Source of the DNA: Streptomyces sp. PH10-H1
Lineage (GTDB): Bacteria; Actinomycetota; Actinomycetes; Streptomycetales; Streptomycetaceae
NCBI RefSeq assembly: GCF_030063355.1
Contig: NZ_JASISZ010000005.1
Coordinates: 62,001 to 126,000 of the forward strand
Reading direction: 5' to 3'
Length of the DNA stretch: 64,000 bases
In this document: positions 1 to 64,000 of the stretch, piece after piece
Layout of the letters: each line of letters starts with the position of its first letter
Position numbering within the stretch: the first letter of the stretch is position 1
Notes under the pieces: model-generated
What the model was told of the DNA's origin: nothing
The model's database searches: none
Seen by the model: only the letters and a program-made list of their open reading frames with translations
Position numbers and translations under genes: made by a program

Positions 1-84
1 CTGATCCTGCCGCTGTTCCACACGATGACCGAGGCCCAGCAGGACCGCGTGGTGGCGGTGCTCCGCGAACAGGCCGACGGATGA
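1..84 (+). CDS. C-terminal end of a probable DegT/DnrJ/EryC1/StrS sugar aminotransferase (partial)
   Basis: The first 27 codons are open from base 1 and end at a TGA at 82-84. The visible residues include LILPLFHTMTEAQQDRVV, which matches the closing segment of DegT-family PLP-dependent sugar aminotransferases (the LP(L/I)F...M(T/S)..Q...V pattern); a very similar tail (LSLPLFPQITTDQQQQVV) closes the complete aminotransferase two genes downstream. The stop overlaps the next gene's start as ATGA, so the two are probably translationally coupled in one amino-sugar operon. The family call rests only on this short tail, because the catalytic part lies outside the window. Confidence 0.6.
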   Translation: MILPLFHTMTEAQQDRVVAVLREQADG

Positions 85-899
85 GCGGCCCCGCCAGACC
101 CGGCCCGCCGGGCTCCGGCGCGGAGAGGTCCGGAGCGGAGAGTTCCGACCGCTCCGAGCTCGTGATCATCGGCGCGGGCGGGTTCGCGCGGGAGACCGCC
201 CAGGCGGTACGGGATGCCAACGCCGAGGACACCGCCCGGGGCCGCGCCGAGCGCTGGAAGCTGCTCGGCCACCTGGACGACAACGCGGCGCTGCACGGCC
301 GGGAGGTGGACGGCATCACCGTGCTGGGCGGGTGCGACCTGGTTCACGAGCTGCCCGGTGCGCGGCTGGTGATCTGCGTCGGCAACCCCCGGGACTACGC
401 CGCACGGGCGCGTCTGGTGCGGCGACTGGGGCTGCCGGAACACCGCTACGCCACGGTGATCCATCCTGCCGCGGTGGTGTCGGGGACCTCGGCCGTCGGC
501 CCCGGCTCGGTGCTCCTGGCGCACAGCGTCCTGACGGCCGCCGTGCGGGTGGGGGCGCATGTGGCCGTGATGCCGCACGTCGTCCTCACTCATGACGATG
601 TGATCGGGGACTACGCCACGATCGCCTCCGGTGTCCGGCTCGGCGGGGGCGTACGGCTGGAGCGGGGTGCCTACGTGGGTGCGGGGTCCCTGGTCCGCGA
701 GTGCACGACGATCGGCGCGTGGTCGCTGATCGGTATGGGAAGCACCGTGCTCGGCGATGTGCCGCCGGGCGAGGTCTGGGTCGGCAGTCCCGCCGGCCGA
801 CTGCGCGAGGCGGGGATCCCGGCACTCGACGAGATCCGAGCCGCTGGTAACGACGTCGGCCGCCGGCCGGCTGAACGGATGGGGAGCTCAGTCACATGA
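81..899 (+). CDS. NeuD/PglD-type sugar O/N-acyltransferase
   Basis: A 272-residue protein with the two-part layout of NeuD/PglD/QdtC-type sugar acyltransferases. An N-terminal Rossmann-like sugar-binding part begins LVIIGAGGFARE at about residues 27-38. From about residue 130 to 230 there is a left-handed beta-helix of hexapeptide repeats (for example HPAAVVSGTSAVGPGSVL, then VRLGGGVRLERGAYVGAG). It would transfer an acetyl or other acyl group to an amino or hydroxyl of a nucleotide-activated sugar in the cytoplasm. It lies between two DegT-type aminotransferases and overlaps both (ATGA at each end), which points to N-acylation of the amino group they install. The first 25 residues are Ser/Gly-rich and poorly conserved, so the true start could lie somewhat downstream. 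Exact acyl donor and sugar cannot be read. Confidence 0.82.
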   Translation: MSGPARPGPPGSGAERSGAESSDRSELVIIGAGGFARETAQAVRDANAEDTARGRAERWKLLGHLDDNAALHGREVDGITVLGGCDLVHELPGARLVICVGNPRDYAARARLVRRLGLPEHRYATVIHPAAVVSGTSAVGPGSVLLAHSVLTAAVRVGAHVAVMPHVVLTHDDVIGDYATIASGVRLGGGVRLERGAYVGAGSLVRECTTIGAWSLIGMGSTVLGDVPPGEVWVGSPAGRLREAGIPALDEIRAAGNDVGRRPAERMGSSVT

Positions 900-2011
900 A
901 CCAGATACCACTTGTCGACCTCAAGGCGGCCCATGCCGAAGTCGCCGATGACGTACGGGACGGTTTCGAGCGCGTTCTGGCGGCCACCGCGTTCATCGGC
1001 GGCGAAGAGGTCCGGGAGTTCGAACGCGAGTACGCGGCCTTCGCCGGTGTCGCGCACTGCGTCGGTGTGGCAAACGGCACCGACGCCCTTGAACTGGCGC
1101 TGCGGGCGAGCGGTGTCGGGGTCGGCGACGAGGTGGTGCTGCCGGCCAACACCTTCATCGCCACGGCGGGCGCGGTGGCCAGGATCGGTGCCAAGCCGGT
1201 GCTGGTGGACTGCGATCCCGACAGTCTCCTCATGGACCACCGGGCCGCACTCGACGCGGTCGGCGCAGCCACCCGTGCGGTCGTGCCGGTCCATCTGTAC
1301 GGGCAGTGCGCCGCCGTGACGGAACTGGCCGGTGCCCTGCCCGCGCACGTCAGGATCGTCGAGGACGCGGCGCAGAGCCAGGGCGCGACGCGCGACGGCC
1401 GCTCCCCGGGAAGCGGCGGGATCGCGGCCACCAGCTTCTATCCGGGCAAGAACCTCGGCGCCTACGGTGACGCGGGCGCGGTGGTAACCGACGACGAGGA
1501 GCGGGCCGACCTGGTGCGCGCGCTCGCGAACCACGGCGGCGTCGCCAAATACCGCCATGACGTGGCCGGGTTCAACAGCCGCCTGGACGGACTGCAGGCA
1601 GTCGTCCTGCGGGCCAAGCTGGCCCGGCTGGCCGACGGGAACGCGGCCCGGCGCGTGGCCGCGGCGCGCTACGACGCGCTGCTCGGCGACTTGTCCGGCG
1701 CCGGGCGCGTGGTGCTGCCGGTGACGGTCACCGGCAACGAGCACGTGTGGCACCTGTACGTCGTGCGCGTCGCCGGAGCGGACCGTGACGCCGTCGTGGG
1801 CAAGCTCAACGCGGAGGGCATCGGGGCCGGGGTGCACTATCCCGCTCCGGTGCACCTCACCTCGGCCTTCGGCCACCTCGGGCACCGCCGTGGCGACTTC
1901 CCAAACGCCGAGGAGGCAGCGGACCGGATGCTCTCGCTTCCGCTCTTCCCGCAGATCACCACCGATCAGCAGCAGCAGGTCGTGGACGCGCTCGCCGATG
2001 CACTGAATTGA
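896..2011 (+). CDS. DegT/DnrJ/EryC1/StrS-family sugar aminotransferase (QdtB/FdtB-like)
   Basis: A 371-residue, full-length PLP-dependent aminotransferase that converts a keto nucleotide-sugar to an amino sugar, with glutamate as the usual donor. The start is typical of the family (IPLVDLKAAHAE), the cofactor/substrate region VANGTDALELAL lies near residues 59-70, and the Schiff-base lysine is Lys185 in FYPGKNLGAYGDAG. EDAAQSQGA near residue 160 supplies the Asp that pairs with the PLP ring. QdtB/FdtB enzymes (TDP-3-keto-6-deoxyhexose aminotransferases) show this architecture and occur beside a QdtC/NeuD-like acyltransferase, as here. The gene overlaps the acyltransferase by 4 nt. Substrate assignment is inference; the family call is firm. 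Confidence 0.88.
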   Translation: MNQIPLVDLKAAHAEVADDVRDGFERVLAATAFIGGEEVREFEREYAAFAGVAHCVGVANGTDALELALRASGVGVGDEVVLPANTFIATAGAVARIGAKPVLVDCDPDSLLMDHRAALDAVGAATRAVVPVHLYGQCAAVTELAGALPAHVRIVEDAAQSQGATRDGRSPGSGGIAATSFYPGKNLGAYGDAGAVVTDDEERADLVRALANHGGVAKYRHDVAGFNSRLDGLQAVVLRAKLARLADGNAARRVAAARYDALLGDLSGAGRVVLPVTVTGNEHVWHLYVVRVAGADRDAVVGKLNAEGIGAGVHYPAPVHLTSAFGHLGHRRGDFPNAEEAADRMLSLPLFPQITTDQQQQVVDALADALN

Positions 2012-2021
2012 GGCCGTTCGC

Positions 2022-2051
2022 CGCCGGATCTCACTGACGTGCGATCCGGCG
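2022..2051. terminator. Inverted repeat after the aminotransferase gene
   Basis: Perfect 9-bp arms, CGCCGGATC at 2022-2030 and GATCCGGCG at 2043-2051, with a 12-nt loop. It starts 11 nt after the aminotransferase stop and precedes the secreted-protein gene at 2133. There is no U tract, as is usual for actinomycete terminators. Confidence 0.5.
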
Positions 2052-2132
2052 CCGGTGCTCGCCTCACCCGCTCTGGTCTTCACCCCGTCTCACCGAGTCG
2101 GGTCGTCACTGCACTGCCGCTGAGAGGTACAG

Positions 2133-5100
2133 ATGTACAGAAGGAGCAGACTGCTCCGGGGCGGGCTCTTCGCCCTGGCCACAGCCTTGGTAACCGCCGT
2201 ACTGCCACCGCTGGCCGTGGTCGCCAGCGCCGCTGATCCGTGTGGATCAGGCATGAACCCCGTCGTCTGCGAGAACTCCAAACCGGGCACACCGATGGAC
2301 CAGTGGTTCGCGCCCAACGCCTATGGCAACGTCCAGGGATTCACCACCCAGGAGAGCGTCCAGGCAGGCGACACCATCCAGTTCAAGATCCAGTCCCCGG
2401 CCGCCTACCATGTCTCGGTCTTCCGTCTCGGCTACTACGGCGGCAACGGAGCGCGCCAGCTGTCGACCGCGGCGCAGGCGGCCCAGACGTATCCCGCCAA
2501 CTTCACCAAGGACGGCACGGCGAACACCCCGATCGACACCACGGTGGTCGACGGGGTGCCGGACGGAAAGCCGCGCAACTGCGGAACCGACACCACCACC
2601 GGCCTCGTGGACTGCGGCAACTGGCCGGTGACCGCGACCTGGACCGTACCGAGCGACGCGGTGTCCGGACTGTACATCGCCAACCTCGACCAGGCGGACG
2701 GCAACGGCGTGATGCCGTACCCGTTCATCGTGCGCAGTGACTCCAGCCACTCCGACATCGTCGTGCAGACCGATGACGAGACATGGCAGGCCTACAACCT
2801 GTGGGGCGGCCGGAACCTCTACGGGGGCACCGGGCCCGCACCCGACGGGCGCGCCTACCAGGTCAGCTACAACCGGCCGCTGGACATCGGCGGCGACAAC
2901 GGCGTTTACGGCTCCGAGTTCGAGATGATCTCCTGGCTCGAACGGAACGGCTACGACGTCAGCTATCTCTCCGGCATGGACGTGTCCACCAAGGGCTCCC
3001 TGCTGACCAACCACAAGATGTTCATGTCCTCCGGCCATGACGAGTACTGGTCCCAGGAGCAGTACAGCAACGTCCTGGCGGCCCGGAAGGCAGGGGTCCA
3101 CCAGACCTACTTCAGCGGCAACGAGGTGTTCTGGAAGACCCGGTTCGCACCGAGCACCGATGGCACCAGCACCGCCAACCGGACGCTGGCCTGCTACAAG
3201 ATGACCAAGCTCGAACTCCCGCAGCCGGACGGCATCCCCGACCCCACCGGGATATGGACCGGGTCCTGGATGGACCCCGGTATCACCGCGCACGGCGCGC
3301 CCTTCCAGCCACAGAACATCCTCACCGGCTCGCTGTTCTCGGTGAACGGCTACCGCAGCGACGCGCTGACGGTGCCCGGCGCCTACAGCAAGCTGAGGCT
3401 CTGGCGCAGCACCACGGTCGCGAACCTGGCCCCGAACCAGACCGCCACCTTCCCGACCGGGACGCTCGGCTACGAGTGGGACAGTGCCGTGTCCAACAGC
3501 AGCAGACCCGCCGGCCAGATCGATCTGTCGTCCACCACGGTCGACGTCACCGACGGCAAATTGCTCCTCGACTACGGGAACACCTACGGCAACGGCACCG
3601 CGACCCACAACCTCGTCGAGTTCCGCGACCAGACCTCGCACGCCCTGGTATTCGGGGCGGGAACCGTGCAGTGGTCGTGGGGTCTGACCAACATCCCCAC
3701 CAGCAACCCGAACGCCACGGTGGTGACCGAGGACAAGCGGATGCAGCAGGCCACCGTGAACGTGTTCGCGGACATGGGCCTCCAGCCCAAGAGCCTGCAG
3801 AGCGGCCTCGTCCTGGCGACGGCCTCCACGGACACCACCGGCCCCGCCATCACCGTGACCACCCCCGCCGCAAACGTCACCGTGCCCGCGTTGCGGCCGG
3901 TCACCATCACCGGGACCGCGGCCGACTCCGGCGGCGGCGTGGTGGCCCGGGTGGAGGTGTCCACCGACGGCGGAACGACCTGGAACCCCACCACCGGTCT
4001 GACGTCCTGGAGCTACAGCTGGACTCCGACGACCATGGGCTCGGCACAGATCAAGGTGCGCGCCGTGGACGACAGCGTCAACATCGGCGCCACCACCACC
4101 GTTCCGCTGACCGTCGGACCCCAGCAGTGCCCCTGCACCGTGTGGCCGGCCGCGGCCGTACCCGGCACCGTCAACGCCGGTGACGGCAGCGCGGTCGAGC
4201 TGGGCGTGAAGATCCGTACATCGGTGACCGGTTCGATCACCGCCGTCCGGTTCTACAAGTCCCCCGCCAACACCGGCACCCACACCGGCAGCCTGTGGAG
4301 CAGTTCGGGCCAGCGGCTCGCCACCGGCACCTTCACCAACGAGACCGCGTCCGGCTGGCAGCAGCTGAACTTCGCCTCGCCGGTGCCGGTGAAGCCGAAC
4401 ACCACCTACATCGCGTCCTACTTCGCACCGGGCGGCGGATACTCCTACGACAGCACCTTCGCGAACAACGCCGCGGGACTGGCTCCGCTCACCGCGCTGC
4501 AGTCCGGCACCGACGGCGGCAACGGCGTGTACCACTACGGTTCGGCGGGCGGCTTCCCGTCCTCCGCGTCGTCGGGAAGCAACTACTGGGTGGACGCCGT
4601 CCTGGACACCTCGACGGCCAGCACCGTCCCGCCCGCGGTCACCTCCACCTCGCCGACGTCCGGGGCGACCGGCGTGGCGATCACCGCACCGGTCAAGGCC
4701 GTCTTCAGCGAAGGGATCGACTTCGAATCGCTGGTGTTCACCCTGAAGGCCGCGAACGGCACCACCGTGCCGGGGGACAAGGTGCTCAGCGCCTCGAACA
4801 GCGCGACCTTCACGCCGTCCACCGAACTGGCGCTGAACACCACGTACACGGCTTCCGTCCAGGCCGCCGACCTGTGGGGCAACACGATGGACGCACCGAC
4901 CACGTGGTCCTTCGTCACCAGTGCCACACCACCAGCGGTCAACTGCCCCTGCACCCTGTGGAACGCCTCCACGGTGCCGAGCACGACCGATCTGACCGGC
5001 GACGCCAACTCGGTTGAGCTGGGCACCCGGTTCCAGTCGGCGGTGAACGGCTACATCACCGGCGTCACCTTCTACAAGGGCACCGGCAACACCGGCACCC

Positions 5101-5555
5101 ACTCCGGAAGCCTCTGGTCCGCCACCGGCACGCTGCTCGCCACCGGCACTTTCGCCGGCGAGACCGCGTCCGGGTGGCAACGGCTCACCTTTGCCACCCC
5201 GGTGGCCATCACCGCCGGCACCCCGTATGTGGTCTCCTACCACGCGCCGAACGGGAACTACGCGGTCGACGGAGGCTACTTCACCGGAGCGCACCAGTCC
5301 TATCCGCTGGTCGCCCCGGCCGACGGCAGCGGAGGATCCAACGGCCTCTACCAGTACGGGAGTGCCCCGGCCTTCCCGACCGGCACCTACGGATCCGCGA
5401 ACTACTGGGTCGGCCCGGTCTTCACCACCACCGCACCGCCAGCCGCCGCGCTGGCAGGCACCTCAACTGAGCCCACCGCGGCCACGACTCCGGCCAAGAC
5501 CGCGACTCCGGCTCCGACCGCACGCACCCACCGCCGCAAGGGAGGTTCCCGCTAG
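2133..5555 (+). CDS. Large secreted multidomain protein (N,N-dimethylformamidase-beta-like domain, Ig-like and two DUF4082 domains)
   Basis: A 1140-residue exported protein. The N-terminus has a Sec-type signal (basic RRSRLLRGG, hydrophobic stretch, cleavage near ASAAD at about residue 34). The first about 560 residues resemble the N,N-dimethylformamidase beta-subunit-like domain, including FRLGYYGGNGAR, the WQAYNLWGG segment and SSGHDEYWS. An Ig-like module follows (about 570-665, ITVTTPAANVTVPALRP), then a DUF4082 module (CPCTVWP... about 668-825), a Big_5/SbsA-like Ig domain (about 830-925) and a second DUF4082 module (CPCTLWN... about 930-1095). The tail is Ala/Thr/Pro-rich and ends in a basic HRRKGGSR. 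The two DUF4082 copies are clear tandem paralogues. The start has AGAGGT 6 nt upstream. Its place inside a polysaccharide locus suggests a wall- or glycan-associated role, but no reaction can be assigned. Confidence 0.82.
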   Translation: MYRRSRLLRGGLFALATALVTAVLPPLAVVASAADPCGSGMNPVVCENSKPGTPMDQWFAPNAYGNVQGFTTQESVQAGDTIQFKIQSPAAYHVSVFRLGYYGGNGARQLSTAAQAAQTYPANFTKDGTANTPIDTTVVDGVPDGKPRNCGTDTTTGLVDCGNWPVTATWTVPSDAVSGLYIANLDQADGNGVMPYPFIVRSDSSHSDIVVQTDDETWQAYNLWGGRNLYGGTGPAPDGRAYQVSYNRPLDIGGDNGVYGSEFEMISWLERNGYDVSYLSGMDVSTKGSLLTNHKMFMSSGHDEYWSQEQYSNVLAARKAGVHQTYFSGNEVFWKTRFAPSTDGTSTANRTLACYKMTKLELPQPDGIPDPTGIWTGSWMDPGITAHGAPFQPQNILTGSLFSVNGYRSDALTVPGAYSKLRLWRSTTVANLAPNQTATFPTGTLGYEWDSAVSNSSRPAGQIDLSSTTVDVTDGKLLLDYGNTYGNGTATHNLVEFRDQTSHALVFGAGTVQWSWGLTNIPTSNPNATVVTEDKRMQQATVNVFADMGLQPKSLQSGLVLATASTDTTGPAITVTTPAANVTVPALRPVTITGTAADSGGGVVARVEVSTDGGTTWNPTTGLTSWSYSWTPTTMGSAQIKVRAVDDSVNIGATTTVPLTVGPQQCPCTVWPAAAVPGTVNAGDGSAVELGVKIRTSVTGSITAVRFYKSPANTGTHTGSLWSSSGQRLATGTFTNETASGWQQLNFASPVPVKPNTTYIASYFAPGGGYSYDSTFANNAAGLAPLTALQSGTDGGNGVYHYGSAGGFPSSASSGSNYWVDAVLDTSTASTVPPAVTSTSPTSGATGVAITAPVKAVFSEGIDFESLVFTLKAANGTTVPGDKVLSASNSATFTPSTELALNTTYTASVQAADLWGNTMDAPTTWSFVTSATPPAVNCPCTLWNASTVPSTTDLTGDANSVELGTRFQSAVNGYITGVTFYKGTGNTGTHSGSLWSATGTLLATGTFAGETASGWQRLTFATPVAITAGTPYVVSYHAPNGNYAVDGGYFTGAHQSYPLVAPADGSGGSNGLYQYGSAPAFPTGTYGSANYWVGPVFTTTAPPAAALAGTSTEPTAATTPAKTATPAPTARTHRRKGGSR

Positions 5556-5630
5556 AGCGGGCCCGCGAGACCGGCAGGAACACAGCAGTCCGCACGACCA
5601 CGTTTCCACCCGTACCCACCGGTGCGGATC

Positions 5631-5667
5631 GGGGGAGGCGGCCCGGCAGGACAGGGCCGCCTCCCCC
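5631..5667. terminator. Strong stem-loop between the secreted protein and the glycosyltransferase
   Basis: Perfect 14-bp arms, GGGGGAGGCGGCCC at 5631-5644 and GGGCCGCCTCCCCC at 5654-5667, with a 9-nt loop. It sits 75 nt after the stop of the 1140-residue protein and only 29 nt before the next start codon, so it could end the upstream transcript or attenuate read-through into the glycosyltransferase. Confidence 0.7.
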
Positions 5668-5696
5668 GAGGCCACCCGGGGATTGGCTTCCTTACG

Positions 5697-6743
5697 ATGA
5701 GCACCGTCAGCGTCGTGATTCCCTGCTACAAGTACGGCCACTTCCTGGCCGACTGCGTGCGCAGCGTCCTGGACGAGCAAGAGGGCCTGGACGTCCGGGT
5801 GCTGATCATTGACGATGCCTCACCCGACGACTCGGCGGAGGCCGCGTACAAGCTGGCGGCCTCCGACCCGCGGATCGAGGTCCGCGTCCACGAACGCAAC
5901 ATGGGGCACATCGCCACCTACAACGAGGGCCTGCTGGAATGGGCCGACGGAGACTACGTCGTCCTGCTCTCCGCGGACGACCGGCTGGTCCCCGGAGCCC
6001 TGGTACGCGCCGCCGCGCTCCTCGATGCTCATCCGGAAGCCGGGTTCTGCTACGGCCGGCCACTGCGCTTCCAGCACGGCGGGCCGCTGCCCGCGGCGCG
6101 CACCGGGAGCACCGGCTCGGTCGTCTATCCGGGGCTGTGGTGGCTGGAGCGGCGGTTCCGCGAGGCGACCGGGTGCATCACCTCACCCGAAGTCGTCGTC
6201 CGCACCAGCCTGCAGCGCACGGTGGGCGGCTACGATCCCACCCTCCCGCACGCCGGCGACATCGAGATGTGGATGCGGCTCGCGGCGCACGCCGACGTCG
6301 GCTACATACGCGGGGCGGACCAGGCCTTCTACCGGGTCCACGGCAATAACATGTCCACCACGGACTTCGGCGGACAGCTCGACGATCTCCGGCAGCGCCT
6401 CATCGCCTTCGACTCGGTGCTCGACAAGTGCGGCGACCGGCTGCCGCGGGCCGACCTGCTGTCACAAGCGGTGCACACCCGGCTCGCCCGCTTCGCGCTG
6501 CGACGGGCCTACCGCGCTTACGACCGGGGGCGTACCGGTGTGGTTCCTGTCGGGGAACTCGTCGCGTTCGCCGGGGAATGCCTGCCCGGCTACAAGGCCC
6601 TTCCGGAGTACCGGGCGCTGCGCCTGCGGCAGCGCATCGGCGCGAGGACGATGCCCTATCTGCAGCCGCTGGTGCTGTCGGCCGTGGTCGAGCGCGGGCG
6701 CGAGTGGTTCTGGTGGAAGTCCTGGAAGCGCCGGGGAATCTGA
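5697..6743 (+). CDS. Family 2 glycosyltransferase
   Basis: A 348-residue GT-A-fold inverting glycosyltransferase of family GT2, expected to add one sugar to the lipid-linked repeat unit on the cytoplasmic face. The nucleotide-sugar fold opens with SVVIPCYKYGHFLADCV, followed by LIIDDASPDDS and the metal-binding acidic motif in LLSADDRLVPGAL. The C-terminal part carries the acceptor-side segment GDIEMWMRLAAHADVGYI. The ATG at 5697 is chosen because conservation begins immediately after it; no strong Shine-Dalgarno is seen. A longer in-frame reading would run back through the terminator stem and is rejected. It is the last plus-strand gene before a convergent Wzz-like gene. The sugar is not predictable. 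Confidence 0.85.
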   Translation: MSTVSVVIPCYKYGHFLADCVRSVLDEQEGLDVRVLIIDDASPDDSAEAAYKLAASDPRIEVRVHERNMGHIATYNEGLLEWADGDYVVLLSADDRLVPGALVRAAALLDAHPEAGFCYGRPLRFQHGGPLPAARTGSTGSVVYPGLWWLERRFREATGCITSPEVVVRTSLQRTVGGYDPTLPHAGDIEMWMRLAAHADVGYIRGADQAFYRVHGNNMSTTDFGGQLDDLRQRLIAFDSVLDKCGDRLPRADLLSQAVHTRLARFALRRAYRAYDRGRTGVVPVGELVAFAGECLPGYKALPEYRALRLRQRIGARTMPYLQPLVLSAVVERGREWFWWKSWKRRGI

Positions 6744-6772
6744 TGCATCGTCAACCAAGGCCTGCTCTCCGC

Positions 6773-7447
6773 TCAGCTGGACAGCGGAACCTCGCGGATC
6801 CGGCCGGCCGCACGCCGCAGCCAGCCGGTGCCCGTGCCGCGCCGCCCCATCATGTACTGGTCGGCCCACAGAGCGGACAGCACCCCGCCGGCCACGCCCA
6901 GCAGGGCCACCCCGGTCAACCCGCGGCTCTTGATGCCGTACTGCCCGGCGGCGCTCGGGGGCACCAGGACGTCAACACTCATCAGCGACGCGGACGCGAT
7001 CCCCTGTGCCGTCTGCATGTCCTGCACATGCTTCGAGTAGACCGCGATGATCTGCCGTACCGCCGCGTCCGCGCCGGCGGGATCCTCCTGCTCCGCCTGC
7101 ACCTGCAACGAGGGGATCAGATAGCGCGGAGTCGCGCTGGTGCCGCTGTTGCGCGGAACCAGTTGGTACTTCCCGCGGACGCCGGCGGCACTCAACTCGG
7201 CGACCCCCGCAGGCGATTGCAGCTGCTGGATGACCGCGGAGGAGACCGCGGCGAGCGGCGGCTGCAGATTCGTGAACTGGTTCGGCTGCCTCCCGGTCAC
7301 CGGCGGTTTGAGCACGACAACCGCCGAACTCATATACAGCTGGGTGGGGCGCAGCACCTGGTAGGCCCCGGCAGCGGTCAGCACCATCGCGAGGACCAGC
7401 ACGTACCAGCGGCGGAGCAGCGCACGGACGAGCTCGCCAGGCGACAC
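6773..7447 (-). CDS. Wzz-like polysaccharide chain-length/co-polymerase membrane protein
   Basis: A 224-residue membrane protein with the Wzz/capsular-biosynthesis layout: a short cytoplasmic start (PGELVRALLRRWYVL), a first membrane helix at about residues 15-32, an extracytoplasmic region of about 140 residues containing the post-TM segment LYMSSAVVVLKPPVTG, and a second membrane helix near residue 190 (GLTGVALLGVAGGVLSAL). No tyrosine-kinase domain follows. The GTG at 7447 is selected because GGAAGG lies 6 nt upstream and homology to the two other Wzz-like proteins in this locus begins there. The gene is divergent from the Wzz-polymerase fusion, with a shared promoter region at 7448-7608. 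Expected role: setting chain length with the Wzy polymerase. Confidence 0.78.
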   Translation of the reverse strand: MSPGELVRALLRRWYVLVLAMVLTAAGAYQVLRPTQLYMSSAVVVLKPPVTGRQPNQFTNLQPPLAAVSSAVIQQLQSPAGVAELSAAGVRGKYQLVPRNSGTSATPRYLIPSLQVQAEQEDPAGADAAVRQIIAVYSKHVQDMQTAQGIASASLMSVDVLVPPSAAGQYGIKSRGLTGVALLGVAGGVLSALWADQYMMGRRGTGTGWLRRAAGRIREVPLSS

Positions 7448-7608
7448 AGTGTTTCCTTCCGTCAGCACCGATACTGGCAGGACACAAGGGAAGCCGCCAC
7501 CGAATCGGACATCCCGCGGCGGACGTCTCCGTACCCGTACCGGCACGTCCTATGCTGGTCCGGGGCCCTGGACCGACCGGTCCCGCGCACCGAGCCGGGG
7601 GTGGGTTC

Positions 7609-9672
7609 GTGAGCCTCAGTGAGCTCATCGCCGTGCTGCGCAGGCGGTGGTACCTCATGGTGCCCATTACCCTGCTCAGTCTTCTCGCGGGCGGGTACCT
7701 GTACCGAACGGTTCCGGTGGCCTACGAGTCTCAGAGCTCCATCGCCCTACTCGACTCCACGGCTGTCGCCAAGCTGGCCCCCACATTCGGCAATCCCATA
7801 TCGAACGCGGGCGGCTCACTGGTCGTCACGGCCGATGTGCTGATCAGGACCCTCGCATCGACCGACGCGGCCCGGGACCTGCACGGCCTCGGTGTCACGG
7901 ACTCCTACACCGTCGGCTTCGCGGCGAACACCTCGGGCCCGCTCCTCACCCTGGCCGTCACGGGAACCGACCGGGCGAAGGTGCTCCGGGAGACCACGAT
8001 CATCACCGGCTTCGCCGACGAGCAGTTGAAGGCGCTGCAGGCCACGGCCAAGGTCGCGCCCGCGTACTTCGTCCAGACCGCTCCCGTCGTCCTGCCGCAG
8101 ACACCGGTATCGCAGCTCAAGAGCAGGTACCAGGAGGTCGTGGGCGTCGTCATCCTCGGGACCACCATCGCGTTCGCGCTGTCCTTCGTGACCGAGAGCG
8201 TCGCCTTGACCCGCCGCCGCAAACGCGCCGGGGCGGCCGCCCCTTCCCCTCCCGCCGTTCCCCCACCCGGCGGGCGGGCGCCCAAAGGCCTCCTGAGCCG
8301 GCGGCTGGACGCCACCACGATCCTCACCGTCTACCTGGGGCTGGCCCTCTTCATCCCCTCGGATCTCGCCCTGCCCGCGCTCGGCGGCGTCGGCACACCG
8401 GCCAACGTCTTCGCCCTGCTCGGTCTCTTCTGGTATCTCGCGACCTGGCTCGCCGGCCGCGTCGTCCCGGCTCCGGGGACCCGGCTGCCGCGCGTCGCGA
8501 TGTGCCTGCTCGCCGCCGCGGTGCTGATGTCCTACATCGCGGACGCGAACCGCAGCAGTTCACACAAGGAGGTCCTGGGGGCCGACCGGGGACTCATCGG
8601 TCTCCTCGTATGGGTCTCCCTGGTGGTCCTGGCCTCGGCCGGAATCCAGGAGCGCGGCCGCCTCGAGGTCCTGATGCGCCGGCTCGTCGTGATGGGCACC
8701 GTCGTTGCCGTGATCGGCTACTACGACTTCTTCGCCGCGACCAACATCGCCGACTCCATCCACATCCCCGGCCTGCAGTCGAGCGTCGCCCACATCTCGA
8801 CCATGGACCGCGGCTCGTTCACCCGGCCGCGCTCCACCACGGCGCAGCCGCTGGAGTTCGGCGGGATGCTGGCCATTCTCGTCCCGTTCGCCGTCCAGCA
8901 GGCGCTCAACCCGGTACGTCGGCACCTCAGCTGGATCCGCCGCTGGGGACCGGTCATGAGCATGGGCGGCGCCCTGCCGCTGACGGTGTCGAGGACGTCC
9001 ATCATCGGCGCCCTCATCGTCGCCCTGATCATGCTGCCCCGGTGGAAGCCGCAACGGCGTTGGGCCGCGATCGGCCTGCTGCTGGGTTCCATCGCCGGCT
9101 TCAAGGTGATCATTCCCGGGCTGATCGGCACCATCACCACGCTGTTCGCCACCTTCCTGTCGAACTCCGACAGCAGCACCCAGGCCCGCACCGTGAAGTA
9201 CTCCGCGATCGTCCCCTACCTCTCCGAGCGTCCCCTGTTCGGACGCGGATTCGGGACCTTCACGCCCAGCCTCTACTTCTTCACGGACAACCAGTACATG
9301 CTGACCCTGGCCGAGATGGGCGCCCTGGGGCTCGTCGCGCTCCTCACCCTGTTCATCACCGGCATCCACACCGGCGGTGCCATCCGCCGACTGGCCCGCA
9401 CGGAGTCCGACCGGGAGCTCGGGCAGGCGTTCTTCGCCTCGGCCGTGACCGCCCTCGTCATCAGCGCCACCTTCGATGCCCTCAGCTTCCCCATGTTCGC
9501 GGGAATGTTCTTCCTGACCCTCGGTGCCGGCGGAAGCTATCTCGGCTTCATCCGGCGCGACGCCGCTGCCGCTGAAGCCGCGGCCGGCGCTCCTGCCGCA
9601 CCATCCGCACCACCCGCACCTCGCGCCGCGCCCGCCCGGCGCGAGGCCGAACCCCAACTCGTGGAGTCCTGA
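7609..9672 (+). CDS. Wzz-like domain fused to a Wzy/O-antigen-ligase-type polymerase
   Basis: A 687-residue membrane protein with two parts normally found on separate polypeptides. Residues 1-205 are Wzz-like: SLSELIAVLRRRWYLMVP leads into a first helix, then an extracytoplasmic domain with YESQSSIALLDSTAVAK, then a second helix at about 178-198. A basic, Pro/Ala-rich linker follows (about 205-235). The rest is a polytopic protein of about ten helices resembling the O-antigen ligase/polymerase family (PF04932-like), with the characteristic region TTAQPLEFGGMLAILVPF near residue 405 and RPLFGRGFGTF near residue 541. The tail is Ala/Pro-rich. GTG 7609 is preferred over in-frame starts further upstream because similarity to the Wzz paralogues starts there. 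The stop overlaps the next glycosyltransferase start by one base. Proposed role: length-controlled polymerisation of flipped repeat units. Confidence 0.8.
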   Translation: MSLSELIAVLRRRWYLMVPITLLSLLAGGYLYRTVPVAYESQSSIALLDSTAVAKLAPTFGNPISNAGGSLVVTADVLIRTLASTDAARDLHGLGVTDSYTVGFAANTSGPLLTLAVTGTDRAKVLRETTIITGFADEQLKALQATAKVAPAYFVQTAPVVLPQTPVSQLKSRYQEVVGVVILGTTIAFALSFVTESVALTRRRKRAGAAAPSPPAVPPPGGRAPKGLLSRRLDATTILTVYLGLALFIPSDLALPALGGVGTPANVFALLGLFWYLATWLAGRVVPAPGTRLPRVAMCLLAAAVLMSYIADANRSSSHKEVLGADRGLIGLLVWVSLVVLASAGIQERGRLEVLMRRLVVMGTVVAVIGYYDFFAATNIADSIHIPGLQSSVAHISTMDRGSFTRPRSTTAQPLEFGGMLAILVPFAVQQALNPVRRHLSWIRRWGPVMSMGGALPLTVSRTSIIGALIVALIMLPRWKPQRRWAAIGLLLGSIAGFKVIIPGLIGTITTLFATFLSNSDSSTQARTVKYSAIVPYLSERPLFGRGFGTFTPSLYFFTDNQYMLTLAEMGALGLVALLTLFITGIHTGGAIRRLARTESDRELGQAFFASAVTALVISATFDALSFPMFAGMFFLTLGAGGSYLGFIRRDAAAAEAAAGAPAAPSAPPAPRAAPARREAEPQLVES

Positions 9673-10658
9673 TGCCCCTCCAGACCGAGGCCGAAGGCAC
9701 CGGCCCCGTCGCCGTCCTTGTCGTCACCTGGAACAGCGCCGCAGTGCTTCCGGAGTTCATCGCATCGCTCCCGGAGGGCATGGACGGGCTCGACTGGCGG
9801 CTCGTCGTCGCCGACAACGACTCGGCCGACGACACCGTCGACCTGGTGCGCGCCCTCGCGCCCGGGGCCGTGATCGTCCAGACCGGCCGCAACGCCGGAT
9901 ACGCCGCCGGCGTCAACGCGGCCCTGAACGCCGCCGCGGAGTGGGACGGCGGCTACCGGGCGGCGCTGGTGTGCAACCCCGACATCCGCATGGGGCAGGG
10001 CTGCGCCAAGGTCCTCATGGACGCGCTCGGCACTCCCCTGCCCGACGGCACCCACATCGGGATCAGCGTCCCGCTGCTGTACGAGGAGGACAACCGCACG
10101 CTCGTCCACTCGCTGCGCCGCGAGTCGAGCGTGACCCGGGCCTTCGGCGAAGCGGTACTGGGCAACCGCCGGGCAGGCCGCTTCCCGCGCTGGAGCGAAC
10201 TGGTCACCGACCCCGCCGCGTACACACGGGCGACGCGGGCGGACTGGGCGGCCGGAGCCCTGATGGCACTGTCACGGCAGTGCCTGGACGCCTGCGGGCT
10301 GTGGGACGAGTCGTTCTTCCTCTATTCGGAGGAGACCGAGTACTGCCTGCGCGCCGGGGATCACGGCTACGCCACCTGTCTGGCGCCCGCAGCCCGTGCC
10401 ACCCACCTCGGCGGCGACTCGAGGGTCTCGCCACGCCTGTGGACGCTGCTGACCCTCAACCGCGTCCGGCTGTACCGGCGCAGGCACGGAGCCGTGGCAA
10501 CCGCCTTTTTCCGGGCGGCCGTTCTACTGCGGGAGACCTCGCGGGCCGCGCTCGGCCAGGCGCCCAGCAGGGCGGCCGCAGCGGCCCTGCTCAGCTCGGA
10601 GCAGCTGCGCGCTACACCGGGTCCTGCTCCGCACGCACCGCTGTCAACGACTTCGTGA
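9672..10658 (+). CDS. Family 2 glycosyltransferase (rhamnosyltransferase-like)
   Basis: A 328-residue GT2 protein. The opening VAVLVVTWNSAAVLPEFI, the acidic LVVADNDSADDTVDLVR, the segment GRNAGYAAGVNAAL, the metal-site region LVCNPDI and the later DESFFLYSEETEYCLRA are all characteristic of dTDP-rhamnosyltransferase-like GT2 enzymes that use a WNS...N(A/T)G(Y/F) pattern. It is directly coupled (TGATG overlap) to the Wzz-polymerase fusion. The 3' end overlaps the convergent methyltransferase gene by 47 nt (10612-10658), so the two transcripts are antisense at their ends. Rhamnose as donor sugar is inference from family resemblance. Confidence 0.84.
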   Translation: MPLQTEAEGTGPVAVLVVTWNSAAVLPEFIASLPEGMDGLDWRLVVADNDSADDTVDLVRALAPGAVIVQTGRNAGYAAGVNAALNAAAEWDGGYRAALVCNPDIRMGQGCAKVLMDALGTPLPDGTHIGISVPLLYEEDNRTLVHSLRRESSVTRAFGEAVLGNRRAGRFPRWSELVTDPAAYTRATRADWAAGALMALSRQCLDACGLWDESFFLYSEETEYCLRAGDHGYATCLAPAARATHLGGDSRVSPRLWTLLTLNRVRLYRRRHGAVATAFFRAAVLLRETSRAALGQAPSRAAAAALLSSEQLRATPGPAPHAPLSTTS

Positions 10659-11283
10659 TGCCCAGTACCCGCTCGTTGAGCAGTACCGAGCCGGGGAACA
10701 GATACCGCATCTCGGCGCGGGTCAGCAACTCGATGTTGACCACGGCGCTCATCCCCTCGTCCGGGCTGCCGGGGCGGCTGTGGACGAGGGGCCAGTGCCG
10801 CACCAGACGGGCCCGGACGGCCAGCGGCAGGAACTGGAACCCGGGTGCCAGGAAGTGCGGTTCCACCGGGAAGTAGCGGTAGGGCGTCTGAATCCAGTGC
10901 TGCGGCGCCAGCGACTCGACCGCGGCGACGAACCGCCGGCGCTGGCTGTGGCCACCGACGTGCTCGATCGTCGAGTTGGAGAACACCAGGTCGTGGCCGC
11001 CGAGGGTGGCGGCGACCGCCGGATCGGTCACGTCGGCGACCTCCGCGGTGATCCAGTCGGGCAGCTCGGCCGGGTGCTCCTCCAGGTTGATCAGGTGCAC
11101 GTGCTTGGCGCGCAGCGGCGCTCGCAGCCACATCTCGGCGGTGCCGCCCAGGTCCACGACGCTCATGTCCTCAATGCCGGGGAAACAGCGCCGGAACCGC
11201 TCCCAGCGGGCGACGCGGAGGCGCTCACCGACCGAGCCGGGAGCGTCGACGAAACGGTTGCGGAGTGCACGGGGGCCGGGCAT
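10612..11283 (-). CDS. Class I SAM-dependent methyltransferase
   Basis: A 223-residue soluble methyltransferase. The SAM-binding glycine motif VVDLGGTAEMWL appears at about residues 42-53, followed by the acidic HLINLEEHP strand end, the ITAEVADVTD segment and HDLVFSNSTIEHVGGHSQR, the last being typical of methyltransferase motif II with 'NSTIEHV'. ATG 11283 has AGGTGG 8 nt upstream and is preferred over an in-frame start at 11334. It is the last gene of the minus-strand run wzx - beta-helix - GT2 - methyltransferase. A role in O-methylating a sugar of the polysaccharide, or capping the chain end, is plausible but not shown. Confidence 0.78.
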   Translation of the reverse strand: MPGPRALRNRFVDAPGSVGERLRVARWERFRRCFPGIEDMSVVDLGGTAEMWLRAPLRAKHVHLINLEEHPAELPDWITAEVADVTDPAVAATLGGHDLVFSNSTIEHVGGHSQRRRFVAAVESLAPQHWIQTPYRYFPVEPHFLAPGFQFLPLAVRARLVRHWPLVHSRPGSPDEGMSAVVNIELLTRAEMRYLFPGSVLLNERVLGITKSLTAVRAEQDPV

Positions 11284-11422
11284 CGAATAAACCACCTGGG
11301 ATTGGACCGCCGGGACAGGGTCGAGCCGCTGCACGAACGGGCATGGTACGAACGGTGTGGTGCGCGAGCTGTAGGCGCAACGGTACGCGGGGCAGGGCCA
11401 CTTCTCAGGCGGTCGTGCGGAT

Positions 11423-12241
11423 TCAGCCGGACGCTCGCGGCGGGTCCGGCTGCTCCCACTCCGTGTAAAAGCTCGACGGGTTCACCAGGTACCGGACGGT
11501 GGGATACGGCACGTGCCGCACCTGGTGTCTGCGACCGTACCGGTGGATGAGCTCCCAGTCCTCACGGGGCAGGACCTCGGGCGCCCGGCGCAGCCGGCTG
11601 AAGTAGAGGGAGCGATTGCGGCGGGCGACAAAGGCGTTGGTGTCCAGGAAGGACTCGCGGGCGGCCCGGCGGCGGTCGAAGGGCACCGAGAGGATGTCCC
11701 GTTCACTCCCGTCGGGCAGGACGCGGCGCAGCGCCGTGTAGACACCGTCGGGGCCGTCAGGTGCCTCCAGCACGGCGAGCGCCTGCTCGAGGTGGTCCGG
11801 TTCCCACAGGTTGTCGTCGTCCAGGAAGGCCACGTAGCGCGACCGGGTCAGTCTGATGCCCACATTGCGGACGACCCCGGCGGTGCCCGTGTTCCGCGCC
11901 AGCGAGACGGCGAACAGCCGTGGGTCATCCGGAAGTTCGGGCAGCCCGGCACCGTCGTCGACAACCATGACCACCTGGTCCCGCACGGTCTGGTCCAGGA
12001 CCGAGCGCACGGCTGCCAGCAGCGCCTCGGGGCGGCGGTGGGTGGCGACCACCGTGGCGACCAGGGCGGTGGCGGCGGGCGCCGGAAGGGTGGGCGCCAG
12101 TCGTCGCGTCTCGGCGTCCTCGAAGCGTCGCAGCCGCAGGGCGGAGGGCGCCAGCAGGACCTTGTTCCTGGTCTCGAAGAGCACGAGCCAGCCGAAGGCC
12201 CACTTGAGCAGTGACCAGGGCGCCCGGGCGATACGTCGCAT
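11423..12241 (-). CDS. Family 2 glycosyltransferase
   Basis: A 272-residue GT2 glycosyltransferase. After a basic, amphipathic N-terminus (about 60 residues) the catalytic domain starts at TALVATVVATHRRPEALLA, with MVVDDGAGLPEL and SLARNTGTAGVVRNVGI, and the metal-binding acidic cluster AFLDDDNLWEPDHL. The conserved acceptor/base region is DTNAFVARRN followed by PREDWELIHRYG. ATG 12241 has AGAAGGA 7 nt upstream. The gene lies 11 nt downstream of the secreted beta-helix gene, in the same minus-strand operon as the flippase. Donor and acceptor are unknown. Confidence 0.84.
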   Translation of the reverse strand: MRRIARAPWSLLKWAFGWLVLFETRNKVLLAPSALRLRRFEDAETRRLAPTLPAPAATALVATVVATHRRPEALLAAVRSVLDQTVRDQVVMVVDDGAGLPELPDDPRLFAVSLARNTGTAGVVRNVGIRLTRSRYVAFLDDDNLWEPDHLEQALAVLEAPDGPDGVYTALRRVLPDGSERDILSVPFDRRRAARESFLDTNAFVARRNRSLYFSRLRRAPEVLPREDWELIHRYGRRHQVRHVPYPTVRYLVNPSSFYTEWEQPDPPRASG

Positions 12242-12252
12242 CTTGTTCCTTC

Positions 12253-13353
12253 TCACGGGGACGGCTCGGGGTTGACCGGGCGGCCGTCCGAGGTGCGGTT
12301 GCCGCTCCACACGTTTCCGGCGCCGGCCGCGTTCCAGGCGGCGACCGCACCGTACGCGCCGGAGCCACGGTGGTACTGCACCGAGAAGACATTGTTCGTG
12401 ACCTTGATTCCGGTGGCGCCCTTGCCACCGCCGTACAGTGCGTACGCCCCGCCGGCCAGCCAGTTGCCGTCCACGGTCGCGTTGGCGACGACACCGGTGT
12501 CCGCGAACAGGCCGATGCTCCCGGAGGCCCCCTGATCGGAACTCACCGGATTCAGCAGCGTGTTGTGCCGGATGGTCAGGGTTCCCTTGTTGCCGCCGTC
12601 ACTGATCACCGCGTTGGTGTGCTGCCACTCGCCACCCAGGTTCCGGAACGGGGCGATGTCGTGCACATAGTTGTCGTGGATGTTCCCCTGCCCCATCGAC
12701 AGCGCATCCCCGTACACCGAGACGTCGCACCAGCCGACCTCGACCGAGCTACCGCCCATGTTCGAAACCGCGTAGTCCTCGCCGCCGTTGTCGGGGCCCT
12801 TGCCCGGCACCGCGGTGATGGTGGTGTGCAGGATCCGCAGGCCGCTGAACCCGGCGCGCAGGTTGATGCCCCACCAGTTCGTGGAGGTGACTCTGCTGTC
12901 GATGACGGTGACGTTGTTCGCGTAGATGTCGAGCGAGCCGGTGATGTCCCAGCCCTGGATGACCGTACCGTCGTCATGGATGCTCAAGGCCCCGGTGCTG
13001 TGGGGCGTCAGGGCGGTGCGCGGACCGGTCGTACGGGCATCGGGGAAGCGGCAGGCGCTGGGGGACGCACAGCTGCCCGTCGCCGGGGGCTGCTCGGTAC
13101 CGCCGGTAGCGGGGGGACTGGCTGTCGAGCCGGGTGCGGACGCCGTCCGGCCGGGCCCTGCTGCGGCCGTTCCACCAGCGGTGTCCGGACCGGTACCGGT
13201 AGCGGCGGACGCTCCGGGGGCACAGGTCATCGCGCTGTCCGGGCAGGCCGCGACCGAATGCTCGCCCACACCGGAGCGGGATGCCTGAAAGACCGTCAGC
13301 ACAACGGCCAGCAGCACCCCCGCGAGCAATAGGCGGCTTCTTCTCCGTACCAT
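12253..13353 (-). CDS. Secreted right-handed parallel beta-helix protein
   Basis: A 366-residue exported protein. A basic RRRSRLLLAG start and hydrophobic segment form a signal peptide or anchor; a low-complexity Ala/Gly/Thr/Pro linker (about 40-95) follows, then a right-handed beta-helix with pectate-lyase-like rungs such as NNVTVIDSRVTSTNWWGINL, LRILHTTITAVPG and NIHDNYVHDIAPF. The gene lies between the flippase and a glycosyltransferase in one operon, suggesting it acts on, or binds, the polysaccharide outside the cell (a lyase or glycanase is a reasonable guess). ATG 13353 is chosen for GAGGTGGG 5 nt upstream and the signal peptide that follows. No catalytic residues can be assigned. Confidence 0.75.
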   Translation of the reverse strand: MVRRRSRLLLAGVLLAVVLTVFQASRSGVGEHSVAACPDSAMTCAPGASAATGTGPDTAGGTAAAGPGRTASAPGSTASPPATGGTEQPPATGSCASPSACRFPDARTTGPRTALTPHSTGALSIHDDGTVIQGWDITGSLDIYANNVTVIDSRVTSTNWWGINLRAGFSGLRILHTTITAVPGKGPDNGGEDYAVSNMGGSSVEVGWCDVSVYGDALSMGQGNIHDNYVHDIAPFRNLGGEWQHTNAVISDGGNKGTLTIRHNTLLNPVSSDQGASGSIGLFADTGVVANATVDGNWLAGGAYALYGGGKGATGIKVTNNVFSVQYHRGSGAYGAVAAWNAAGAGNVWSGNRTSDGRPVNPEPSP

Positions 13354-13426
13354 GCGACCCACCTCGTGGTCTCGTCCGTACCCGGCGCCGGGCCTGGTGT
13401 CCCAGTGTCCCGGTGCCCTGGTGAAT

Positions 13427-15028
13427 TCATGCGGATTTTCGGTGCTTTGCCCGGTGGCGGCCACCACTGGGGCGGGAGCCGAGCAGGAAGCCGCGGCTGG
13501 GCAGTACGCACACCACGTAGCCGGCCAGGGCGGCCGTGCCGATGGCGAGCAGTGCGAGCCGGCTGTCGCCGAAGTACCGCTCCAAGCCGATGATGATCGC
13601 GGCCATCACGGCTCCGCCGAGGAAGGGCCACGCGCATGCCCTGGCGATCGAACCGAGTCTTATGCCTCCCCGGCTCAGAACGAAAAGGAACACCGGCACC
13701 ACGATGCCGCCGGCGACCAGCACATGGCCCTGCGCGACGCCGACGATTCCGTCGGCGCGGGCGGCGACAACGAGCACGGGGACCAGGACGGCGAGCCACA
13801 GACCCTGCACCATGATGAGCGACCGGCGCTGACCGATCGCGACCAGGCAGTCATAGGCGAGCTCGCACCCGATACGGACCAGGCCGAGGGCCATCAGCCA
13901 GGGCAGCGCCTTGGCGGCGGGAAGCCACTGGCTCCCGTAGACGAGTTCGACGAGCGGGCCCGCGAGGATGGCCAGCAGCACGCACAGCGGAACCGTGCCG
14001 GTGATCAGGACGCCCAGGGCACGGCTGAAGCCCTGCGCGAGCGCCTGCGGCGACTCGGCCAGCCGGGAGAAGCCGGCGAAGGAGACCCGGCGTGCCGCCT
14101 CGGAGATGATCCGCACGGGCCAGCCGGACATGTTGAACGCGAGCACGTAGAAGCCCAGGGACACCTTGCCCAGTGTCGAGCCCACCACCATGGTGTCCAC
14201 GTTGACCACCCCGAGGGCCAGCATGCTGGCCCCCGCGAGCGGAAGCCCGAACCTGAGCAGCACCCGGGCCTGCTCCGGGTCCCAGCCGAACCGCAGGGTC
14301 CCCGGCGCCGCCAGGCAGCAGCCGATCAGGGCCGCGACGTTCCCCACCACGGCTCCCCAGGCGAAGCTCATCGCGCCCCAGCCCTCGAAGGCCAGCAGCA
14401 GGGTCACCGCGGTGCTGAGTACGAAGTTGAGCGCGTCGATGACCATCCGTTTGCCCTGGGCGAACTCCCGGGTGAGGAAGCCCGCGGGCACCTGGGAGAG
14501 CCCGTCGAGCACCACGCAGATGCACATCACCCGCAGCACACCCGAGGCGTCCGGCGAACCGAGCAGCCGGGCCACCGTCGGGGCCGCCGCGAACAGCGCC
14601 ACGTACAGCGCACAGCTGGAGAGCGTGCTGAGGGTCAGCACGGTCGGCGCGAACCGGCGCGCGTCTCCCTCCCAGCGCACGATGGCCAGCCCGACGCCCA
14701 GTTCGTTCGCGGACAGCAGGACCAGCAGCACCGTCTGGGCGATTCCGTACACGCCCCATTCCGCCGGTCCCAGGACGAAGCGCGCCAGCACGATCCCGGT
14801 CGCGAAGTTGCCCAGCCGCATGACCACGGTGTTGATCAGGCTCCACTGGGCAGCGGAACGGACCTTCTGGCCCAGCGACGGCGGGGCGGGAGCGGGTCCT
14901 GACTCGGCTCCTTGCTCAGTTCCGGACTCAGCTCCGGACTCAGCTCCGAGGGGAACGCGGGGGACGGGGAGCCCGGTCTCGGCGGGCGTTTCGTCGCCCG
15001 GGGCGGCCGTTAAGCGTGCCCTGTCCAT
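13427..15028 (-). CDS. Wzx-type polysaccharide repeat-unit flippase (MOP superfamily)
   Basis: A 533-residue polytopic membrane protein of the MOP exporter superfamily (Polysacc_synt type), predicted to flip undecaprenyl-linked repeat units across the membrane. About 12-14 hydrophobic segments are visible, beginning after the family-typical AAQWSLINTVVMRLGNFATG at about residue 58 and including FGLPLAGASMLALGVVNVDT with a conserved Asp in the membrane. The N-terminal cytoplasmic stretch holds a short tandem repeat, GAESGAESGTEQGAESG. The C-terminal tail is Arg/Lys/His-rich. AAGGA lies upstream of ATG 15028. It is the transporter partner of the polymerase at 7609 and the Wzz-like proteins. Confidence 0.88.
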   Translation of the reverse strand: MDRARLTAAPGDETPAETGLPVPRVPLGAESGAESGTEQGAESGPAPAPPSLGQKVRSAAQWSLINTVVMRLGNFATGIVLARFVLGPAEWGVYGIAQTVLLVLLSANELGVGLAIVRWEGDARRFAPTVLTLSTLSSCALYVALFAAAPTVARLLGSPDASGVLRVMCICVVLDGLSQVPAGFLTREFAQGKRMVIDALNFVLSTAVTLLLAFEGWGAMSFAWGAVVGNVAALIGCCLAAPGTLRFGWDPEQARVLLRFGLPLAGASMLALGVVNVDTMVVGSTLGKVSLGFYVLAFNMSGWPVRIISEAARRVSFAGFSRLAESPQALAQGFSRALGVLITGTVPLCVLLAILAGPLVELVYGSQWLPAAKALPWLMALGLVRIGCELAYDCLVAIGQRRSLIMVQGLWLAVLVPVLVVAARADGIVGVAQGHVLVAGGIVVPVFLFVLSRGGIRLGSIARACAWPFLGGAVMAAIIIGLERYFGDSRLALLAIGTAALAGYVVCVLPSRGFLLGSRPSGGRHRAKHRKSA

Positions 15029-15067
15029 GAGACGATTCCTTGTCGAGCGGCTCGTAGGATGCGCGGG

Positions 15068-15895
15068 TCACACAAACCGGTGCGCTTCGGTCTCGGTTGC
15101 GTCCGGCTGAGCTTCTTCGACCGGCTTCGACCACCGAGGGGCCGGCCGGCCGGCGGGCTGTCCTGCCGTCGGCTGCCCGGCGGGCGGTTGTCCGGCCGCC
15201 GGCTCTCCGACTGCCTGCTGCCCGGTGGTCCGCTGTTCGTCCGAATTTGCGTCCGCCACGTCATCGGCGTCGTCGTCCACGGACGGCGGAAGTTTGTGCG
15301 GCCGTAGGCGGGCCTCGACGAAGAAGGTGCCCGCCATGCTGAGCACGAACCCCAGCAGGCCGGCCATGATGAGGTATTGGAGCCTGGTCTTGGTCTGGGG
15401 CACCGGGTTCTGCGGGGGCACGATCGTCGTCATGCGGATCATGGCCTTCGGGGCGACCGACTGCTGCGTCTGGAACTGCTGCAGCCGTTCCGCGGCGTAG
15501 GCCGTCAGGATCTGGTCCGAGGCGAGAACGCCGGCCTTGTCGGTGCCGGTGACGGTCAACCACATGAGCGGGCCCTGGGCGTTGTCGGCGATCATGGCCT
15601 GATAGATCCCGGTGAGACCCCGCGCCTTGAGCTCGGTGATCGAGGCGTCGGAGTTCAAGTTCCGGGCGAGGCTGTCGGCCATTCCGGTGAGCGAGGTCTG
15701 CGTGCTCAGGAAGGGATTCCCGTCGAAGGCGACGGTGGCCTTCTGGGAGTTGAGGAGTCCCACCGTGCTCTGCGACTGGTACTTGACCGGAACCACCAGG
15801 TAGACGCCGGCCGTCAGAGCCGCGGTGAGCAGCAGTCCGGGCAGCAGGACGTACCAGCGCCTGCGCATGACCCGACAGATCTCTGCGAGATCCAT
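15068..15895 (-). CDS. Wzz-like chain-length/co-polymerase membrane protein with AGQP-repeat tail
   Basis: A 275-residue paralogue of the Wzz-like proteins at 6773 and in the fusion at 7609; all share the RRRWY(V/L) start and a Y(E/Q)SQS(S/T) segment after the first helix. Helix 1 spans about residues 15-35 and helix 2 about 172-192. The cytoplasmic C-terminus is acidic (SVDDDADDVADANSDEQ), then degenerates into imperfect Ala-Gly-Gln-Pro repeats (about residues 228-250) encoded by a GC-rich repeated DNA stretch near 15140-15215. No kinase domain follows. It lies 39 nt upstream of the flippase gene. Family membership is clear; the function of the repetitive tail is unknown. Confidence 0.78.
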   Translation of the reverse strand: MDLAEICRVMRRRWYVLLPGLLLTAALTAGVYLVVPVKYQSQSTVGLLNSQKATVAFDGNPFLSTQTSLTGMADSLARNLNSDASITELKARGLTGIYQAMIADNAQGPLMWLTVTGTDKAGVLASDQILTAYAAERLQQFQTQQSVAPKAMIRMTTIVPPQNPVPQTKTRLQYLIMAGLLGFVLSMAGTFFVEARLRPHKLPPSVDDDADDVADANSDEQRTTGQQAVGEPAAGQPPAGQPTAGQPAGRPAPRWSKPVEEAQPDATETEAHRFV

Positions 15896-15934
15896 TTCCC
15901 TCCTTCACGGCGTGGAGTGTCGTAGTAGCATCAA

Positions 15935-15958
15935 TGACCTGTCCACGGACAGCGGTCA
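15935..15958. promoter_or_regulatory. Inverted repeat in the wecB-Wzz spacer (candidate operator)
   Basis: TGACC-TGTCC at 15935-15944 mirrors GGACA-GC-GGTCA at 15947-15958, a near-perfect dyad with a 2-nt bulge, 40-63 nt upstream of the Wzz-like start at 15895. The spacer 15896-16081 contains no gene and is where a promoter for the minus-strand Wzz-wzx-beta-helix-GT-methyltransferase run would lie. No regulator can be named. Confidence 0.35.
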
Positions 15959-16081
15959 GGGCTTGGCCGTCATGCGACTCTACGGAGCCTCATGAGAAGC
16001 CACCCCGTTCACGGGGCGGAGGAGTCACGGTGTTCCCCCTCGCGGTTCCTATCGTGTGTGCTGCGCCGGGCTGACAGTGGA

Positions 16082-17188
16082 TCAGTAATGTATATCGGTG
16101 GGCCGCGGCCGGTCGTGCGCGGTACCTCCCCCCAACAGGACCTGGGCGATCCGGTCGCTCGCGTGGCCGTCCCACAGTTCCGGGCAGCGCGGCGCGGGCG
16201 GGTTGTCCAGCACCCGGTTCACCGTGGACACGATGCGCTCCGGATCCCGGCCCGCCAGCACATTGGTGCCCTGCTCGACGGTGATCGGGCGCTCCGTGTT
16301 GTCCCGGAGGGTCACACACGGCACACCCAGTGCGGTGGTCTCCTCCTGGATGCCGCCCGAATCGGTCAGCACCACGCGGGCGGAGTCCTGCAGGGCGATG
16401 AAGTCGAGATATCCGGCCGGCGGGACGAGCCGGATGCCGCCGGGCACGCCGAGTTCGGCCAGCCGCCCGGCCGCCCGCGGGTGCACGGGCAGCACGAGCG
16501 GACAGCGGCCGGCGATCTCGCCCAGCGCCTTCAGCAGCGCGGTGAGGGCCTCGGGATCGTCCACGTTGGCCGGCCGGTGCAGCGTGACCAGGCCGTACTC
16601 GCCCCGGGTCAGCCCGTACCGTTCCAGGATGTCCGACTCTCGCGCCCGGTCCAGGTTGGCGAGCAGCGTGTCGATCATGACGTTGCCGACGACATGGATC
16701 TGGTCGTCCCGGTAGCCCTCGGCGCGCAGGTTCACGGCCGCGTCGGGCGAGGGGGCCAGCAGATAGTCGCTGACCCGGTCGGTGGCGACGCGGTTGACCT
16801 CCTCCGGCATGCTCCAGTCACGGCTGCGCAGGCCGGCCTCCACATGGGCCAGCAGCGGGCCGGCTTTCGCGGTGACCAGGGCGCAGGCCAGGGTGGAGTT
16901 GATGTCGCCGACCACGACCACCGCTTCCGGGGCCACCTCGTCGAGCAGCGGCTCGAATGCCGCCATCACCCGTCCGGTCTGCTGGGCATGGCTGCCGGAC
17001 CCGACGCCGAGGAAGCGGTCGGGAGGACGGATGCCGAGGTCCCGGAAGAACACATCGTTCATGGACTCGTCGTAGTGCTGTCCGGTGTGGACGAGGACCA
17101 CCTCGGCGCCCCGGCGCTCCAGGGCGTCCATCACCGGTTTGATCTTCATGTAGTTGGGCCGCGCTCCCGCGACGCAGACGATCTTCAT
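16082..17188 (-). CDS. wecB: UDP-N-acetylglucosamine 2-epimerase (non-hydrolysing)
   Basis: A 368-residue cytoplasmic enzyme interconverting UDP-GlcNAc and UDP-ManNAc. Family signatures are present in order: VAGARPNYMKIKPVMDAL near the N-terminus, VHTGQHYDESM, VVVGDINSTLA (catalytic Asp region), LAHVEAGLRS (catalytic Glu), MPEEVNRVATD (second Glu), VTLHRPANVDDPE (catalytic His), and LTDSGGIQEE with the nucleotide-binding SGG. Length matches bacterial WecB/MnaA. Two ATGs are adjacent (17191 and 17188); the second gives the usual MKIVCVAG start. Only 7 nt separate it from wecC, and there is no strong Shine-Dalgarno, so coupling to wecC is likely. With wecC it makes UDP-ManNAcA. Confidence 0.92.
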   Translation of the reverse strand: MKIVCVAGARPNYMKIKPVMDALERRGAEVVLVHTGQHYDESMNDVFFRDLGIRPPDRFLGVGSGSHAQQTGRVMAAFEPLLDEVAPEAVVVVGDINSTLACALVTAKAGPLLAHVEAGLRSRDWSMPEEVNRVATDRVSDYLLAPSPDAAVNLRAEGYRDDQIHVVGNVMIDTLLANLDRARESDILERYGLTRGEYGLVTLHRPANVDDPEALTALLKALGEIAGRCPLVLPVHPRAAGRLAELGVPGGIRLVPPAGYLDFIALQDSARVVLTDSGGIQEETTALGVPCVTLRDNTERPITVEQGTNVLAGRDPERIVSTVNRVLDNPPAPRCPELWDGHASDRIAQVLLGGGTAHDRPRPTDIHY

Positions 17189-17195
17189 CATCGTT

Positions 17196-18455
17196 TCAGA
17201 GCACCTCGATCGTGGGTCCTGACGACAGCCGGCGACGGCAGTCGAGGACGAAGGAGGCGTGTTCCTCGATGAGTTTGTAGTCGAAGGAGTCATGGTCGGT
17301 GAGCAGGACGACCACGTCGGCGGCCGCCAGCTCCTTCTGGGTCGGTTCAACCCTGACGAGCCGGGCGTCCACCTTCATGCTCTCCACCACATGCGGATCC
17401 GCCGCCCTGACCTTCGCCCCCATGTTGAGCAGCAGTTGTGAGATGCGTAGCGCCGGCGACTCCCGCGCGTCGCCGGTGTTCTTCTTGTAGGCAAGACCCA
17501 GCAGCAGGACGCGGGAGCCGTTCACCGAGCGGCGTTTCACGTTGAGCGCGTCGATGACCCGGCGCGTCACGTACTCGGGCATATGGCTGTTGATGTCATT
17601 GGCCAGCTCGACGAAACGGAAACTCTGGCCGAGCTCGCGCTGTACCCGCCAGGACAGATACGACGGGTCGATCGGCAGGCAGTGGCCGCCGACTCCGGGG
17701 CCCGGCGTGAACTTCATGAAACCGAAGGGCTTGCTGGACGCGGCCTCGATGGCCTGCCAGACGTCGATGTCGAGATGGCGCGCGAACATCGCTATCTCGT
17801 TGACCAGAGCGATGTTCACATGCCGGAACGTGTTCTCCAGCAATTTGGCCAGTTCGGCCTCCTTCGGCGAACTCACCGGCACCGTGGTGTCGACGAGATC
17901 CGCGTAGAAGCCCTGGACGGCCTTCAACGACGCCGCGTTGACTCCGGAGACGACCTTCGGCGTCTGCTGGAAGCCCCAGACGGGGTTTCCCGGGTCGATG
18001 CGCTCCGGGCTGTAGCCGAGGTGGAAGTCGGAGCCGGCGGTCAGCCCCGAGCCGTCCTCGAGGAGCGGCGCGAACAATTCCTGGGTGGTGCCCGGATACG
18101 TGGTCGACTCCAGGACGACCGTCGCTCCGGGGCGCAGATAGCGGGCGAGGGTGCGCGCCGACTCCTCGATGTACCGGAGGTCGGGCACGCCTTCGTGCAA
18201 CGGGGTCGGCACGGTCACCACGGCGACGTCGAATCCGCCGCAGTCCCGGGCCGAGTCGCTCGGGCGGTACGCTCCGCGATCCATCGCGGCGCGCAGCCGT
18301 TCCGCGGAGACGTCCTCGACGTAGGACTCCCCCGCGGCGAGGCTCTTGACCCGCCGGGTGTCCACGTCGTAGCCGATCACCTCGTGCCCGACCTCCGCCG
18401 CACGGATGGCCAGTGGCAGCCCCACGTATCCCTGTCCCACCACGACGACGCGCAT
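17196..18455 (-). CDS. wecC: UDP-N-acetyl-D-mannosamine dehydrogenase (nucleotide-sugar 6-dehydrogenase)
   Basis: A 419-residue NAD-dependent nucleotide-sugar dehydrogenase that oxidises C6 twice to the uronic acid. The N-terminal NAD-binding motif is VVVVGQGYVGLPLA, the central domain shows FTPGPGVGGHCLPIDPSYL with catalytic Cys259, and the C-terminal UDP-binding domain has LLLGLAYKKNTGDARESPAL and LLTDHD. The adjacent wecB makes UDP-ManNAc the likely substrate, although the UDP-GlcNAc-using (WbpA/WbpO-like) relatives cannot be excluded from sequence alone. ATG 18455 has GGAG upstream and overlaps the WecG-like stop (TGATG). Confidence 0.86.
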   Translation of the reverse strand: MRVVVVGQGYVGLPLAIRAAEVGHEVIGYDVDTRRVKSLAAGESYVEDVSAERLRAAMDRGAYRPSDSARDCGGFDVAVVTVPTPLHEGVPDLRYIEESARTLARYLRPGATVVLESTTYPGTTQELFAPLLEDGSGLTAGSDFHLGYSPERIDPGNPVWGFQQTPKVVSGVNAASLKAVQGFYADLVDTTVPVSSPKEAELAKLLENTFRHVNIALVNEIAMFARHLDIDVWQAIEAASSKPFGFMKFTPGPGVGGHCLPIDPSYLSWRVQRELGQSFRFVELANDINSHMPEYVTRRVIDALNVKRRSVNGSRVLLLGLAYKKNTGDARESPALRISQLLLNMGAKVRAADPHVVESMKVDARLVRVEPTQKELAAADVVVLLTDHDSFDYKLIEEHASFVLDCRRRLSSGPTIEVL

Positions 18456-19225
18456 CAGTATCTCCTGTTCGCGGTACCGGTTGACGGTGTGCGGTGGATG
18501 AGCTCTCGGACCGTCATGAGGAGGAAGAGAGCGTTGGTGGTGAAGTAGCGCTTGGCCAGCCGGCGTGGTTCCTGCAGCGTGCGGTAGAGCCATTCGAGGC
18601 CCATGCGCTGCCAGAACTCGGGCGCCCGTTTGGTGACTCCGGCCAGGATGTCGAAGGAGCCGCCGACACCGTGCACCACATGGGCGTCGGTGCGTTTGCC
18701 GTAGCCGGCGGTGAAGATCTCCTTCTTGGGCGACGTCATGCCGAGGAACAGCATCTGTGCGCCGCTGTCGGAGACCGCGTCGGCGACCGCCTCCTGCTCG
18801 GAGTCGTCGAAGTAGCCGTTCCGGCTGCCGGCCACCCGCAGGTCCGGGAAGCGCTTGGCCACCTGGACCAGCATCAGGTCCATTACCTCCTGCTTGGCAC
18901 CGAGGAAGTAGACGGACATGTCCGCCGACTCGGCCGCGGCGAGCAGGCGCATGAACAGGTCGATGCCCGCCACCCGCTCCGGCAGCCGCGCGCGCAGCAC
19001 CCGGCCGGCCCAGACCACCGCCTGCCCGTCGGCGAGGACGAGGTCGCATCCGGCCACCGCGTGGGAGAGCCGCGGATCGCGCCGCATGTTCACCAGCTTC
19101 GCGGCGTTCACCATCCCTATCTCCAGCTGTTCACCGTTGCGCACCGCGGTGAGGCAGCGCTGCACGGTCTCGTCCATGGTCAGTGCGTCCAGCCGGACCC
19201 CGAACAGGGTTTGCCGCTGTGTCAT
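18455..19225 (-). CDS. WecG/TagA/CpsF-family glycosyltransferase (GT26)
   Basis: A 256-residue GT26 protein that transfers a ManNAc- or ManNAcA-type sugar to a lipid-linked acceptor on the membrane's inner face. Hallmarks are IGMVNAAKLVNMRRDP, DLVLADGQAVVWAGRVL (the family's D(L/V)..ADG motif), PERVAGIDLFMRLL, the VYFLGAK segment, LFLGMTSPKKEIF and VGGSFDILAG with FWQRMGLEWLYR. The position directly before wecC and wecB strongly suggests UDP-ManNAcA or UDP-ManNAc as donor. It overlaps its neighbours at both ends (ATGA with the upstream gene, TGATG with wecC), so the four minus-strand genes are one translationally coupled unit. Confidence 0.86.
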   Translation of the reverse strand: MTQRQTLFGVRLDALTMDETVQRCLTAVRNGEQLEIGMVNAAKLVNMRRDPRLSHAVAGCDLVLADGQAVVWAGRVLRARLPERVAGIDLFMRLLAAAESADMSVYFLGAKQEVMDLMLVQVAKRFPDLRVAGSRNGYFDDSEQEAVADAVSDSGAQMLFLGMTSPKKEIFTAGYGKRTDAHVVHGVGGSFDILAGVTKRAPEFWQRMGLEWLYRTLQEPRRLAKRYFTTNALFLLMTVRELIHRTPSTGTANRRY

Positions 19226-20391
19226 TTCTGCGCTCCCCCGAGCCACGCGTACAACATCCAGCCGAATTCGTACGGTCGGCACTCGCGGTCCACCGAAGCG
19301 GGCCGGAACAACCGGTCGAGCGGCCCGAGATGGAGACTCGGCACCACCCGGGTGGTGAGGCCGCGGGCGGCGCGGACGGCCTTCTTCGGATCGCCGCGGT
19401 AGACCTTGCGCCAGGTGACTCCCAGCTCGTCGAGGATCATCGGCTCGCCGGGGCTCCCCGGAGCTGCCGCGAGTTCCGGCACCTCCGTCATCCAGCGCAG
19501 CCCGCTGCGGATCGACGCGCTGAAATCGCTGCCGCCCGCGTCGGTGAGGTCGAACAGGGCGGTCGGAGCCATCGCGTGCTGATGCACGCTGTAGACCGGA
19601 TACCCCTCCACCACACTGCCCCGGCGCGCGTCGTAGTGCCACCACCACTGCCCGCCGTCACCCTGCAACGCGCAGATGCGCGCGGCGCAGGCCTCGGACG
19701 CGGCGAGCGCCTCCGGATCGCCGCCGCTCGCATGCGCGCGGGCAAGGGCCTGCAGCGGATACGTCTGGTCGGCGAAGCAGGCCACATGCGACCGGTACCA
19801 GGGCACCAGGCCCGGCCCTGTGGCATGCGGGAACAGCGGACTGTCCCCGATCCTGGCCCGCAGCAGGCGGTCCCGGGCCGCGGCGAAACGGCTCTCGACG
19901 TCCACGGTGCCGCGAGCGGCCGCGAGGGCGGACAGCACCCATGCCGCCTCGACCGTGTGTTGCGGCCGGCCGTGGTCGTCCAGGCTTGCGACCCGTTCGA
20001 GCGCGTCCGGCAGCTTGGGGTGCTCGGTCTCGGCGGCGGCCCAGGCGATGAGCGCCGCGTCACCGAGATTCCTCACCTCGGGCAGCCGCTGGATCAGCAG
20101 GCCGACGAACTCCTCGACGGTGTGCCCGCCGAGCACGGCGCGCTGCCGGTCCACGGGCAGGAGCCGGGATCCCAGCGCGGTGATGGCCGCATACCGGGTG
20201 CTGATTCCCCGCTGCTCCAGACGCCAGGAACCGTCGGGTGCCGCGGTCCCGGACATGGTGAAGACAAAGGTGTCGCCGCCCGGAAGGTACATCGCGGGCA
20301 GCCCTGCCTCGGCCACCGCGAGCAGCCGCTGAGCGAGGGCGTGCAACGGCAGGTCCTCGCGGGCGAGAGCCACTAAGCGTCTGGTTGTCAT
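19222..20391 (-). CDS. Conserved hypothetical protein of the polysaccharide operon (probable helical-toroid fold)
   Basis: A 389-residue protein with no signal peptide, mostly helical. Repeated helical-hairpin-like units spaced 50-60 residues apart (for example DALERVASLDDHGRPQHTVE, DQTYPLQALARAHASGG, YSVHQHAMAPTALFDLTDAG) resemble an alpha/alpha-toroid such as six-hairpin glycosidases or terpene-cyclase-like domains. Aromatic/His clusters (WWWHYDARRG, VYSVHQHAMAP, EFGWMLYAW) would line the central pocket. It is the first gene of the wecG-wecC-wecB operon, so it probably acts on the same lipid-linked or nucleotide sugar, but no catalytic residue pair can be named. ATG 20391 is chosen at the start of similarity, with GGGGT upstream; an in-frame start at 20463 would add an Arg/Gly-rich leader. 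Confidence 0.55.
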   Translation of the reverse strand: MTTRRLVALAREDLPLHALAQRLLAVAEAGLPAMYLPGGDTFVFTMSGTAAPDGSWRLEQRGISTRYAAITALGSRLLPVDRQRAVLGGHTVEEFVGLLIQRLPEVRNLGDAALIAWAAAETEHPKLPDALERVASLDDHGRPQHTVEAAWVLSALAAARGTVDVESRFAAARDRLLRARIGDSPLFPHATGPGLVPWYRSHVACFADQTYPLQALARAHASGGDPEALAASEACAARICALQGDGGQWWWHYDARRGSVVEGYPVYSVHQHAMAPTALFDLTDAGGSDFSASIRSGLRWMTEVPELAAAPGSPGEPMILDELGVTWRKVYRGDPKKAVRAARGLTTRVVPSLHLGPLDRLFRPASVDRECRPYEFGWMLYAWLGGAQK

Positions 20392-21210
20392 CGGACCCCC
20401 ACCCCGCTGCCGACCGGTCCGACGCGGACGGCCGGCTCGACGCGGACGGCCGGTTCGGTACACAGGGCCCCAAGGCCATCGCTCGTGCTTCCGGCCTCTC
20501 CGGGCAGGACTCGTCGATCATGCCGTCGGTCCCCCCGACGGTTCCCGCTGCGCGCACCCGGCGAATCGGGCGCGTCGGCGATACGGATGCGCGGACCATT
20601 CATGTCCGAGCTGTACGGCTCTGACACACCTACCCCCCTCTGGTCACTCCTCGTTCTGACCTGCGGGTGTCGCTCCACGGACGGGGCACATGTGACGCTG
20701 CTCGTGCTGGGTCGCCGGCATCGCCCCACCGATGCCGTGAACCAATCCGACGACGCACTGACTGCGAGCCCTTCCGACTGCGTGTCGGAAGCAAGCACAT
20801 TTGAACAGGCAGCATCCGCCGGAGCGGTTCTCACTCCGACCCAACTGCCACAGGTGCCCCCACCGTGTACAACCCCCCACTGCGCACGTCTTCTTGCCGT
20901 GCTCAGCTCGCGCGTACATACACACGGTATGCCTACGGATGTTCACTGATTGACGTTTTGAGGAAATGACGTTCGCCAACCTTCCGGGCAGGCGCGACCG
21001 GGTTTCCGGGATTCGCGGCAACTGCCCACGTCAGAGCGGGTTCCGCCGTGTTCGGCAGGGATGAATCACGGGTGGAATCCAGGGCTCAGATTGACTGAGC
21101 GTCAGCTGTTCAAAACCCGGGGTGGCCGAAACCCGTCGGTGCCGACGGCCACAGCCCTTGGTCATCCGCGAGCACAGCCTTGATCACCGGCAGCCGAGGC
21201 TCTTGGTCCA
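20392..21210. other. Gene-free stretch upstream of the wecG-wecC-wecB operon
   Basis: About 820 nt with no credible gene: open frames on both strands have no family signature and atypical composition (several Cys and His in a row). It contains an 18-bp tandem duplication at 20421-20456 and must hold the promoter(s) for the minus-strand operon starting at 20391. The 20880-20970 part is relatively AT-rich and includes a TTGAC box near 20951 on the plus strand without a matching -10. Confidence 0.5.
20421..20456. repeat. 18-bp tandem duplication
   Basis: GACGCGGACGGCCGGCTC at 20421-20438 is repeated at 20439-20456 with one change (GGTTC for GGCTC). It lies 30-65 nt upstream of the ATG at 20391 in the leader of the operon. 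Confidence 0.75.
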
Positions 21211-21810
21211 TCAACCGCGCTCGACGAGCGTGCCGTCCCTCTCGTCGTACAGCGCGCCGGTGCTGGGGCACTCCCACGCATCCTGCTCGCCGTCGCGCTC
21301 CGCCAACTTCACCCCGGCCCGGCCGACCCACCCGATCCGCCGCGCCGGCACACCTGCCACCAGCGCGAAATCCGGCACGTCCCGGGTCACCACGGCGCCC
21401 GCCGCGACCAGGGCCCAGCGGCCGACGCGCACCGGCGCGACGCACACGGAACGGGCGCCGAGCGAGGCGCCCTCGGCGACCAGTACACCCACGGCCTCCC
21501 AGTCCCCGCCGCGCTTCTGCTTGCCGTCGGGATCCACCGAACGCGGGTAGAAGTCGTTCGTGAGCACCACGGCAGGGCCGACGAACACACCGTCGCCGAG
21601 CTCGGCGGGCTCGTACACCAGCGCGTAGTTCTGCAGCTTCACGTTGTCGCCGATCCGCACACCCGGACCGACGTACGCGCCCCGGCCCACGATGCAACTG
21701 CGGCCGAGCCGGGCCTGTTCGCGGATCTGCGCCAGATCCCAGACCGTGGTCCCGTCGCCGAGCTCGGCTGTGTCATCGACCTGCGAAGTGGGTTGAATCC
21801 TGACGCTCAC
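21211..21810 (-). CDS. Hexapeptide-repeat acetyltransferase (WlbB/WbpD-like)
   Basis: A 199-residue left-handed beta-helix acyltransferase. Rungs run almost from the start: TSQVDDTAELGDGTTVWDLA, QIREQARLGRSCIVGRGAYV, GPGVRIGDNVKLQNYALVYE and GARSVCVAPVRVGRWALVAA, with the substrate segment VLTNDFYPRSVDPDG. The pattern IREQARLG...KLQNYALVYE...FVGP..V.TND.YPR is that of the N-acetyltransferases for UDP-3-amino-2,3-dideoxy-N-acetylglucosaminuronate (WlbB/WbpD). Substrate by analogy only. GTG 21810 has GGAAGGGA 7 nt upstream; longer in-frame starts have a basic, low-complexity leader and are rejected. It likely N-acetylates an amino sugar for the polysaccharide made by the neighbouring operon. 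Confidence 0.8.
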   Translation of the reverse strand: MSVRIQPTSQVDDTAELGDGTTVWDLAQIREQARLGRSCIVGRGAYVGPGVRIGDNVKLQNYALVYEPAELGDGVFVGPAVVLTNDFYPRSVDPDGKQKRGGDWEAVGVLVAEGASLGARSVCVAPVRVGRWALVAAGAVVTRDVPDFALVAGVPARRIGWVGRAGVKLAERDGEQDAWECPSTGALYDERDGTLVERG

Positions 21811-22090
21811 GGCGCTGTCCCTTCCGGCGGGGGTGCACGGAATGTGCAGGCCGAGCATAGGCGTTGGCATCCTCCTGGGCCGTTTCCTCCGCCTTCTCCG
21901 GCTCCGTACGGGGCCGCCCTCTCCCCCACCGGACTTGGACTCTTCTGCGGATCTGCTGGACTTGTGCGTTTCCGGCGTCGCGGGTGTTGACATGCCTGCG
22001 CGGCGAGCCGGGAGACTACGTCGTCAAACGTCCGATGACTTGATGTGCGTAGACGCGAACTGTCCGGTGCGCCCCTTGAAGGGAACGTCA

Positions 22091-23022
22091 ATGTCCCGAC
22101 CTCTCGACCCCCACCGCACGGACCACTCCGAAGCGGTCCCACCCTCCCGGCGCGCCCTCCTCGGCGGCGCGCTCGGCGGCTCGCTCGGCGCGTTCCTGGC
22201 CCTCGGGGGGCTGCCGCAGTTCACCGCGCACGCGGCCGGCCCCGGGCCGCCCGTCCTCGGTATCACTCGTGCCCGAGGCCGACGCCATGGCGCTCTGGTA
22301 CCCGGCGCCGGCGAGCGAGGCGTCGATCATGGAGCAGGGGCTGCCCATCGGCAACGGCCGGCTCGGCGCTCTGGTCGGCGGCCATCCCTCGCAGGACTTC
22401 CTCTACCTCTCCGACGCCACCTTGTGGACGGGCGGGCCGAACACCGACCTGGGCTCCGACGGGCAGTTCCCCTACGACACCGGCAACTTCGGAACCTTCG
22501 GACTGCTGGCCAAGGTGTTCCTCACCCTCCCGGCGCACACCACCGCGGCGGTCACCGACTACCGCCGCCGGCTCCGACGTGACGTTCACCGGCTGCTCCG
22601 AGGTGCTGATCGTCATCAGCGGCGGCACCAACTACTCCCCGACCGCCGTCGGATTCAAAAACCCGGCCGCCGATCCGCGAAGCATCGCGGGCACCCGTGC
22701 CGCCGCGACCGGCGGCACGGCCCTGCTCGCGACCCATGTCGCCGACTACCAGGCGCTCTTCAATACAATGACAGTCAGCCTCGGTACATCGACAGCCGCG
22801 CAGCGGGCCCTGGACACGGCAGCCCGGCTCACCGCCCGCGCCGCGTCCAGCTCCAAACCCGACCCCGAACTGGAGTCGAGCTAGCTGCAGTTCGGCCGCT
22901 ATCTGATGATCACCGGCTCGCACGGCAGTGTTCCGCTGAACCTCCAGGGCCTGTGGCTGGACCGGAACGACCCCGACTGGATGGGCGATTACCACACCGA
23001 CATCAACGTCCAGATGAACTAA
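22091..23022 (+). pseudogene. Degraded glycoside hydrolase family 95 (alpha-L-fucosidase-like) gene
   Basis: A secreted GH95 gene broken several times. The start encodes a Tat-type signal (SRRALLGGALGGSLGAFLAL). The N-terminal GH95 block, LWYPAPASEASIMEQGLPIG through LSDATLWTGG, is read in another frame from about 22269, so there is a frameshift in between. A second shift near 22565 leads to DVTFTGCSEVLIVISGGTNY in the third frame. That frame meets TAG at 22882-22884, immediately before the diagnostic GH95 segment [20 protein letters not shown] and [11 protein letters not shown]...[11 protein letters not shown], which then stops at TAA 23020-23022 where active enzymes continue with Tyr-Trp. 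Total length is about 0.93 kb against more than 2 kb for intact family members, so internal sequence is also deleted. No function is expected. Confidence 0.85.
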
Positions 23023-23258
23023 CTCCACCGCCGACCTCGCGGCCGTCGTGCAACAGCCCGACACCGGCACCCAAAGCCAGCACTGGCGCCGAACAGCCCT
23101 CTGAGCCGTCAGCCGCCGACCACCATCCGGCCGATCCGGGGGTGCCGTGTGTCAACGGCGACGAAAGGTCGCATGAAGACACGCTCATGAAGGTGAGAAA
23201 AGGGACATTTCTGCCGGCGCATCACGGGGCAGCGGCACCTGAGGGCTACGGTCGGGGG

Positions 23259-23714
23259 ATGGACATACCCCAAGGCACCGTGACCGTCCGCGTTGAAGGC
23301 CCGCCCGAGCGTCTGGGCGATGCACTCGCAGCCCTTCATTCCGCCGGCATCACGGCAAAGGGGGTCGCCTACCGGACGGGCGCCATCGACGCCCGATTCC
23401 ACGATGGCTCGGATTGGCCGACGGAGGAGGTCGAAAAGGCCTGCGCCGAGCGAGCCGGAGCGGTGGCGGCTCCGTTGGGGTTCTCCGTCACCCAGACGGC
23501 GATCTGGCCGATGTCTCTCGCCTCGATCAAGGACGTCGTGAACATCGCGACGGGCGAACGACTGGGCAGCGTCAACGAAGACACGTCCCGGGTGGTGCAG
23601 GAGCTGTTCATCTCGCGAAAGGCGCGAGCGGCCGGGCTCAGCCGCGATCAGGTCGAGCTCAGGGACCCGATCGAGCCGATGGAACCGACGGAACCGATGA
23701 CGCCGGGCGCCTGA
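23259..23714 (+). CDS. Hypothetical protein, 151 residues
   Basis: A small cytoplasmic protein without a recognised domain. It is a mixed alpha/beta sequence (GTVTVRVEGPPERLGDALAA, then ITAKGVAYRTGAIDARFHDG, then a C-terminal helix ELFISRKARAAGLSRDQVEL) ending in an Ile/Met-Glu-Pro repeat (PIEPMEPTEPMTPGA). Third-position GC is normal for the window, which supports coding. The ATG at 23259 follows a G-rich tract and is taken as the likely start; an in-frame ATG at 23187 is possible but adds an atypical basic leader. It stands alone between two decayed genes and ends at a bidirectional terminator (23735-23770). Confidence 0.55.
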   Translation: MDIPQGTVTVRVEGPPERLGDALAALHSAGITAKGVAYRTGAIDARFHDGSDWPTEEVEKACAERAGAVAAPLGFSVTQTAIWPMSLASIKDVVNIATGERLGSVNEDTSRVVQELFISRKARAAGLSRDQVELRDPIEPMEPTEPMTPGA

Positions 23715-23734
23715 GTCGTATCGGCACGGCGGCG

Positions 23735-23770
23735 GTCCGGGGCTCCCCGCAGTTGCGAGGAGCCCCGGAC
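23735..23770. terminator. Bidirectional terminator
   Basis: Perfect 12-bp arms GTCCGGGGCTCC (23735-23746) and GGAGCCCCGGAC (23759-23770) around a 12-nt loop, between the convergent genes ending at 23714 (+) and 23793 (-). Confidence 0.8.
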
Positions 23771-23792
23771 CTCTTCACGTCAGCTCACCGCC

Positions 23793-26154
23793 TCACGGGT
23801 AGGCGGCGACATTGCTGGGAGTGGTGTTGGCGGGGGTGATCGCCCCCGTGTCGTTGATCACGTGGGTGATGGTGCCCACGCCGCCGAGCGACACGGTCAG
23901 GGCGTCGTGGAACCTCACACCGGAGGTGTTCGGCACCTCGAATGCGTGGTAACTGTTCACCGCCGGGTTGACGTTGAAGTAGCAGTAGCTGCCGAGCCCC
24001 CACGCCTCGTGGGTGGTGACGCCCGCGCCCACCTTGTAGGCGGCGTAGCCGTTGACTCCGGCCGAGCTGTTCCATGCGGCCTGGTTGGGCACGTCGTACG
24101 GCATCTCGTTCTGGAAGAAGATCGTCTTGCCGTTCTGACCGTTCCAGATCACTTCGTACTTCTGGTAGTGCTCGACGAACAGCCCGGTCGCCTCGACGTT
24201 GGCGCCGTTGACGATCAGACCGTTGTCCGCCGTGTTGGTCGTCCAGCCGACCGTGCCCGCGTTGCCGTGGTCGGCCCGCCAGGCCCAGATGTGGTCGAAT
24301 GACCGTGTTGTTGCTGTTGACGATCAGACTGGTCGTCGCCTTGCCCGCGAACTCGCCGCCGATCCGGAAGAACACGTCCTGGACGGTCGTCGGGTCGGCC
24401 GCGTGGCTCGCGGACGATCCGGCCGGTCCGACCGTCAGCAGGGCGGCCGAGTTGGTGGTGCCGGCATCGAACAGCAGGCCCTTGAGCCGGACTCCGTCCA
24501 CGTCGGCGACCTGCATCGCGTTGACCCCGTTGTCGGGCACGAACGTCGGATAGCCGATGCCGAGGACGGTCGTGTTAGCCTTGGTGACGTTGAGCGTCTG
24601 GTTCAGGTGGTAGACGCCCGGGGTGACGAACAGATTGCAACCCTGGGAGAGGGCGGCGTTGATGGTGGCGGCCGTGTCGCCCGCCTTGACCACGTAGAAC
24701 TGGCTCATGGGCAGCGAGCTCCCGGGCGTACTGCCGCTCGCCCAGCTCGGGCCGGAGGCGTTGGTCCGCAGCGACGGCAGGAACACCCGGTACTTGCCGG
24801 TTCCGTCGATGTACAGATACGGCACGTCGCGGGAGACCGGGGTGGTGGCCAGGGTGGTCTCCGGCGGGTTCGGGAAGGTGTTCGCGGGGGCGCCGGTGGT
24901 GCCGGAGAAGACCATGTTCCACACGCCGCCGGCCCAGCTCCCGAGGCTGCTGTCCCGGGTGTACCACTGCTGCTGCGAGACGGAAGCGGCCTGACCGCTG
25001 ACCTTCGTGTCGGCGACATAGCCGCCGCTGGCCCAGCCGTAGCTGGCCGGGAAGAGCTGCAGCCCGCCGTGGACGTCGATCCGGCGGAACGGGGCGGCCT
25101 GTGCCACGGCCCAGCGGTTGGATCCGCTGGAGGGGTTGATGGCCAGGTTCTCGGCGGAGCGCCAGAAGTTCTGCGTCGCGTTGCCCGCATCGGAGGCGTT
25201 GAACGCGTCGACGGTGACGTCACCGTTGATCGTCACGTCGTCCGGGTTCTGCCCGAGACCGGCCACCGACGTGTAGAAGCCGACGTTGTGCTGCACGCTG
25301 TACGTGCCCGGCTTGTAGAGGTCGGCCACCCGGTTCTCGCTGAACTGCGCGGTGTTGGTGTCCTTCATCTGCGCGAACTGCGCGTCGAGCTGCGCCTGGA
25401 TGGTGGCGCTGGACATGGTCGGGTCGAATATGTGCACATTCGAGCCGAAGTTCGGCGTGTCCGACTGGACGGGGCAGCCCGCCGACGTGCCGATGGTGTA
25501 GATCGCGGTGGCCACGGCGGAGTCGGTGAGGCCGGACTTGAAGGCGATGGCTTTGACCGTGGTGGTGGCGGCGACGCTGATCGGGCCGCTGTAGAGGGTG
25601 GAGGTGGCGGTGGGCGTGGAGCCGTCACGCGTGTAGCGGATGCTCGCACCGGCGGTCGCGTCGGCGAACGTCACGGTCTGGGCCGACGTGTAGGTGCCGC
25701 CCGCCGGACTGAACGTCGGTGTGACGACCGATCCGCCGGTGCCGCCGCCGCCCTGTGTGTAGGTGAAGTGCGGCGTGTCGTACTGCGGACCGCTCTTCTC
25801 GTAGGTGAACCAGTACTCCAGGACCGTGCCGGTGGTGAGCGAACTGACGGTCCGCGTCCAGGTGCCGGCGCTGTTGGTCATACGGAAGTTCAGCTGGTTC
25901 GCACTGTTCACGAGGTAGTGCACATCGACGTAGAGCGCCGCCGTGGTGGGCGTGAACGAGATCTGCGCCTGCGTCGCGTTCAGTTGGGTGACGCTCTGGG
26001 TGTAGTCGGACGCGTCGGCCGAGGCGACCCCTGCGACCTGGGTGAGGCCCAGCAGCCCGGCCAGTGCGAGAAGGAGGGCGCCCAGCAGGGCGACGGTGCG
26101 CCGGTACGGGGGTGGTGTGGGCCCGGTGCGGCTCGGGGGGAAGGTTCTGCGCAT
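23793..26154 (-). pseudogene. Secreted beta-helix glycan-targeting protein with a CBM56-like module, interrupted by a 1-nt frameshift
   Basis: An exported protein of about 786 residues if one base is discounted. After the signal peptide (LLGALLLALAGLLGLTQVAG) comes a module starting ASDYTQSVTQLNATQAQISF that resembles beta-1,3-glucan-binding CBM56. Next is a chitobiase C-terminal/Fn3-associated repeat (PTFSPAGGTYTSAQTVTF...DGSTP), then a long pectate-lyase-3-like beta-helix with HIFDPTMSSATIQAQLDAQF and VVKAGDTAATINAALSQGCN. The frame is lost near 24296: the strand reads AACACGGTCATTCGACCAC where continuity needs ATCGACCAC, an extra T. The downstream frame runs cleanly to the stop at 23793 (WNGQNGKTIFFQNEMPYDVP, FEVPNTSGVRFHDAL), so the lesion is recent or a sequencing error. 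A LacI-type operator lies upstream. Proteins of this kind are often labelled 'adenylyl cyclase', which the domains do not support. Confidence 0.75.
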
Positions 26155-26240
26155 GGGGTGGGAGTCCTTTCACCTGGGTTCGCGAAGTGAACGCCAGGTC
26201 AGCGCGGAGAAGTGGGGGGTGAATCGCGCTCAGTACTGCA

Positions 26241-26277
26241 GATTCAGGGTCATGGTCCCGCCATGACCCTTTGAATC
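26241..26277. promoter_or_regulatory. Long stem-loop in the leader of the CBM56/beta-helix gene
   Basis: GATTCA+GGGTCATGG at 26241-26255 pairs with CCATGACCC+TT+TGAATC at 26261-26277: 15 paired bases with a 2-nt bulge and a 5-nt loop. It lies between the LacI-type palindrome (26283-26300) and the ATG at 26154, probably in the untranslated leader, and could be an attenuator, an mRNA-stabilising hairpin or a second operator. Confidence 0.55.
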
Positions 26278-26282
26278 AACCT

Positions 26283-26300
26283 ATTGAGAACGCTCTCAAT
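26283..26300. promoter_or_regulatory. LacI-family (CebR-like) operator palindrome
   Basis: ATTGAGA-ACGC-TCTCAAT is a perfect 7-bp dyad. The core TGAGAACGCTCTCA follows the CebR/LacI-type pattern TGGGAGCGCTCCCA, in which a central CG is flanked by mirrored G/A and C/T blocks. It is 129 nt upstream of the secreted glycan-targeting protein at 26154, consistent with sugar-induced expression. No lacI-type gene lies in the window. Confidence 0.6.
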
Positions 26301-26465
26301 CTACGGATAAGGGAACTCCTGGATTCGTAAGGCAGTGTCGAGTGGCCATGGCGAGCCGTCAAGAAGATGGGCAGGATTCAACCTTTGAACGATCGTCACT
26401 ACCCGTCTCCGGGGGAGGAACTGCCGCCCCTGGACAGATGTGCGTGTCCGGTCCACTTCTCGACC

Positions 26466-27190
26466 ATGACCACCCCTCGTCCTCAGGCTGCCGTGCGTCC
26501 GCAGCTGTCCGAAGCCATCGGCGCCGTGGCCGGGCAGATAGCCGGGCTGCTCCGGTCGTGTACGGACAGCCTCGGTGCCCATCCCCGGCGCGGAGTGGAC
26601 CGTCGGGGAGTCCGCGGCACATCTCGTCCTGGCGAACGAGCTGATGGCGTCCCTCGCCGCCGGCCACGAGCAGACGTACGGCGACGGCACCCCGGGAGGT
26701 CTCGCGGCTGCCAACGCCGCGTCGCTGTCCGCTTTCGCCGAACGCGACACGTCCGTCCTGGCGGACGGGATCGTCCGCCACACAGTGGCGTTCACCGACG
26801 CGGCCGACCTGCGGTCCGCGGACGAGCAGACCGTTACCCCGCTGGGGCCCATGGACCTGGGAACCCTCGGCTCCTATCTGCTGACCCACATGCTCGGGCA
26901 CGGCTACGACATCGCCGCGGCCCTGGGGCAACCGCACATGGTCGACCGCGACCGGGTCGATCTCGCGATGCCGTTCCTGATCACCGCGATGCCCCGGGTG
27001 GTCGACGCGCGCGCCGCCGCCGGTCACAGTGCCTGCTACGCACTGAGAGTGCGCGGCGGCACCCGGTTCGCGCTGACGTTCACCGACGGCACAGCCACCG
27101 TGAGCGCCGAACCCCCGCGCCGCCCCGACTGCACGATCGTGGCCGGCCCGGTCACGTTCTTCTGTTTCGCCAGGCGGACCGGACGTTCCT
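26466..27190 (+). pseudogene. Frameshifted and 3'-truncated mycothiol-dependent maleylpyruvate-isomerase-like gene
   Basis: The ATG at 26466 opens TTPRPQAAVRPQLSEAIGAV...LLRSCTD in one frame; from about 26575 the protein continues in the next frame as PIPGAEWTVGESAAHLVLAN, the conserved opening of the MDMPI/DinB-like helical bundle, with THMLGHGYDIAAALGQPH carrying the metal-site His and a C-terminal SCP2-like domain (FALTFTDGTATVSAEPPRRP). An insertion of one base around 26565-26572 therefore breaks it. After DCTIVAGPVTFF (about 27165) family similarity ends abruptly and the frame runs into unrelated DNA, so about the last 40-60 residues are missing. It meets a tail-to-tail fragment of another gene at 27180-27370. 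Confidence 0.7.
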
Positions 27191-27370
27191 GTCGTGCGGA
27201 ACGAGGTACATCGACCCGGACCCGTACGTGCCGGCGTCGTTCCATTCCACGCTGCGGATCTGCGGGAGGGGATGCTTGTCCTTACGCATCACGATGAACC
27301 CTTGGGTCCGGACCGTCACGTGCTGTCCGTCGAAGTGGATTTCCCCGCGGTTCCTGCCGCTGGCTTCCAT
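27180..27370 (-). pseudogene. N-terminal fragment of a DUF4429-type protein
   Basis: From ATG 27370 on the minus strand the sequence GEIHFDGQHVTVRTQGFIVM followed by HPLPQIRSVEWNDAGTYGSG matches the opening of DUF4429 (PH-like) proteins, whose first half reads G.(V/I).FDG..V.I...GF..., then 'I.AV.W..AG...G'. Similarity stops near 27195, within the breakpoint with the truncated MDMPI-like gene. Only about 55-60 of the usual 250-300 residues remain. The family call rests on pattern resemblance over a short span. Confidence 0.45.
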
Positions 27371-27728
27371 GCCGCCCCCAGAGCTCCGGTGGACCGGCAT
27401 CCTTCCATGGGTTCCGGGGACACGGCGAGACCTCGGTAGGTCACCGAGTCACCGAACTCCCATACCGACCGTGGGCGCGGCCACGGGCGCAGCTGTGGCT
27501 GACGCGTCGTCGCCCCATCGTCCGGCACACCAGTCACACGCGGCACGGAACGGTACCAGCGATTCCGGGTTCTGCTCAGGTGTTTATCCAATGGTGATGA
27601 TCCCTCAACAGCAGGACCACAAGCGGCGCTAGCGTCCGGTGGCATCCCGGGAAGGCGGTGCGCACCACAAGTCGGTGCGGACCCTCCGCGTTGGCGCCCC
27701 CTCTCCCGGCAAGCGGCAAGGAGGCACT
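27371..27728. other. Non-coding stretch with a candidate ECF-type promoter
   Basis: About 360 nt without a supported gene. Near its right end, GGAAC at 27547-27551 followed after 16-17 nt by GGTTC (27568-27572) resembles the GGAAC-N16/17-CGTT class of ECF (sigma-E type) promoters; the DUF4142 start is about 155 nt further on. The -10 match is imperfect. Confidence 0.35.
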
Positions 27729-28466
27729 GTGCGGTCATTCGTCCCGCGATCCGTCCTCAGCGCGTCCGTCGGTTCCCGGTTCACGGTGGGAACCGCCCTC
27801 GTCATCGGTGCCCTCGCGGTGACGCTCGTGGCGCTGTTGATCCCCATGCAGAAGTTCGGCGGGCAGAGTTCCGCGGCGGTTGCCGGCCCGATCGCGGACG
27901 ACGGCGGCGGGACGGTGAACACGCCGTCCGGACCGCTGACACCCATCGACCGGGAATTCATCCGGAAGGTCCGGCTCGCCGGGCTGTGGGAGTTCCCCGC
28001 CGGGCAACAGGCTCAGCAGCGCGGTACGCAGGAATCGGTCAGAATCGCGGGCACCCATCTCATCGAGGGGCACACCGAGCTGGACATGCGGGTCAACGCG
28101 GTGGGCAAGGCCCTCGGCGTCGACCTGCCCAGCCAGCCCAGCAAGGAGCAGCAGGGCTGGCTCTCCCAGCTCGACGGTGCTCAAGGGGCCGACTACGACC
28201 GGCTGTTCGTCAATCTCCTGCGCCGTGCGCACGGAAAGGTGTTCGCGCTCGTGGCGCAGGTGCGGGGGCAGACCCGTAACACCATGGTCCGGTCCCTGGC
28301 CACGCGGGCCAATGCCGTGGTCCTCGACCACATCTCGGTTCTCGAGGACACCGGGCTCGTCGACTTCGGCGCGCTCGCCGACGGGAGCACGCCCTCCTCC
28401 GGGAAGCCCGTGGTCATCATCACGGCTTCCGCTTCGACTCCGGAACGACGAAGTGAAGTGAAGTGA
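27729..28466 (+). CDS. DUF4142-domain exported protein
   Basis: A 245-residue protein with an N-terminal membrane/signal segment (GTALVIGALAVTLVALLIPM, about residues 21-40) and a ferritin-like helical DUF4142 domain: LTPIDREFIRKVRLAGLWEF, GTHLIEGHTELDMRVNAVGK, DYDRLFVNLLRRAHGKVFAL and TRANAVVLDHISVLEDTGLV. DUF4142 proteins usually have paired His/Glu positions in these helices, which are present here (H in LIEGHTELD and RRAHGKVF). Start is GTG 27729 with a perfect AAGGAGG 5 nt upstream. It is separated from the DUF1996 gene by only 4 nt, so the pair is an operon. Likely extracytoplasmic; biochemical role unknown. Confidence 0.82.
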   Translation: MRSFVPRSVLSASVGSRFTVGTALVIGALAVTLVALLIPMQKFGGQSSAAVAGPIADDGGGTVNTPSGPLTPIDREFIRKVRLAGLWEFPAGQQAQQRGTQESVRIAGTHLIEGHTELDMRVNAVGKALGVDLPSQPSKEQQGWLSQLDGAQGADYDRLFVNLLRRAHGKVFALVAQVRGQTRNTMVRSLATRANAVVLDHISVLEDTGLVDFGALADGSTPSSGKPVVIITASASTPERRSEVK

Positions 28467-28470
28467 TCTC

Positions 28471-29961
28471 ATGAGTCAGAAGGACCATAAACGCTCCCGT
28501 CTGCCCAACAAGGCCGTCGCGGTGCTCGCCGCGTTGGTGTTGGGCAGCGGGGGGGCCGCGTTCATCGCGGCGAACGCCTCCGCCGGCAACGCGACGCCGG
28601 ACGCCGGGCAGACGCAGTCGGTGACGGGGGCGGGGACGGGAGCGGCCACCATCGCCTGTCCCGATGTGGGCGACCAGCTGCAAACCGTCCCGGAAGAGGC
28701 CAAGCCGGCGGTCGATCAGAATCTCGCACAACTCGACGCGCAGGTCGCGGATTCGTACAAACAGATGGCGTCCGGGCAGTCGGACAGCGCCTCCTTGCTC
28801 AGTAATCTGCAACAGGAGCGCAGCGGGACGATCACCCGCATCTCCGATGCGATAGCCCAGGTGTCCGAACCCCCCGCCGGGCTCGATGCGTTGAGCACCT
28901 GCCAGATGAAACCCGCCGACAGCGCGGGCGCGCAGAGCGACCCCAATGCCGCGCAGAACCAGCAGAGCCAGCAGAACGTTCAGAACGGGCAGGTAGCGCA
29001 GAACGGCCAAGGTACGCCGAACTCGCCGAACTCGCAGAACTCGCAGAGCGCGCAGGCCCCGCAAGCGCAGAGCCAGGGCAAGGGCCCGTCGCGTGCCGAC
29101 TTCGTCGACATCACCAAGGTCAGGCCGAACGTGAAGGCGCCCCGCGCCGGGGCCGGCGCCTCCACCGGCACCTTCGCCTCGAAGTGCGGCCGCAACGAGA
29201 ACGGGCACCTCAACCCCGACAACGTCATCGTCGCACCCGGTGTGAGCAATGGCGCCCACCATATGCACGACTACGTGGGCAACAAAACCACGGATGCCTT
29301 CTCCACCAATGACAGTCTCGCCGCAGCGGGCACGACCTGCAGCAACGGAGACCAGTCCGCCTACTACTGGCCGGTGCTGCGGGTGCAGAACGGCGGTCAG
29401 GAGAACGACGCCAACGCGCCCGGCGGCGGCCAGGACGCCAACGTCGGCAAGATCCTGCAGCCCAAGAACGTCACGATCCAGCTGAACGGCAGCCCGGTCG
29501 GCAAGGTGACGGCGATGCCGCGCTTCCTGCGGATCATCACCGGCGATGCCAAGGGCTTCACCAACGGCACGGCCAATACCAACGCCTCATGGAGCTGCAC
29601 CGGTTTCGAGAACCGCCAGCTGAAGGACAAGTACCCGATCTGCCCGCAGGGCAGCGACGTGGTGCGCACCTTCACCTTCCAGAGCTGCTGGGACGGAAAG
29701 AACATCGACAGCGCCAACCACCGGACGCATGTCGCTTTCGCGGACGCGAACGGCGCCTGCGGGCAGGGCTTCAAGGCGATCCCGCAGCTGGTGGAGCGGA
29801 TCACCTACAGCGTCCCGAAGGGTGCACGGATCGCGGTGGACAGTTTCCCGGAGCAGTTGCACAAGCCGGTGACCGACCATGGTGACTTCATCGACGCGAT
29901 GTCGGACAGCCTGATGAAGAAAGCCGTGAACTGCATCAACGGCGGCCGCAAGTGCGCGTGA
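28471..29961 (+). CDS. DUF1996-domain secreted protein
   Basis: A 496-residue exported protein. The N-terminus is a signal peptide (NKAVAVLAALVLGSGGAAFI, cleavage near NASAGN). Residues about 55-150 are helical; about 150-215 are an Asn/Gln/Ser-rich linker (QNQQSQQNVQNGQVAQNGQG). The DUF1996 domain fills the rest, with the diagnostic SNGAHHMHDYVGNKTTDAFS, then SAYYWPVLRVQNGG, SWSCTGFENRQLKDKYPICP and the HRTHVAF segment, plus several paired Cys that suggest disulfides in the exported domain. Clustered His (AHHMHD) could bind metal. A GAAGTGA-type ribosome site lies 5 nt upstream of the ATG. It is followed by a strong terminator at 30074-30107. Confidence 0.87.
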   Translation: MSQKDHKRSRLPNKAVAVLAALVLGSGGAAFIAANASAGNATPDAGQTQSVTGAGTGAATIACPDVGDQLQTVPEEAKPAVDQNLAQLDAQVADSYKQMASGQSDSASLLSNLQQERSGTITRISDAIAQVSEPPAGLDALSTCQMKPADSAGAQSDPNAAQNQQSQQNVQNGQVAQNGQGTPNSPNSQNSQSAQAPQAQSQGKGPSRADFVDITKVRPNVKAPRAGAGASTGTFASKCGRNENGHLNPDNVIVAPGVSNGAHHMHDYVGNKTTDAFSTNDSLAAAGTTCSNGDQSAYYWPVLRVQNGGQENDANAPGGGQDANVGKILQPKNVTIQLNGSPVGKVTAMPRFLRIITGDAKGFTNGTANTNASWSCTGFENRQLKDKYPICPQGSDVVRTFTFQSCWDGKNIDSANHRTHVAFADANGACGQGFKAIPQLVERITYSVPKGARIAVDSFPEQLHKPVTDHGDFIDAMSDSLMKKAVNCINGGRKCA

Positions 29962-30073
29962 CGACGGCGTGACGAGGGGAAGGACGGCGCCAGGCGCAAC
30001 CGGCCGGCGCGCGTTCCCCCGATAGGACCCTCGGGGCGAGCGCTCCCCACGCCCCCGCTCTGCCCCGAGAAGG

Positions 30074-30107
30074 GCGATGGCCCCGGAGCCGACTCCGGGG
30101 CCATCGC
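30074..30107. terminator. Strong terminator after the DUF4142-DUF1996 operon
   Basis: Perfect 15-bp arms GCGATGGCCCCGGAG (30074-30088) and CTCCGGGGCCATCGC (30093-30107) with a CCGA tetraloop, 113 nt after the DUF1996 stop. It separates that operon from the sigma-factor gene. Confidence 0.85.
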
Positions 30108-30214
30108 CGAACGTCGTCGCGGACCAGCCGCCGCCCCCTCCCGCAGACCATCCGCCGCCTTTCCATGGAGGTCCTGAGCGGGCAATTTTCCCCCCGTTTC
30201 CGTGCGGTGACTGT

Positions 30215-30240
30215 GGAACGGGTACGGTTCGGCGCACGTC
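30215..30240 (+). promoter_or_regulatory. Candidate ECF sigma (sigma-E type) promoter before the sigma-factor gene
   Basis: GGAAC at 30215-30219 and CGTC at 30237-30240 are separated by 17 nt, the layout of sigma-E-class ECF promoters. The GGAACGG(G)TAC sequence around the -35 is shared with the candidate promoter at 27547 ahead of the DUF4142 gene. The predicted start of transcription is about 70 nt before GTG 30317, so autoregulation by the sigma factor is possible. Confidence 0.45.
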
Positions 30241-30316
30241 CCATGGAACACGTCTACGGGAGCCGGGCCGAATCCGGAACGAACGGCGTAGATGCCCGAA
30301 TGTGCGAGGTGTTGCG

Positions 30317-31213
30317 GTGCTTGGCTCTCGCGAAGCCCCGGACGACCATCAACGCGCGGGCGAGCAGGAGGCCGGCGGGCAGGAAGCCGGGCCCACCGAC
30401 GGGGAACTGACCTCCCATGAGCATCTGCCCGCCGGCAAGCAGCTTCCCTCCGACCAGGAGTTGCCCTCCGACGAGGAGCTCACCCGGCAGCTCAAGGACG
30501 GCTACGGCTCAGGCACCGCGAACCCCGCCGCGGGCGACATCCTGTACCGCCGTCACCGCGAGGCCACCCTCGCGTACGCGCGCAGGTGCTGCCGCGACCC
30601 TCACGACGCCGAGGACCTCGTGTCGGAGGCATTCATCCGCACCTTCCAGGCCGTCCGCGCCGGGGCCGGTCCGCAGGGGGCCTGGCGGTCGTATCTGCTG
30701 GCCGTCGTCCGGCACACGGCCATCGAGTGGAGCGCCGGCGAGCAGAAAGCGCTTCCGACGCCGGACTTCGAGTCCTGCCGGCAGCAGTCGTCCGCCGGAA
30801 CCGACCCCCAGCAACACCTGCTGGCCAGCGAGGATCGTCAGCGGCTCGTCCGCAGCTTCAACACACTGCCCGAGCGCTGGCAGGCCGTCCTGTGGCACAC
30901 CCTCGTCGAGAACGGTTCCCCCCACGAGGTCGCGACCCTGCTGGGCATCACCCCAAGTGGTGTGACCTCCTTGGCCTTTCGCGCCCGTGAAGGGCTGCGC
31001 GCCGCCTATCTGCACGCCCACCTGGACGGCGTGGACGACGACCGGTGCCGTCATTTCAGCGCCATGATCGGCACGGCGATACGGCGCGGCGGTACCGCCC
31101 ACAGCCGTGATCTCGCACGGCATCTGGCGGGCTGCGCGTCCTGCTCGAGGGCCTACGCCGAACTGCTCGCCCTCAACGCGACGATGCGCGCGGCGGTCGC
31201 CGCCGGACTGTAA
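30317..31213 (+). CDS. ECF-type RNA polymerase sigma factor with a C-terminal zinc-finger-like motif
   Basis: A sigma-70-family regulator of about 298 residues. Region 2 is visible as LYRRHREATLAYARRCCRDP...AEDLVSEAFIRTFQAV, and region 4 as LPERWQAVLWHTLVENGSPH with the helix-turn-helix EVATLLGITPSGVTSLAFRA. Beyond region 4 the protein continues with CRHFSAMIGTAI and HSRDLARHLAGCASCSRAYAEL, an H-x3-C-x2-C arrangement like the zinc-binding anti-sigma (zf-HC2) motif, so the control domain may be built in; no separate anti-sigma gene is adjacent. An acidic, Gln/Glu-rich leader (ELTSHEHLPAGKQLPSDQEL) precedes region 2. GTG 30317 is chosen for GAGGTG 6 nt upstream; GTG 30302 is an alternative. Confidence 0.8.
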   Translation: MLGSREAPDDHQRAGEQEAGGQEAGPTDGELTSHEHLPAGKQLPSDQELPSDEELTRQLKDGYGSGTANPAAGDILYRRHREATLAYARRCCRDPHDAEDLVSEAFIRTFQAVRAGAGPQGAWRSYLLAVVRHTAIEWSAGEQKALPTPDFESCRQQSSAGTDPQQHLLASEDRQRLVRSFNTLPERWQAVLWHTLVENGSPHEVATLLGITPSGVTSLAFRAREGLRAAYLHAHLDGVDDDRCRHFSAMIGTAIRRGGTAHSRDLARHLAGCASCSRAYAELLALNATMRAAVAAGL

Positions 31214-31332
31214 CGCGTATCCGCGTGTGACTCGTGTCGGCGTGACTCGTGTACGCGTGTGACCCGTCTCCGCGCGACTCGTATATACGTGCGACTCGTA
31301 TCCGTGCCACTGGTCCCGTGCCACTCGTACCC
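31214..31332. repeat. Degenerate tandem repeat of about 14-17 bp
   Basis: Immediately after the sigma-factor stop, seven imperfect copies of a unit with core (G/C)ACTCGTnTnC (for example CGTGACTCGTGTAC, CGCGACTCGTATAT, GTGCGACTCGTATCC, GTGCCACTCGTACCC) occupy about 110 bp, up to the terminator hairpin at 31333. No open frame of interest crosses it. Confidence 0.75.
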
Positions 31333-31361
31333 GGCGGATCACGGATGGCCCGTGATCCGCC
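31333..31361. terminator. Bidirectional terminator
   Basis: GGCGGATCACGG (31333-31344) and CCGTGATCCGCC (31350-31361) form a perfect 12-bp stem with a 5-nt loop between the convergent sigma-factor and PucR-type genes. Confidence 0.8.
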
Positions 31362-31393
31362 GGAGCGGACCTGCCCGGCAGGCGCGGAGCGGA

Positions 31394-32464
31394 TCAGAGT
31401 CCGTTGACCCGCGCTTCCCTCGCGACGACCAGCGGCCGGAAGCCCGCCGTGACCGTTCGCGCCCTGCGGGTCACCCGGGAATGCCGGAGCCCTATCTGCG
31501 CCATCAGCCGGCGGCTGCGGAGCGCCATCTCCAGCTCGAAGCGGGTGCGCGGGTCCCGCAGTCCCTGACCGAAGAGCTTCTCCAGCTGGCGCATGCGGTA
31601 GCGCACCGTCTGGGGGTGCACATTCAGCGCCTTCGCCGCCTCGGGTGCTCCCCCGCCCTCGAGCCAGGCGAGCAAGGTCACCTCCAGCCGCTCGCTCTGC
31701 CGTGGCGTCAGTCCTGCCAGCGGCCGCAGCCAGCGGGCCGCCAACGCCTTGGCCAGCGGCTCGTCCTGAAGGAGCAACAGGGTCGAGAGGTGATCGTCGA
31801 CGAAGACGACCCGGGCGTCCGGGCCTACGGACGCGGGGGTCAGGTTCAGCAGGCGACGTGCCCAGCGCAGTGACGAACCGGCGTCACGCAGCGGGACTGC
31901 GTGTCCGGCCGCGGCGGAACGGCCGCGCAGAGCGGCCTCCAGTGCGCCACGGGTGTCCGGGTCGGAGCTCGGTATCAGCAGGCATGGCCCGTCGGCGCCC
32001 ATGCCGACAAGGCAGCCCTCCAGGGCCGCCGCCAGCTGCTGCGTCTCACCCGGAGTGGCGAGAGCGACGGCCCGTACCGTCTCGGGGAGCGGCCAGCCGG
32101 CCTGCCGGGCCAGCTCCGGGAGCGAAGCCGCTGATACGGCCGCGCCACCGGTCAGCGCCTGGAACAGGTCCTGGCGTGCCCGGTCGAGTGGTGCCGGGGT
32201 GGCGGGCGGCACCTGGTCACGGTCGCCGTCCTTCTCCGGCTTCCGGTAGCCGAGCGCGGTCAGCAGAGCCTCTTCGAGCCCCTGCCGGACCATTTCACGG
32301 CCCATGTCTTCCAGAAGGTCGGCAAAGCCGGGAATTTCATGCCGAAGCACCTCGACCATCTGATCGGCCAGTGACGGGAGTTCTTTACGCAGAACGCGGG
32401 TCCACTCGCCACGGGGGAGGGACCAGATGCGGTTCAGAAGTTCGCACATCTCTACCTCGTTCAT
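31394..32464 (-). CDS. PucR/CdaR-type transcriptional regulator
   Basis: A 356-residue DNA-binding protein. The C-terminus is the PucR helix-turn-helix (HTH_30): LEVTLLAWLEGGGAPEAAKA, NVHPQTVRYRMRQLEKLFG, RDPRTRFELEMALRSRRLMA. The central part is the GGDEF-like/CdaR-type fold (VVFVDDHLSTLLLLQDEPLA). The N-terminal about 120 residues are a helical input domain (ELLNRIWSLPRGEWTRVLRK, then IPGFADLLEDMGREMVRQGL) typical of streptomycete PucR-like proteins. Start at ATG 32464; ATG 32449 with GAGGT upstream is an alternative. It is divergent from the membrane-protein/NuoF-ferredoxin operon and is the natural candidate to regulate it. Confidence 0.85.
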   Translation of the reverse strand: MNEVEMCELLNRIWSLPRGEWTRVLRKELPSLADQMVEVLRHEIPGFADLLEDMGREMVRQGLEEALLTALGYRKPEKDGDRDQVPPATPAPLDRARQDLFQALTGGAAVSAASLPELARQAGWPLPETVRAVALATPGETQQLAAALEGCLVGMGADGPCLLIPSSDPDTRGALEAALRGRSAAAGHAVPLRDAGSSLRWARRLLNLTPASVGPDARVVFVDDHLSTLLLLQDEPLAKALAARWLRPLAGLTPRQSERLEVTLLAWLEGGGAPEAAKALNVHPQTVRYRMRQLEKLFGQGLRDPRTRFELEMALRSRRLMAQIGLRHSRVTRRARTVTAGFRPLVVAREARVNGL

Positions 32465-32585
32465 GCCGGGGTAAGACCTGCCTGAGGGGAGGACAGGTCT
32501 TGCGGAGGTTGCCTCCATCGCCGGTCGTACTCTCCGGCAAGGGAGTTGAGGGTCCTCCTGCACCCTCCTAGAGGTTGCTTCCCGC

Positions 32586-32664
32586 TGACGGTCCCGGGGT
32601 TTTGCCCCGTCTTTACCGTCAGGGTGCGGCCGGTCCGGTTTAGACCCGAGTCCGGCTGAACCGG
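32586..32664. promoter_or_regulatory. Structured region in the divergent PucR / electron-transfer spacer
   Basis: Two successive dyads: TGACGGT (32586-32592) with ACCGTCA (32615-32621), enclosing CGGGG/CCCCG; and CCGGTTTAG (32635-32643) with CTGAACCGG (32656-32664, one wobble). The 540-nt spacer (32465-33004) contains no gene. The dyads could be leader-RNA structures for the PucR transcript or operators. This is a sequence observation only. Confidence 0.4.
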
Positions 32665-32722
32665 AAGCACTTGGTTGAGCATCTTCCGCAGTTGCGCACC
32701 GTGACGACGACGCAGGAGCGAG

Positions 32723-32733
32723 AACTTGTCACA
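32723..32733. promoter_or_regulatory. Motif AACTTGTCACA shared with the lipoprotein promoter region
   Basis: AACTTGTCACA here is the exact reverse complement of TGTGACAAGTT at 35650-35660, upstream of the PF03640 lipoprotein. Both copies sit in intergenic DNA of the same putative electron-transfer locus, so they may bind a common regulator (PucR-type protein at 31394, or a sigma factor). Confidence 0.4.
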
Positions 32734-33004
32734 ATGCGATAAATCTTGTGGAGATGCTGGGAAGTTCGGCGATGCTGCTGCACCCCGGCCACTGCTCACC
32801 GGATATGGAGGCGATCCCTCCAACACCCGCGCCGGAGCCGGTCGGACCGCCGTTGAGCGCCGGCGACCTCCGGCCGCTTATGCCCCGGTGCGGCCCGTGC
32901 CGCCCTGGGCTCACCGCTGCCGCCGGGCAGCACCGACACCAACCCCCTGGGCTCCGGGTACGACTTGGAGTGCTCGGCACCCCCGCGCTCGGGAGGCTTT
33001 CCTT

Positions 33005-34033
33005 ATGCCCTTGTCCCAGATGCAGTTGCCCCACTCGAACAACCCGGACAACTCGAACAACCCCAACCGCGCGCACCCCTTCACCGGCGGAACCAACGGA
33101 ACCAACGTGACCGGCGCGACCAGTTCACACCGGTCGCGCCGAAGGAGACGCCATGCCGGAGCGGTCCCGGCCGGCGGGCGGCGGGCCGTCCACCGGCCGC
33201 CACTGCTGTCCGGAGCCGCCGGGCTCCGTCCCGGCACGATCAGCGCTCTCGTCCTGGTAGTCCTCATCTCCCTGACCGTCGCGGGCAACGCGGGGGCCTT
33301 CACCCGGACTTGGGAGTTCCTGGACTACGGAGCGGGAGTGCTCTCGCTCGTCTCGCTCACTGGCACCGTGCTGTGGGGACTGGCCGCCACCGACCGGCTG
33401 TTGCTGCACTCCAGCCACCGGCTGCTCGCCCAGGGCGTGCACCGTGGCCTGGCGACCGCGGGATTCGGCTTCCTCGCCCTGCACATCTGGGTGAAGGTCC
33501 AGAACCAGGAGACCAGCGCGACCGCGGCGGGCGTGCCCTTCACCGACGCCCACCAACCGCTGCTGATCGGGCTCGGCACACTCGCCGGATATCTCTTCCT
33601 GACGGTGGCGGCGACCGGCGCGGTGCGCAGCGCATTCGCCTCCGGCGGGCGGTCCCACTGGTGGCGGGCCCTGCACATGGGCGCGTATCCGGCATGGGGC
33701 GCGTCACTGGTGCACGGCCTCAAGTCCGGGCGGCCCGCGAGCGGCTGGGTGACGGTGGCGTACGCCCTGTGCCTGGCCGGCGTCGCCGTCGTGCTCGCCG
33801 TACGACTCAGGTCCAGACGGCGCGGAGTGGCCGCGCGGCGCAACGCCGTATCGCCCCCCGACCTCCGGATCGTCCCACCGCCCGAGCCGGAGTACCCACC
33901 GCGTGCCGCCGCCTACGCGGCGCGCCAGGGGGCGGAACGCATGGAGCGGTTCGGCCGACGGTTCGATGCCCCGACCCAGCAGTTCGACCCTCCGACTCAA
34001 CGGTTCGACAGCTCGACCGGATGGCGGCCGTGA
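33005..34033 (+). CDS. Polytopic His-rich membrane protein, putative b-type cytochrome/ferric-reductase-like
   Basis: A 342-residue protein. The first about 75 residues are hydrophilic, Asn/Thr/Pro-rich then Arg-rich; about six helices follow (about 79-98, 110-129, 149-165, 185-207, 215-232, 240-258). Histidines sit at helix ends in pairs suited to haem: LLLHSSHRLLAQGVHRG, FLALHIWVKV, DAHQPLLIG, HWWRALHMGAYPAWG, SLVHGL. This layout resembles ferric-reductase-like/cytochrome b transmembrane domains. The cytoplasmic tail has an imperfect repeat FDAPTQQFDPPTQRFDSSTG. ATG 33005 has GGGAGG 8 nt upstream. Its stop overlaps the NuoF-ferredoxin start by 4 nt, so the two products probably work as one electron-transfer unit. 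Haem binding is inferred, not shown. Confidence 0.65.
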   Translation: MPLSQMQLPHSNNPDNSNNPNRAHPFTGGTNGTNVTGATSSHRSRRRRRHAGAVPAGGRRAVHRPPLLSGAAGLRPGTISALVLVVLISLTVAGNAGAFTRTWEFLDYGAGVLSLVSLTGTVLWGLAATDRLLLHSSHRLLAQGVHRGLATAGFGFLALHIWVKVQNQETSATAAGVPFTDAHQPLLIGLGTLAGYLFLTVAATGAVRSAFASGGRSHWWRALHMGAYPAWGASLVHGLKSGRPASGWVTVAYALCLAGVAVVLAVRLRSRRRGVAARRNAVSPPDLRIVPPPEPEYPPRAAAYAARQGAERMERFGRRFDAPTQQFDPPTQRFDSSTGWRP

Positions 34034-35502
34034 CCGGCATCCGTCCCGCGCTCGGCTGTGTGGGACCGCCTCGGCTCCTCGCGGGTCTGGACGAGGTGGC
34101 GCGGGTGGACCGCGTCACGCATCTGACCGTGCACGGTTCGCTGCCCCTGCTCCGGCTGGACGAGCTGGTGGCGCTCGCCGAGAACATCGACCTGCGCGGC
34201 CGCGGCGGAGCGGGCTTTCCCTTCGCCCGGAAATTGCGGGCGGTGACCCGGTCGGCCCGCGACCGGGACGGGCGCACGGCAGTCGTCGTCAACGGCAGTG
34301 AAGGCGAACCGGGTTGCCTCAAGGACACGGCACTGCTGCTGCACGTCCCGCATCTGGTGCTCGACGGCGCCCTGCTGGCCGCCACGGCACTGGGCGCCGA
34401 GGAGGTCGTCCTCGGCGTGACCCGGCCCGACGTCGAGCAGTCGGTCCGCGACGCCATCGCAGAACGCGGCCCGGTCGGCCGTACCCTCCGGGTGGCCCGG
34501 CTGCCCGAGCGCTTCGTCACCGGGGAAGGGTCCGCTCTCCTCAGCGGGCTGAACCACGGTCCCGCTCTGCCTTCCGGACGTGCGGTCCGCTCGAGCGACC
34601 GGGGCCTCAATGGCCTGCCCACCTTGCTGTCCAACACCGAGACGTACGCCCAACTCGCCATCGCGGCCAGGCTCGGCGCCCTCGACTTCCGCGCGACCGG
34701 GCTGCCGACCGAACCCGGCACGATCCTGGTGACCGTCGCCGGATCCTCGGTCATGGAGACGCCGAGCGGGGTGCCGCTGACCTACGTCCTGGAACTGTGC
34801 GGCACCGGCCCCGGCCAGGGCGTCCTGGTCGGCGGCTACCACGGCAAATGGCTGGACCCGTATGCCGCGAAGGCGGCGGAGATCTCCCGGGAATCCCTGG
34901 CCACGTTCGGCGCCGTGCTCGGAGCGGGAGCGGTGCTGCCGCTCCCCGAGGACACCTGCCCGGTCGGCGAGATCCTGCGGGTGACACGCTGGATGGCGGG
35001 TGAGTCGGCAGGCCAGTGCGGGCCCTGTGTACTGGGGCTGCCCGCGCTCGCCGACACCATCGAACAAGCCGCCCACGGAGGCGGACTGGCCGCCCTGGAC
35101 GCGGTACACGCACGCCTGCGAGCGGTCAGACGCCGTGGCGCCTGCAGCCACCCCGACGGCACATCGAACTTCGTGGAGTCGGGACTCGCCGCGTTCCCCG
35201 ACGACTTCGAGGACCACGCGCTCGGCAGCGGCTGCGGCCGGCCGGTCCTCGGGATCCTCCCGCTGCCCGCCGACGAGACCACGGTCGGGCCACCCGCTGA
35301 AGAGCGCACCGAGCGGCTGGTCGTGGACTGGACCCTATGCCAAGGGCACGGGCTCTGCGTGGACATCCTCCCCGAGGTCGTCCGGCTCGACGCCGACGGC
35401 TTTCCGACGCAGGCGTCGATGGAGCTGCCCGCACGGCTGCGCCCGAAGGCGCTGCGCGCGATACGGCGCTGCCCAGCCCTCGCACTGCGCATCCAAGAAT
35501 AG
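34030..35502 (+). CDS. NuoF-like flavo-iron-sulfur protein fused to a single-cluster ferredoxin
   Basis: A 490-residue protein combining two modules. Residues about 50-370 follow the 51-kDa/NuoF plan: LRGRGGAGFPFARKL and VVNGSEGEPGCLKDTAL for FMN, the GLPTLLSNTETYAQLA segment, a SLBB-like stretch, and the iron-sulfur site ESAGQCGPCVLGLPALADT with a downstream RRRGAC. Only three Cys of the usual four-Cys N3 set are obvious at the expected spacing (QCGPC...GAC), with one more Cys further on (GSGCGRPV). From about 427 a ferredoxin follows: WTLCQGHGLCVDILPEVVRL...IRRCPALAL, the C-x2-H-G-x-C...CP pattern of streptomycete P450-type [3Fe-4S] ferredoxins. No NuoE partner is present. GTG 34030 gives a GTGA overlap; ATG 34021 is also possible. 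Confidence 0.8.
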   Translation: MTGIRPALGCVGPPRLLAGLDEVARVDRVTHLTVHGSLPLLRLDELVALAENIDLRGRGGAGFPFARKLRAVTRSARDRDGRTAVVVNGSEGEPGCLKDTALLLHVPHLVLDGALLAATALGAEEVVLGVTRPDVEQSVRDAIAERGPVGRTLRVARLPERFVTGEGSALLSGLNHGPALPSGRAVRSSDRGLNGLPTLLSNTETYAQLAIAARLGALDFRATGLPTEPGTILVTVAGSSVMETPSGVPLTYVLELCGTGPGQGVLVGGYHGKWLDPYAAKAAEISRESLATFGAVLGAGAVLPLPEDTCPVGEILRVTRWMAGESAGQCGPCVLGLPALADTIEQAAHGGGLAALDAVHARLRAVRRRGACSHPDGTSNFVESGLAAFPDDFEDHALGSGCGRPVLGILPLPADETTVGPPAEERTERLVVDWTLCQGHGLCVDILPEVVRLDADGFPTQASMELPARLRPKALRAIRRCPALALRIQE

Positions 35503-35649
35503 GGCAGCAGCAAGGCCAATGGGGCCGCCGACAATGCGCCGACGGCCCGGCCGACCATGCGCCGGTGAAGAGAATGACCGCCGCAGATAATTCCCGCCGC
35601 CGCGACTTCAAGCGTCGCGCCGCCGCACATCGTTCGGTTTTTTGCCTGA

Positions 35650-35660
35650 TGTGACAAGTT
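35650..35660. promoter_or_regulatory. Motif TGTGACAAGTT upstream of the PF03640 lipoprotein
   Basis: An 11-bp match, in inverse orientation, to the motif at 32723-32733. It lies 87 nt before the lipoprotein ATG, in a relatively AT-rich stretch (TTTTTTGCCTGATGTGAC). Candidate operator or promoter element. Confidence 0.4.
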
Positions 35661-35746
35661 TTGAATCCGCTGAACGCCAACCGCCGTGCCTCCCGTATCC
35701 ATTACCGACGGCGCGAAGCCGCCGGACCGAACGTGAAGGAGCGATC

Positions 35747-36721
35747 ATGGTAAACAGGCGTCGTGCGGTATTCGCTGGAGCGGCCACCGTGGTCTTTCTG
35801 CTGACAGCAGGGTGCAGCAGCAACGGAAAGACCGGCAACACCGCCCAGGAAAACCATGTCCAACCCGCGGGAGACAGCAAGGACATCGGGACCGGCTACG
35901 GCACGGATTACGGTTCGAGCGGCTATGGAACGGGCGGCTCGAGCTCCGCGCCGAGTGCGGAAAAGAAGGGTGAGGCGGCCAAGGTGCTGGCGGTGCGGAG
36001 CGATGGCAAGCTGGGGCCCATCGTCACCGACAGCAAGGGCTTCACCCTCTACAGGTTCGACAAGGACACGGCCCAGCCGTCCAAGTCCAACTGCGTCGGC
36101 GCCTGCGCCATCACCTGGCCGGCCGTTCCGGCGGACGACGCCTCCGCTTCCGCGGGCATCAAGCCCGAGCTGCTGGGTGAGGTCGCCCGGGCGGACGGTT
36201 CCCGGCAGCTGACCCTGGCGGGCTGGCCTGTGTACCGCTACGCCATGGACACCCAGGCCGGCGACACAAAGGGCCACGGTGTGGGCGGGACCTGGAACGC
36301 GCTGGCGCCCGACGGCAAGAAGGCCGGACAGCAGGCCGCCGGCCAGGCCCAGGACAGCGGTATGGAGCTCGCGGTCACCGACAACGCCCAACTCGGAAAG
36401 ATCATCGTGGACGGGCAGTGGAGGACCCTCTACCGGTTCAACAAGGACAGCGCCTGGCCGATGAAGTTCGGCTGTGTCGGCGCCTGCCTGGACACCTGGA
36501 AGCCCGCCAAGCCTGTCGACAAGACCAAGGTGAGCGGCGTGGCCACCAAGCTGGTCGGCACGGTGACACGGCCCGACGGAACGAAGCAGCTCGCCATCAA
36601 CTGCTGGCCGGTCTACTGGTTCACCGGGGACTTGAAGCCCGGTGACATCAACGGCCAGGGCAAGATGGGTCTGTGGTTCGCGGTTACTCAAGGCGGCAAG
36701 AAGGCTGGAACTGGTTCCTAG
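35747..36721 (+). CDS. SCO0930-type lipoprotein with two or more PF03640 secreted repeats
   Basis: A 324-residue lipoprotein. The lipobox is LLTAGC (Cys at about residue 23). A Tyr/Gly/Ser-rich linker (GTGYGTDYGSSGYGTGGS) leads to PF03640 'secreted repeat of unknown function' units: KGFTLYRFDKDTAQPSKSNC plus VGACAITWPAV, the paired half VGEVARADGSRQLTLAGWPV-like segment YRYAMDT, and a second set WRTLYRFNKDSAWPMKFGC...GACLDTWKPA with INCWPVYWFTGD. Each unit holds a C-x3-C pair followed by TW, and all known family members are exported. AAGGAG lies 6 nt upstream of the ATG. The position after the membrane protein and NuoF-ferredoxin suggests an extracytoplasmic partner of that pathway. Confidence 0.87.
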   Translation: MVNRRRAVFAGAATVVFLLTAGCSSNGKTGNTAQENHVQPAGDSKDIGTGYGTDYGSSGYGTGGSSSAPSAEKKGEAAKVLAVRSDGKLGPIVTDSKGFTLYRFDKDTAQPSKSNCVGACAITWPAVPADDASASAGIKPELLGEVARADGSRQLTLAGWPVYRYAMDTQAGDTKGHGVGGTWNALAPDGKKAGQQAAGQAQDSGMELAVTDNAQLGKIIVDGQWRTLYRFNKDSAWPMKFGCVGACLDTWKPAKPVDKTKVSGVATKLVGTVTRPDGTKQLAINCWPVYWFTGDLKPGDINGQGKMGLWFAVTQGGKKAGTGS

Positions 36722-36868
36722 AACCGGCGGCCCATGGTGTCATTTCGCACGGGAATGTCCAGGCGCCCCGGTCACCGCGCCAGGATATCCCCGTGCGGGC
36801 ACCGGGAACTGAGCCGAACTGGAACTGAGCCGAATAAGACGAATTCCGACCGAAGCAATGAGGTTGAT

Positions 36869-37303
36869 GTGCCGAATCTGAGACTTCGACGAGTCATCAC
36901 GGCGCTCTGCGTGGTCCTGTTGAGCGGCTGCTCCGGTAATTCCCCCACGAAAAGCCACGTAGCGGCAGATCCCGTCCCCACGCAAAGCCATGTTGCGACC
37001 GGTCCCGCCTCCATACAACAGATCGCCGCCGTCATCCGCTGCACAGCCAAAATCAGCGTTGACGCAACAGAACTGCGCCAAGGAGCGTGCAGGACCGATC
37101 AGGGCGAGTACCGCATGCTCACCTTCGCGGCGGACACCGGGCAGAAATCCTGGCTGACGGAGGCCCAGATGTACGGCGGCATCTACCTCGTAGGGAAGCG
37201 CTGGGTCGTCACGGCCCAGTCGCAGGAAGCCCTGCAAGGACTGCGCGCCGTGCTCGGCGGAACCATCGAGACGGGGGCCGATCACACCGGCCACCATGGC
37301 TGA
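36869..37303 (+). CDS. Small putative lipoprotein
   Basis: A 144-residue exported protein. GTG 36869 is preferred because GAGG lies 5-8 nt upstream and a signal peptide follows at once (LRLRRVITALCVVLLSGC, with the lipobox VLLSGC). The mature part begins with a Thr/Ser/Ala-rich linker and an imperfect repeat (KSHVAADPVPTQSHVATGP), then a compact alpha/beta domain (AVIRCTAKISVDATELRQGA, SWLTEAQMYGGIYLVGKRWV). Two Cys (IRCTAK and GACRTD) may form a disulfide. It ends with HTGHHG. No family is recognised. It follows the PF03640 lipoprotein by 147 nt and may share its expression. Confidence 0.65.
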   Translation: MPNLRLRRVITALCVVLLSGCSGNSPTKSHVAADPVPTQSHVATGPASIQQIAAVIRCTAKISVDATELRQGACRTDQGEYRMLTFAADTGQKSWLTEAQMYGGIYLVGKRWVVTAQSQEALQGLRAVLGGTIETGADHTGHHG

Positions 37304-37343
37304 GAGGAGGCGAGAACACCACGGCTGAGGGGAGGTGACGAGA

Positions 37344-38393
37344 CTACGGCTGGCCGCCGCGCCCCGCCGCACGGCTCGGCTGTACCCGCTTGGGCTCACC
37401 CGGCATCTTCGGGTAGTCCGGCGGGTACGGCATGTCCCCGAGACCGCGTTCGTGTTCATCGCGGTCGGCGAGCTCCAGGAGGGGCTCCAGACCGTACGAC
37501 TCTTCCTCCATGTCCGCGTGCACGTCGCCGAGTTCGGCGTAGCGCTTGGGCATCGTGGACAGGTCGAAGTCCCGCGGCTGCACGTCGTCGAGCTCGGCCC
37601 AGCGCAATGGCGCCGACACCGGAGCATGCGGTTTCGGGCGGATCGAATAGGCGGAGGCCATCGTGCGGTCGCGGGCGGTCTGGTTGAAGTCGACGAAGAT
37701 CCGAGCGCCGCGCTCCTCCTTCCACCAGGAGGTGGTGACCCGGCCCTCCATGCGGCGCTCCAGCTCACGCCCGACGGCGATCGCGGCGCGCCGGACCTCG
37801 GTGAAGGTCCACTGAGCCTTGATCGGCACGAAGACGTGAAGCCCGCGCCCGCCGGACGTCTTGGGCCAGCCAGTCATCCCCAACTCCTGCAGCAACGACC
37901 GGAGTTCATGGGCAACGGCGACCGCGTCCGTGAAGTCGGTGCCGGGCTGGGGGTCGAGGTCGATACGGAGTTCGTCCGGGTGGTCGGGCCGGCCGGACCG
38001 TACCGCCCATGGATGAAAGGTCAGACACCCCAGATTCGCCGCCCAGAGGACGGCGGCCGGTTCGGTCGGGCACACCTCGTCGGCGGTGCGGCCACTGGGG
38101 AAGGTGATCCGGGCCGACGGGATCCAGTCGGGCAGGTTCTTGGGGGCCCGCTTCTGATAGAAGGACTCGCCCTCGACGCCGTGGAGATAGCGCTCCATGG
38201 TGGTCGGGCGGTCGCGCAGCGCGCGCGTAATGCCGTCCGCGACGGCCAGGTAGTACCTGGCCACGTCCAGCTTGGTGTAGCCGCGTTCCGGGAAGTACAC
38301 CTTGTCCGGGCTGGACAGCCGTACGGTCCGGCCGCCGACCTCCAGCTCCACCGCCTCGCCCTTGCCGATGTCCTTGCCGTCGCCCTTGCCCAT
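37344..38393 (-). CDS. LigD-type primase/polymerase domain protein (NHEJ)
   Basis: A 349-residue stand-alone PolDom (archaeo-eukaryotic primase fold) protein that fills and extends DNA or RNA ends during non-homologous end joining. The domain begins VRLSSPDKVYFPERGYTKLD, with YYLAVADGITRALRDRP. The catalytic acidic pair is in ELRIDLDPQPGTDF, and the conserved TSGGRGLHVFVPI and ARIFVDFNQTARDRTMASAY (third acidic residue) follow. Length and layout match the separate polymerase proteins of streptomycetes rather than full LigD. ATG 38393 is chosen at the conserved start; an in-frame ATG at 38492 would overlap the divergent ligase gene. Ku is not in the window. Confidence 0.9.
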   Translation of the reverse strand: MGKGDGKDIGKGEAVELEVGGRTVRLSSPDKVYFPERGYTKLDVARYYLAVADGITRALRDRPTTMERYLHGVEGESFYQKRAPKNLPDWIPSARITFPSGRTADEVCPTEPAAVLWAANLGCLTFHPWAVRSGRPDHPDELRIDLDPQPGTDFTDAVAVAHELRSLLQELGMTGWPKTSGGRGLHVFVPIKAQWTFTEVRRAAIAVGRELERRMEGRVTTSWWKEERGARIFVDFNQTARDRTMASAYSIRPKPHAPVSAPLRWAELDDVQPRDFDLSTMPKRYAELGDVHADMEEESYGLEPLLELADRDEHERGLGDMPYPPDYPKMPGEPKRVQPSRAAGRGGQP

Positions 38394-38448
38394 GCACGCC
38401 ACGGTAGGCGAAGGGCGCGAAGGTCGCATATCGGCAATAATCGGATGC

Positions 38449-39531
38449 ATGGATCTACCGGTCATGCCGCCCGTGAAGCCGATGCTCGCCAAGTCCGTGG
38501 CAAAGATTCCGCCCGGTATGCAGTACGAGGCGAAGTGGGACGGGTTCCGGGCGATCGTGCACCGCGACGGGGACGAGCTGGTGATCGGCAGCCGTACCGG
38601 AAAGCCGCTGACCCGCTACTTTCCCGAGCTGGCCGAGGCGCTCCTGGACCAGCTGCCGGCGCGCTGCGTCATGGACGGCGAGATCGTCATCGCCCATGAC
38701 GGACGGCTGGACTTCGACCGGCTCACCGAACGCATCCACCCCGCCGAATCCCGCGTCAAGCTCCTCGCCGAGCAGACTCCGGCGAGCTTCATCGCCTTCG
38801 ATCTGCTGGCTCTCGGCGACGAGTCCCTGCTGGACCGTCCACTGGCCGAACGGCGCCCCGCCCTCGCCGAAGCCCTCTCGGGGGCCCTCGCCCCTGTCCA
38901 TCTGGCGCCTGCCACCACCGATATCGCGGTGGCCCGGGAGTGGTTCGAGCGGTACGAGGGCGCCGGTCTCGACGGAGTGATCGCCAAGCCGCTCGATCTC
39001 CCGTACCGGCCGGACGCCCGTCTGATGTGCAAGATCAAGCATGAACGGACCGCCGATGCGGTGGTCGCCGGGTACCGCCACCACAAGAGCGGGCCCATCG
39101 TCGGCTCGCTCCTCCTCGGCTTGTACGACGACTCGGGCGTACTGCAGCACGTGGGCGTCTGCGCGGCCTTCTCGATGAAGCGCCGCGAGGAACTGGTGGC
39201 CGAGCTGGAACCGCTGCGGATGGACGACCCGGTGGCCGGCGGCCACCCCTGGGCGGCGTGGACGGACGAGTCGGCCCATGAGGGCGCCCGGCTGCCCGGC
39301 GCGACCAGCCGCTGGACCGGCAAGAAGGACCTCTCGTGGGTGGCGCTCCGCCCGGAGAGGGTCGCGGAGGTGGCGTACGACCACATGGAGGGCGACCGGT
39401 TCCGGCACACCGCGCAGTTCCGACGCTGGCGCCCGGACCGCTCCCCCGACAGCTGTACGTACTCCCAGCTGGAGGAACCGCTCCGGTACGACCTCGCCGA
39501 GGTGCTGTCGGGCGAGTCGGCCGGTGAGTGA
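38449..39531 (+). CDS. ATP-dependent DNA ligase (LigC-like)
   Basis: A 360-residue ligase that seals breaks with ATP. The nucleotidyltransferase motif I is YEAKWDGFRAIV with the adenylated Lys29; motif III/IIIa is ASFIAFDLLAL, motif IV appears as GLDGVIAKPLDLPY, and motif V as CKIKHERTADAVV. The OB-fold domain follows (GSLLLGLYDDSGVLQHVGVC). The compact size, lacking polymerase and nuclease domains, is that of actinobacterial LigC. The start is 55 nt from the divergent polymerase gene, so they share a short bidirectional promoter and are likely co-expressed as an accessory end-joining or base-repair pair. Confidence 0.92.
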   Translation: MDLPVMPPVKPMLAKSVAKIPPGMQYEAKWDGFRAIVHRDGDELVIGSRTGKPLTRYFPELAEALLDQLPARCVMDGEIVIAHDGRLDFDRLTERIHPAESRVKLLAEQTPASFIAFDLLALGDESLLDRPLAERRPALAEALSGALAPVHLAPATTDIAVAREWFERYEGAGLDGVIAKPLDLPYRPDARLMCKIKHERTADAVVAGYRHHKSGPIVGSLLLGLYDDSGVLQHVGVCAAFSMKRREELVAELEPLRMDDPVAGGHPWAAWTDESAHEGARLPGATSRWTGKKDLSWVALRPERVAEVAYDHMEGDRFRHTAQFRRWRPDRSPDSCTYSQLEEPLRYDLAEVLSGESAGE

Positions 39532-39702
39532 CCGACTTCGTCGCTGAGGCGACCTCGCGGCGGCCTCCTGCGAGCCGGCCCGGTCGCGCCGCCCGACCGC
39601 CGGGCGAGTGACCGTACGCCGGTTCGGCCGTCCCGGGAAGAACGCGGGGCTCGTCAGCGCTCCCTGAAAGGGCAGGAAGCAACGAGCAGAAAGAGAGCCG
39701 TC

Positions 39703-40071
39703 ATGGCGGATCAGCCGCACACCGAGCAGAGCAGCGCCCGTGGGCACACGGTCGAGATCGAGCAGGGCACACTGCACGTGCGGGTCGAGCACGCCGGTCA
39801 AGTCCTCGCGGACAGCCACCGGCCACTGCTGCTGCGCGAGACCGGCCTGCCGGTGCGGTACTACCTCCCGGCAGCGGACGTCCGAATGGACCTGCTGACA
39901 CCGTCGGAGAGCCACACGTTCTGCCCCTTCAAGGGCACGGCCTCGTACTGGTCCCTGCCGGACGGCGCCAAGGATCTCGTCTGGTCGTATCCGGAGCCCA
40001 TCCCCGAAGTCGCCCAGATCAAAGATCACCTCTGCTTCTACGACACCGCGGTCGTCACCGACGAAACGTAG
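39703..40071 (+). CDS. DUF427-domain protein
   Basis: A 122-residue cytoplasmic protein that is essentially one DUF427 domain: TVEIEQGTLHVRVEHAGQVL, LADSHRPLLLRETGLPVRYY and LPAADVRMDLLTPSESHTFC lead to the diagnostic CPFKGTASYWSLPDGAKDLV and WSYPEPIPEVAQIKDHLCFY. The family has no established reaction. A GAGAG-type ribosome site lies upstream of ATG 39703. It appears monocistronic, with a hairpin at 40099-40115 between it and the convergent kinase gene. Confidence 0.9.
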   Translation: MADQPHTEQSSARGHTVEIEQGTLHVRVEHAGQVLADSHRPLLLRETGLPVRYYLPAADVRMDLLTPSESHTFCPFKGTASYWSLPDGAKDLVWSYPEPIPEVAQIKDHLCFYDTAVVTDET

Positions 40072-40098
40072 TACCAACACCTCCGACCGCCGTTTGCT

Positions 40099-40115
40099 CC
40101 ACCGCACTGCGGTGG
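40099..40115. terminator. Short hairpin between convergent DUF427 and kinase genes
   Basis: CCACCGC (40099-40105) and GCGGTGG (40109-40115) with an ACT loop, 28 nt past one stop and 40 nt from the other. Plausible bidirectional terminator with a short stem. Confidence 0.5.
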
Positions 40116-40154
40116 CGATGCTTCAATTCGCGGTCGCATGCCCGGCTCAGGACA

Positions 40155-41903
40155 CTAGGGAATCCTCCACTCCTGGGCCTTGTTGCCGGGGGTGCAGGCG
40201 GTCATGGTGAGCTGCCTGCCCAGACCCTCGTCGGTCAGGCAACGGTCCCCCATGTAGTCCTTGAGGTAGTAGGCGCCCGGTGTACTTGCGCCCTCCACCT
40301 TCCAGTTCGCCAGATAGCTGAAACGGTCGAGAGGGACACGTTCCCGTTCGTCTCCTGGACGAGGTCCGGGCCACTCATGTTGCACGGATTGAATTGGTGC
40401 CAACTGCTGGGGACGGAATGCACCCAGCCGTAGGCGGTCGCGCCGCCCATGATCACTGCGGTGCCCCCTGCCAGACCGTCCTTGGCCAAGCCGACCTTGC
40501 CGCCGTCGCCCACGTTGACGATGGAGCCCCAGTTCGTGCCGCCGCAGCCCTTGGGCTTGGTGGGCGTCTGCGCCGGAGGGCCGGGCTCGGGCGTCGAAGC
40601 AGGTGGGGCCGGAGAGTTGGCCGGAGGCTCGGTGGCGCCGCCGCCACGCGGTGGGTTGCCCTGCCCGCCCGCCACTCCGCCGCTGCCCGGCACCAGGTTC
40701 ACCGGCTGGTTCCCGGTGCTCGGTGGGACGGTGACACCGGGGGGAGCGGCCGTGCCGGTGCCGGCCGTCGAAGCCCCGGGCGACGGCGCACCGGTACCCC
40801 CTGTATTGGACGCCGAGGCGGATTGCCGCGGATCGGGCGCGTTCGCCTCGGACCGGTAGGGGGTCCGGTCGATGAGCAGGACCGTACTTGCACCCGCCGT
40901 GATGATCACCGGGATGATGAAGGGCACCAGGAAGCCGCGCCGCTTCCAGCGCGGGGCCCGCTCGGCAACAGCGCGGGACCCCCCCGGCTCTGCCGACGTC
41001 GTCCGCTGCGGGGGCGGCGACCACGGGAGCAACGGGGGTGGCGTCCACAGGGGCGGCGGGAACAGCAGGAGCAGCGGGAGCAGCGGCCACAGACCCGTCG
41101 CCGATCGCAGCACGCGCTGCGGCCGCCATCGCGGCGTCGTCGAAGCGGTCCTCGGGCCTCTTGGCCAGTGCGGTGGCGGCGAAGTCGCGAACCGCCTGGG
41201 AGAAGGCGGCCGGGAGTTCCGGCGCGGGCTCCCTGATGTGCTTGAGCACGATTTCGAGCACGCTCTCACCGGTGAACGGAGCTTCTCCGGTGAGCAGTTC
41301 GTAGCAGACGACGCCGATCGAGTAGAGGTCGGAAGCCGGGGTGGCGGCCGCGCCCTCGGACTGTTCGGGGGCCATGTAGAGAGCAGTGCCGAGCACCGCG
41401 TGAGAGGCAGTGATCTTGGTGCTCGCCATGGCGCGCGCGATGCCGAAGTCGGTCACCGTCACCTGGCCGTCGCCACGGAGCATCAGATTGGACGGCTTGA
41501 GGTCACGGTGCACGATGTCCTGCTGGTGCGCGGCGTGCAGCGCGTCCAGCGCCGTGGCGAGGAGGCCGAGCGCCTGCCCGGCCGGCATCGGCCCGTTCTC
41601 CGCGAGGACCTCGTGCAGCGGCTGTCCGTCGATGAGTTCCATGACGATGTAGGCGACCCGGTCCTCGGAGTCGTCGCCGTTTTCGCCGTAGTCGTGGATG
41701 TCCACGATGCCGGGGTGGCGGAGTGCGGCGAGCAGTTGGGCCTCGCGCCGGAAGCGTGAGGCGAACGTGCCGTCCTCAAGCAGCGCCGGATGCAGGATCT
41801 TGACCGCGACCTGCCGCGCCAGCACCTCGTCGTCGGCGCGCCAGACAGCGCCCATGCCCCCGCTGCCGATCCGCTCCGTCAGCGTGTAACGGCCCCCGAG
41901 CAC
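40155..41903 (-). CDS. Serine/threonine protein kinase, with central region between two compensating frameshifts
   Basis: The N-terminal about 270 residues are a complete PknB-type kinase: GSGGMGAVWRA (P-loop), VAVKIL (Lys35), VHRDLKPSN (catalytic Asp), VTDFGIARA and MAPEQSEG. In the annotated frame the region from about residue 307 to 525 is Arg/Gly-rich nonsense, whereas the next frame there encodes WKRRGFLVPFIIPVIITAGA (a membrane helix), a Pro/Thr/Gly linker and a domain with GCGGTNWGSIVNVGDG. The reading frame then returns for a ricin-like tail, YLKDYMGDRCLTDEGLGRQL...KAQEWRIP. The first shift lies at a run of seven C (plus strand) near 40980, the second near 40335-40345 where a GT may be duplicated; together they add three bases, so the whole stays open (582 residues). 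Either sequencing errors or a real altered protein lacking its membrane anchor. The start is GTG. Confidence 0.7.
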   Translation of the reverse strand: MLGGRYTLTERIGSGGMGAVWRADDEVLARQVAVKILHPALLEDGTFASRFRREAQLLAALRHPGIVDIHDYGENGDDSEDRVAYIVMELIDGQPLHEVLAENGPMPAGQALGLLATALDALHAAHQQDIVHRDLKPSNLMLRGDGQVTVTDFGIARAMASTKITASHAVLGTALYMAPEQSEGAAATPASDLYSIGVVCYELLTGEAPFTGESVLEIVLKHIREPAPELPAAFSQAVRDFAATALAKRPEDRFDDAAMAAAARAAIGDGSVAAAPAAPAVPAAPVDATPVAPVVAAPAADDVGRAGGVPRCCRAGPALEAARLPGALHHPGDHHGGCKYGPAHRPDPLPVRGERARSAAIRLGVQYRGYRCAVARGFDGRHRHGRSPRCHRPTEHREPAGEPGAGQRRSGGRAGQPTAWRRRHRASGQLSGPTCFDARARPSGADAHQAQGLRRHELGLHRQRGRRRQGRLGQGRSGRGHRSDHGRRDRLRLGAFRPQQLAPIQSVQHEWPGPRPGDERERVPLDRFSYLANWKVEGASTPGAYYLKDYMGDRCLTDEGLGRQLTMTACTPGNKAQEWRIP

Positions 41904-42018
41904 AGTCCCCCGACCCCTCGTACCTCGCCCCTCGTGTCATTTCTTCCGCCGCGGCGGATCGTCGGTCGCACAGTTTGCCGAGGAGGCCAACCCCCTCACC
42001 TATGTCACGGACTGTCCA

Positions 42019-42660
42019 TCAGTTCCCTGCACCGTCCATGTCGTCGGCACCGACATCGACGGCGTCGTCGGGCCGCAGGGATCGCCAGATGCTGTCGGGG
42101 AGAATGCGCGCGGCCTGGTCGAGGTCGAGGTCGTAGGTGTTGGACAGCCAGCGGCGCGCTGCCTCGGCGACCGGGCCCATGATCAGGACCTCGATCAAGG
42201 GGCCCGGGATGGGGATGATCTCGCCTCTTGTGATCCGGGCCTGCATCCAGTCGGCCATGTCCGCCAGCTTGATGGCCTTGACGGCGTGGATCTCCTCGGC
42301 ATGCGCGGCCAGATAGCCGGAGTAGGCGGAGGCGTGGAGGAAGAGAGCGGCTTCCCGGTGCTCCGCGGTGAAGCGCAGGTAGGCCAGGACGAGGGCGCGG
42401 ACCCCGGTGCGGGCGGTACGCGTGCGGCTCAGCGCGGCAGTCATCTCGTCGAACAGTTGCTCCATGCACCGGGTGTAGAGCGCGGCGGCGAGGCCGTCGA
42501 AACTGCCGAAGTGGTGGTAGAGGCTGCCCTGGCTGACTCCACTGGCCGCGGTGACGGCGTTGACGGTGAAGCCCTGCCGGCCCGACTCGGCGAACAGGTA
42601 CAACGCCGTGGTCAGGAGCTGGTCGACGGTCGCCTAGCCCCGTTGCTGCTTAGGAGACAT
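42019..42660 (-). pseudogene. TetR-family regulator gene with an early in-frame amber codon
   Basis: The natural start is ATG 42660 (SPKQQRG), but codon 9 is TAG (42634-42636). In the same frame the sequence continues directly into a normal TetR N-terminus: ATVDQLLTTALYLFAESGRQ, GFTVNAVTAASGVSQGSLYH (helix-turn-helix) and HFGSFDGLAAAL, then a typical ligand domain (VLAYLRFTAEHREAALFLHA, ADWMQARITRGEIIPIPGPL). So only one nonsense change separates it from an intact 213-codon gene. Re-initiation at TTG 42603 would remove part of the first helix of the DNA-binding domain. A palindrome at 42746-42762 upstream could be its operator. Confidence 0.7.
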
Positions 42661-42745
42661 CGCCGGACCGCCGATCGACCACGACGGTCTCCTCCACGAC
42701 CGCCCCCACGACCTCATTCACCATGCCGGCCGGCCTAGATCAGAA

Positions 42746-42762
42746 CTAGAGAATTTATCTAG
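42746..42762. promoter_or_regulatory. AT-rich palindrome upstream of the TetR gene
   Basis: CTAGA-GAATTTA-TCTAG, a 5-bp perfect dyad with an AT-rich centre in otherwise very GC-rich DNA, 86 nt upstream of ATG 42660. Candidate operator or promoter core for the TetR-type regulator. Confidence 0.4.
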
Positions 42763-42881
42763 AAAACCTCTCCACAGCGGGCGTCGGCCGGTCCACATTC
42801 CGGCCATGGCTGGTCACGAGTCCGATCAGACGCCCGGCCCTCCGGGCATCGTTCGGTGATCGTCGCGTTCCGGCGCACGAA

Positions 42882-42923
42882 AAAGCCCGCTGATCTGGAG
42901 TTTCCTCCAACCCAGCGGGCTTT
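42882..42923. terminator. Stem-loop with A/U flanks
   Basis: AAAGCCCGCTG (42882-42892) and CAGCGGGCTTT (42913-42923) form a perfect 11-bp stem; the loop itself contains TGGAG/CTCCA. The A tract on one side and T tract on the other make it a good bidirectional intrinsic terminator. It directly precedes the gene remnant at 42933. Confidence 0.75.
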
Positions 42924-42932
42924 CAGCACCCC

Positions 42933-43055
42933 AGGGACTCTGTCGAGTCCAAGCTCCACACCGCCGTGTGCTCCGGCAGGACCACCCTGGCTGCCGCGCA
43001 GAGCGCGATCGTCACGGACTGGTCCACGGCACTGGCGAAACTCGGCCTGGGCTGA
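42933..43055 (+). pseudogene. C-terminal remnant of a paralogue of the neighbouring HNH-like secreted protein
   Basis: The plus strand encodes RDSVESKLHTAVCSGRTTLA, AAQSAIVTDWSTALAKLGLG then TGA (43053-43055). This aligns residue for residue with the end of the minus-strand protein at 43156 (KDTVEFKLYKAVCAGTIQLA, PAQQAIATDWTTALAAVGIG). Only the last 40 codons survive, lying just after a terminator-like stem, with their own terminator downstream (43058-43090). Confidence 0.75.
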
Positions 43056-43057
43056 CG

Positions 43058-43090
43058 GAGCCCCGCACGGAGACGGATCACGCGGGGCTC
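43058..43090. terminator. Terminator of the remnant gene
   Basis: GAGCCCCGC (43058-43066) pairs with GCGGGGCTC (43082-43090), 3 nt after the remnant's stop. Confidence 0.7.
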
Positions 43091-43106
43091 CCTTCAATGC
43101 TCTGCT

Positions 43107-43142
43107 CACTGACCCGCGCGCCGAGGGCGACGCGGGTCAGTG
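43107..43142. terminator. Terminator of the HNH-like gene
   Basis: CACTGACCCGCG (43107-43118) pairs with CGCGGGTCAGTG (43131-43142), a perfect 12-bp stem 13 nt beyond the stop of the minus-strand gene at 43156. Confidence 0.75.
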
Positions 43143-43155
43143 GATGCGGAGAGGG

Positions 43156-43695
43156 TCAGCCGATGCCGACGGCGGCCAGGGCGGTGGTCCAGTCGGTGGC
43201 GATGGCCTGCTGGGCGGGGGCGAGCTGAATCGTTCCTGCACAGACCGCCTTGTAGAGCTTGAACTCCACGGTGTCCTTGTCGCCGGCTGTCGAGCCGCCG
43301 GCCTGGTAGCGCGGTTCGGGCCACAGGTTCTGCGGGCTGCGGGGGTCACCGCCGAGGCTCAGGTTTATGAGGTGGTCCTCTTCGTAGTCCGCGGTGGAAT
43401 TGTCGGCGTACCCGTATTCGGCTATCTGCTTGACCTTCAGGGCGTTGGTGTAGCTGGTGGGCGGCCGGATGGAGGTGCTGTAGCCGCCGACGCAGATCCT
43501 TGAGTGGATCGTCGCCTGTGTGACGGCCGGGTTGAGGGCGCCGGGCTGGCAGGTGGCATCGGGCAGCGGCAGGTAGGACTGCGAACAGACGGACGCGGCC
43601 GTCGCGGTGGCGGTGCCACCGGTGACGGCGATGAGTCCGGCGGCCGTGAGAGTGAGCGCGGCCGCGGTGGCGGTCAGGCGCAGAGTCGGGCGCAT
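43156..43695 (-). CDS. Secreted HNH-like protein
   Basis: A 179-residue exported protein. Signal peptide: RPTLRLTATAAALTLTAAGL, with cleavage near ATAASV. The mature domain contains SYTNALKVKQIAEYGYADNS and then DYEEDHLINLSLGGDPRSPQ-NLWPEP, the 'E-D-H-L-(I/V)-x-L-x-L-G-G...N-L-W-P-E' signature of small HNH-like proteins widespread in actinobacteria; the His/Asn positions are those of an HNH metal site. Extracellular nuclease activity is a plausible inference only. Cys pairs (VCSQ, TCQP, RICVG, AVCAG) suggest disulfides. ATG 43695 has GGGAG upstream. A 3' remnant of a paralogue lies alongside on the other strand. Confidence 0.75.
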   Translation of the reverse strand: MRPTLRLTATAAALTLTAAGLIAVTGGTATATAASVCSQSYLPLPDATCQPGALNPAVTQATIHSRICVGGYSTSIRPPTSYTNALKVKQIAEYGYADNSTADYEEDHLINLSLGGDPRSPQNLWPEPRYQAGGSTAGDKDTVEFKLYKAVCAGTIQLAPAQQAIATDWTTALAAVGIG

Positions 43696-44032
43696 GGGGG
43701 TCTCCCGCGAGTTGGTGCCCGGGTGGGGCCGGGCGGCTTCCGGTATGACACCACCCACCGCATCTATGCGGGTAGACCTCTGCGGTGAACATCAGACGAC
43801 CTCCACGTACTCCTCACGCACACATGGCACGCGCTTGGTGAAGGCATGGGGTTATGAAGGGAGTTGTTACACGGGGCGGGCCCGGCAGCAGCATCCAGGT
43901 GGCGGTCGTACACCCGGCGTTTGTCCCGCGCCGACAGAGGGTCATTGGAGGCAGGCCGGTTCGCTCCGGTGTTGTCAGTACGGCACCCGTTCCGGCGGAG
44001 CGGTGACTCACCGGAGACCGCTGCCCGGGCGG
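43696..44032. other. Intergenic stretch without a supported gene
   Basis: About 340 nt between the HNH-like gene start and the end of the permease operon, both on the minus strand. It should contain the promoter of the HNH-like gene; no clear consensus element, repeat or RNA gene was seen. Confidence 0.5.
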
Positions 44033-44974
44033 TTACTTGACGGAGCCGGCCATGACCCCCTGCACGAAGTGGCGTTGGAAGGCGAAGAAGACGACGAGCG
44101 GGACGATGAGGGAGAGGAAGGCCCCCGGGGCCAGTACATCGATGTTGGATGAGAACTGCCGCATCTGGGACTGCAGGGCGACGGTGAGGGGCTGTGATCC
44201 GCTGTCGGCGAAGATCAGCGCGACCAGCATGTCGTTCCACACCCACAGGAACTGGAAGATGCTCAGGCTGGCGATCGCGGGTTTGGCCACCGGCACCACA
44301 AGGCGGGTGAAGATCGCCCACTCGGTCGCCCCGTCCATACGGGCGGCCTCCAGCATCTCTCGCGGGATCTCTGCGAAGTAGTTGCGGAGGAGGAAGATCG
44401 CGAAGGGCAGCCCGTACGCGACATGGAAGAGGATGACACCGGTGAGGGACCCGAAGAGGCCGACCGCGCCGAACAGCTTGGCGACGGGGAGCAGGCCGAT
44501 CTGCACGGGGACCACGAGCATGCCCACGACCAGTACGAAAATCCAGTCCCGGCCGGGGAACTCGAGCCAGGCGAAGGCGTAACCGGCCATGGAGCCGAGC
44601 ACGACGACGGCGATGGTGGTGGGCACGGAGATGAGGACCGTGTTCCAGAACGCCTGCGTTATGCCGCTGTCGGCAAGGATGGTGGCGTAGTTGCCGAAAC
44701 TGAGTCCTGCTGGGTGAGTCAGCGTGGTCCACCAGCCGGTTGTGGCATTGTCCTCGGCCGGCCGAAGGGACGAAATGAACAGGCCGAGTGTGGGGACCAG
44801 CCAGATCAGGGCAATGATGATCAGCAGGCTGTGAATGATGCCGCCTCTCAGCCGGCGCGCGAGTCCGGCGGCGCGGCGGGACTGCGGCGCACGATGTGTT
44901 GTCGCCGGCGACGGGCTGAACGACGCGGGCGCCGTGGTCCGATCCGCGGCGGCGGCGCTCTGATGCACGGTCAT
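44033..44974 (-). CDS. Sugar ABC transporter permease (MalG/AglG type)
   Basis: A 313-residue inner-membrane permease of the carbohydrate uptake family 1. An N-terminal Ser/Thr/Ala-rich cytoplasmic stretch precedes six helices, starting IIHSLLIIIALIWLVPTLGL. The cytoplasmic coupling loop carries the EAA motif, REMLEAARMDGATEWAIFTR followed by LVVPVAKPA. The family start GLFISSLRPAED and the SFGNYATIL segment are also present. The ATG overlaps the stop of the upstream permease gene (ATGA). It would form the transmembrane channel with the permease at 44971; no ATPase gene is present, so a shared MsiK-type ATPase encoded elsewhere is likely. Confidence 0.92.
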   Translation of the reverse strand: MTVHQSAAAADRTTAPASFSPSPATTHRAPQSRRAAGLARRLRGGIIHSLLIIIALIWLVPTLGLFISSLRPAEDNATTGWWTTLTHPAGLSFGNYATILADSGITQAFWNTVLISVPTTIAVVVLGSMAGYAFAWLEFPGRDWIFVLVVGMLVVPVQIGLLPVAKLFGAVGLFGSLTGVILFHVAYGLPFAIFLLRNYFAEIPREMLEAARMDGATEWAIFTRLVVPVAKPAIASLSIFQFLWVWNDMLVALIFADSGSQPLTVALQSQMRQFSSNIDVLAPGAFLSLIVPLVVFFAFQRHFVQGVMAGSVK

Positions 44975-46323
44975 GCCTGGCTCCTGCGGAAGCGTCGGAT
45001 GTTGAAGATCATCGCCGGGACCACCAGGAGCAGCAGCACGACGCCGATGGCACTGCCCAGGCCCTGGTTGTTGCCGCCGCCGAACGAGACCAGCCACATC
45101 TGCAGGGCCAGCACGTTGGCGTCCTGCTGGACCGGTCCGGGAGCGATGATGAAGACCAGGTCGAAGACCTTCATCACGTTGATCACGAGGGTCACGAAGA
45201 CCACGCTCAGCACAGGAGCAAGCAGCGGAACGGTGACCCGCCGGAAGATCTGCCACTCGCCGGCGCCATCTATGCGCGCCGCTTCCAGTACCTCCCTGGG
45301 CAGCGCGGACAAGCCCGCGCCGATGAGGACCATCGAGAAGCCGGTCCAGATCCACAGATAGGCGCCGATGATGGCCGGTGTGACGAGGGTGGGACCGAGC
45401 CACGAGACGCCGCCGTAGGGCTGGGCGAAATTGCTCGCCGGCAGACGCACGCCGTAGTCGCCCTGCTTCAGGCCGGTGAACCGGAACGTTCCGTCGGACC
45501 CGGTGGTACCCCGGGCGACCACATGTGCGCCGCGGGTGAGTTCGACGGCCATCTGCGGCAGTCCGTGCTCCAGCGGATCGATCTGCTGTGGCCTGCCGCG
45601 CCCGCCGGGCGCGAAGTCCAGGTACACGGTTCCGGCTACCGTGTCGTTTCCGGCCGGGGAGCTCTGGGCCTGCCGCGCGCCGGCGGGGAGGGATTCGGGC
45701 CGAAGGCCGACCAGCCCGAGTGTGAGGGTTTGGCCCGGCCGGACGGTGTGTGCGGTGCGGTAGGAGCCGTCCTTCTCTGCGGCCAGCACCGTTTCGTCCC
45801 GGGCTCTCGCCCCCGGGTATGAGGATTCGTCGACGAAGAGGTGGTGCGTTCCGACGGTGATGGCATTGAGGACGCCTCGCTGTGGGTCCTGCTCGTAGAC
45901 GAGACGGAAGGTGATGCCGGTGGCGAGGAAGGAGATCGCCATCGGCATGAAGATCAGGACCTTGAACGCGGTGGCCCAGCGCACCTTCTCGGTGAGCACC
46001 GCCAGGATCAGGCCGAGGCAGGTCAGCACTGCCGGCGCGACCACGACCCAGATGGCGCTGTTGCGGATGGCCTTGAGGGTGGCGGGGTCGTGGAACATCT
46101 CGCTGTAGTTGCCCAGACCGATGAACCGGTCTCCCGACGCGTCGAAGAGGCTGCGGAAGATGGAGTAGAGAACGGGGTATCCCACGAGCGCCCCCAGCAG
46201 GAGCAGTGCGGGGAAGGCGAAGACCACAGCGGTGACCTTGCGGCGCCGGACGGAGCGTTGCCGGGGCGAGCGCCCCCCGTCCCCGGCCGTGGCGTGCGAC
46301 GCCTGACGGGTGATCACGGACAT
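44971..46323 (-). CDS. Sugar ABC transporter permease (MalF/AglF type) with an inserted extracytoplasmic domain
   Basis: A 450-residue permease, about 150 residues longer than usual for this family. Helices begin at VVFAFPALLLLGALVGYPVL; the EAA coupling loop is REVLEAARIDGAGEWQIFRR. Between ITFRLVYEQDPQRGVLNAIT (about residue 160) and the conserved SWLGPTLVTPAIIGAYLWIW (about residue 310) lies a large inserted region, including AHTVRPGQTLTLGLVGLRPE and a carboxypeptidase-regulatory/SdrD-B-like beta module, MAVELTRGAHVVARGTTGSD followed by GTFRFTGLKQGDYGVRLP. By topology this loop is outside the cell, as is the unrelated P2 loop of E. coli MalF. Start ATG 46323, 9 nt after the binding-protein stop. 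Confidence 0.9.
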   Translation of the reverse strand: MSVITRQASHATAGDGGRSPRQRSVRRRKVTAVVFAFPALLLLGALVGYPVLYSIFRSLFDASGDRFIGLGNYSEMFHDPATLKAIRNSAIWVVVAPAVLTCLGLILAVLTEKVRWATAFKVLIFMPMAISFLATGITFRLVYEQDPQRGVLNAITVGTHHLFVDESSYPGARARDETVLAAEKDGSYRTAHTVRPGQTLTLGLVGLRPESLPAGARQAQSSPAGNDTVAGTVYLDFAPGGRGRPQQIDPLEHGLPQMAVELTRGAHVVARGTTGSDGTFRFTGLKQGDYGVRLPASNFAQPYGGVSWLGPTLVTPAIIGAYLWIWTGFSMVLIGAGLSALPREVLEAARIDGAGEWQIFRRVTVPLLAPVLSVVFVTLVINVMKVFDLVFIIAPGPVQQDANVLALQMWLVSFGGGNNQGLGSAIGVVLLLLVVPAMIFNIRRFRRSQA

Positions 46324-46332
46324 GTCGCTCCC

Positions 46333-47655
46333 TCAGCTCTTGTAAGCCTTGGCGGCCGCGGTCTCCAGCGCCTGCGCGGTCTTCAGCGGGGTGGACGGGT
46401 CGCGGAGGAAGTCCTGCAGGATCTTCCACTCGCCCGATCCCTGGGTGCCTCCGAAGGCGGCCGGGGCCTGGTCGGACATGTCGAAGCGGACCGTGTCGCC
46501 GGCGTCGACGAGAGACTGGGCGGTCTGCCGGGTGGTGTCGTCCGGGTAGGCGGAGGTGTCGAGTTTCCGGTTGGGTGAGAGGTATCCGCCCTCCTTGGCC
46601 CAGATACCGGCGGCCTCGGGGCCGGCCAGGAACTCGATGAGCTTCATCGCGGCCTTCGGGTTCTTTCCCGCCTTGAGCGCCACCGCGGCGTCTCCGCCGC
46701 CGACCACCGGCTTGACGCCGCCGGTGACTGCGGGGAACGGGAAGAACTTGGCGTCCTGGCCGACCTTCTTGTGCAGCGACCCGGAGATCAGGCCGCTGAC
46801 GAAGTCACCTTCGTAGACCATGCCGGCCTTGGGGGTCTTGCCGAAGACCTGGTTCACCGATTCCGGGAAATCGGTCTGCAGCGCGCCCGAGCGGCCGCCG
46901 GACATCAGGCGGTCGTTGGAGAAGAGCCGGCCGAGCGTGGTCAGGGCCTTGACCACGGTGGGGTCGGTCCAGGGGATCTTGTGCTGCGCCAGTTCGTCGT
47001 AGTGTGTCGGGCCGGCCTGCGAGAGGTAGAGGTTTTCGAACCAGTCGGTGAGCGGCCAGCCGGCCTCACCGGCGACGGCGAACGCCGGCAGTCCGGAGTC
47101 GGAGACGCTGCCGGCGGCGGTGAGCATCTCCTCGAATGACGTGGGGATCGTGACTCCGGCGTCCTTGAGGGCTTGGGGGCTGTACCAGACCGTGGACTTG
47201 TTGGACCCCTTGAAGTACAGCCCGTAGAAGGTGCCGTCGACCGTGCCGTAGTTCTTCCACGCCTTGGCGAAGTTCGTCGCGACGGTCGTGCCGATCTGCG
47301 GGGACAGCGGGCTGAGCCAGCCCTTGCGGGCGAACTGCTGGAGCACGCCCAGCTGCGGCACCATGACGACGTCCGGGGCGTTGCCTCCCTCGATCTTGCT
47401 GCCGATGATCGTCGACACGTTGTCGCCTGTGGAGACAAAGGTGGTCTTGGCGCCGGTCTTCGCCGAGAAGGCGTCCAGCACCTTCTTGAAGTTCGCCTGT
47501 TCCACACCGGTCCACACGGCCGCCACAGTCACCGTCTGGCCCTTGAGTTCCTGCGTGCCGCCGGCGCTGTCGGTGGTGTTCTGCCCGCCGGAGCAGGCCG
47601 TCGCCGCCAATGCCAGGCTGAGTACTGCCGCGGTCGTTGTCGCTATGCGCTTCAT
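46333..47655 (-). CDS. Alpha-glucoside-type ABC transporter solute-binding lipoprotein
   Basis: A 440-residue extracellular solute-binding protein, family 1. Lipobox LAATAC in the signal peptide AAVLSLALAATACSGG; the mature part begins TVTVAAVWTGVEQANFKKVL. Family features are NAPDVVMVPQLGVLQQFARK, DGTFYGLYFKGSNKSTVWYS and the C-terminal AAMKLIEFLAGPEAAGIWAK. AAAGGA lies 10 nt upstream of ATG 47655. It is encoded between the GH13 enzyme and the two permeases, so it delivers an oligosaccharide, probably an alpha-glucoside such as maltose, trehalose or sucrose, to them. Confidence 0.9.
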   Translation of the reverse strand: MKRIATTTAAVLSLALAATACSGGQNTTDSAGGTQELKGQTVTVAAVWTGVEQANFKKVLDAFSAKTGAKTTFVSTGDNVSTIIGSKIEGGNAPDVVMVPQLGVLQQFARKGWLSPLSPQIGTTVATNFAKAWKNYGTVDGTFYGLYFKGSNKSTVWYSPQALKDAGVTIPTSFEEMLTAAGSVSDSGLPAFAVAGEAGWPLTDWFENLYLSQAGPTHYDELAQHKIPWTDPTVVKALTTLGRLFSNDRLMSGGRSGALQTDFPESVNQVFGKTPKAGMVYEGDFVSGLISGSLHKKVGQDAKFFPFPAVTGGVKPVVGGGDAAVALKAGKNPKAAMKLIEFLAGPEAAGIWAKEGGYLSPNRKLDTSAYPDDTTRQTAQSLVDAGDTVRFDMSDQAPAAFGGTQGSGEWKILQDFLRDPSTPLKTAQALETAAAKAYKS

Positions 47656-47730
47656 TGCCGGTGTCCTTTCGTGGGTGCCGTCCCGGGCGGGAGCGGCCGA
47701 GGGGTGGTGCGCCGTCCGATGTGGTGCCGG

Positions 47731-49407
47731 TCAGGAGGTGGGCAGGCCGCCGACCCACCAGGCGGCGGTGTTGGCCGGCAGCGTCCCGGGCGGGCAGCCG
47801 GCACTGGCGAGCAGCGGGATGCCGGGGACAGGGGCGGGAACGGGGTCGTCGCCGAAGTTGACGGCGCAGACCATGCCGTCGCCCCGGACGAACGTCAGGA
47901 CCTGTGGTGGGGATTCCAGCCAGCGCAGACTGCCCTCGCCGAGCTGGGGAAGCTGCCGGCGAAGGTTCAGCCCCTCGCGGTAGAGGTGCCAGAACGATCC
48001 GGTGTCGCTCAGCGCGCGGTCGGTGGTGTGCTCCGCGAACCAGGCCGGCTGCGGAAGCCATGGCTGCACCGTGCTTCCCGGGGCGGTGAAGCCGAAGGGT
48101 GACGCGTGACCGGACCACGGCAGCGGGACCCGGCAGCCGTCGCGGACGTAGCGGCGGGAGCCGGTCCGGTGGAAGATCGGGTCGGTCAGGGCGTCGTCCG
48201 GCAGGTCCAAAACCTCGGGCAGGCCGAGTTCTTCACCCTGATAGACATATGCGGCTCCCGGCAGCGCCAGCATCAGCAGCGCTGCGGCGCGCGCCCGGGT
48301 GGCACCGAATCCGCCCGTGTCGCCGTCGTACCGGGTGACGGTGCGGACCTGGTCGTGGTTGTTGAGTACCCAGGTGACGGTGGATCCGGTGCCGGCGATG
48401 TCCCGCAAGGCGTCGTCGATGACCTTGCGGAACTCACCGGCGCTCCACGGTGCGCTCAACAGGTGGAAGAAGAAGGCCTGATGCAGCTCGTCGGGGCGTA
48501 CGTAGGCGGCTTGGTCGGCGGCGGTCGGCACCGAAACCTCGCCAACCAGCAGCCGGTCCAGGCCGTCGCGTGCGGTGTACTCCTCGCACACCGCACGCCA
48601 GCGACGCCAGACATCGTGTACCTCGGGCTGGTTCCACGCCAGGGGGTTCACCGAGTCCCTGGTGCGCTCGTCGGCCGCCGGGTCGGGTGAGTCCGGCAGC
48701 TCCGGGTGACGGAACAGGCCGGCTGCCACGTCGATCCGGAAGCCGTCGACGCCGCGGTCGAGCCAGAACCGCAGGACGTGTTCGAAGTGGCGGCCGACTC
48801 GGTGATCACGCCAGTTGAGGTCCGGCTGCTCCGGAGTGAACAGATGCAGGTACCACTGGCCGGGCCGGCCGTCGGTTTCCCGGACGCGTGACCAGGCCGG
48901 TCCGCCGAACATCGCCCGCCAGTTGTTGGGCGGGAGTTCTCCGTCCTCGCCTCGGCCGTCGGCGAAGTGGAACAGGGAACGCGCGGGGTCGGCCGGGCCG
49001 CCTGCCAGCGCCTCTTGGAACCACGGGTGGGCGCTGGAGCAGTGGTTGGGGACGATGTCGATGACAACCTTGAGCCCGAGCCGGTGGGCATCGGCCACCA
49101 GGCGGTCGAATTCGTGGAGGTCGCCGTAGAGCGGGTCCACCGCGCAGTAGTCGGCGACGTCGTATCCGTGGTCGTGCTGCGGCGAGGGGTAGAAGGGGCT
49201 CAGCCAGATGCCGTCGACTCCGAGCCTGCGCACGTACGGCAGTCCCACACGCACTCCGGCGAGGTCGCCGACGCCGTCGCCGGTGCTGTCGAGAAAGCTC
49301 CGGACGTACACCTGGTACACGACGGCGTCACGCCACCAGGGCTGCGGGCGGTCGGCGGGAGTGTCCGTCTCGCGGCGGATGGAGTCCTCGACTGGGGCTG
49401 TGAACAT
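47731..49407 (-). CDS. GH13 alpha-glucosidase-type enzyme
   Basis: A 558-residue cytoplasmic glycoside hydrolase of family 13. The (beta/alpha)8 start is WWRDAVVYQVYVRSFLDSTG with DGVGDLAGVR. Conserved regions: VVIDIVPNHCSSAHPWF; the nucleophile Asp226 in GVDGFRIDVAAG; the acid/base Glu290 in LLVGEVSVPT; and the third Asp in WVLNNHDQVRTVTRY. The segment GWPDLNW-like QPDLNWRDHRV and the DSTGDG loop are typical of oligo-1,6-/alpha-glucosidase subfamilies. No signal peptide, consistent with hydrolysis after uptake. It is the first gene of the operon with the transporter genes and lies behind a TTGACA-type promoter (49584-49612). ATG 49407 is chosen at the start of similarity. Confidence 0.9.
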   Translation of the reverse strand: MFTAPVEDSIRRETDTPADRPQPWWRDAVVYQVYVRSFLDSTGDGVGDLAGVRVGLPYVRRLGVDGIWLSPFYPSPQHDHGYDVADYCAVDPLYGDLHEFDRLVADAHRLGLKVVIDIVPNHCSSAHPWFQEALAGGPADPARSLFHFADGRGEDGELPPNNWRAMFGGPAWSRVRETDGRPGQWYLHLFTPEQPDLNWRDHRVGRHFEHVLRFWLDRGVDGFRIDVAAGLFRHPELPDSPDPAADERTRDSVNPLAWNQPEVHDVWRRWRAVCEEYTARDGLDRLLVGEVSVPTAADQAAYVRPDELHQAFFFHLLSAPWSAGEFRKVIDDALRDIAGTGSTVTWVLNNHDQVRTVTRYDGDTGGFGATRARAAALLMLALPGAAYVYQGEELGLPEVLDLPDDALTDPIFHRTGSRRYVRDGCRVPLPWSGHASPFGFTAPGSTVQPWLPQPAWFAEHTTDRALSDTGSFWHLYREGLNLRRQLPQLGEGSLRWLESPPQVLTFVRGDGMVCAVNFGDDPVPAPVPGIPLLASAGCPPGTLPANTAAWWVGGLPTS

Positions 49408-49583
49408 CCCGTCACCATTCTGAATCCGGGCGCGCGAACTCGTCGGCGCTGGCGCTGTGAGAGGCGATCCGGTGTCGCTTTCCACCGCCTGCGGGCAGTG
49501 CGAAGCGACGCACCTGGTGCGATCGCGGAAGGGTGATGCGCCTGTGACGACAGAACTCGTCAGGACCGGCGTTATGCATACAT

Positions 49584-49612
49584 GTTAAGTAGATGAGTCA
49601 GGGAGGTGTCAA
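49584..49612 (-). promoter_or_regulatory. Vegetative-type promoter for the alpha-glucoside operon
   Basis: On the minus strand TTGACA (49612-49607) and CTTAAC (49589-49584) are separated by 17 nt. The -35 hexamer is a perfect match; the -10 is acceptable (TTAACA one base on is an alternative). Transcription would start about 170 nt before the GH13 ATG. The overlapping TACTTAACATGTATGCAT sequence may hold an operator. Confidence 0.6.
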
Positions 49613-49693
49613 GAGAGCTACACGAAAGTGACCTACAGGGAGAGAGTTATGATCGCAAATGGATCTAATGTCCGAGTACTGGGGGGCGGCTTC

Positions 49694-49715
49694 GCTAGTT
49701 AACAAGTAACTAAGC
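49694..49715. promoter_or_regulatory. Palindrome sharing TAACAAGTA with the padR promoter region
   Basis: CGCT-AGTTA...TAACT-AAGCG forms a near-perfect dyad; its centre contains TAACAAGTA (49700-49708), which recurs at 51152-51160 just before the padR-like gene. It is 31 nt beyond the stop of the binding-protein gene at 49746. Confidence 0.4.
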
Positions 49716-49745
49716 GGCTCGCTGGTTGCTCCTCACGCCCGGGGC

Positions 49746-51023
49746 TCAACCGCCGCGGACGACGTCCCCGAGTTCCCTGTTCAACCGCACGATCGCCTGC
49801 TGGGGGGTCAGACGCAGCGCCAGCGCATCGTGAGTGACGGCCGCGACGACCAGACTCACCTGCTCGTAGCGGGCGCTCTTCGGCCGCGGCCGGGCAGCCC
49901 TGACGCTCTCCTCGAGGACCGGGAGGTAGGGGAATCGCCGGATCAGCTCCGGATCGGAATACAGCGACGCCCACACCGGAGGCAGTGAGCCCTCCGTCAG
50001 AACCCTGCGCTGCACGCTCTCGCTCGTCAGGTAGGCGATCAGGTCGGCGGCGGACCGCCGGTGCTGCGAATGGGTGTTGACCGCAAGGTTGGAGCCGCCC
50101 AGTACGCCGGCCCCGGGGCCGTCAGGACCGGGAAGCGGCACCACGCCGAACTTGCCGGCCACCTTGGAGTCCTTGGCCGAGGCGAGACTGTAGACGTAGG
50201 GCCAGTTGCGCAGGAACAGCAGCTTGCCGCTCTGGAAGGCCCGCCGGGACTCCTCCTCCTTGAAGGTGAGCGCCGCTGGTGGGATCCAGCCCTCCCGTAC
50301 ACCCCGGACGAGGAAATCGATGCCCCTCAAGGCCGCCGGGGAATCCACGGTCACCTGGCGTCCCTCACCCGACAGGATCTCGCCCCCGGCGGACTGGACC
50401 GCCTCGACCACGTTGACCGTCAGGCCCTCGTAGGGCAGGAACTGTCCGGCGTAGCCGTCGATGCCGTACTTGGCGGCGACGGTGGTTGCCAGCCGTTCCA
50501 GCTCGGCCCAGGTGCGCGGCGGCTTCTCACCTTCGCGGTCCAGGAGGTCCTTGCGGTAGTACAGCAGCCCGGCGTTGGTCACGTAGGGCATGGCGTACAG
50601 CCGGCCGTGGAATGTCGCGGTCCCGGCGACGGAGGGCAGCAGGCGGTTCAGGGGCAAACCGCGGCTGTCCAGCGGGGCGATCCACCCCGAGCCGGCGAAC
50701 TCCGACGTCCACGCCACGTCGATGTTGAGCACGTCGAAGCGATCACTCCCGGAACGAAGACTGTCGGCCATTTGCGATCGCACTTCGTCCGCGGCCTCGG
50801 GCAGCTCGATGAGCTTCACCCGCTCCGAGGGATGGGTACGATTCCAGCCGTCGAGCACGTCCTTGAGGTATCCGGTCAGGTCACGGCCGGTCACCAGGGT
50901 CATCGGTCCGCGGCCGTCGGAATCGGACGGTCCGTCCGCCGCCCGGGCGCCGGGGCCGGCATAGCCGGCCAGCAGCAGGGCGCCTGCGAGCACTACCCTG
51001 CCCGCGGTTCGCGCCCAGCGCAT
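49746..51023 (-). CDS. Orphan family 1 extracellular solute-binding protein
   Basis: A 425-residue exported sugar-binding-type protein. Signal peptide RWARTAGRVVLAGALLLAGY followed by an Ala-rich cleavage site (ARAADG); there is no lipobox Cys, unusual for a Gram-positive binding protein, so membrane retention is doubtful. Mature domain features: MTLVTGRDLTGYLKDVLDGW, DRFDVLNIDVAWTSEFAGSG, LYAMPYVTNAGLLYYRKDLL and a conserved LAVNTHSQHRRSAADLIAYL. ATG 51023 has GGGAGGA 7 nt upstream. No permease or ATPase is adjacent, so it must pair with an unlinked transporter or act alone. The neighbouring padR gene is divergent. Confidence 0.85.
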   Translation of the reverse strand: MRWARTAGRVVLAGALLLAGYAGPGARAADGPSDSDGRGPMTLVTGRDLTGYLKDVLDGWNRTHPSERVKLIELPEAADEVRSQMADSLRSGSDRFDVLNIDVAWTSEFAGSGWIAPLDSRGLPLNRLLPSVAGTATFHGRLYAMPYVTNAGLLYYRKDLLDREGEKPPRTWAELERLATTVAAKYGIDGYAGQFLPYEGLTVNVVEAVQSAGGEILSGEGRQVTVDSPAALRGIDFLVRGVREGWIPPAALTFKEEESRRAFQSGKLLFLRNWPYVYSLASAKDSKVAGKFGVVPLPGPDGPGAGVLGGSNLAVNTHSQHRRSAADLIAYLTSESVQRRVLTEGSLPPVWASLYSDPELIRRFPYLPVLEESVRAARPRPKSARYEQVSLVVAAVTHDALALRLTPQQAIVRLNRELGDVVRGG

Positions 51024-51185
51024 CGATTCCTCCCGGGCAGTCGTCCTCGGCCGCAATATGTACCGCTTCGCCGACGCGTCATGTATACCTGCTGGAGTTG
51101 CGCGATACTAGGGCCTGCGGTCAGCGGTCTCACCAGGCGGCGCGCATCTCTAACAAGTAGGTAGCCGGGGAGGAGATCCGACACC

Positions 51186-51692
51186 GTGCGTCTTCCTCTC
51201 ATGGCTCTTCTGGCCAAGGGTCCCGCTCACGGCTACGAACTCAAGCAGGCTCTGGAGAAGATCTTCGGAGCGGCGTACCCTCAGCCGAACGTCGGGCAGA
51301 TCTATGTGACGCTGGGCCGGCTGGAACGATCAGGACTGATCGCGGGCGAAGAGGTCGCCCAGTCCGACCGCCCCAACAAACGCATCTACGAGCTCACCGA
51401 GGCAGGACACGAGGCTGTCGCGGCCTGGTTCGACGAGCCGTCCAACGAGCCACGGGTACGCGACGAGTTCTTCATGAAACTCGCGCTGGCTCCGCAGGCC
51501 GGGCAAATCGATGCGGTCGCCTTGATCAACAAACAGCGTCGCCACTACCTGAACCTCATGCGTGCCATGTCCCGGCTGGCTTCGGGCGAGGACCGGGACA
51601 ACCGCGTCGCGCAGCTCCTCATCGAGGGCGCGATGCTGCATCTGCAGGCAGACCTCGACTGGCTGGAACGCTGTCAGGAGGAGCTCGAATGA
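51186..51692 (+). CDS. PadR-family transcriptional regulator
   Basis: A 168-residue winged-helix regulator. The N-terminal domain LPLMALLAKGPAHGYELKQA with QPNVGQIYVTLGRLERSGLI is the canonical PadR DNA-binding region; the C-terminal half (FFMKLALAPQAGQIDAVALI, HYLNLMRAMSRLASG, LHLQADLDWLERCQEELE) is the helical dimerisation domain of PadR-s2/Vir-C type. GTG 51186 with GGAGGAG about 10 nt upstream. It is co-transcribed with, and overlaps by 4 nt, an ABC/FtsX exporter, the usual arrangement for PadR repressors of efflux pumps induced by a toxic ligand. Confidence 0.9.
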   Translation: MRLPLMALLAKGPAHGYELKQALEKIFGAAYPQPNVGQIYVTLGRLERSGLIAGEEVAQSDRPNKRIYELTEAGHEAVAAWFDEPSNEPRVRDEFFMKLALAPQAGQIDAVALINKQRRHYLNLMRAMSRLASGEDRDNRVAQLLIEGAMLHLQADLDWLERCQEELE

Positions 51693-52456
51693 GACGAAGC
51701 GATCCGTCCGCCGGCCCCGCGCCGCACATACTCAGCGTCGAGGGACTGACCAAGACCCACATGACGGACGGCGGCCAAGTGCCGGCCGTGCGGAGTGTCG
51801 ATCTGCAGATCGCGCGTGGCGAGTTCGTCGCCGTCACCGGGACCTCAGGTGCCGGGAAGTCCACTCTCCTGCATCTGCTCGGCGGTCTGATACGTCCGGA
51901 CAGCGGCCGTATCCACCTGGACGGACGCCGGGTGGACGGCTTCAGCGAGGCCCGCTGGGCTGTACTGCGGCGACGGCGCATCGGCATCGTCTTCCAGTTC
52001 TTCAACCTGGTCTCCACCCTGACGGTGGCCGACAACATCGAACTTCCCGCTCTTCTCGCCGGAAGGACACCACGGCAGGCCCGTGCGGCGCGTGAGGAAC
52101 TGCTGTCCCTGCTGGGGCTCAACGGCAAGGAGGACAGCCTGCCCAGCGATCTGGCCGGCGGGGAGCAGCAGCGGGTGGCGCTGGCGCGAGCCTTGGTCAA
52201 CCGCCCCGACATCCTGCTCGCCGACGAGCCGACCGGCAGCCTGGACAGCCGGGGCACCCGGGAAGTGATCCGGCTGCTCTCGCACTTCCACCAGCAGGGC
52301 CAGACGATCGTGCTCGTCACGCACGACGCCAAGGTGGCCAGCACGGCCGATCGGGTCATCAGCTTCTTCGACGGCCGGATCACCGACGACACCACCTTCG
52401 ACGGACCGGCGGTCCCGCCCGTGGCCGCCGCGGACGTCGTCGAACTGACGGGCTGA
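51689..52456 (+). CDS. ABC transporter ATP-binding protein (MacB/LolD type)
   Basis: A 255-residue ATPase. Walker A is GTSGAGKSTLLHLLGG, the Q-loop FQFFNLVSTLTV, the signature DLAGGEQQRVALARAL (LAGGEQ variant of LSGGQ) and Walker B ILLADEPTGSLD with the H-loop LVTHD. The FQFFNL(V/L)..LT segment is specific to the MacB/LolD/BceA branch that partners FtsX-like permeases. The start overlaps the padR stop (ATGA), and the permease follows after 4 nt. Together they form an exporter or mechanotransmission complex for antibiotics, lipids or peptides; the cargo is unknown. Confidence 0.92.
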   Translation: MRRSDPSAGPAPHILSVEGLTKTHMTDGGQVPAVRSVDLQIARGEFVAVTGTSGAGKSTLLHLLGGLIRPDSGRIHLDGRRVDGFSEARWAVLRRRRIGIVFQFFNLVSTLTVADNIELPALLAGRTPRQARAAREELLSLLGLNGKEDSLPSDLAGGEQQRVALARALVNRPDILLADEPTGSLDSRGTREVIRLLSHFHQQGQTIVLVTHDAKVASTADRVISFFDGRITDDTTFDGPAVPPVAAADVVELTG

Positions 52457-52460
52457 GCCG

Positions 52461-54767
52461 GTGCGGGCCACTGCGCGCTGGGCGCTCGCCGATCTGCGCA
52501 CCCACCGCGGCCAAGCGCTGTCGATCACTCTGGCCACGGCCGGTATCGTCGTCGCCCTCCTGATGTCCGTCGCACTTCTGGAATACGCCGCCAACCCGTG
52601 GCAGAGGCTGTTCACCTCCACCCAGGGTGCCCATGTCTGGCTGCGCACCACCGACGACGCGAACACGACGAGTCTGGCCGGCCTGGACGGTGTCGAGGCG
52701 TTGTCGGGCCCGTTCAGTACCGTCAATGTGACCGCGAGGCACGGTGGGGAGAAGGCCGTCCTCGGCCTGCGCGCCATACCGGGGGCCGGAGAGCCGAAGG
52801 TGGCCCGTCCGGCGCTGAAGAGCGGCCGCTGGCTCGACGGAAGCGCCCAGGACGGTGTCGTCCTGGAGCAGTCGGTCGCCGCCGCGCTGTGGGTGCAGCC
52901 GGGCGACTATCTACGGGTGACCGATGGCACCGGCCACGACCGCGATCTGCGGGTGGTCGGGGTGGCCGAGACGGCCGAGCCGCGATTCACCGGCGGAGGC
53001 CCGCCGGGCATCGGCTGGGCACCGCCCCAGGCCGTGAGCGGCCTGGGCGCTGGGAAGAACAGCGTCGGACAGACCGTCGGACTTCGTTTGAAGGACCCCG
53101 GCGACACCGATTTCATCGTGCAGCGTGCCGTCGAAGCCGCGGGTTCCGACCATGTGGTCTCTGTCTCGACCTGGCGCGACGCACGCTCCGACGCAGAGGG
53201 CGACAACCGCCTGCTCGGACTGCTGCTGGGAATCTTCGGCCTCGGCGCTCTGCTGGCTGCCGCTGTCGCGGTGACCGGCGGCGTCGGCAGCCGGGTACTG
53301 GCCCAGGTACGGGACATCTCCATCCTCAAAGCGGTCGGCTTCACCCCCGGGCAGGTCGCGCGCATGTTCCTGATCCAGCACGCCTTCCTCGCCGTGCTGG
53401 GTGTCGCCTGCGGGGTGGCGTCCACGCAGGCGCTCGGCACGCGCCTTCCGGGGCCGATCGGCGAGGCGATGAAACTGTGGCAGGCACTGCCCGAACACCG
53501 GTGGACCCTGGCGTACACCTGCCTGTCCACCGTGGCCGCGATCGCGGCCGCCACCGTGCTCGCCGCATGGCGCGCCGGTCGCGTCCCGCCGATACCCGCC
53601 GCCCGCACCGCGGCCCCGGGCCGCCACCGGATGTCGCGCACCGCACGACTGGCACTGCGCCTCCGGACACCTGCCGTGCTGGTCCTGGGGTGGCGCGGTG
53701 TCTCCCACCGGTCGGCGCGTTCCACCGCATCCGTCGCGCGGCTGACTCTCCCCCTGCTCATGATCACCGTTGCGCTGGGGACCCTGGCGACACTCGACCG
53801 GTTCACGAACGCCCCCGAGCAGGTCGGCCTCGCCGGGCAGCTGTCCGTGCGAGCGGACGGGCCCGACCAGACCGGTCTGGAACCGCTGCTGACACGACAG
53901 CCCGGTGTCGCAGCGGCCTATCCGGCGACCGAGGTCGCGGCCCTCGCGCCGGGCCAGAGCAGAATGATCACCCTGCGCGGGGTGGGCACGTCCCAACGCC
54001 AGTACCCCTTCGCCGCGGTCGAGGGCCGTGCCGCCACCGGGCTGCACGAAGCGATGGCGGGGCAAGGACTGCTCGACACCCTTCATGTGAGTGTGGGCCA
54101 GTGGGTGCGCGTCACGGTCGGCGGGACGCCTCAGATCCTGCACCTGGTCGGGCGCACCATCGAGCCGGAACACAACGGCGTGGTCATCTCAACCTCTTTG
54201 GACACCCTCCAGGAGCAGGACAGGACGCTCCGCGCCCAGTTCTACGAACTCCGGCTGCGTCCCGGCGCCGATCCGTCCGCGGTACGAACCGCTCTGCTCG
54301 CCGGGCACAGTGGCCTGGAGATCCGTAAGGTTCCCAACCCCGCCGAGGACCTGCTGCCCATCCGCGGTGTGGTCGCCGGACTCATCGCCGTCCTGGTCCT
54401 GATCGGTCTGGTCGAGCTGTCCACCGTGATCAGCGCCACCGTTCGCGAACATGGCCGGGATCTGCGGGCCTATCGATCCATCGGCCTCACACCCCGGCAG
54501 ACGGTGGCGATCGTCACGACCAGCACCGGGCTCATCGCCCTGGCCGCGGCGGCCGTCGGCACCGTGCTTGGTGTCGTCGCGTCGAACTGGCTGATCAACC
54601 TCCAGGGCCGGTCGAGCGGAATCGGCGCCGGCATCGCGCGGTCACCCTCGGCCGGCTCCCTGGCGATGACCGCCGGCGCGGCGATCGCGATCGCCGTCGC
54701 CGCCTCCGTCCTCCCTGCGGCAAAGGCCGCTCACCGCACCTCGCTCGCGGGAATGGACCTGCGGTAG
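52461..54767 (+). CDS. FtsX-family ABC permease
   Basis: A 768-residue membrane protein with two FtsX/MacB-like halves. Helix 1 is near residues 18-36 (ALSITLATAGIVVALLMSVA), an extracellular domain of about 200 residues follows, then three helices starting LLGLLLGIFGLGALLAAAVA (about 250-345), the second extracellular domain (about 430-630) and a final helix set with AVGTVLGVVASNWLINL near 690. FtsX signature ISILKAVGFTPGQVARMFLI precedes helix 3, and a second copy YRSIGLTPRQTVAIVTTST appears near the C-terminus, as expected for a duplicated permease. GTG 52461 lies 4 nt after the ATPase stop. Confidence 0.9.
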   Translation: MRATARWALADLRTHRGQALSITLATAGIVVALLMSVALLEYAANPWQRLFTSTQGAHVWLRTTDDANTTSLAGLDGVEALSGPFSTVNVTARHGGEKAVLGLRAIPGAGEPKVARPALKSGRWLDGSAQDGVVLEQSVAAALWVQPGDYLRVTDGTGHDRDLRVVGVAETAEPRFTGGGPPGIGWAPPQAVSGLGAGKNSVGQTVGLRLKDPGDTDFIVQRAVEAAGSDHVVSVSTWRDARSDAEGDNRLLGLLLGIFGLGALLAAAVAVTGGVGSRVLAQVRDISILKAVGFTPGQVARMFLIQHAFLAVLGVACGVASTQALGTRLPGPIGEAMKLWQALPEHRWTLAYTCLSTVAAIAAATVLAAWRAGRVPPIPAARTAAPGRHRMSRTARLALRLRTPAVLVLGWRGVSHRSARSTASVARLTLPLLMITVALGTLATLDRFTNAPEQVGLAGQLSVRADGPDQTGLEPLLTRQPGVAAAYPATEVAALAPGQSRMITLRGVGTSQRQYPFAAVEGRAATGLHEAMAGQGLLDTLHVSVGQWVRVTVGGTPQILHLVGRTIEPEHNGVVISTSLDTLQEQDRTLRAQFYELRLRPGADPSAVRTALLAGHSGLEIRKVPNPAEDLLPIRGVVAGLIAVLVLIGLVELSTVISATVREHGRDLRAYRSIGLTPRQTVAIVTTSTGLIALAAAAVGTVLGVVASNWLINLQGRSSGIGAGIARSPSAGSLAMTAGAAIAIAVAASVLPAAKAAHRTSLAGMDLR

Positions 54768-54856
54768 AGCCGGCTTCCGGACGACTGCGGCCGGCCGGTC
54801 TCCGCGCCTGCCGGAAAAGGTCATACCCGGTCCGCGGCACCGGTGTTGTTCCCACC

Positions 54857-55447
54857 TCACCAGTCGGCCTGCGCCGCCAGTTCCTGCGCCAGCTTCTGAA
54901 CGGCTCCCGCGGAGAGCGACGTGCGGCCGTCCTCCCCCGCCACCGTCACGACGACCAGGATGTCCCCCGAGCCTGTGGTCGGCAGCTCCACGGAGACGAC
55001 GTTACCGCTCGGCGTGAGCGTGCCGGTGCGCGGCTGGGCGTCCTGGAGCTTCTTGACGTAGGGGGCCAGGTCGTCGCGGCGCATCCCGGCGTCGCGCTGG
55101 ATCAGCGGGAGCATCATCGGGAGCGCCGCACCCTTCTTGCCCGTGCCGACCGTGTAGACCTCCACCGGCTCGGACCCGATCCGGTAGTTGCAGTACAGGA
55201 TCGTGCCCTGGTTCTGCGCCAGCGGAGAATCCGCGCCGACCGTGTGCTCGGTGTCCGCGCTCACCGTGTCGGAGCCGGTCGCGGGAACGGCGTTCCCGGC
55301 CGCGCCCGCGCTCTTCGCCGCCTTGGCGATGTCGTACGGCACGGGACAGGTCGTGGCCGGCTTGGCGTGCACGGCGTCCGCGAGCTTCACCAGCCCACCC
55401 CGCGAAGCCACGGCCACTTCCCGGACATGGGGACCGGTGCGCCTCAT
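54857..55447 (-). CDS. Hypothetical protein, apparently truncated at its 5' end
   Basis: About 196 codons on the minus strand. Recognisable order: GGLVKLADAVHAKPATTCPV, YDIAKAAKSAGAAGNAVPAT, LAQNQGTILYCNYRIGSEPV and TLTPSGNVVSVELPTTGSGD, ending QKLAQELAAQADW. Cys in TTCPVPYD and ILYCNYRIG and the Ala/Gly/Thr-rich composition suggest an exported (lipo)protein, but no signal peptide precedes it: the DNA just upstream (beyond about 55435) belongs to a plus-strand fragment of a different gene. The exact start is unknown and the gene may be non-functional. Confidence 0.5.
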   Translation of the reverse strand: MRRTGPHVREVAVASRGGLVKLADAVHAKPATTCPVPYDIAKAAKSAGAAGNAVPATGSDTVSADTEHTVGADSPLAQNQGTILYCNYRIGSEPVEVYTVGTGKKGAALPMMLPLIQRDAGMRRDDLAPYVKKLQDAQPRTGTLTPSGNVVSVELPTTGSGDILVVVTVAGEDGRTSLSAGAVQKLAQELAAQADW

Positions 55448-55804
55448 GCACGGGATGAACGTCGTCTACGGCGACACCGACGGCGACAATCGCGACGAGG
55501 CTGCCATCTACGTCGGCTGCAGTGACGGATTCACTCAGAATGGGCAACTCGTCGCCGGTTACGTGGTGTTCATCCATGCGGGAGACCGCCTCGCTGTCAT
55601 CGGCTCGATCACCCCGCGACAGAATCCGCCGGGCGTATACCCCACGGCGCTCACGCAACTGGAGTTCGCACCAGGCCGGATCGTCGTGCAGGAGAAGTGG
55701 TATCGGCCCGCCGACGCTCATTGCTGCCCAGCGGTGGCGCCACCACCGTCTGGACCCGCGAGGGAAACCGGCTGACACCGGGCGATCCCCACATCACCTC
55801 CTGA
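55441..55804 (+). pseudogene. C-terminal remnant of an exported 'DTDGDNRDEAA' protein, frameshifted
   Basis: The plus strand encodes NVVYGDTDGDNRDEAAIYVG, CSDGFTQNGQLVAGYVVFIH and LTQLEFAPGRIVVQEKWYRP, then ADAHCCP. At about 55728 the frame must move by one (a missing C in TGCTGCCCAGC) to continue as SGGATTVWTREGNRLTPGDP-HITS and TGA (55802-55804). The calcium-loop-like DTDGDNRDE and the CCPSG...VWT ending are typical of a family of exported actinobacterial proteins. The N-terminal part is missing; it adjoins, head to head, the 5' end of the truncated minus-strand gene at 54857. Confidence 0.65.
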
Positions 55805-56082
55805 CCGGACGGGGCGGGCGGCCACACACGACGGCACCTTCGGCCCCTGCCCGGAGCCGTGCCTGCCCCGAGACCCCGAGGCGGTCTGCCTCCACGCTCT
55901 GTCCGCCCACCCCCTGCTGCGGCGGAACGCCGCGAAAGACCGTGCTCGTTCACTTTGCCCCCGGGCGAGTGGCCGTAGCGGGCGATCGTCTTGGTCAAGC
56001 GCTTCTCGTCAGCGGCCTCGACGAGCGCGGTCATCTCTCCGTCAACGGGTGACCGCGCCCGTCAAGGCCGGCTCAGATGAGG

Positions 56083-56460
56083 TCAGCCACAGGCGCTTGC
56101 GCTGTTGTAGTAGGCGATCTGATTGCCGTGACCGTTGTCGACGTAGTAATAGCGGGCGGCGCGATCGAAATACTCGGACTTGAGCATGCCGTTGTAGATG
56201 GCGAAATGCTGGCCGGAGTCCATGACAAGGTGAGAACTGGCTGCACCGAAAGTCGCGTTACCGACCACGCCGTCAGGGTACAAGCCGTGCGCGGACTGCC
56301 ACTTCTTGGTTGCGGCAGTGGTGTCGTTCCCGAACCAGCAGTCAACCGACATTACGTATGGACATGCGTTATCTCTCCTGAACTGCCCATGAGGGAACTC
56401 CCCCACGCCTGAGGCGCCAAACCGCGTCCGAGGGACGCTGCCCGCTGACTTGATCGTCAC
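56083..56460 (-). CDS. Small peptidoglycan-binding-domain protein
   Basis: About 125 residues. A PG_binding_1-type motif is seen in VDCWFGNDTTAATKKWQSAH and GLYPDGVVGNATFGAASSH, i.e. the 'G...T..A...FQ...GL..DG.VG..T' pattern with Trp in place of Phe. The rest (FAIYNGMLKSEYFDRAARYY, YVDNGHGNQIAYYNSASACG) is Tyr/Asn-rich and lower in GC than its neighbours. No signal peptide is visible from the GTG at 56460, unlike related secreted proteins, so the 5' end may be lost or misread; a start inside at MSVDCWF is also possible. Confidence 0.55.
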   Translation of the reverse strand: MTIKSAGSVPRTRFGASGVGEFPHGQFRRDNACPYVMSVDCWFGNDTTAATKKWQSAHGLYPDGVVGNATFGAASSHLVMDSGQHFAIYNGMLKSEYFDRAARYYYVDNGHGNQIAYYNSASACG

Positions 56461-56607
56461 GGCATGGAGGATCTTGCGACACGGCCGCCCTGCGCTGCAA
56501 ACGGCTCGGCGCGTGAGACGTCCCCTACTCGTCCCACGCCCCTGACCTGGGGTTTGGGACGTCTCTAGTCCTACGCGCGGGGCGCCATCCCCCGCCTGAC
56601 GGGCAGT

Positions 56608-57294
56608 TCACAGCCCCGAGCGGTAGCGGTGTTCGGGGCGGCCGGTCGTGCCGTAGCGAAGTTCCAGATGGACCATTCCTTCCCGGGTCAGGTAGGACAG
56701 ATAGCGCTGCGCCGTTGCCCTGGAGACCCCGGTGAGTTCGGCGACGTCGGTTGCCGACAGATCGGCGCGGGCCGAGCGCACCGTCTCCCAGACGCGGGTC
56801 AGGGTCGGTGCCGAGTGGCCCTTGGCCGGGACGGGTGGCAGCGAGGTGGGCCGCGTGGCACTGAACAGGGCGTCCACTTCGGCCTGGTCGGTCTCCGCCT
56901 CCGGTGGAAGGGAGTCCAGGCGCCGGCGTAGCGCCTGATATGCCGTCAGCCGTTCATCAAGCGCGGCGAATCCGAAAGGCTTGACGAGGTAGCCGACGAC
57001 GCCCAGCGTCATGGCGGTGCGCACCGAGGCGACATCCCGCGCCGCGGTGATCATGATCGCGTCGGGGCGGGATCCGCCGTCCTCGGTCAGCCGGCGCAGG
57101 ACCTCCAGACCGCTGCCATCGGGGAGATAGACATCCAGGAGCAGCAGGTCGGGCTGGTGCTGCCGGACCGCATCCAGCGCGGCGGCGACACCGGCCGCCT
57201 GGCCGACCACTTCGAATCCGCCGGCCCGGGTGAGGTAAGCGGCGTGAATGGCGCTGACGCGGAAGTCGTCGTCCACCACCAGGGTTCTGATCAC
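56608..57294 (-). CDS. CitB/DcuR-type response regulator
   Basis: A 228-residue two-component regulator. The receiver domain has the acidic pocket VVDDDF (Asp8-10), the phospho-acceptor Asp54 in LLLLDVYLPDGSG, the ITAARD Thr/Ser switch and Lys in GYLVKPFGFAAL. The C-terminal domain contains the helix-turn-helix DLSATDVAELTGVSRATAQR with YLSYLTREGMVHLELRYGTT, typical of the CitB/DcuR/DctR family. It overlaps the histidine kinase gene by 4 nt. The divergent ABC importer at 59363 is a natural target. AGGGTTCT-like spacing upstream is unremarkable; coupling to the kinase seems to drive translation. Confidence 0.92.
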   Translation of the reverse strand: MIRTLVVDDDFRVSAIHAAYLTRAGGFEVVGQAAGVAAALDAVRQHQPDLLLLDVYLPDGSGLEVLRRLTEDGGSRPDAIMITAARDVASVRTAMTLGVVGYLVKPFGFAALDERLTAYQALRRRLDSLPPEAETDQAEVDALFSATRPTSLPPVPAKGHSAPTLTRVWETVRSARADLSATDVAELTGVSRATAQRYLSYLTREGMVHLELRYGTTGRPEHRYRSGL

Positions 57295-59063
57295 TGCCGT
57301 TCTCCCGTACGGACACGCGTGACTGCCCCGGCGCCCGTGACTGCCCCGGTGCCCGTGGCTGGTCCGACGCTCGTGACGGTCCCGGCGTCCATGCCTGGAC
57401 CCACTCCGGCCGCCATCCCCGCGCCGACCGTGAAGACCTCGCTCAGCGGAGCGGGATCGGTGTCCGGCAGAGGCAGGAGCACGGTGAAGGACGCGCCGGG
57501 GCCCTCGGTGACGGTGATCGAACCGCCGTGCCGCTGCACCAGCCGGTGCACCAGGGCCAGGCCCAGGCCGCGGCGGGCTGTCCCCCGGTCCGGCCGGGTC
57601 GACCAGCCGTCCTCGAAGATCGATTCTGCCGCGCCGGGCGGGATTCCGGGGCCGGTGTCCCCCACGCTGACCAGCACCGCGGAGTCCGCTTCGATCAGTA
57701 CCAGCCGCACTTCGGGCCCGGTGGCAGCGGAGCTGCCGGAAGCCGCCGCGTCCACGGCGTTGTCCAACAGGTTGCCGACGATGGTCAGCAGCCGGCGCAG
57801 ATGCGGGGGCTGCTCACACAGCGCGGAGTCGTCGCTGAGCTCGATGCGCACCCCACGCTCGGCGGCGACCGTGGTCTTGGCCACGATCAGGCCGACCATC
57901 AGGGCGTTGCCGATGCGTTCCCGTACCGATTCGGCCAGCGCGGGTTCTGATACGGCCGAGCCCACCACGTACTCCAGAGCCGCCTCGCACTCGCCCATTT
58001 CCAGCAGGCCGGCGAGAGTGTGCATCCGGTTGGAGAATTCGTGCTGCTGGGCCCGTAGCGCGTCCGTCAGGCCCCGTACGGAGTCCAGCTCGCGCAGCAG
58101 ACCGACCAGTTCTGTGCGGTCTCTCACGGTGACCACGGCGCCCAGTTCCTGGCCGTGCAGCACCACGGGCATCCGGTTGATGGCCAGGCAGTGGCTGTCG
58201 GTGAGCACGGTGAGGTCCACCCCGCTGAGGCTGCCGTCCAGGGCGCGGCGCAGCCGACCGTCCGGGATCACCTCCCGCAGCCGGGAGCCGAGTGCGGTTC
58301 CAAGTCCCAGCAGTCGTCGGGCCTCGTCGTTGACCACAGTGATCCTGCCGTACGGATCGAAGGCGACCACGCCCTCCCTGATGCCGTGCAGCATCGCCTC
58401 GCGGTCCTGGAGCAGCCCTGAGATTTCCTCCAGTTCCAGGCCGAAGGTGGAGCGTTTGAGCCGACGCGCGAGGACGTAGGAGGCGACGGAGCCCAGCGCG
58501 AGGGCCATCCCGGCGAACAGCCCGAAAGTCGGCAGTTCCCGCTTCAGCTCGCCGATGATCTCCTTGTCGCGCAGTCCCACGGAGACCTCGCCGACGAGGG
58601 TGCCCGTGGGCCCGTAGAGAGGGGCCTTGCCGTTGGCCGAACGGCCGGTGGCGCCCTGGTCGATCCCGGCGTGGTCCTTCGTGTCCAGCGCCATGATCGG
58701 TTCTTCCACGCGCTTGCCGATCAGATCGGGGTGGGGGTGCGAGTGCCGGATTCCGTGCAGGTCGATGACGACCACGTAGGAGGCGTCCGAAGCGGCCCGG
58801 ATCCGTTGGGCGATGGTCTGCACGACACCGTTCCCGCCTCCGTACTCCATGGCCTGCTGGATCTGCGGGTCGGCGGCAGTGGTGTGCGCAATGGCCAGCG
58901 CCCGCTGCTCGTACTGGCGATCGAGCTGAGCACGCTGGGCGAAGGCCAGCAGGACGAAGCCGATGGCGCTGGTGACACCGAGGATCGCCAGTTGGCCGAT
59001 GAGGATGCGCGTGGAGAGCTTCCTGTTACCACGCTGTGAAGGGTTCTGCTCACGGAGCGGCAT
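57291..59063 (-). CDS. CitA/DcuS-type sensor histidine kinase
   Basis: A 590-residue membrane kinase. Helix 1 (ILIGQLAILGVTSAIGFVLL, residues 19-38) and helix 2 (LPTFGLFAGMALALGSVASY, near 180-200) enclose an extracytoplasmic single-Cache sensor with SYVVVIDLHGIRHSHPHPDL and GPTGTLVGEVSVGLRDKEII, the pattern seen in DcuS/CitA. A cytoplasmic PAS follows (GIREGVVAFDPYGRITVVND), then the phospho-acceptor His in ALRAQQHEFSNRMHTLAGLL and the ATPase N-box VGNLLDNAVDAA and G-box GDTGPGIPPG, GLGLALVHRL. The C-terminal about 50 residues are Gly/Ala/Val/Thr repeats encoded by an imperfect repeat near 57310-57440. GGGAGG precedes ATG 59063. Likely senses a small carboxylate or similar solute. Confidence 0.9.
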   Translation of the reverse strand: MPLREQNPSQRGNRKLSTRILIGQLAILGVTSAIGFVLLAFAQRAQLDRQYEQRALAIAHTTAADPQIQQAMEYGGGNGVVQTIAQRIRAASDASYVVVIDLHGIRHSHPHPDLIGKRVEEPIMALDTKDHAGIDQGATGRSANGKAPLYGPTGTLVGEVSVGLRDKEIIGELKRELPTFGLFAGMALALGSVASYVLARRLKRSTFGLELEEISGLLQDREAMLHGIREGVVAFDPYGRITVVNDEARRLLGLGTALGSRLREVIPDGRLRRALDGSLSGVDLTVLTDSHCLAINRMPVVLHGQELGAVVTVRDRTELVGLLRELDSVRGLTDALRAQQHEFSNRMHTLAGLLEMGECEAALEYVVGSAVSEPALAESVRERIGNALMVGLIVAKTTVAAERGVRIELSDDSALCEQPPHLRRLLTIVGNLLDNAVDAAASGSSAATGPEVRLVLIEADSAVLVSVGDTGPGIPPGAAESIFEDGWSTRPDRGTARRGLGLALVHRLVQRHGGSITVTEGPGASFTVLLPLPDTDPAPLSEVFTVGAGMAAGVGPGMDAGTVTSVGPATGTGAVTGAGAVTRVRTGERQ

Positions 59064-59362
59064 CGACGGCACCTCCCTCAGCACGGCCGGGGTTGCGCAG
59101 ATCGTGCCTGGTGAGAGCCGCCTTGTCCACCCCCGGTGCGCTGAGCACAACGTGCAGAACCTCGATGAATGCGGGGAAACCGCGCAACGCGCGCAAGGCT
59201 CGCCGCCCCGCGGCCGCCGCTCTATGTTCTCGGCACCCCCCGGAAACGCCGGCGAAACGCCGGTGAAACGCAAGCGGATCACCGGGTGTATCCGGCTTTA
59301 CGCGACACCGCATCAGCGGTCGAACGAACGGCACCACGAGCAGTCCCAAGGCGGTGCGAATA
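59064..59362. other. Divergent spacer between the sensor kinase and the ABC importer
   Basis: About 300 nt, no gene. Holds the two outward promoters and, if the two-component system controls the importer, the response-regulator site. An AACGCCGG-TGAAACG segment is present in near-duplicate form around 59246-59270 (GGAAACGCCGGCGAAACGCC, then GGTGAAACG), a short direct repeat. Confidence 0.4.
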
Positions 59363-60208
59363 GTGAACGAGACAGCGAGCAGCGCGGTTCCCGCGATCGA
59401 GCTGCGCGGTGCGACCAAGAGGTTCCGCACTCCATCGGGCGGGATCTACACCGCCCTGCGCGATCTGGACATGACGGTCGCACCGGGCGAATTCTGCGCG
59501 GTGGTCGGACCGACCGGCTGCGGAAAGTCGACCACCCTTTCCCTCGTCTCCGGTCTGGAGCAGGCCAGCGTCGGCCAGACCCTGATCCATGGCGAGCCGG
59601 TCAACGGTATCGACCCCCGGGTCGGCTTCATGTTCCAGACCGACGCCGTCTTCCCGTGGAAGTCCGTGCTGGACAACGTCGCCGCCGGGCCGCAGTTCCG
59701 TGGCGCTCCGAAGAAGGAGGCCGTGGCGAGGGCCCGCGACTGGCTGCGCCGAGTGGGCCTGAGCGGATTCGAGGACCGGCTTCCGCACCAGCTCTCCGGC
59801 GGCATGCGCAAGCGTGTGGCCCTCGCCCAGACGCTGATCAACGAACCCGAGATCCTCCTGATGGACGAGCCGTTCTCTGCGCTCGACGTACAGACCCGGC
59901 AGATCATGTCCGACGAACTGCTGTCGCTGTGGGAGCTGACCCGGCCGGCCGTCGTGTTCGTCACCCATGACCTGGAGGAGGCGATCGCACTCGCCGACAA
60001 GGTCGTGGTGCTCACAGTCGGCCCGGGCACGGTGAAGGACACGTACCACATCGACCTGCCACGGCCCCGCAAGGTCCAGGAGATCCGCTTCCACCCGCGC
60101 TTCATCGAGCTGTACGAGCACATCTGGTCGAGCCTGCGCGACGAAGTGCAGACGGCGTACGCCCGCACGGCGGGTGTGCCCCCGCAGAAGGCGGGCGTCC
60201 CCTCATGA
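59363..60208 (+). CDS. ABC importer ATP-binding protein (SsuB/TauB/ThiZ type)
   Basis: A 281-residue ATPase of the nitrate/sulfonate/taurine/thiamine-precursor import family. Walker A GPTGCGKSTTLSLVSG, Q-loop FMFQTDAVFPWKSVLDNV (the 'LLPW' region typical of this family), signature HQLSGGMRKRVALAQTLINE, Walker B ILLMDEPFSALD and H-loop FVTHDLEEA. The second GTG (59363) is preferred because AAGGCGG lies 10-13 nt upstream; GTG 59354 would put it too close. The stop overlaps the permease start (ATGA). With the permease and the NMT1-type binding lipoprotein it forms one transport operon. Confidence 0.92.
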   Translation: MNETASSAVPAIELRGATKRFRTPSGGIYTALRDLDMTVAPGEFCAVVGPTGCGKSTTLSLVSGLEQASVGQTLIHGEPVNGIDPRVGFMFQTDAVFPWKSVLDNVAAGPQFRGAPKKEAVARARDWLRRVGLSGFEDRLPHQLSGGMRKRVALAQTLINEPEILLMDEPFSALDVQTRQIMSDELLSLWELTRPAVVFVTHDLEEAIALADKVVVLTVGPGTVKDTYHIDLPRPRKVQEIRFHPRFIELYEHIWSSLRDEVQTAYARTAGVPPQKAGVPS

Positions 60209-61200
60209 CCGAGCTGATCTCCACAGCAGCGCCCTCCGTCCCCGGGAGCAGCAACATGACCGCAGACACCGAACCCCCCGGCCAATCCGGCCTTTCCGGC
60301 CTTTCCGACCCTTCCCACCCTTCCAACCAATCCAACCAATCCGATCCTTCCGTCCTCTCCGACCTCGACGAGGCGGCGCTGATCCGTTCCGCCAAGGCGC
60401 GCGTGCGCCGTCGCAAACTTCTCATCCACGTGGTGCAGATCGTCCTCGTCGTCGTGGTGCTCGGCGGCTGGCAACTGGGCGCCTCGCAGGGCTGGCTGGA
60501 CACCTTCACCTACGGCTCGCCCTCCGGCGTCGTCGACCAGCTGAAGACCTGGTTCTCCGAAGGGACCGCGCTCGGCTCCATCTGGCACAACATCGCCGTC
60601 ACCCTGCAGGAGACCGTTCTCGGCTTCCTCATCGGGACGGTCTCCGGAGTGGTGCTGGGCATCGCCCTCGGCCGGATCCATGCGCTGGCCGAGGTCATGG
60701 CGCCGTTCATCAAAGCCGCCAACTCGATCCCGCGCATTGTTCTCGGCTCGATGTTCATCATCTGGTTCGGCCTCGGCCAGACCGGCAAGGTCGCCCTGGC
60801 CGTGGTGCTCGTCTTCTTCTCGGTCTTCTTCAACGCCTTCCAGGGGACCCGCGAGGTGGACCGCAATCTGATGGCCAACGCACGGGTCCTCGGTGCCTCC
60901 GAATGGCGGGTCACCACGCAGGTCGTCCTGCCCTCTGCGATGACCTGGATCGTCGCCTCCCTGCACGCCGCCTTCGGCTTCGCGCTCATCGGCGCGATCG
61001 TCGGCGAGATGCTCGGCGCGCAGGCCGGACTCGGCCAGCTGATCGCCCAGTCGCAGGGCCTCTTCAATGCCGACGGTGTGTACGCCGCGACCCTGATCAT
61101 TGCCGTCCTGGCTCTGGCCGCCGAATTCATCATCGCCCGCTTCGAGAATCGCGTACTGCGCTGGCGGCCCACCCAGCTCTCCGAATCCGCGGCGCTGTGA
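60205..61200 (+). CDS. ABC importer permease (SsuC/TauC type)
   Basis: A 331-residue permease. The N-terminal about 55 residues are a cytoplasmic low-complexity stretch, GQSGLSGLSDPSHPSNQSNQ, encoded by near-exact 10-nt units (for example TTTCCGGCCT, CCAACCAATC at about 60290-60350). Six helices follow (LIHVVQIVLVVVVLGGWQLG first). The coupling-loop segment RNLMANARVLGASEWRVTTQ and WIVASLHAAFGFALIGAIVG are typical of BPD_transp_1 permeases of the SsuC family. ATG overlaps the ATPase stop. Substrate not determinable from sequence. Confidence 0.92.
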   Translation: MTELISTAAPSVPGSSNMTADTEPPGQSGLSGLSDPSHPSNQSNQSDPSVLSDLDEAALIRSAKARVRRRKLLIHVVQIVLVVVVLGGWQLGASQGWLDTFTYGSPSGVVDQLKTWFSEGTALGSIWHNIAVTLQETVLGFLIGTVSGVVLGIALGRIHALAEVMAPFIKAANSIPRIVLGSMFIIWFGLGQTGKVALAVVLVFFSVFFNAFQGTREVDRNLMANARVLGASEWRVTTQVVLPSAMTWIVASLHAAFGFALIGAIVGEMLGAQAGLGQLIAQSQGLFNADGVYAATLIIAVLALAAEFIIARFENRVLRWRPTQLSESAAL

Positions 61201-61273
61201 CCTTGATCCCCGCCGCGCGGCGCCGACCCGCCGCTACCTGTCCCCCGCTCGACTCACCCGAAGGAGACCAGCA

Positions 61274-62317
61274 ATGATGCCGGTCAAGAAGTCCGTTCTC
61301 GTCACCGCATGTGCCGCGCTCGCCCTCTCCCTGACCGCCTGCGGCGGGGGCGCCGCCAAAGCGGCCCCGAAGAACGCCGCCGGTGAAACCACCGTCAAGA
61401 TCATGGTCGGCGGTCTGGAGAAGCAGATCTATCTGCCGGTGATGCTTGCCAAGCAGCTGGGTTACTTCAAGGCGCAAGGCATCAATGTGGAGCTTCAGAA
61501 CGAGCCGGCCGGCGTGGACGCAGAGACCGCGATGATCGCCGGACAGGTGGACGCGGTGGTCGGCTTCTACGACCACAACATCGACCTGCAGTCCAAGGGC
61601 AAGTCCACCGAATCGGTGGCGCAGTTGCTCCAGGCCCCCGGAGAGGTCGAGATGGTCCGCAGCGACCAGGCCGACTCCGTGAAGAGCCCGGCCGACTTCG
61701 CGGGTAAGCACCTGGGGGTGACAGGACTCGGTTCGTCCACCAACTTCCTCACCCAATACCTGGAGGAGAAGAACGGCGTCAAGCCGGGACAGGCCACCTC
61801 GGTGGCGGTGGGAGCCGGCTCCACGTTCGTCGCCGCGATGCAGAACAAGCAGATCGACGCCGGCATGACGACCGAGCCGACCATCTCCATGCTCCAGCAG
61901 AAGGGCCTGGCCAAGCCCTTGATCGACATGCGGACGACGGACGGCGCCAAAGCCGCCCTGGGCGGTACATATCCGGCGTCATGCCTGTATCTGACCACCG
62001 GCTACGTCCAGAAGAACCCGGAGGCGGTGCAGAAGCTCGTCAACGTGTTCGTCCAGACGCTGAAGTGGATCCAGGGTCACAGCGCCGCCGAGATCACCGA
62101 CAAGATGCCGGCCGACTACTACGCGGGCGTCGGCAAGGACGTCTACACCAAGGCCCTGGACAACGAGAAGGGCATGTATTCGCCCGACGGCCTGATGCCC
62201 GCCGACGGCGCACAGACCGTGCTGAAGGTGCTCAGCTCCTTCGACCCCACGGTGAAGGGCCACACCATCGACCTGTCGAAGACCTACACCAACGACTTCG
62301 TCCAGAAGGCGAAGTGA
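61274..62317 (+). CDS. NMT1/THI5-like ABC substrate-binding lipoprotein
   Basis: A 347-residue binding protein. Lipobox LSLTAC after a short signal (KKSVLVTACAALALSLTACG). The mature protein starts TTVKIMVGGLEKQIYLPVML-AKQLGYFKAQGINVEL, the standard SsuA/NMT1 opening, followed by GQVDAVVGFYDHNIDLQSKG and DFAGKHLGVTGLGSSTNFLT. The segment VGFYDHNIDLQSKG replaces the THI5/ThiY signature, so pyrimidine precursor binding is not assured. AAGGAG lies 10 nt upstream of ATG 61274; a second ATG follows at 61277. It ends at a strong terminator (62327-62364). Confidence 0.9.
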   Translation: MMPVKKSVLVTACAALALSLTACGGGAAKAAPKNAAGETTVKIMVGGLEKQIYLPVMLAKQLGYFKAQGINVELQNEPAGVDAETAMIAGQVDAVVGFYDHNIDLQSKGKSTESVAQLLQAPGEVEMVRSDQADSVKSPADFAGKHLGVTGLGSSTNFLTQYLEEKNGVKPGQATSVAVGAGSTFVAAMQNKQIDAGMTTEPTISMLQQKGLAKPLIDMRTTDGAKAALGGTYPASCLYLTTGYVQKNPEAVQKLVNVFVQTLKWIQGHSAAEITDKMPADYYAGVGKDVYTKALDNEKGMYSPDGLMPADGAQTVLKVLSSFDPTVKGHTIDLSKTYTNDFVQKAK

Positions 62318-62326
62318 TCTGAAGAC

Positions 62327-62364
62327 GGTCGCTGCCCGGAGCCGGACGACTCCGGGCAGCGACC
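62327..62364. terminator. Strong terminator of the importer operon
   Basis: Perfect 15-bp arms GGTCGCTGCCCGGAG (62327-62341) and CTCCGGGCAGCGACC (62350-62364) with an 8-nt loop, 10 nt after the binding-protein stop. Confidence 0.9.
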
Positions 62365-62536
62365 ATACTGCTGTCCCGGTCGGGTCATCCGGGCGCTCTG
62401 ACTTCCGGGCGACCGCCAGGGCGTCCGACCTCGGCGGACCGCGGGAGTCCGGGCCCCGCCGAGTCGAGACGCACGCCCTCAGATACCCGCGCCAGAGACT
62501 ACGTCTGACACAGGATCTGTCAGCTGATCAAAGACG

Positions 62537-63289
62537 CTACAGCGCGTCGACGGCGCTGACCTTCCAGCCCTGGGATGTGCGTACGAGGGTCATCCGCACG
62601 CGGTTGAGGTCCAGGCGCGGGCCTGCGACCTTGGTGCTGGTGGTGACCTGGTTCATGAACAGCAGGACGGTCACCTTGTCGGCCGAGCCGGAGAGCACCG
62701 AGACCGCCGGGGCGCCACCGGCCGGGGGTTTCGCTACGGTGGCCTTGACCACGCCGTGGTACTGCGCGGCGGTCGGCTTGACCACGGTCGTGGTCGTCTT
62801 GCGGTACTGGTCGCGGAAGGAACCCGTCAGGAAGCGATCCGCGGCGGCGAAATCCCGGTCCAGGTACCGGTAGTCGTACGACAGGATCACCGGCGCCGCC
62901 GTCAGCACCGCGGCCAGTGCGTCCGCCTTCGAGTGGCGCGTCCGCTCGGTCTCCCGGTACTGCCAGCCGAGCATCGATGTGGCGAGCAGACCCGCCACGA
63001 CCAGGACGGCGAGTACCGCGCTGAGGAGGCCGGACCGCCGGCGGGACGGTTTCGCCGCCGCCGTTGCCTCCTGCTCCCTCTGTTCCTTGCGCGGCTCCTG
63101 CGCGGGCGGCTGCCGCTGCCCTTTGGGAGGCTCGGCCGTCTCCGGGGGCTCGACCACGACCACTCTCCCGAAGAGCTGCGCACGGTGTGCCTTCTCGGCT
63201 CGCTTGGCCGCGGCGCGGGCGGCGGCCGTCACGGAACGCTGCCGAGTCGTACCGGTGCCGGCACGCCCTCGAACAGACGGGTTCACCAC
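62537..63289 (-). CDS. Mce-associated membrane protein
   Basis: A 250-residue membrane protein with a long charged cytoplasmic leader (RAAAKRAEKAHRAQLFGRVV, PPAQEPRKEQREQE), one transmembrane helix at about 88-107 (LLSAVLAVLVVAGLLATSML), and an exported domain: LTAAPVILSYDYRYLDRDFA, ADRFLTGSFRDQYRKTTTTV and KVTVLLFMNQVTTSTKVAGP, typical of Mam/Mas (Mce-associated) proteins with the 'D.a.a...L.G.F...Y' and 'V.v.v...n...' patterns of the VirB8/NTF2-like fold. GTG 63289 has GGGAGA 8 nt upstream. It closes the mce operon that enters from the right and probably stabilises the Mce lipid-import complex. Confidence 0.85.
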   Translation of the reverse strand: MVNPSVRGRAGTGTTRQRSVTAAARAAAKRAEKAHRAQLFGRVVVVEPPETAEPPKGQRQPPAQEPRKEQREQEATAAAKPSRRRSGLLSAVLAVLVVAGLLATSMLGWQYRETERTRHSKADALAAVLTAAPVILSYDYRYLDRDFAAADRFLTGSFRDQYRKTTTTVVKPTAAQYHGVVKATVAKPPAGGAPAVSVLSGSADKVTVLLFMNQVTTSTKVAGPRLDLNRVRMTLVRTSQGWKVSAVDAL

Positions 63290-63334
63290 GATGTTTCTCC
63301 CAACTGGCGTTACGGGTGGGGGGAGGTGTCCGGA

Positions 63335-63901
63335 TCAGCCGACGAACTCGACATCGGACGTCAGCCATCGCCCGCCCTGGAGCACGAGGTCGAGCTGCAA
63401 GCGGTAGTTGCGGGCCTGCCCCTGGGGTGCGGCGATGTTGGTCACCTTGCTGTCGACGACGATCAGGACGCGCGCGGAGTGCCCGTCGGACCTGGCGATC
63501 CCCGCCTCCAGCACCTGTCCCTCTGAGACGGACTTGTTGGTGCCGACCAGTTTTGTCAGTTCCGTGGTCTGGGCGGCGAACTGCTTCTTGAAGTCGCCCG
63601 TGGCACCGTTCAATACGTTCGCGCTGTCGCGCTCGTAGTGCCGGTAGTCCAGGGAGGTGAAGTTGAGCGCCGACTGGCGGGCCGCCGCCACGATGTCCTG
63701 ATCGCGCCGCTCCTGCTGATGCTGCTGGTACAGCCGCAGACCGAGGTCGCCGGAAAGCGCCGTCAGGAGAACAGCCGCGCCGGCGAGTGACGCCGGGAGC
63801 ACCCGGCTGCGGCGGGCGGAGCCCACCACTGTGGCCGGGAGCCGGCGCAGCGGCCCCGCCACCCGGGCCAGGAGCCGGTGGTCCAGGAGCCGGCGGGTCA
63901 T
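63335..63901 (-). CDS. Mce-associated membrane protein
   Basis: A 188-residue paralogue of the 62537 protein. A basic leader (RRLPATVVGSARRSRVLP) precedes one membrane helix (ASLAGAAVLLTALSGDLGLR-LYQQ), then ALNFTSLDYRHYERDSANVL, NGATGDFKKQFAAQTTELTK and ARVLIVVDSKVTNIAAPQGQ, matching the exported Mam/NTF2-like fold. ATG 63901 is chosen because it overlaps the stop of the preceding Mce protein as ATGA; in-frame starts at 63925 and 63931 would overlap that gene by 28 or more bases. Confidence 0.85.
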   Translation of the reverse strand: MTRRLLDHRLLARVAGPLRRLPATVVGSARRSRVLPASLAGAAVLLTALSGDLGLRLYQQHQQERRDQDIVAAARQSALNFTSLDYRHYERDSANVLNGATGDFKKQFAAQTTELTKLVGTNKSVSEGQVLEAGIARSDGHSARVLIVVDSKVTNIAAPQGQARNYRLQLDLVLQGGRWLTSDVEFVG

Positions 63902-64000
63902 GCCATCGGTCCGACGAGCAGCCATTGCCACGAGTCCTTTCCGAACAAACTCTGTTCACCGCCGGTCGAGCCGATCTCGACGGTGCTTCCGTCCGGGCCG
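63898..64000 (-). CDS. C-terminal end of an MCE-family protein (partial)
   Basis: Open on the minus strand from base 64000 to the TGA at 63898-63900. Visible tail: GPDGSTVEIGSTGGEQSLFG then KDSWQWLLVGPMA. Endings with G.(D/E)(S/A)W..LL..P(L/M) are characteristic of the last Mce proteins (MceE/F type) of streptomycete mce operons, and two Mce-associated proteins follow directly. The mce-fold domain itself lies outside the window. Confidence 0.7.
   Translation of the reverse strand, partial: GPDGSTVEIGSTGGEQSLFGKDSWQWLLVGPMA

Follow-up and report, generated by a model that had tools for sequence, protein, structure and literature searches.

The window, that is, the whole stretch of 64,000 nucleotides analyzed, contains a cluster of exported, regulatory, and redox genes. 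It begins on the + strand with the gene for a DUF4142 protein (PF13628; positions 27729-28466; 74 bits against a cut-off of 27), which carries an N-terminal hydrophobic segment, followed after 4 bases by that for a DUF1996 protein (PF09362; 28471-29961, + strand; 92 bits against a cut-off of 27) with an N-terminal signal-like segment. Next are a sigma-70 region 2 protein (30317-31213, + strand; PF04542, 45 bits), assigned by eye to the ECF type and a variable member of the cluster, and a PucR-type regulator (31394-32464, - strand; PF13556, 66 bits) divergent from the redox genes. A simple scan of the intergenic region between the divergent PucR and FRD genes (32465-33004) gave no sigma-70-type promoter match. 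The remaining genes are all on the + strand, namely, those for an FRD-superfamily membrane protein (MsrQ/ferric-reductase-like; 33005-34033), recognized by homology to FRD proteins; a NuoF-ferredoxin fusion (34021-35502), in which PF01512, PF10589, and PF13459 all score above cut-off; a lipoprotein of the PF03640/SCO0930 family (35747-36721) with four PF03640 stretches; and a small lipoprotein (36869-37303) with a GTG start and lipobox C21, which is another variable member. The latter matched no Pfam or NCBIfam family, and its C21 is kept in ≥90% of 21 sequences. A sequence-only reading of positions 32465-37303 had proposed an electron-transfer system composed of a PucR regulator, a His-rich membrane protein, a NuoF-ferredoxin fusion, a PF03640 lipoprotein, and a small second lipoprotein. 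Every one of these parts is present, with the PucR gene sitting just left of that span, and the proposed coupling of the two redox genes is borne out by their 13-base overlap. The proposed membership was nevertheless incomplete, since it missed two conserved upstream members, the DUF4142 and DUF1996 genes.

To compare loci, we use the names clades A, B, and C, which were coined in this analysis; clade A is the form close to the window. The sample comprised 40 named clade A loci and 40 clade B loci, and the denominators given below are testable loci; locus L208, for which there were no usable gene calls, is uncounted. Genes were called in scripts by a home-made GC3 method. The locus clusters merged the FRD and NuoF labels, and adjacency there was read by eye.

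The FRD protein of the window had no Pfam match at E 0.1 and no NCBIfam match. It is, however, homologous to clade C proteins (E values of 4.2e-20 to 9.6e-13), and all six clade C proteins scanned passed the PF01794 cut-off of 28 bits, with 31-35 bits; because of this homology, the window protein can be placed, indirectly, in the FRD superfamily (PF01794). One of the two clade B FRD proteins scanned against PF01794 scored 15 bits and the other had no match, nor had the one other-family FRD protein scanned. The six helices previously suggested rest on this homology, whereas a simple hydropathy scan gave four clear segments. The expected heme ligands are H146 (codon 33440-33442), H160 (33482-33484), H224 (33674-33676), and H237 (33713-33715), and both pairs, H146/H160 in TM3 and H224/H237 in TM5, are invariant in 86/86 aligned FRD sequences. 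This alignment consists of the window protein, 38 clade A, 38 clade B, and 9 clade C sequences; two clade B loci that gave no FRD match are absent from it, as is one of the 10 clade C loci (L045), in which the FRD gene call was merged. The spacings of 14 and 13 residues are the same as those of His-101/115 and His-209/222 of NOX2 (PMC3591440), so that the paired-His geometry expected from the sequence-only reading holds at the level of sequence spacing. We infer that the FRD protein probably carries two b-hemes. A profile of 19 FRD sequences retrieved no PDB sequence at an E value of ≤1. The likeness to the bacterial short forms (YedZ/MsrQ) is one of superfamily, and the window form is also short, without a dehydrogenase domain of its own. 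However, in most of the bacterial short forms, two or three of these His residues are present and a single heme is probably bound (PMC3591440), whereas the window protein keeps all four, as do the long forms with FAD/NAD domains. It would thus be a short form that takes its dehydrogenase in trans.

The NOX2-like pattern brings up the possibility that the FRD/NuoF-ferredoxin pair is an NAD(P)H oxidase, in which the outer heme passes electrons to O2 to give superoxide, as in NOX, and the exported proteins handle oxidants. The four-His, two-heme arrangement (PMC3591440) and the NAD(P)H dehydrogenase supplied by the NuoF-ferredoxin fusion agree with this idea, as does the increased sensitivity of Beauveria DUF1996 deletions to oxidation and to several metal ions reported in PMC4738358. 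Yet NOX enzymes have an additional conserved residue, His-119, four residues after His-115 (PMC3591440). The equivalent is absent from the window protein, which has K164 at that distance from its second TM3 His, and Lys occupies this position in 77/86 sequences; this difference argues for a reductase type. Oxygen reduction of the NOX type was therefore rejected as first choice, and we consider it distinctly unlikely. The same study (PMC4738358) reports an unchanged Cu2+ sensitivity of the Beauveria deletions, which speaks against copper, at least in that organism.

The NuoF-ferredoxin fusion comprises an FMN/NADH domain (residues 55-212), an Fe-S region (residues 319-399), and a ferredoxin domain (residues 434-491; about positions 35320-35493). 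The first two are shared with NuoF of complex I, whereas the C-terminal ferredoxin domain is an addition. In agreement with the earlier claim of a fusion without NuoE, no match to the NuoE family was found among the 15 window genes scanned. The score against the NuoF equivalog TIGR01959 was 138 bits, below the cut-off of 559, and the protein, judged by sequence, is thus a relative of NuoF and not the NuoF of complex I. Of the four Cys ligands of cluster N3 in NuoF, three are kept; the position of Escherichia coli C351 is A330 in the window and is occupied by Ala or Ser in each of the five FRD-linked proteins of the alignment, and C333, C336, and C375 are invariant in 18/18 sequences. A further substitution is G170 in place of E. 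coli E183, a position that presumably governs the choice between NADH and NADPH; the literature searched contained no paper on NuoF E183 together with NADPH. The ferredoxin domain matches PF13459 (single-cluster ferredoxin) with 49 bits against a cut-off of 22 and, we assume, resembles P450-partner ferredoxins; its C440, H443, C446, and C484 are invariant in 18/18 sequences. The fusion probably contains Fe-S centers.

The lipoprotein scored 396.6 bits against the curated cut-off of 275 of NF040526 ("SCO0930 family lipoprotein") and is hence a member of this family. It has a lipobox with C23, and the repeated C-x3-C units noted earlier were located at C116-x3-C120 and C243-x3-C247, one pair in each of two predicted domains, with an extra C286. 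The structural model (m0e6fcd89e91f; mean pLDDT, 80; pTM, 0.48) places these domains at about residues 72-195 and 205-320. It gave no PDB match at an E value of ≤0.001 and, using VIA-align, no Z score of ≥2 among the 902 chains aligned; a profile of 38 lipoprotein sequences matched no PDB sequence at an E value of ≤1. Likewise, the DUF1996 model (pLDDT, 61; pTM, 0.47) had no PDB match at an E value of ≤0.001, and a profile of 33 DUF1996 sequences gave six weak PDB matches (best E value, 0.12) that were unrelated by name. Structure comparisons recognized no cofactor-binding fold for DUF1996 or PF03640, so that the folds offer no basis for proposing a cofactor site. The DUF4142 protein had two weak PDB matches (best E value, 0.85). 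At the sequence level, H264-x-H266-D267, H420, and H470 are invariant in 33 DUF1996 sequences, and ≥90% of 35 DUF4142 sequences share H110, H115, H168, H201, E88, D119, D200, and E206. Pfam lists PF03640, PF09362, and PF13628 as families of unknown function.

The content of the cluster is kept in dozens of genomes, and the gene set is thus not a product of chance. In clade A, the PF03640 lipoprotein was found downstream in 37/38 loci, and DUF4142 and DUF1996 were found upstream in 33/34 and 31/34 loci, respectively. The small lipoprotein, present in the window as the sequence-only reading had it, was detected by blastp in only 19/35 clade A loci, a search that can miss short divergent proteins. 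With gene starts set by script, the FRD and NuoF-ferredoxin genes overlap in 30/38 clade A loci, whereas the gap between the NuoF and lipoprotein genes is 244 bases in the window and 113-403 bases in 36/37 loci, so that their cotranscription is not assured. In clade B, PF03640, DUF4142, and DUF1996 were each found in 0/40 loci (flanks mostly 8 kb, one of the two being shorter than this at six loci). The idea that the lipoprotein is linked to the NuoF-FRD genes everywhere was consequently rejected; the linkage proposed earlier holds in clade A and fails in clade B. Since the clade B pair lacks the exported genes in its flanks, the FRD/NuoF-ferredoxin module can function in their absence or with partners encoded elsewhere. 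In a class-wide sample (DUF1996 at an E value of ≤1e-12 and fused NuoF-ferredoxin at ≤1e-120, counted by eye from listings), DUF1996 lay ~6.5 kb or less from the fused gene in 7/7 clade A, 0/25 clade B, and 15/18 other-family loci. The module is flanked by DUF4142 and DUF1996 in 15 of these 18 fused other-family loci, and PF03640 is present in 8. DUF4142 and DUF1996 are thus the most widely linked partners; the earlier reading stands as regards a two-heme-type FRD protein coupled to NuoF-ferredoxin and the PF03640 linkage but was incomplete in this respect. Over all loci, five gene orders were distinguished by eye (core genes only), indicating that the linkage survives rearrangement. In the tree, the label "D1996linked" was carried by all clade A rows except L132, though L130 and L138 had no DUF1996 match; clade B rows were left ungrouped, and the label test is uninformative on gain or loss in clade B.

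Two further explanations bear on this linkage. (i) The pair may feed or draw on the quinone pool, as a non-pumping NADH dehydrogenase or in an MsrQ-like manner, with the exported proteins as mere neighbors. The description of MsrQ as quinone binding (PMC8238504) and the persistence of the clade B pair without exported genes are compatible with such a role, but mere neighborhood would hardly give a DUF4142/DUF1996 linkage that persists between families and through five gene orders, and we regard this explanation as unlikely. (ii) The cluster may be a coregulated envelope stress regulon, in which the exported proteins and the redox pair are induced by PucR and the sigma factor but work independently of each other. 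Clade A has a PucR-type gene in 36/37 loci and a sigma factor gene in 11/34, and some DUF1996 and PF03640 genes have no redox gene near them. However, other families keep the exported genes together with the redox pair at loci where no gene matched the PucR profile, so that shared PucR control fails to explain the association; this explanation appears quite improbable.

As to related systems, pairs of MsrQ-like (FRD) and NuoF-like (PF10589) proteins occur in 31 flavinylation-associated clusters described by Meheust et al. in 2021 (PMC8238504). The article states that these clusters are broadly conserved in Actinobacteria and proposes that they draw on cytosolic NAD(P)H. Clade C, with ApbE, FRD, NuoF, and a separate ferredoxin, resembles this type as described there; ApbE was present in 10/10 clade C loci of the genus and in 2/4 readable non-fused loci elsewhere. 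The window shares the FRD/MsrQ-like and NuoF-like proteins with the published clusters (PMC8238504), but its ferredoxin is fused to NuoF, and DUF4142, DUF1996, and PF03640 are its partners instead. A profile of clade C ApbE (E value of ≤1e-3) matched no six-frame ORF, either in the window or at the 40 clade A loci, the single ApbE match of the window's genome sits on another contig, and FMN_bind (PF04205) had no match at an E value of ≤0.001 in that draft genome. A flavinylated system was rejected on these grounds. The earlier description of the system as undescribed must therefore be narrowed: FRD and NuoF pairs have been published, though as flavinylation-associated ones (PMC8238504). Apart from the NuoF passage in that article, no title or abstract opening about this gene set was found in a literature search that left most subscription journals outside.

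We put at about even the chances of a transmembrane path from NAD(P)H via FMN/Fe-S and ferredoxin to two b-hemes and on to the DUF4142, DUF1996, and PF03640 proteins outside. In the cytoplasm, the NuoF domain would oxidize NADH or NADPH via FMN and pass single electrons through Fe-S centers to the fused ferredoxin domain, which would reduce the inner b-heme of the FRD protein. Electrons would then cross the membrane from the inner to the outer b-heme, which would reduce cofactors, most likely metal centers, of the exported DUF4142 and DUF1996 proteins; the PF03640 lipoprotein might be a membrane-tethered carrier or a metal-handling partner. What the sequences themselves show is that the membrane protein belongs to the FRD class and has four invariant His, that the fusion has NuoF and ferredoxin domains, that the two genes are coupled, and that three exported families stay linked to them although the gene order varies; beyond these, we infer the direction of electron flow, the identity of the acceptors, and metal as the chemistry. 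The linkage of sister modules to other extracytoplasmic redox genes (ApbE, or thioredoxin-like and DsbD-type proteins) also speaks for the path. Counting against it are the clade B pairs without these partners, the DUF1996 and PF03640 genes far from redox genes, the NuoF-lipoprotein gaps, the failure to recognize cofactor-binding folds, and the presence of PF03640 in only 8/18 other-family loci. The broader view, of an undescribed, flavinylation-independent extracytoplasmic redox system of actinomycetes in which a NuoF-ferredoxin-driven two-heme FRD protein supplies the exported trio, e.g., so that iron or some other metal can be reduced and handled on the outside of the cell, has in our judgment somewhat less than an even chance. 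If true, the DUF4142, DUF1996, and PF03640 families would gain a function. The tie of three unknown-function families to one electron transfer module makes their role testable in harmless soil actinomycetes.

The SCO0930 family also occurs outside this setting. Of 394 family genomes, 236 have a lipoprotein above the cut-off, and eight copies, five in genus g9 and three in the window's genus, lie outside the cluster, with FRD and NuoF genes absent within 8-15 kb around them. A general redox linkage of SCO0930-type lipoproteins was rejected for this reason, as was a Cys pattern specific to redox-linked copies, since the five Cys are present in 8/8 unlinked copies and each in 37/38 linked ones. 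Judged by eye, the genes that adjoin the five g9 copies are sortase-like, GGDEF/EAL-type, and methyltransferase-like. The outside partners of the redox pair vary as well: a secreted thioredoxin-like protein together with a DsbD-type membrane protein was found in 2/18 fused other-family loci, and the FRD/NuoF input module would thus be reused with different partners, namely, flavinylation genes, thioredoxin and DsbD-type proteins, or the DUF trio.

All genes named in the sequence-only reading, which had proposed that electrons pass from NAD(P)H via ferredoxin to a b-type membrane protein and on to lipoproteins outside, were found in the window, whose source genome is an 8.5-Mb draft. The gene for the His-rich membrane protein (FRD protein; 33005-34033, plus strand) overlaps at its 3' end by 13 bases with that of the NuoF-ferredoxin fusion (NuoF-Fd; 34021-35502, plus strand). 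The set also includes a PF03640 (SCO0930-family) lipoprotein (35747-36721, plus strand), a small second lipoprotein (36869-37303, plus strand), and a divergently oriented gene for a PucR-type regulator, located to the left of the span that this reading had assigned (32465-37303). We identified two additional members, namely, the genes for DUF4142 (PF13628; 27729-28466) and DUF1996 (PF09362; 28471-29961) proteins, which are spaced by four bases; both proteins have a hydrophobic N-terminal segment that would be compatible with export or anchoring. A sigma factor gene (30317-31213) is found between these two genes and the PucR gene. Divergent genes for a LigD primase-polymerase and an ATP-dependent DNA ligase (37344-39531) look like an ordinary end-joining repair pair.

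The FRD protein had no direct match in Pfam or NCBIfam. Sequence searches retrieved homologues from 14 of 35 genomes of the same genus, the source genome included. The most distant group, an ApbE-linked form termed here clade C, shares 32-37% identity with the window protein, and all six clade C proteins scanned passed the cut-off of the ferric-reductase family PF01794; of two proteins of clade B, a second FRD/NuoF-Fd form, one scored 15 bits and the other did not match. Four histidines (H146, H160, H224, and H237) were invariant among 86 aligned sequences, comprising the window protein, 38 members of clade A (its close form), 38 of clade B, and 9 of clade C. Their spacings of 14 and 13 equal those of both haem pairs of NOX2, His-101/115 and 209/222, in the excerpted text of Zhang et al. 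(2013, PMC3591440). The same excerpt states that the majority of bacterial short FRD forms retain just two or three of the four histidines, whereas the window protein retains all of them; the equivalent of His-119 of NOX enzymes is K164. We infer from the sequence that the FRD protein carries haem. A hydropathy scan revealed four clear helices versus the six expected.

NuoF-Fd scored above the cut-offs of PF01512, PF10589, and PF13459. Its NuoF equivalog score was 138 bits against a cut-off of 559, and the protein is thus a relative of complex I NuoF rather than NuoF itself. Three of the four E. coli NuoF cysteines that we take to be the N3 ligands are retained in the alignment, C351 is replaced by Ala or Ser in all five FRD-linked proteins aligned, and E183, which presumably limits NADPH use, corresponds to G170 in the window protein; we suggest NADPH as a possible substrate. 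Residues C333, C336, and C375 of the NuoF region and C440, H443, C446, and C484 of the ferredoxin domain were invariant in 18 clade A sequences.

According to the part of Meheust et al. (2021, PMC8238504) considered here, MsrQ-like clusters are among the flavinylation-associated gene clusters, are broadly conserved in Actinobacteria, and include a NuoF-like protein in 31 cases. Clade C fits this type: all 10 clade C loci in the genus (L044-L053) carried ApbE together with FRD and NuoF genes; ferredoxin is encoded separately, and the set is often preceded by a two-component system. None of six small upstream clade C proteins scanned matched FMN_bind, and three clade C ApbE sequences had no obvious signal peptide by eye. 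The window form differs from the clusters described there in that searches did not find flavinylation genes with it: ApbE was not found in 40 clade A loci, FMN_bind had no match in the source genome, and the single ApbE of this genome is on another contig. We therefore consider the window form a variant of the known MsrQ-like/NuoF-like type.

The best 80 of 539 matches to a NuoF-Fd profile built from 18 sequences were retrieved as named loci, which split into 40 clade A loci (64-78% identity, best segment) and 40 loci of clade B and similar (54-62%). Among clade A loci with sufficient flank, we found genes for FRD (37/37), PucR (36/37), DUF4142 (33/34), DUF1996 (31/34), the small lipoprotein (19/35), and the sigma factor (11/34). 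Clade B and similar loci contained FRD in 38 of 40 cases and none of the other partners. The predicted linkage of the PF03640 lipoprotein to the redox pair held in clade A (37/38 with sufficient flank) but not in clade B and similar (0/40). At L132 (Wenjunlia), the sole clade A locus without it, DUF4142 instead lies on the downstream side of NuoF-Fd. In another genus of the family, L094 and L101 combine the pair with the same exported genes; gene order differs at L094, and L101 has the window's core order and no PucR gene. A second, clade B-type pair is present in the source genome (L034, G000:C111:270348-271820); its NuoF-Fd is 63% identical to that of the window, exported partners are absent, and a leucyl-tRNA-synthetase-like gene (labeled by eye) is nearby, as at most clade B loci read.

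In a class-wide sample of 394 genomes, 142 had a NuoF-Fd relative at E <= 1e-45. Counted by eye within the same genomes (NuoF-Fd, E <= 1e-120; DUF1996, E <= 1e-12), DUF1996 was within ~6.5 kb of NuoF-Fd at 7/7 clade A, 0/25 clade B, and 15/18 other-family loci. On reading the latter, DUF4142 and DUF1996 flanked the pair in 15/18 and PF03640 in 8/18, placed upstream, downstream, or divergently; Pfam agreed with the labels of all seven exported proteins scanned from three such loci. Five core-gene orders were observed over all loci: (i) that of the window, (ii) that of L094, (iii) PF03640-DUF4142-DUF1996-FRD-NuoF (e.g., L192), (iv) the exported trio placed divergently to FRD-NuoF (e.g., L191), and (v) FRD-NuoF-DUF4142-DUF1996 (L200 and L204). 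In a midpoint-rooted maximum-likelihood tree of 59 NuoF proteins with imperfect labels, clade B formed a single clade next to clade A, and other-family lineages, mostly DUF-linked, fell outside both. The simplest reading of the tree as drawn is that the association with exported genes is old and was then lost in clade B. Of the three other-family exceptions, L203 has neither of two genes that follow the pair at L193 (G574) and L199 (G483). One of these encodes a thioredoxin-like protein that is secreted and has a WCATC motif, and the other a membrane protein of DsbD/CcdA type, labels covered by a Pfam run for L193; the module may exist here in a thiol-redox version.

Several hints, none of which is proof, point to metals in the exported proteins: (i) deletions of DUF1996 genes in the fungus Beauveria increased sensitivity to oxidation and to several metal ions, not including Cu2+, in the portion of PMC4738358 cited; (ii) DUF4142 is termed ferritin-like within a lanthanide-metallophore cluster in an excerpt of PMC11317620; and (iii) the second Pfam match of the DUF4142 protein is DUF305, below cut-off. 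In DUF1996, H264, H266, H420, and H470 were invariant (33 sequences). The PF03640 lipoprotein model comprises two confident domains and had no fold match in the PDB; its five cysteines are present in redox-linked and unlinked copies alike and are therefore a feature of the lipoprotein family. Most likely, electrons would pass from NAD(P)H to the FMN and Fe-S of the NuoF domain, to the fused ferredoxin domain, to the inner and then the outer b-haem of the FRD protein, and finally to metal centres that DUF4142 or DUF1996 would carry, the PF03640 lipoprotein being a tethered partner. The first half of this path can be read from the well-known families involved, and its last step we infer only from gene linkage.

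A second DUF4142-DUF1996 pair in the source genome (L214, G000:C177:1-4000) had no FRD, NuoF, or PF03640 label across the 9 kb read. It has an alpha/beta-hydrolase-like neighbor (by eye), and a similar-looking gene (cluster c11) comes after nine Streptomyces clade A clusters. Three genomes that have clade B pairs (L211, L213, and L217) place a small-lipoprotein relative head-on beside a stand-alone DUF1996 gene, which suggests that the two belong together. Expression of S. coelicolor SCO0930, a family relative of the window lipoprotein and not the same gene, was raised in differentiated mycelium, as stated in the excerpt of PMC3610822.
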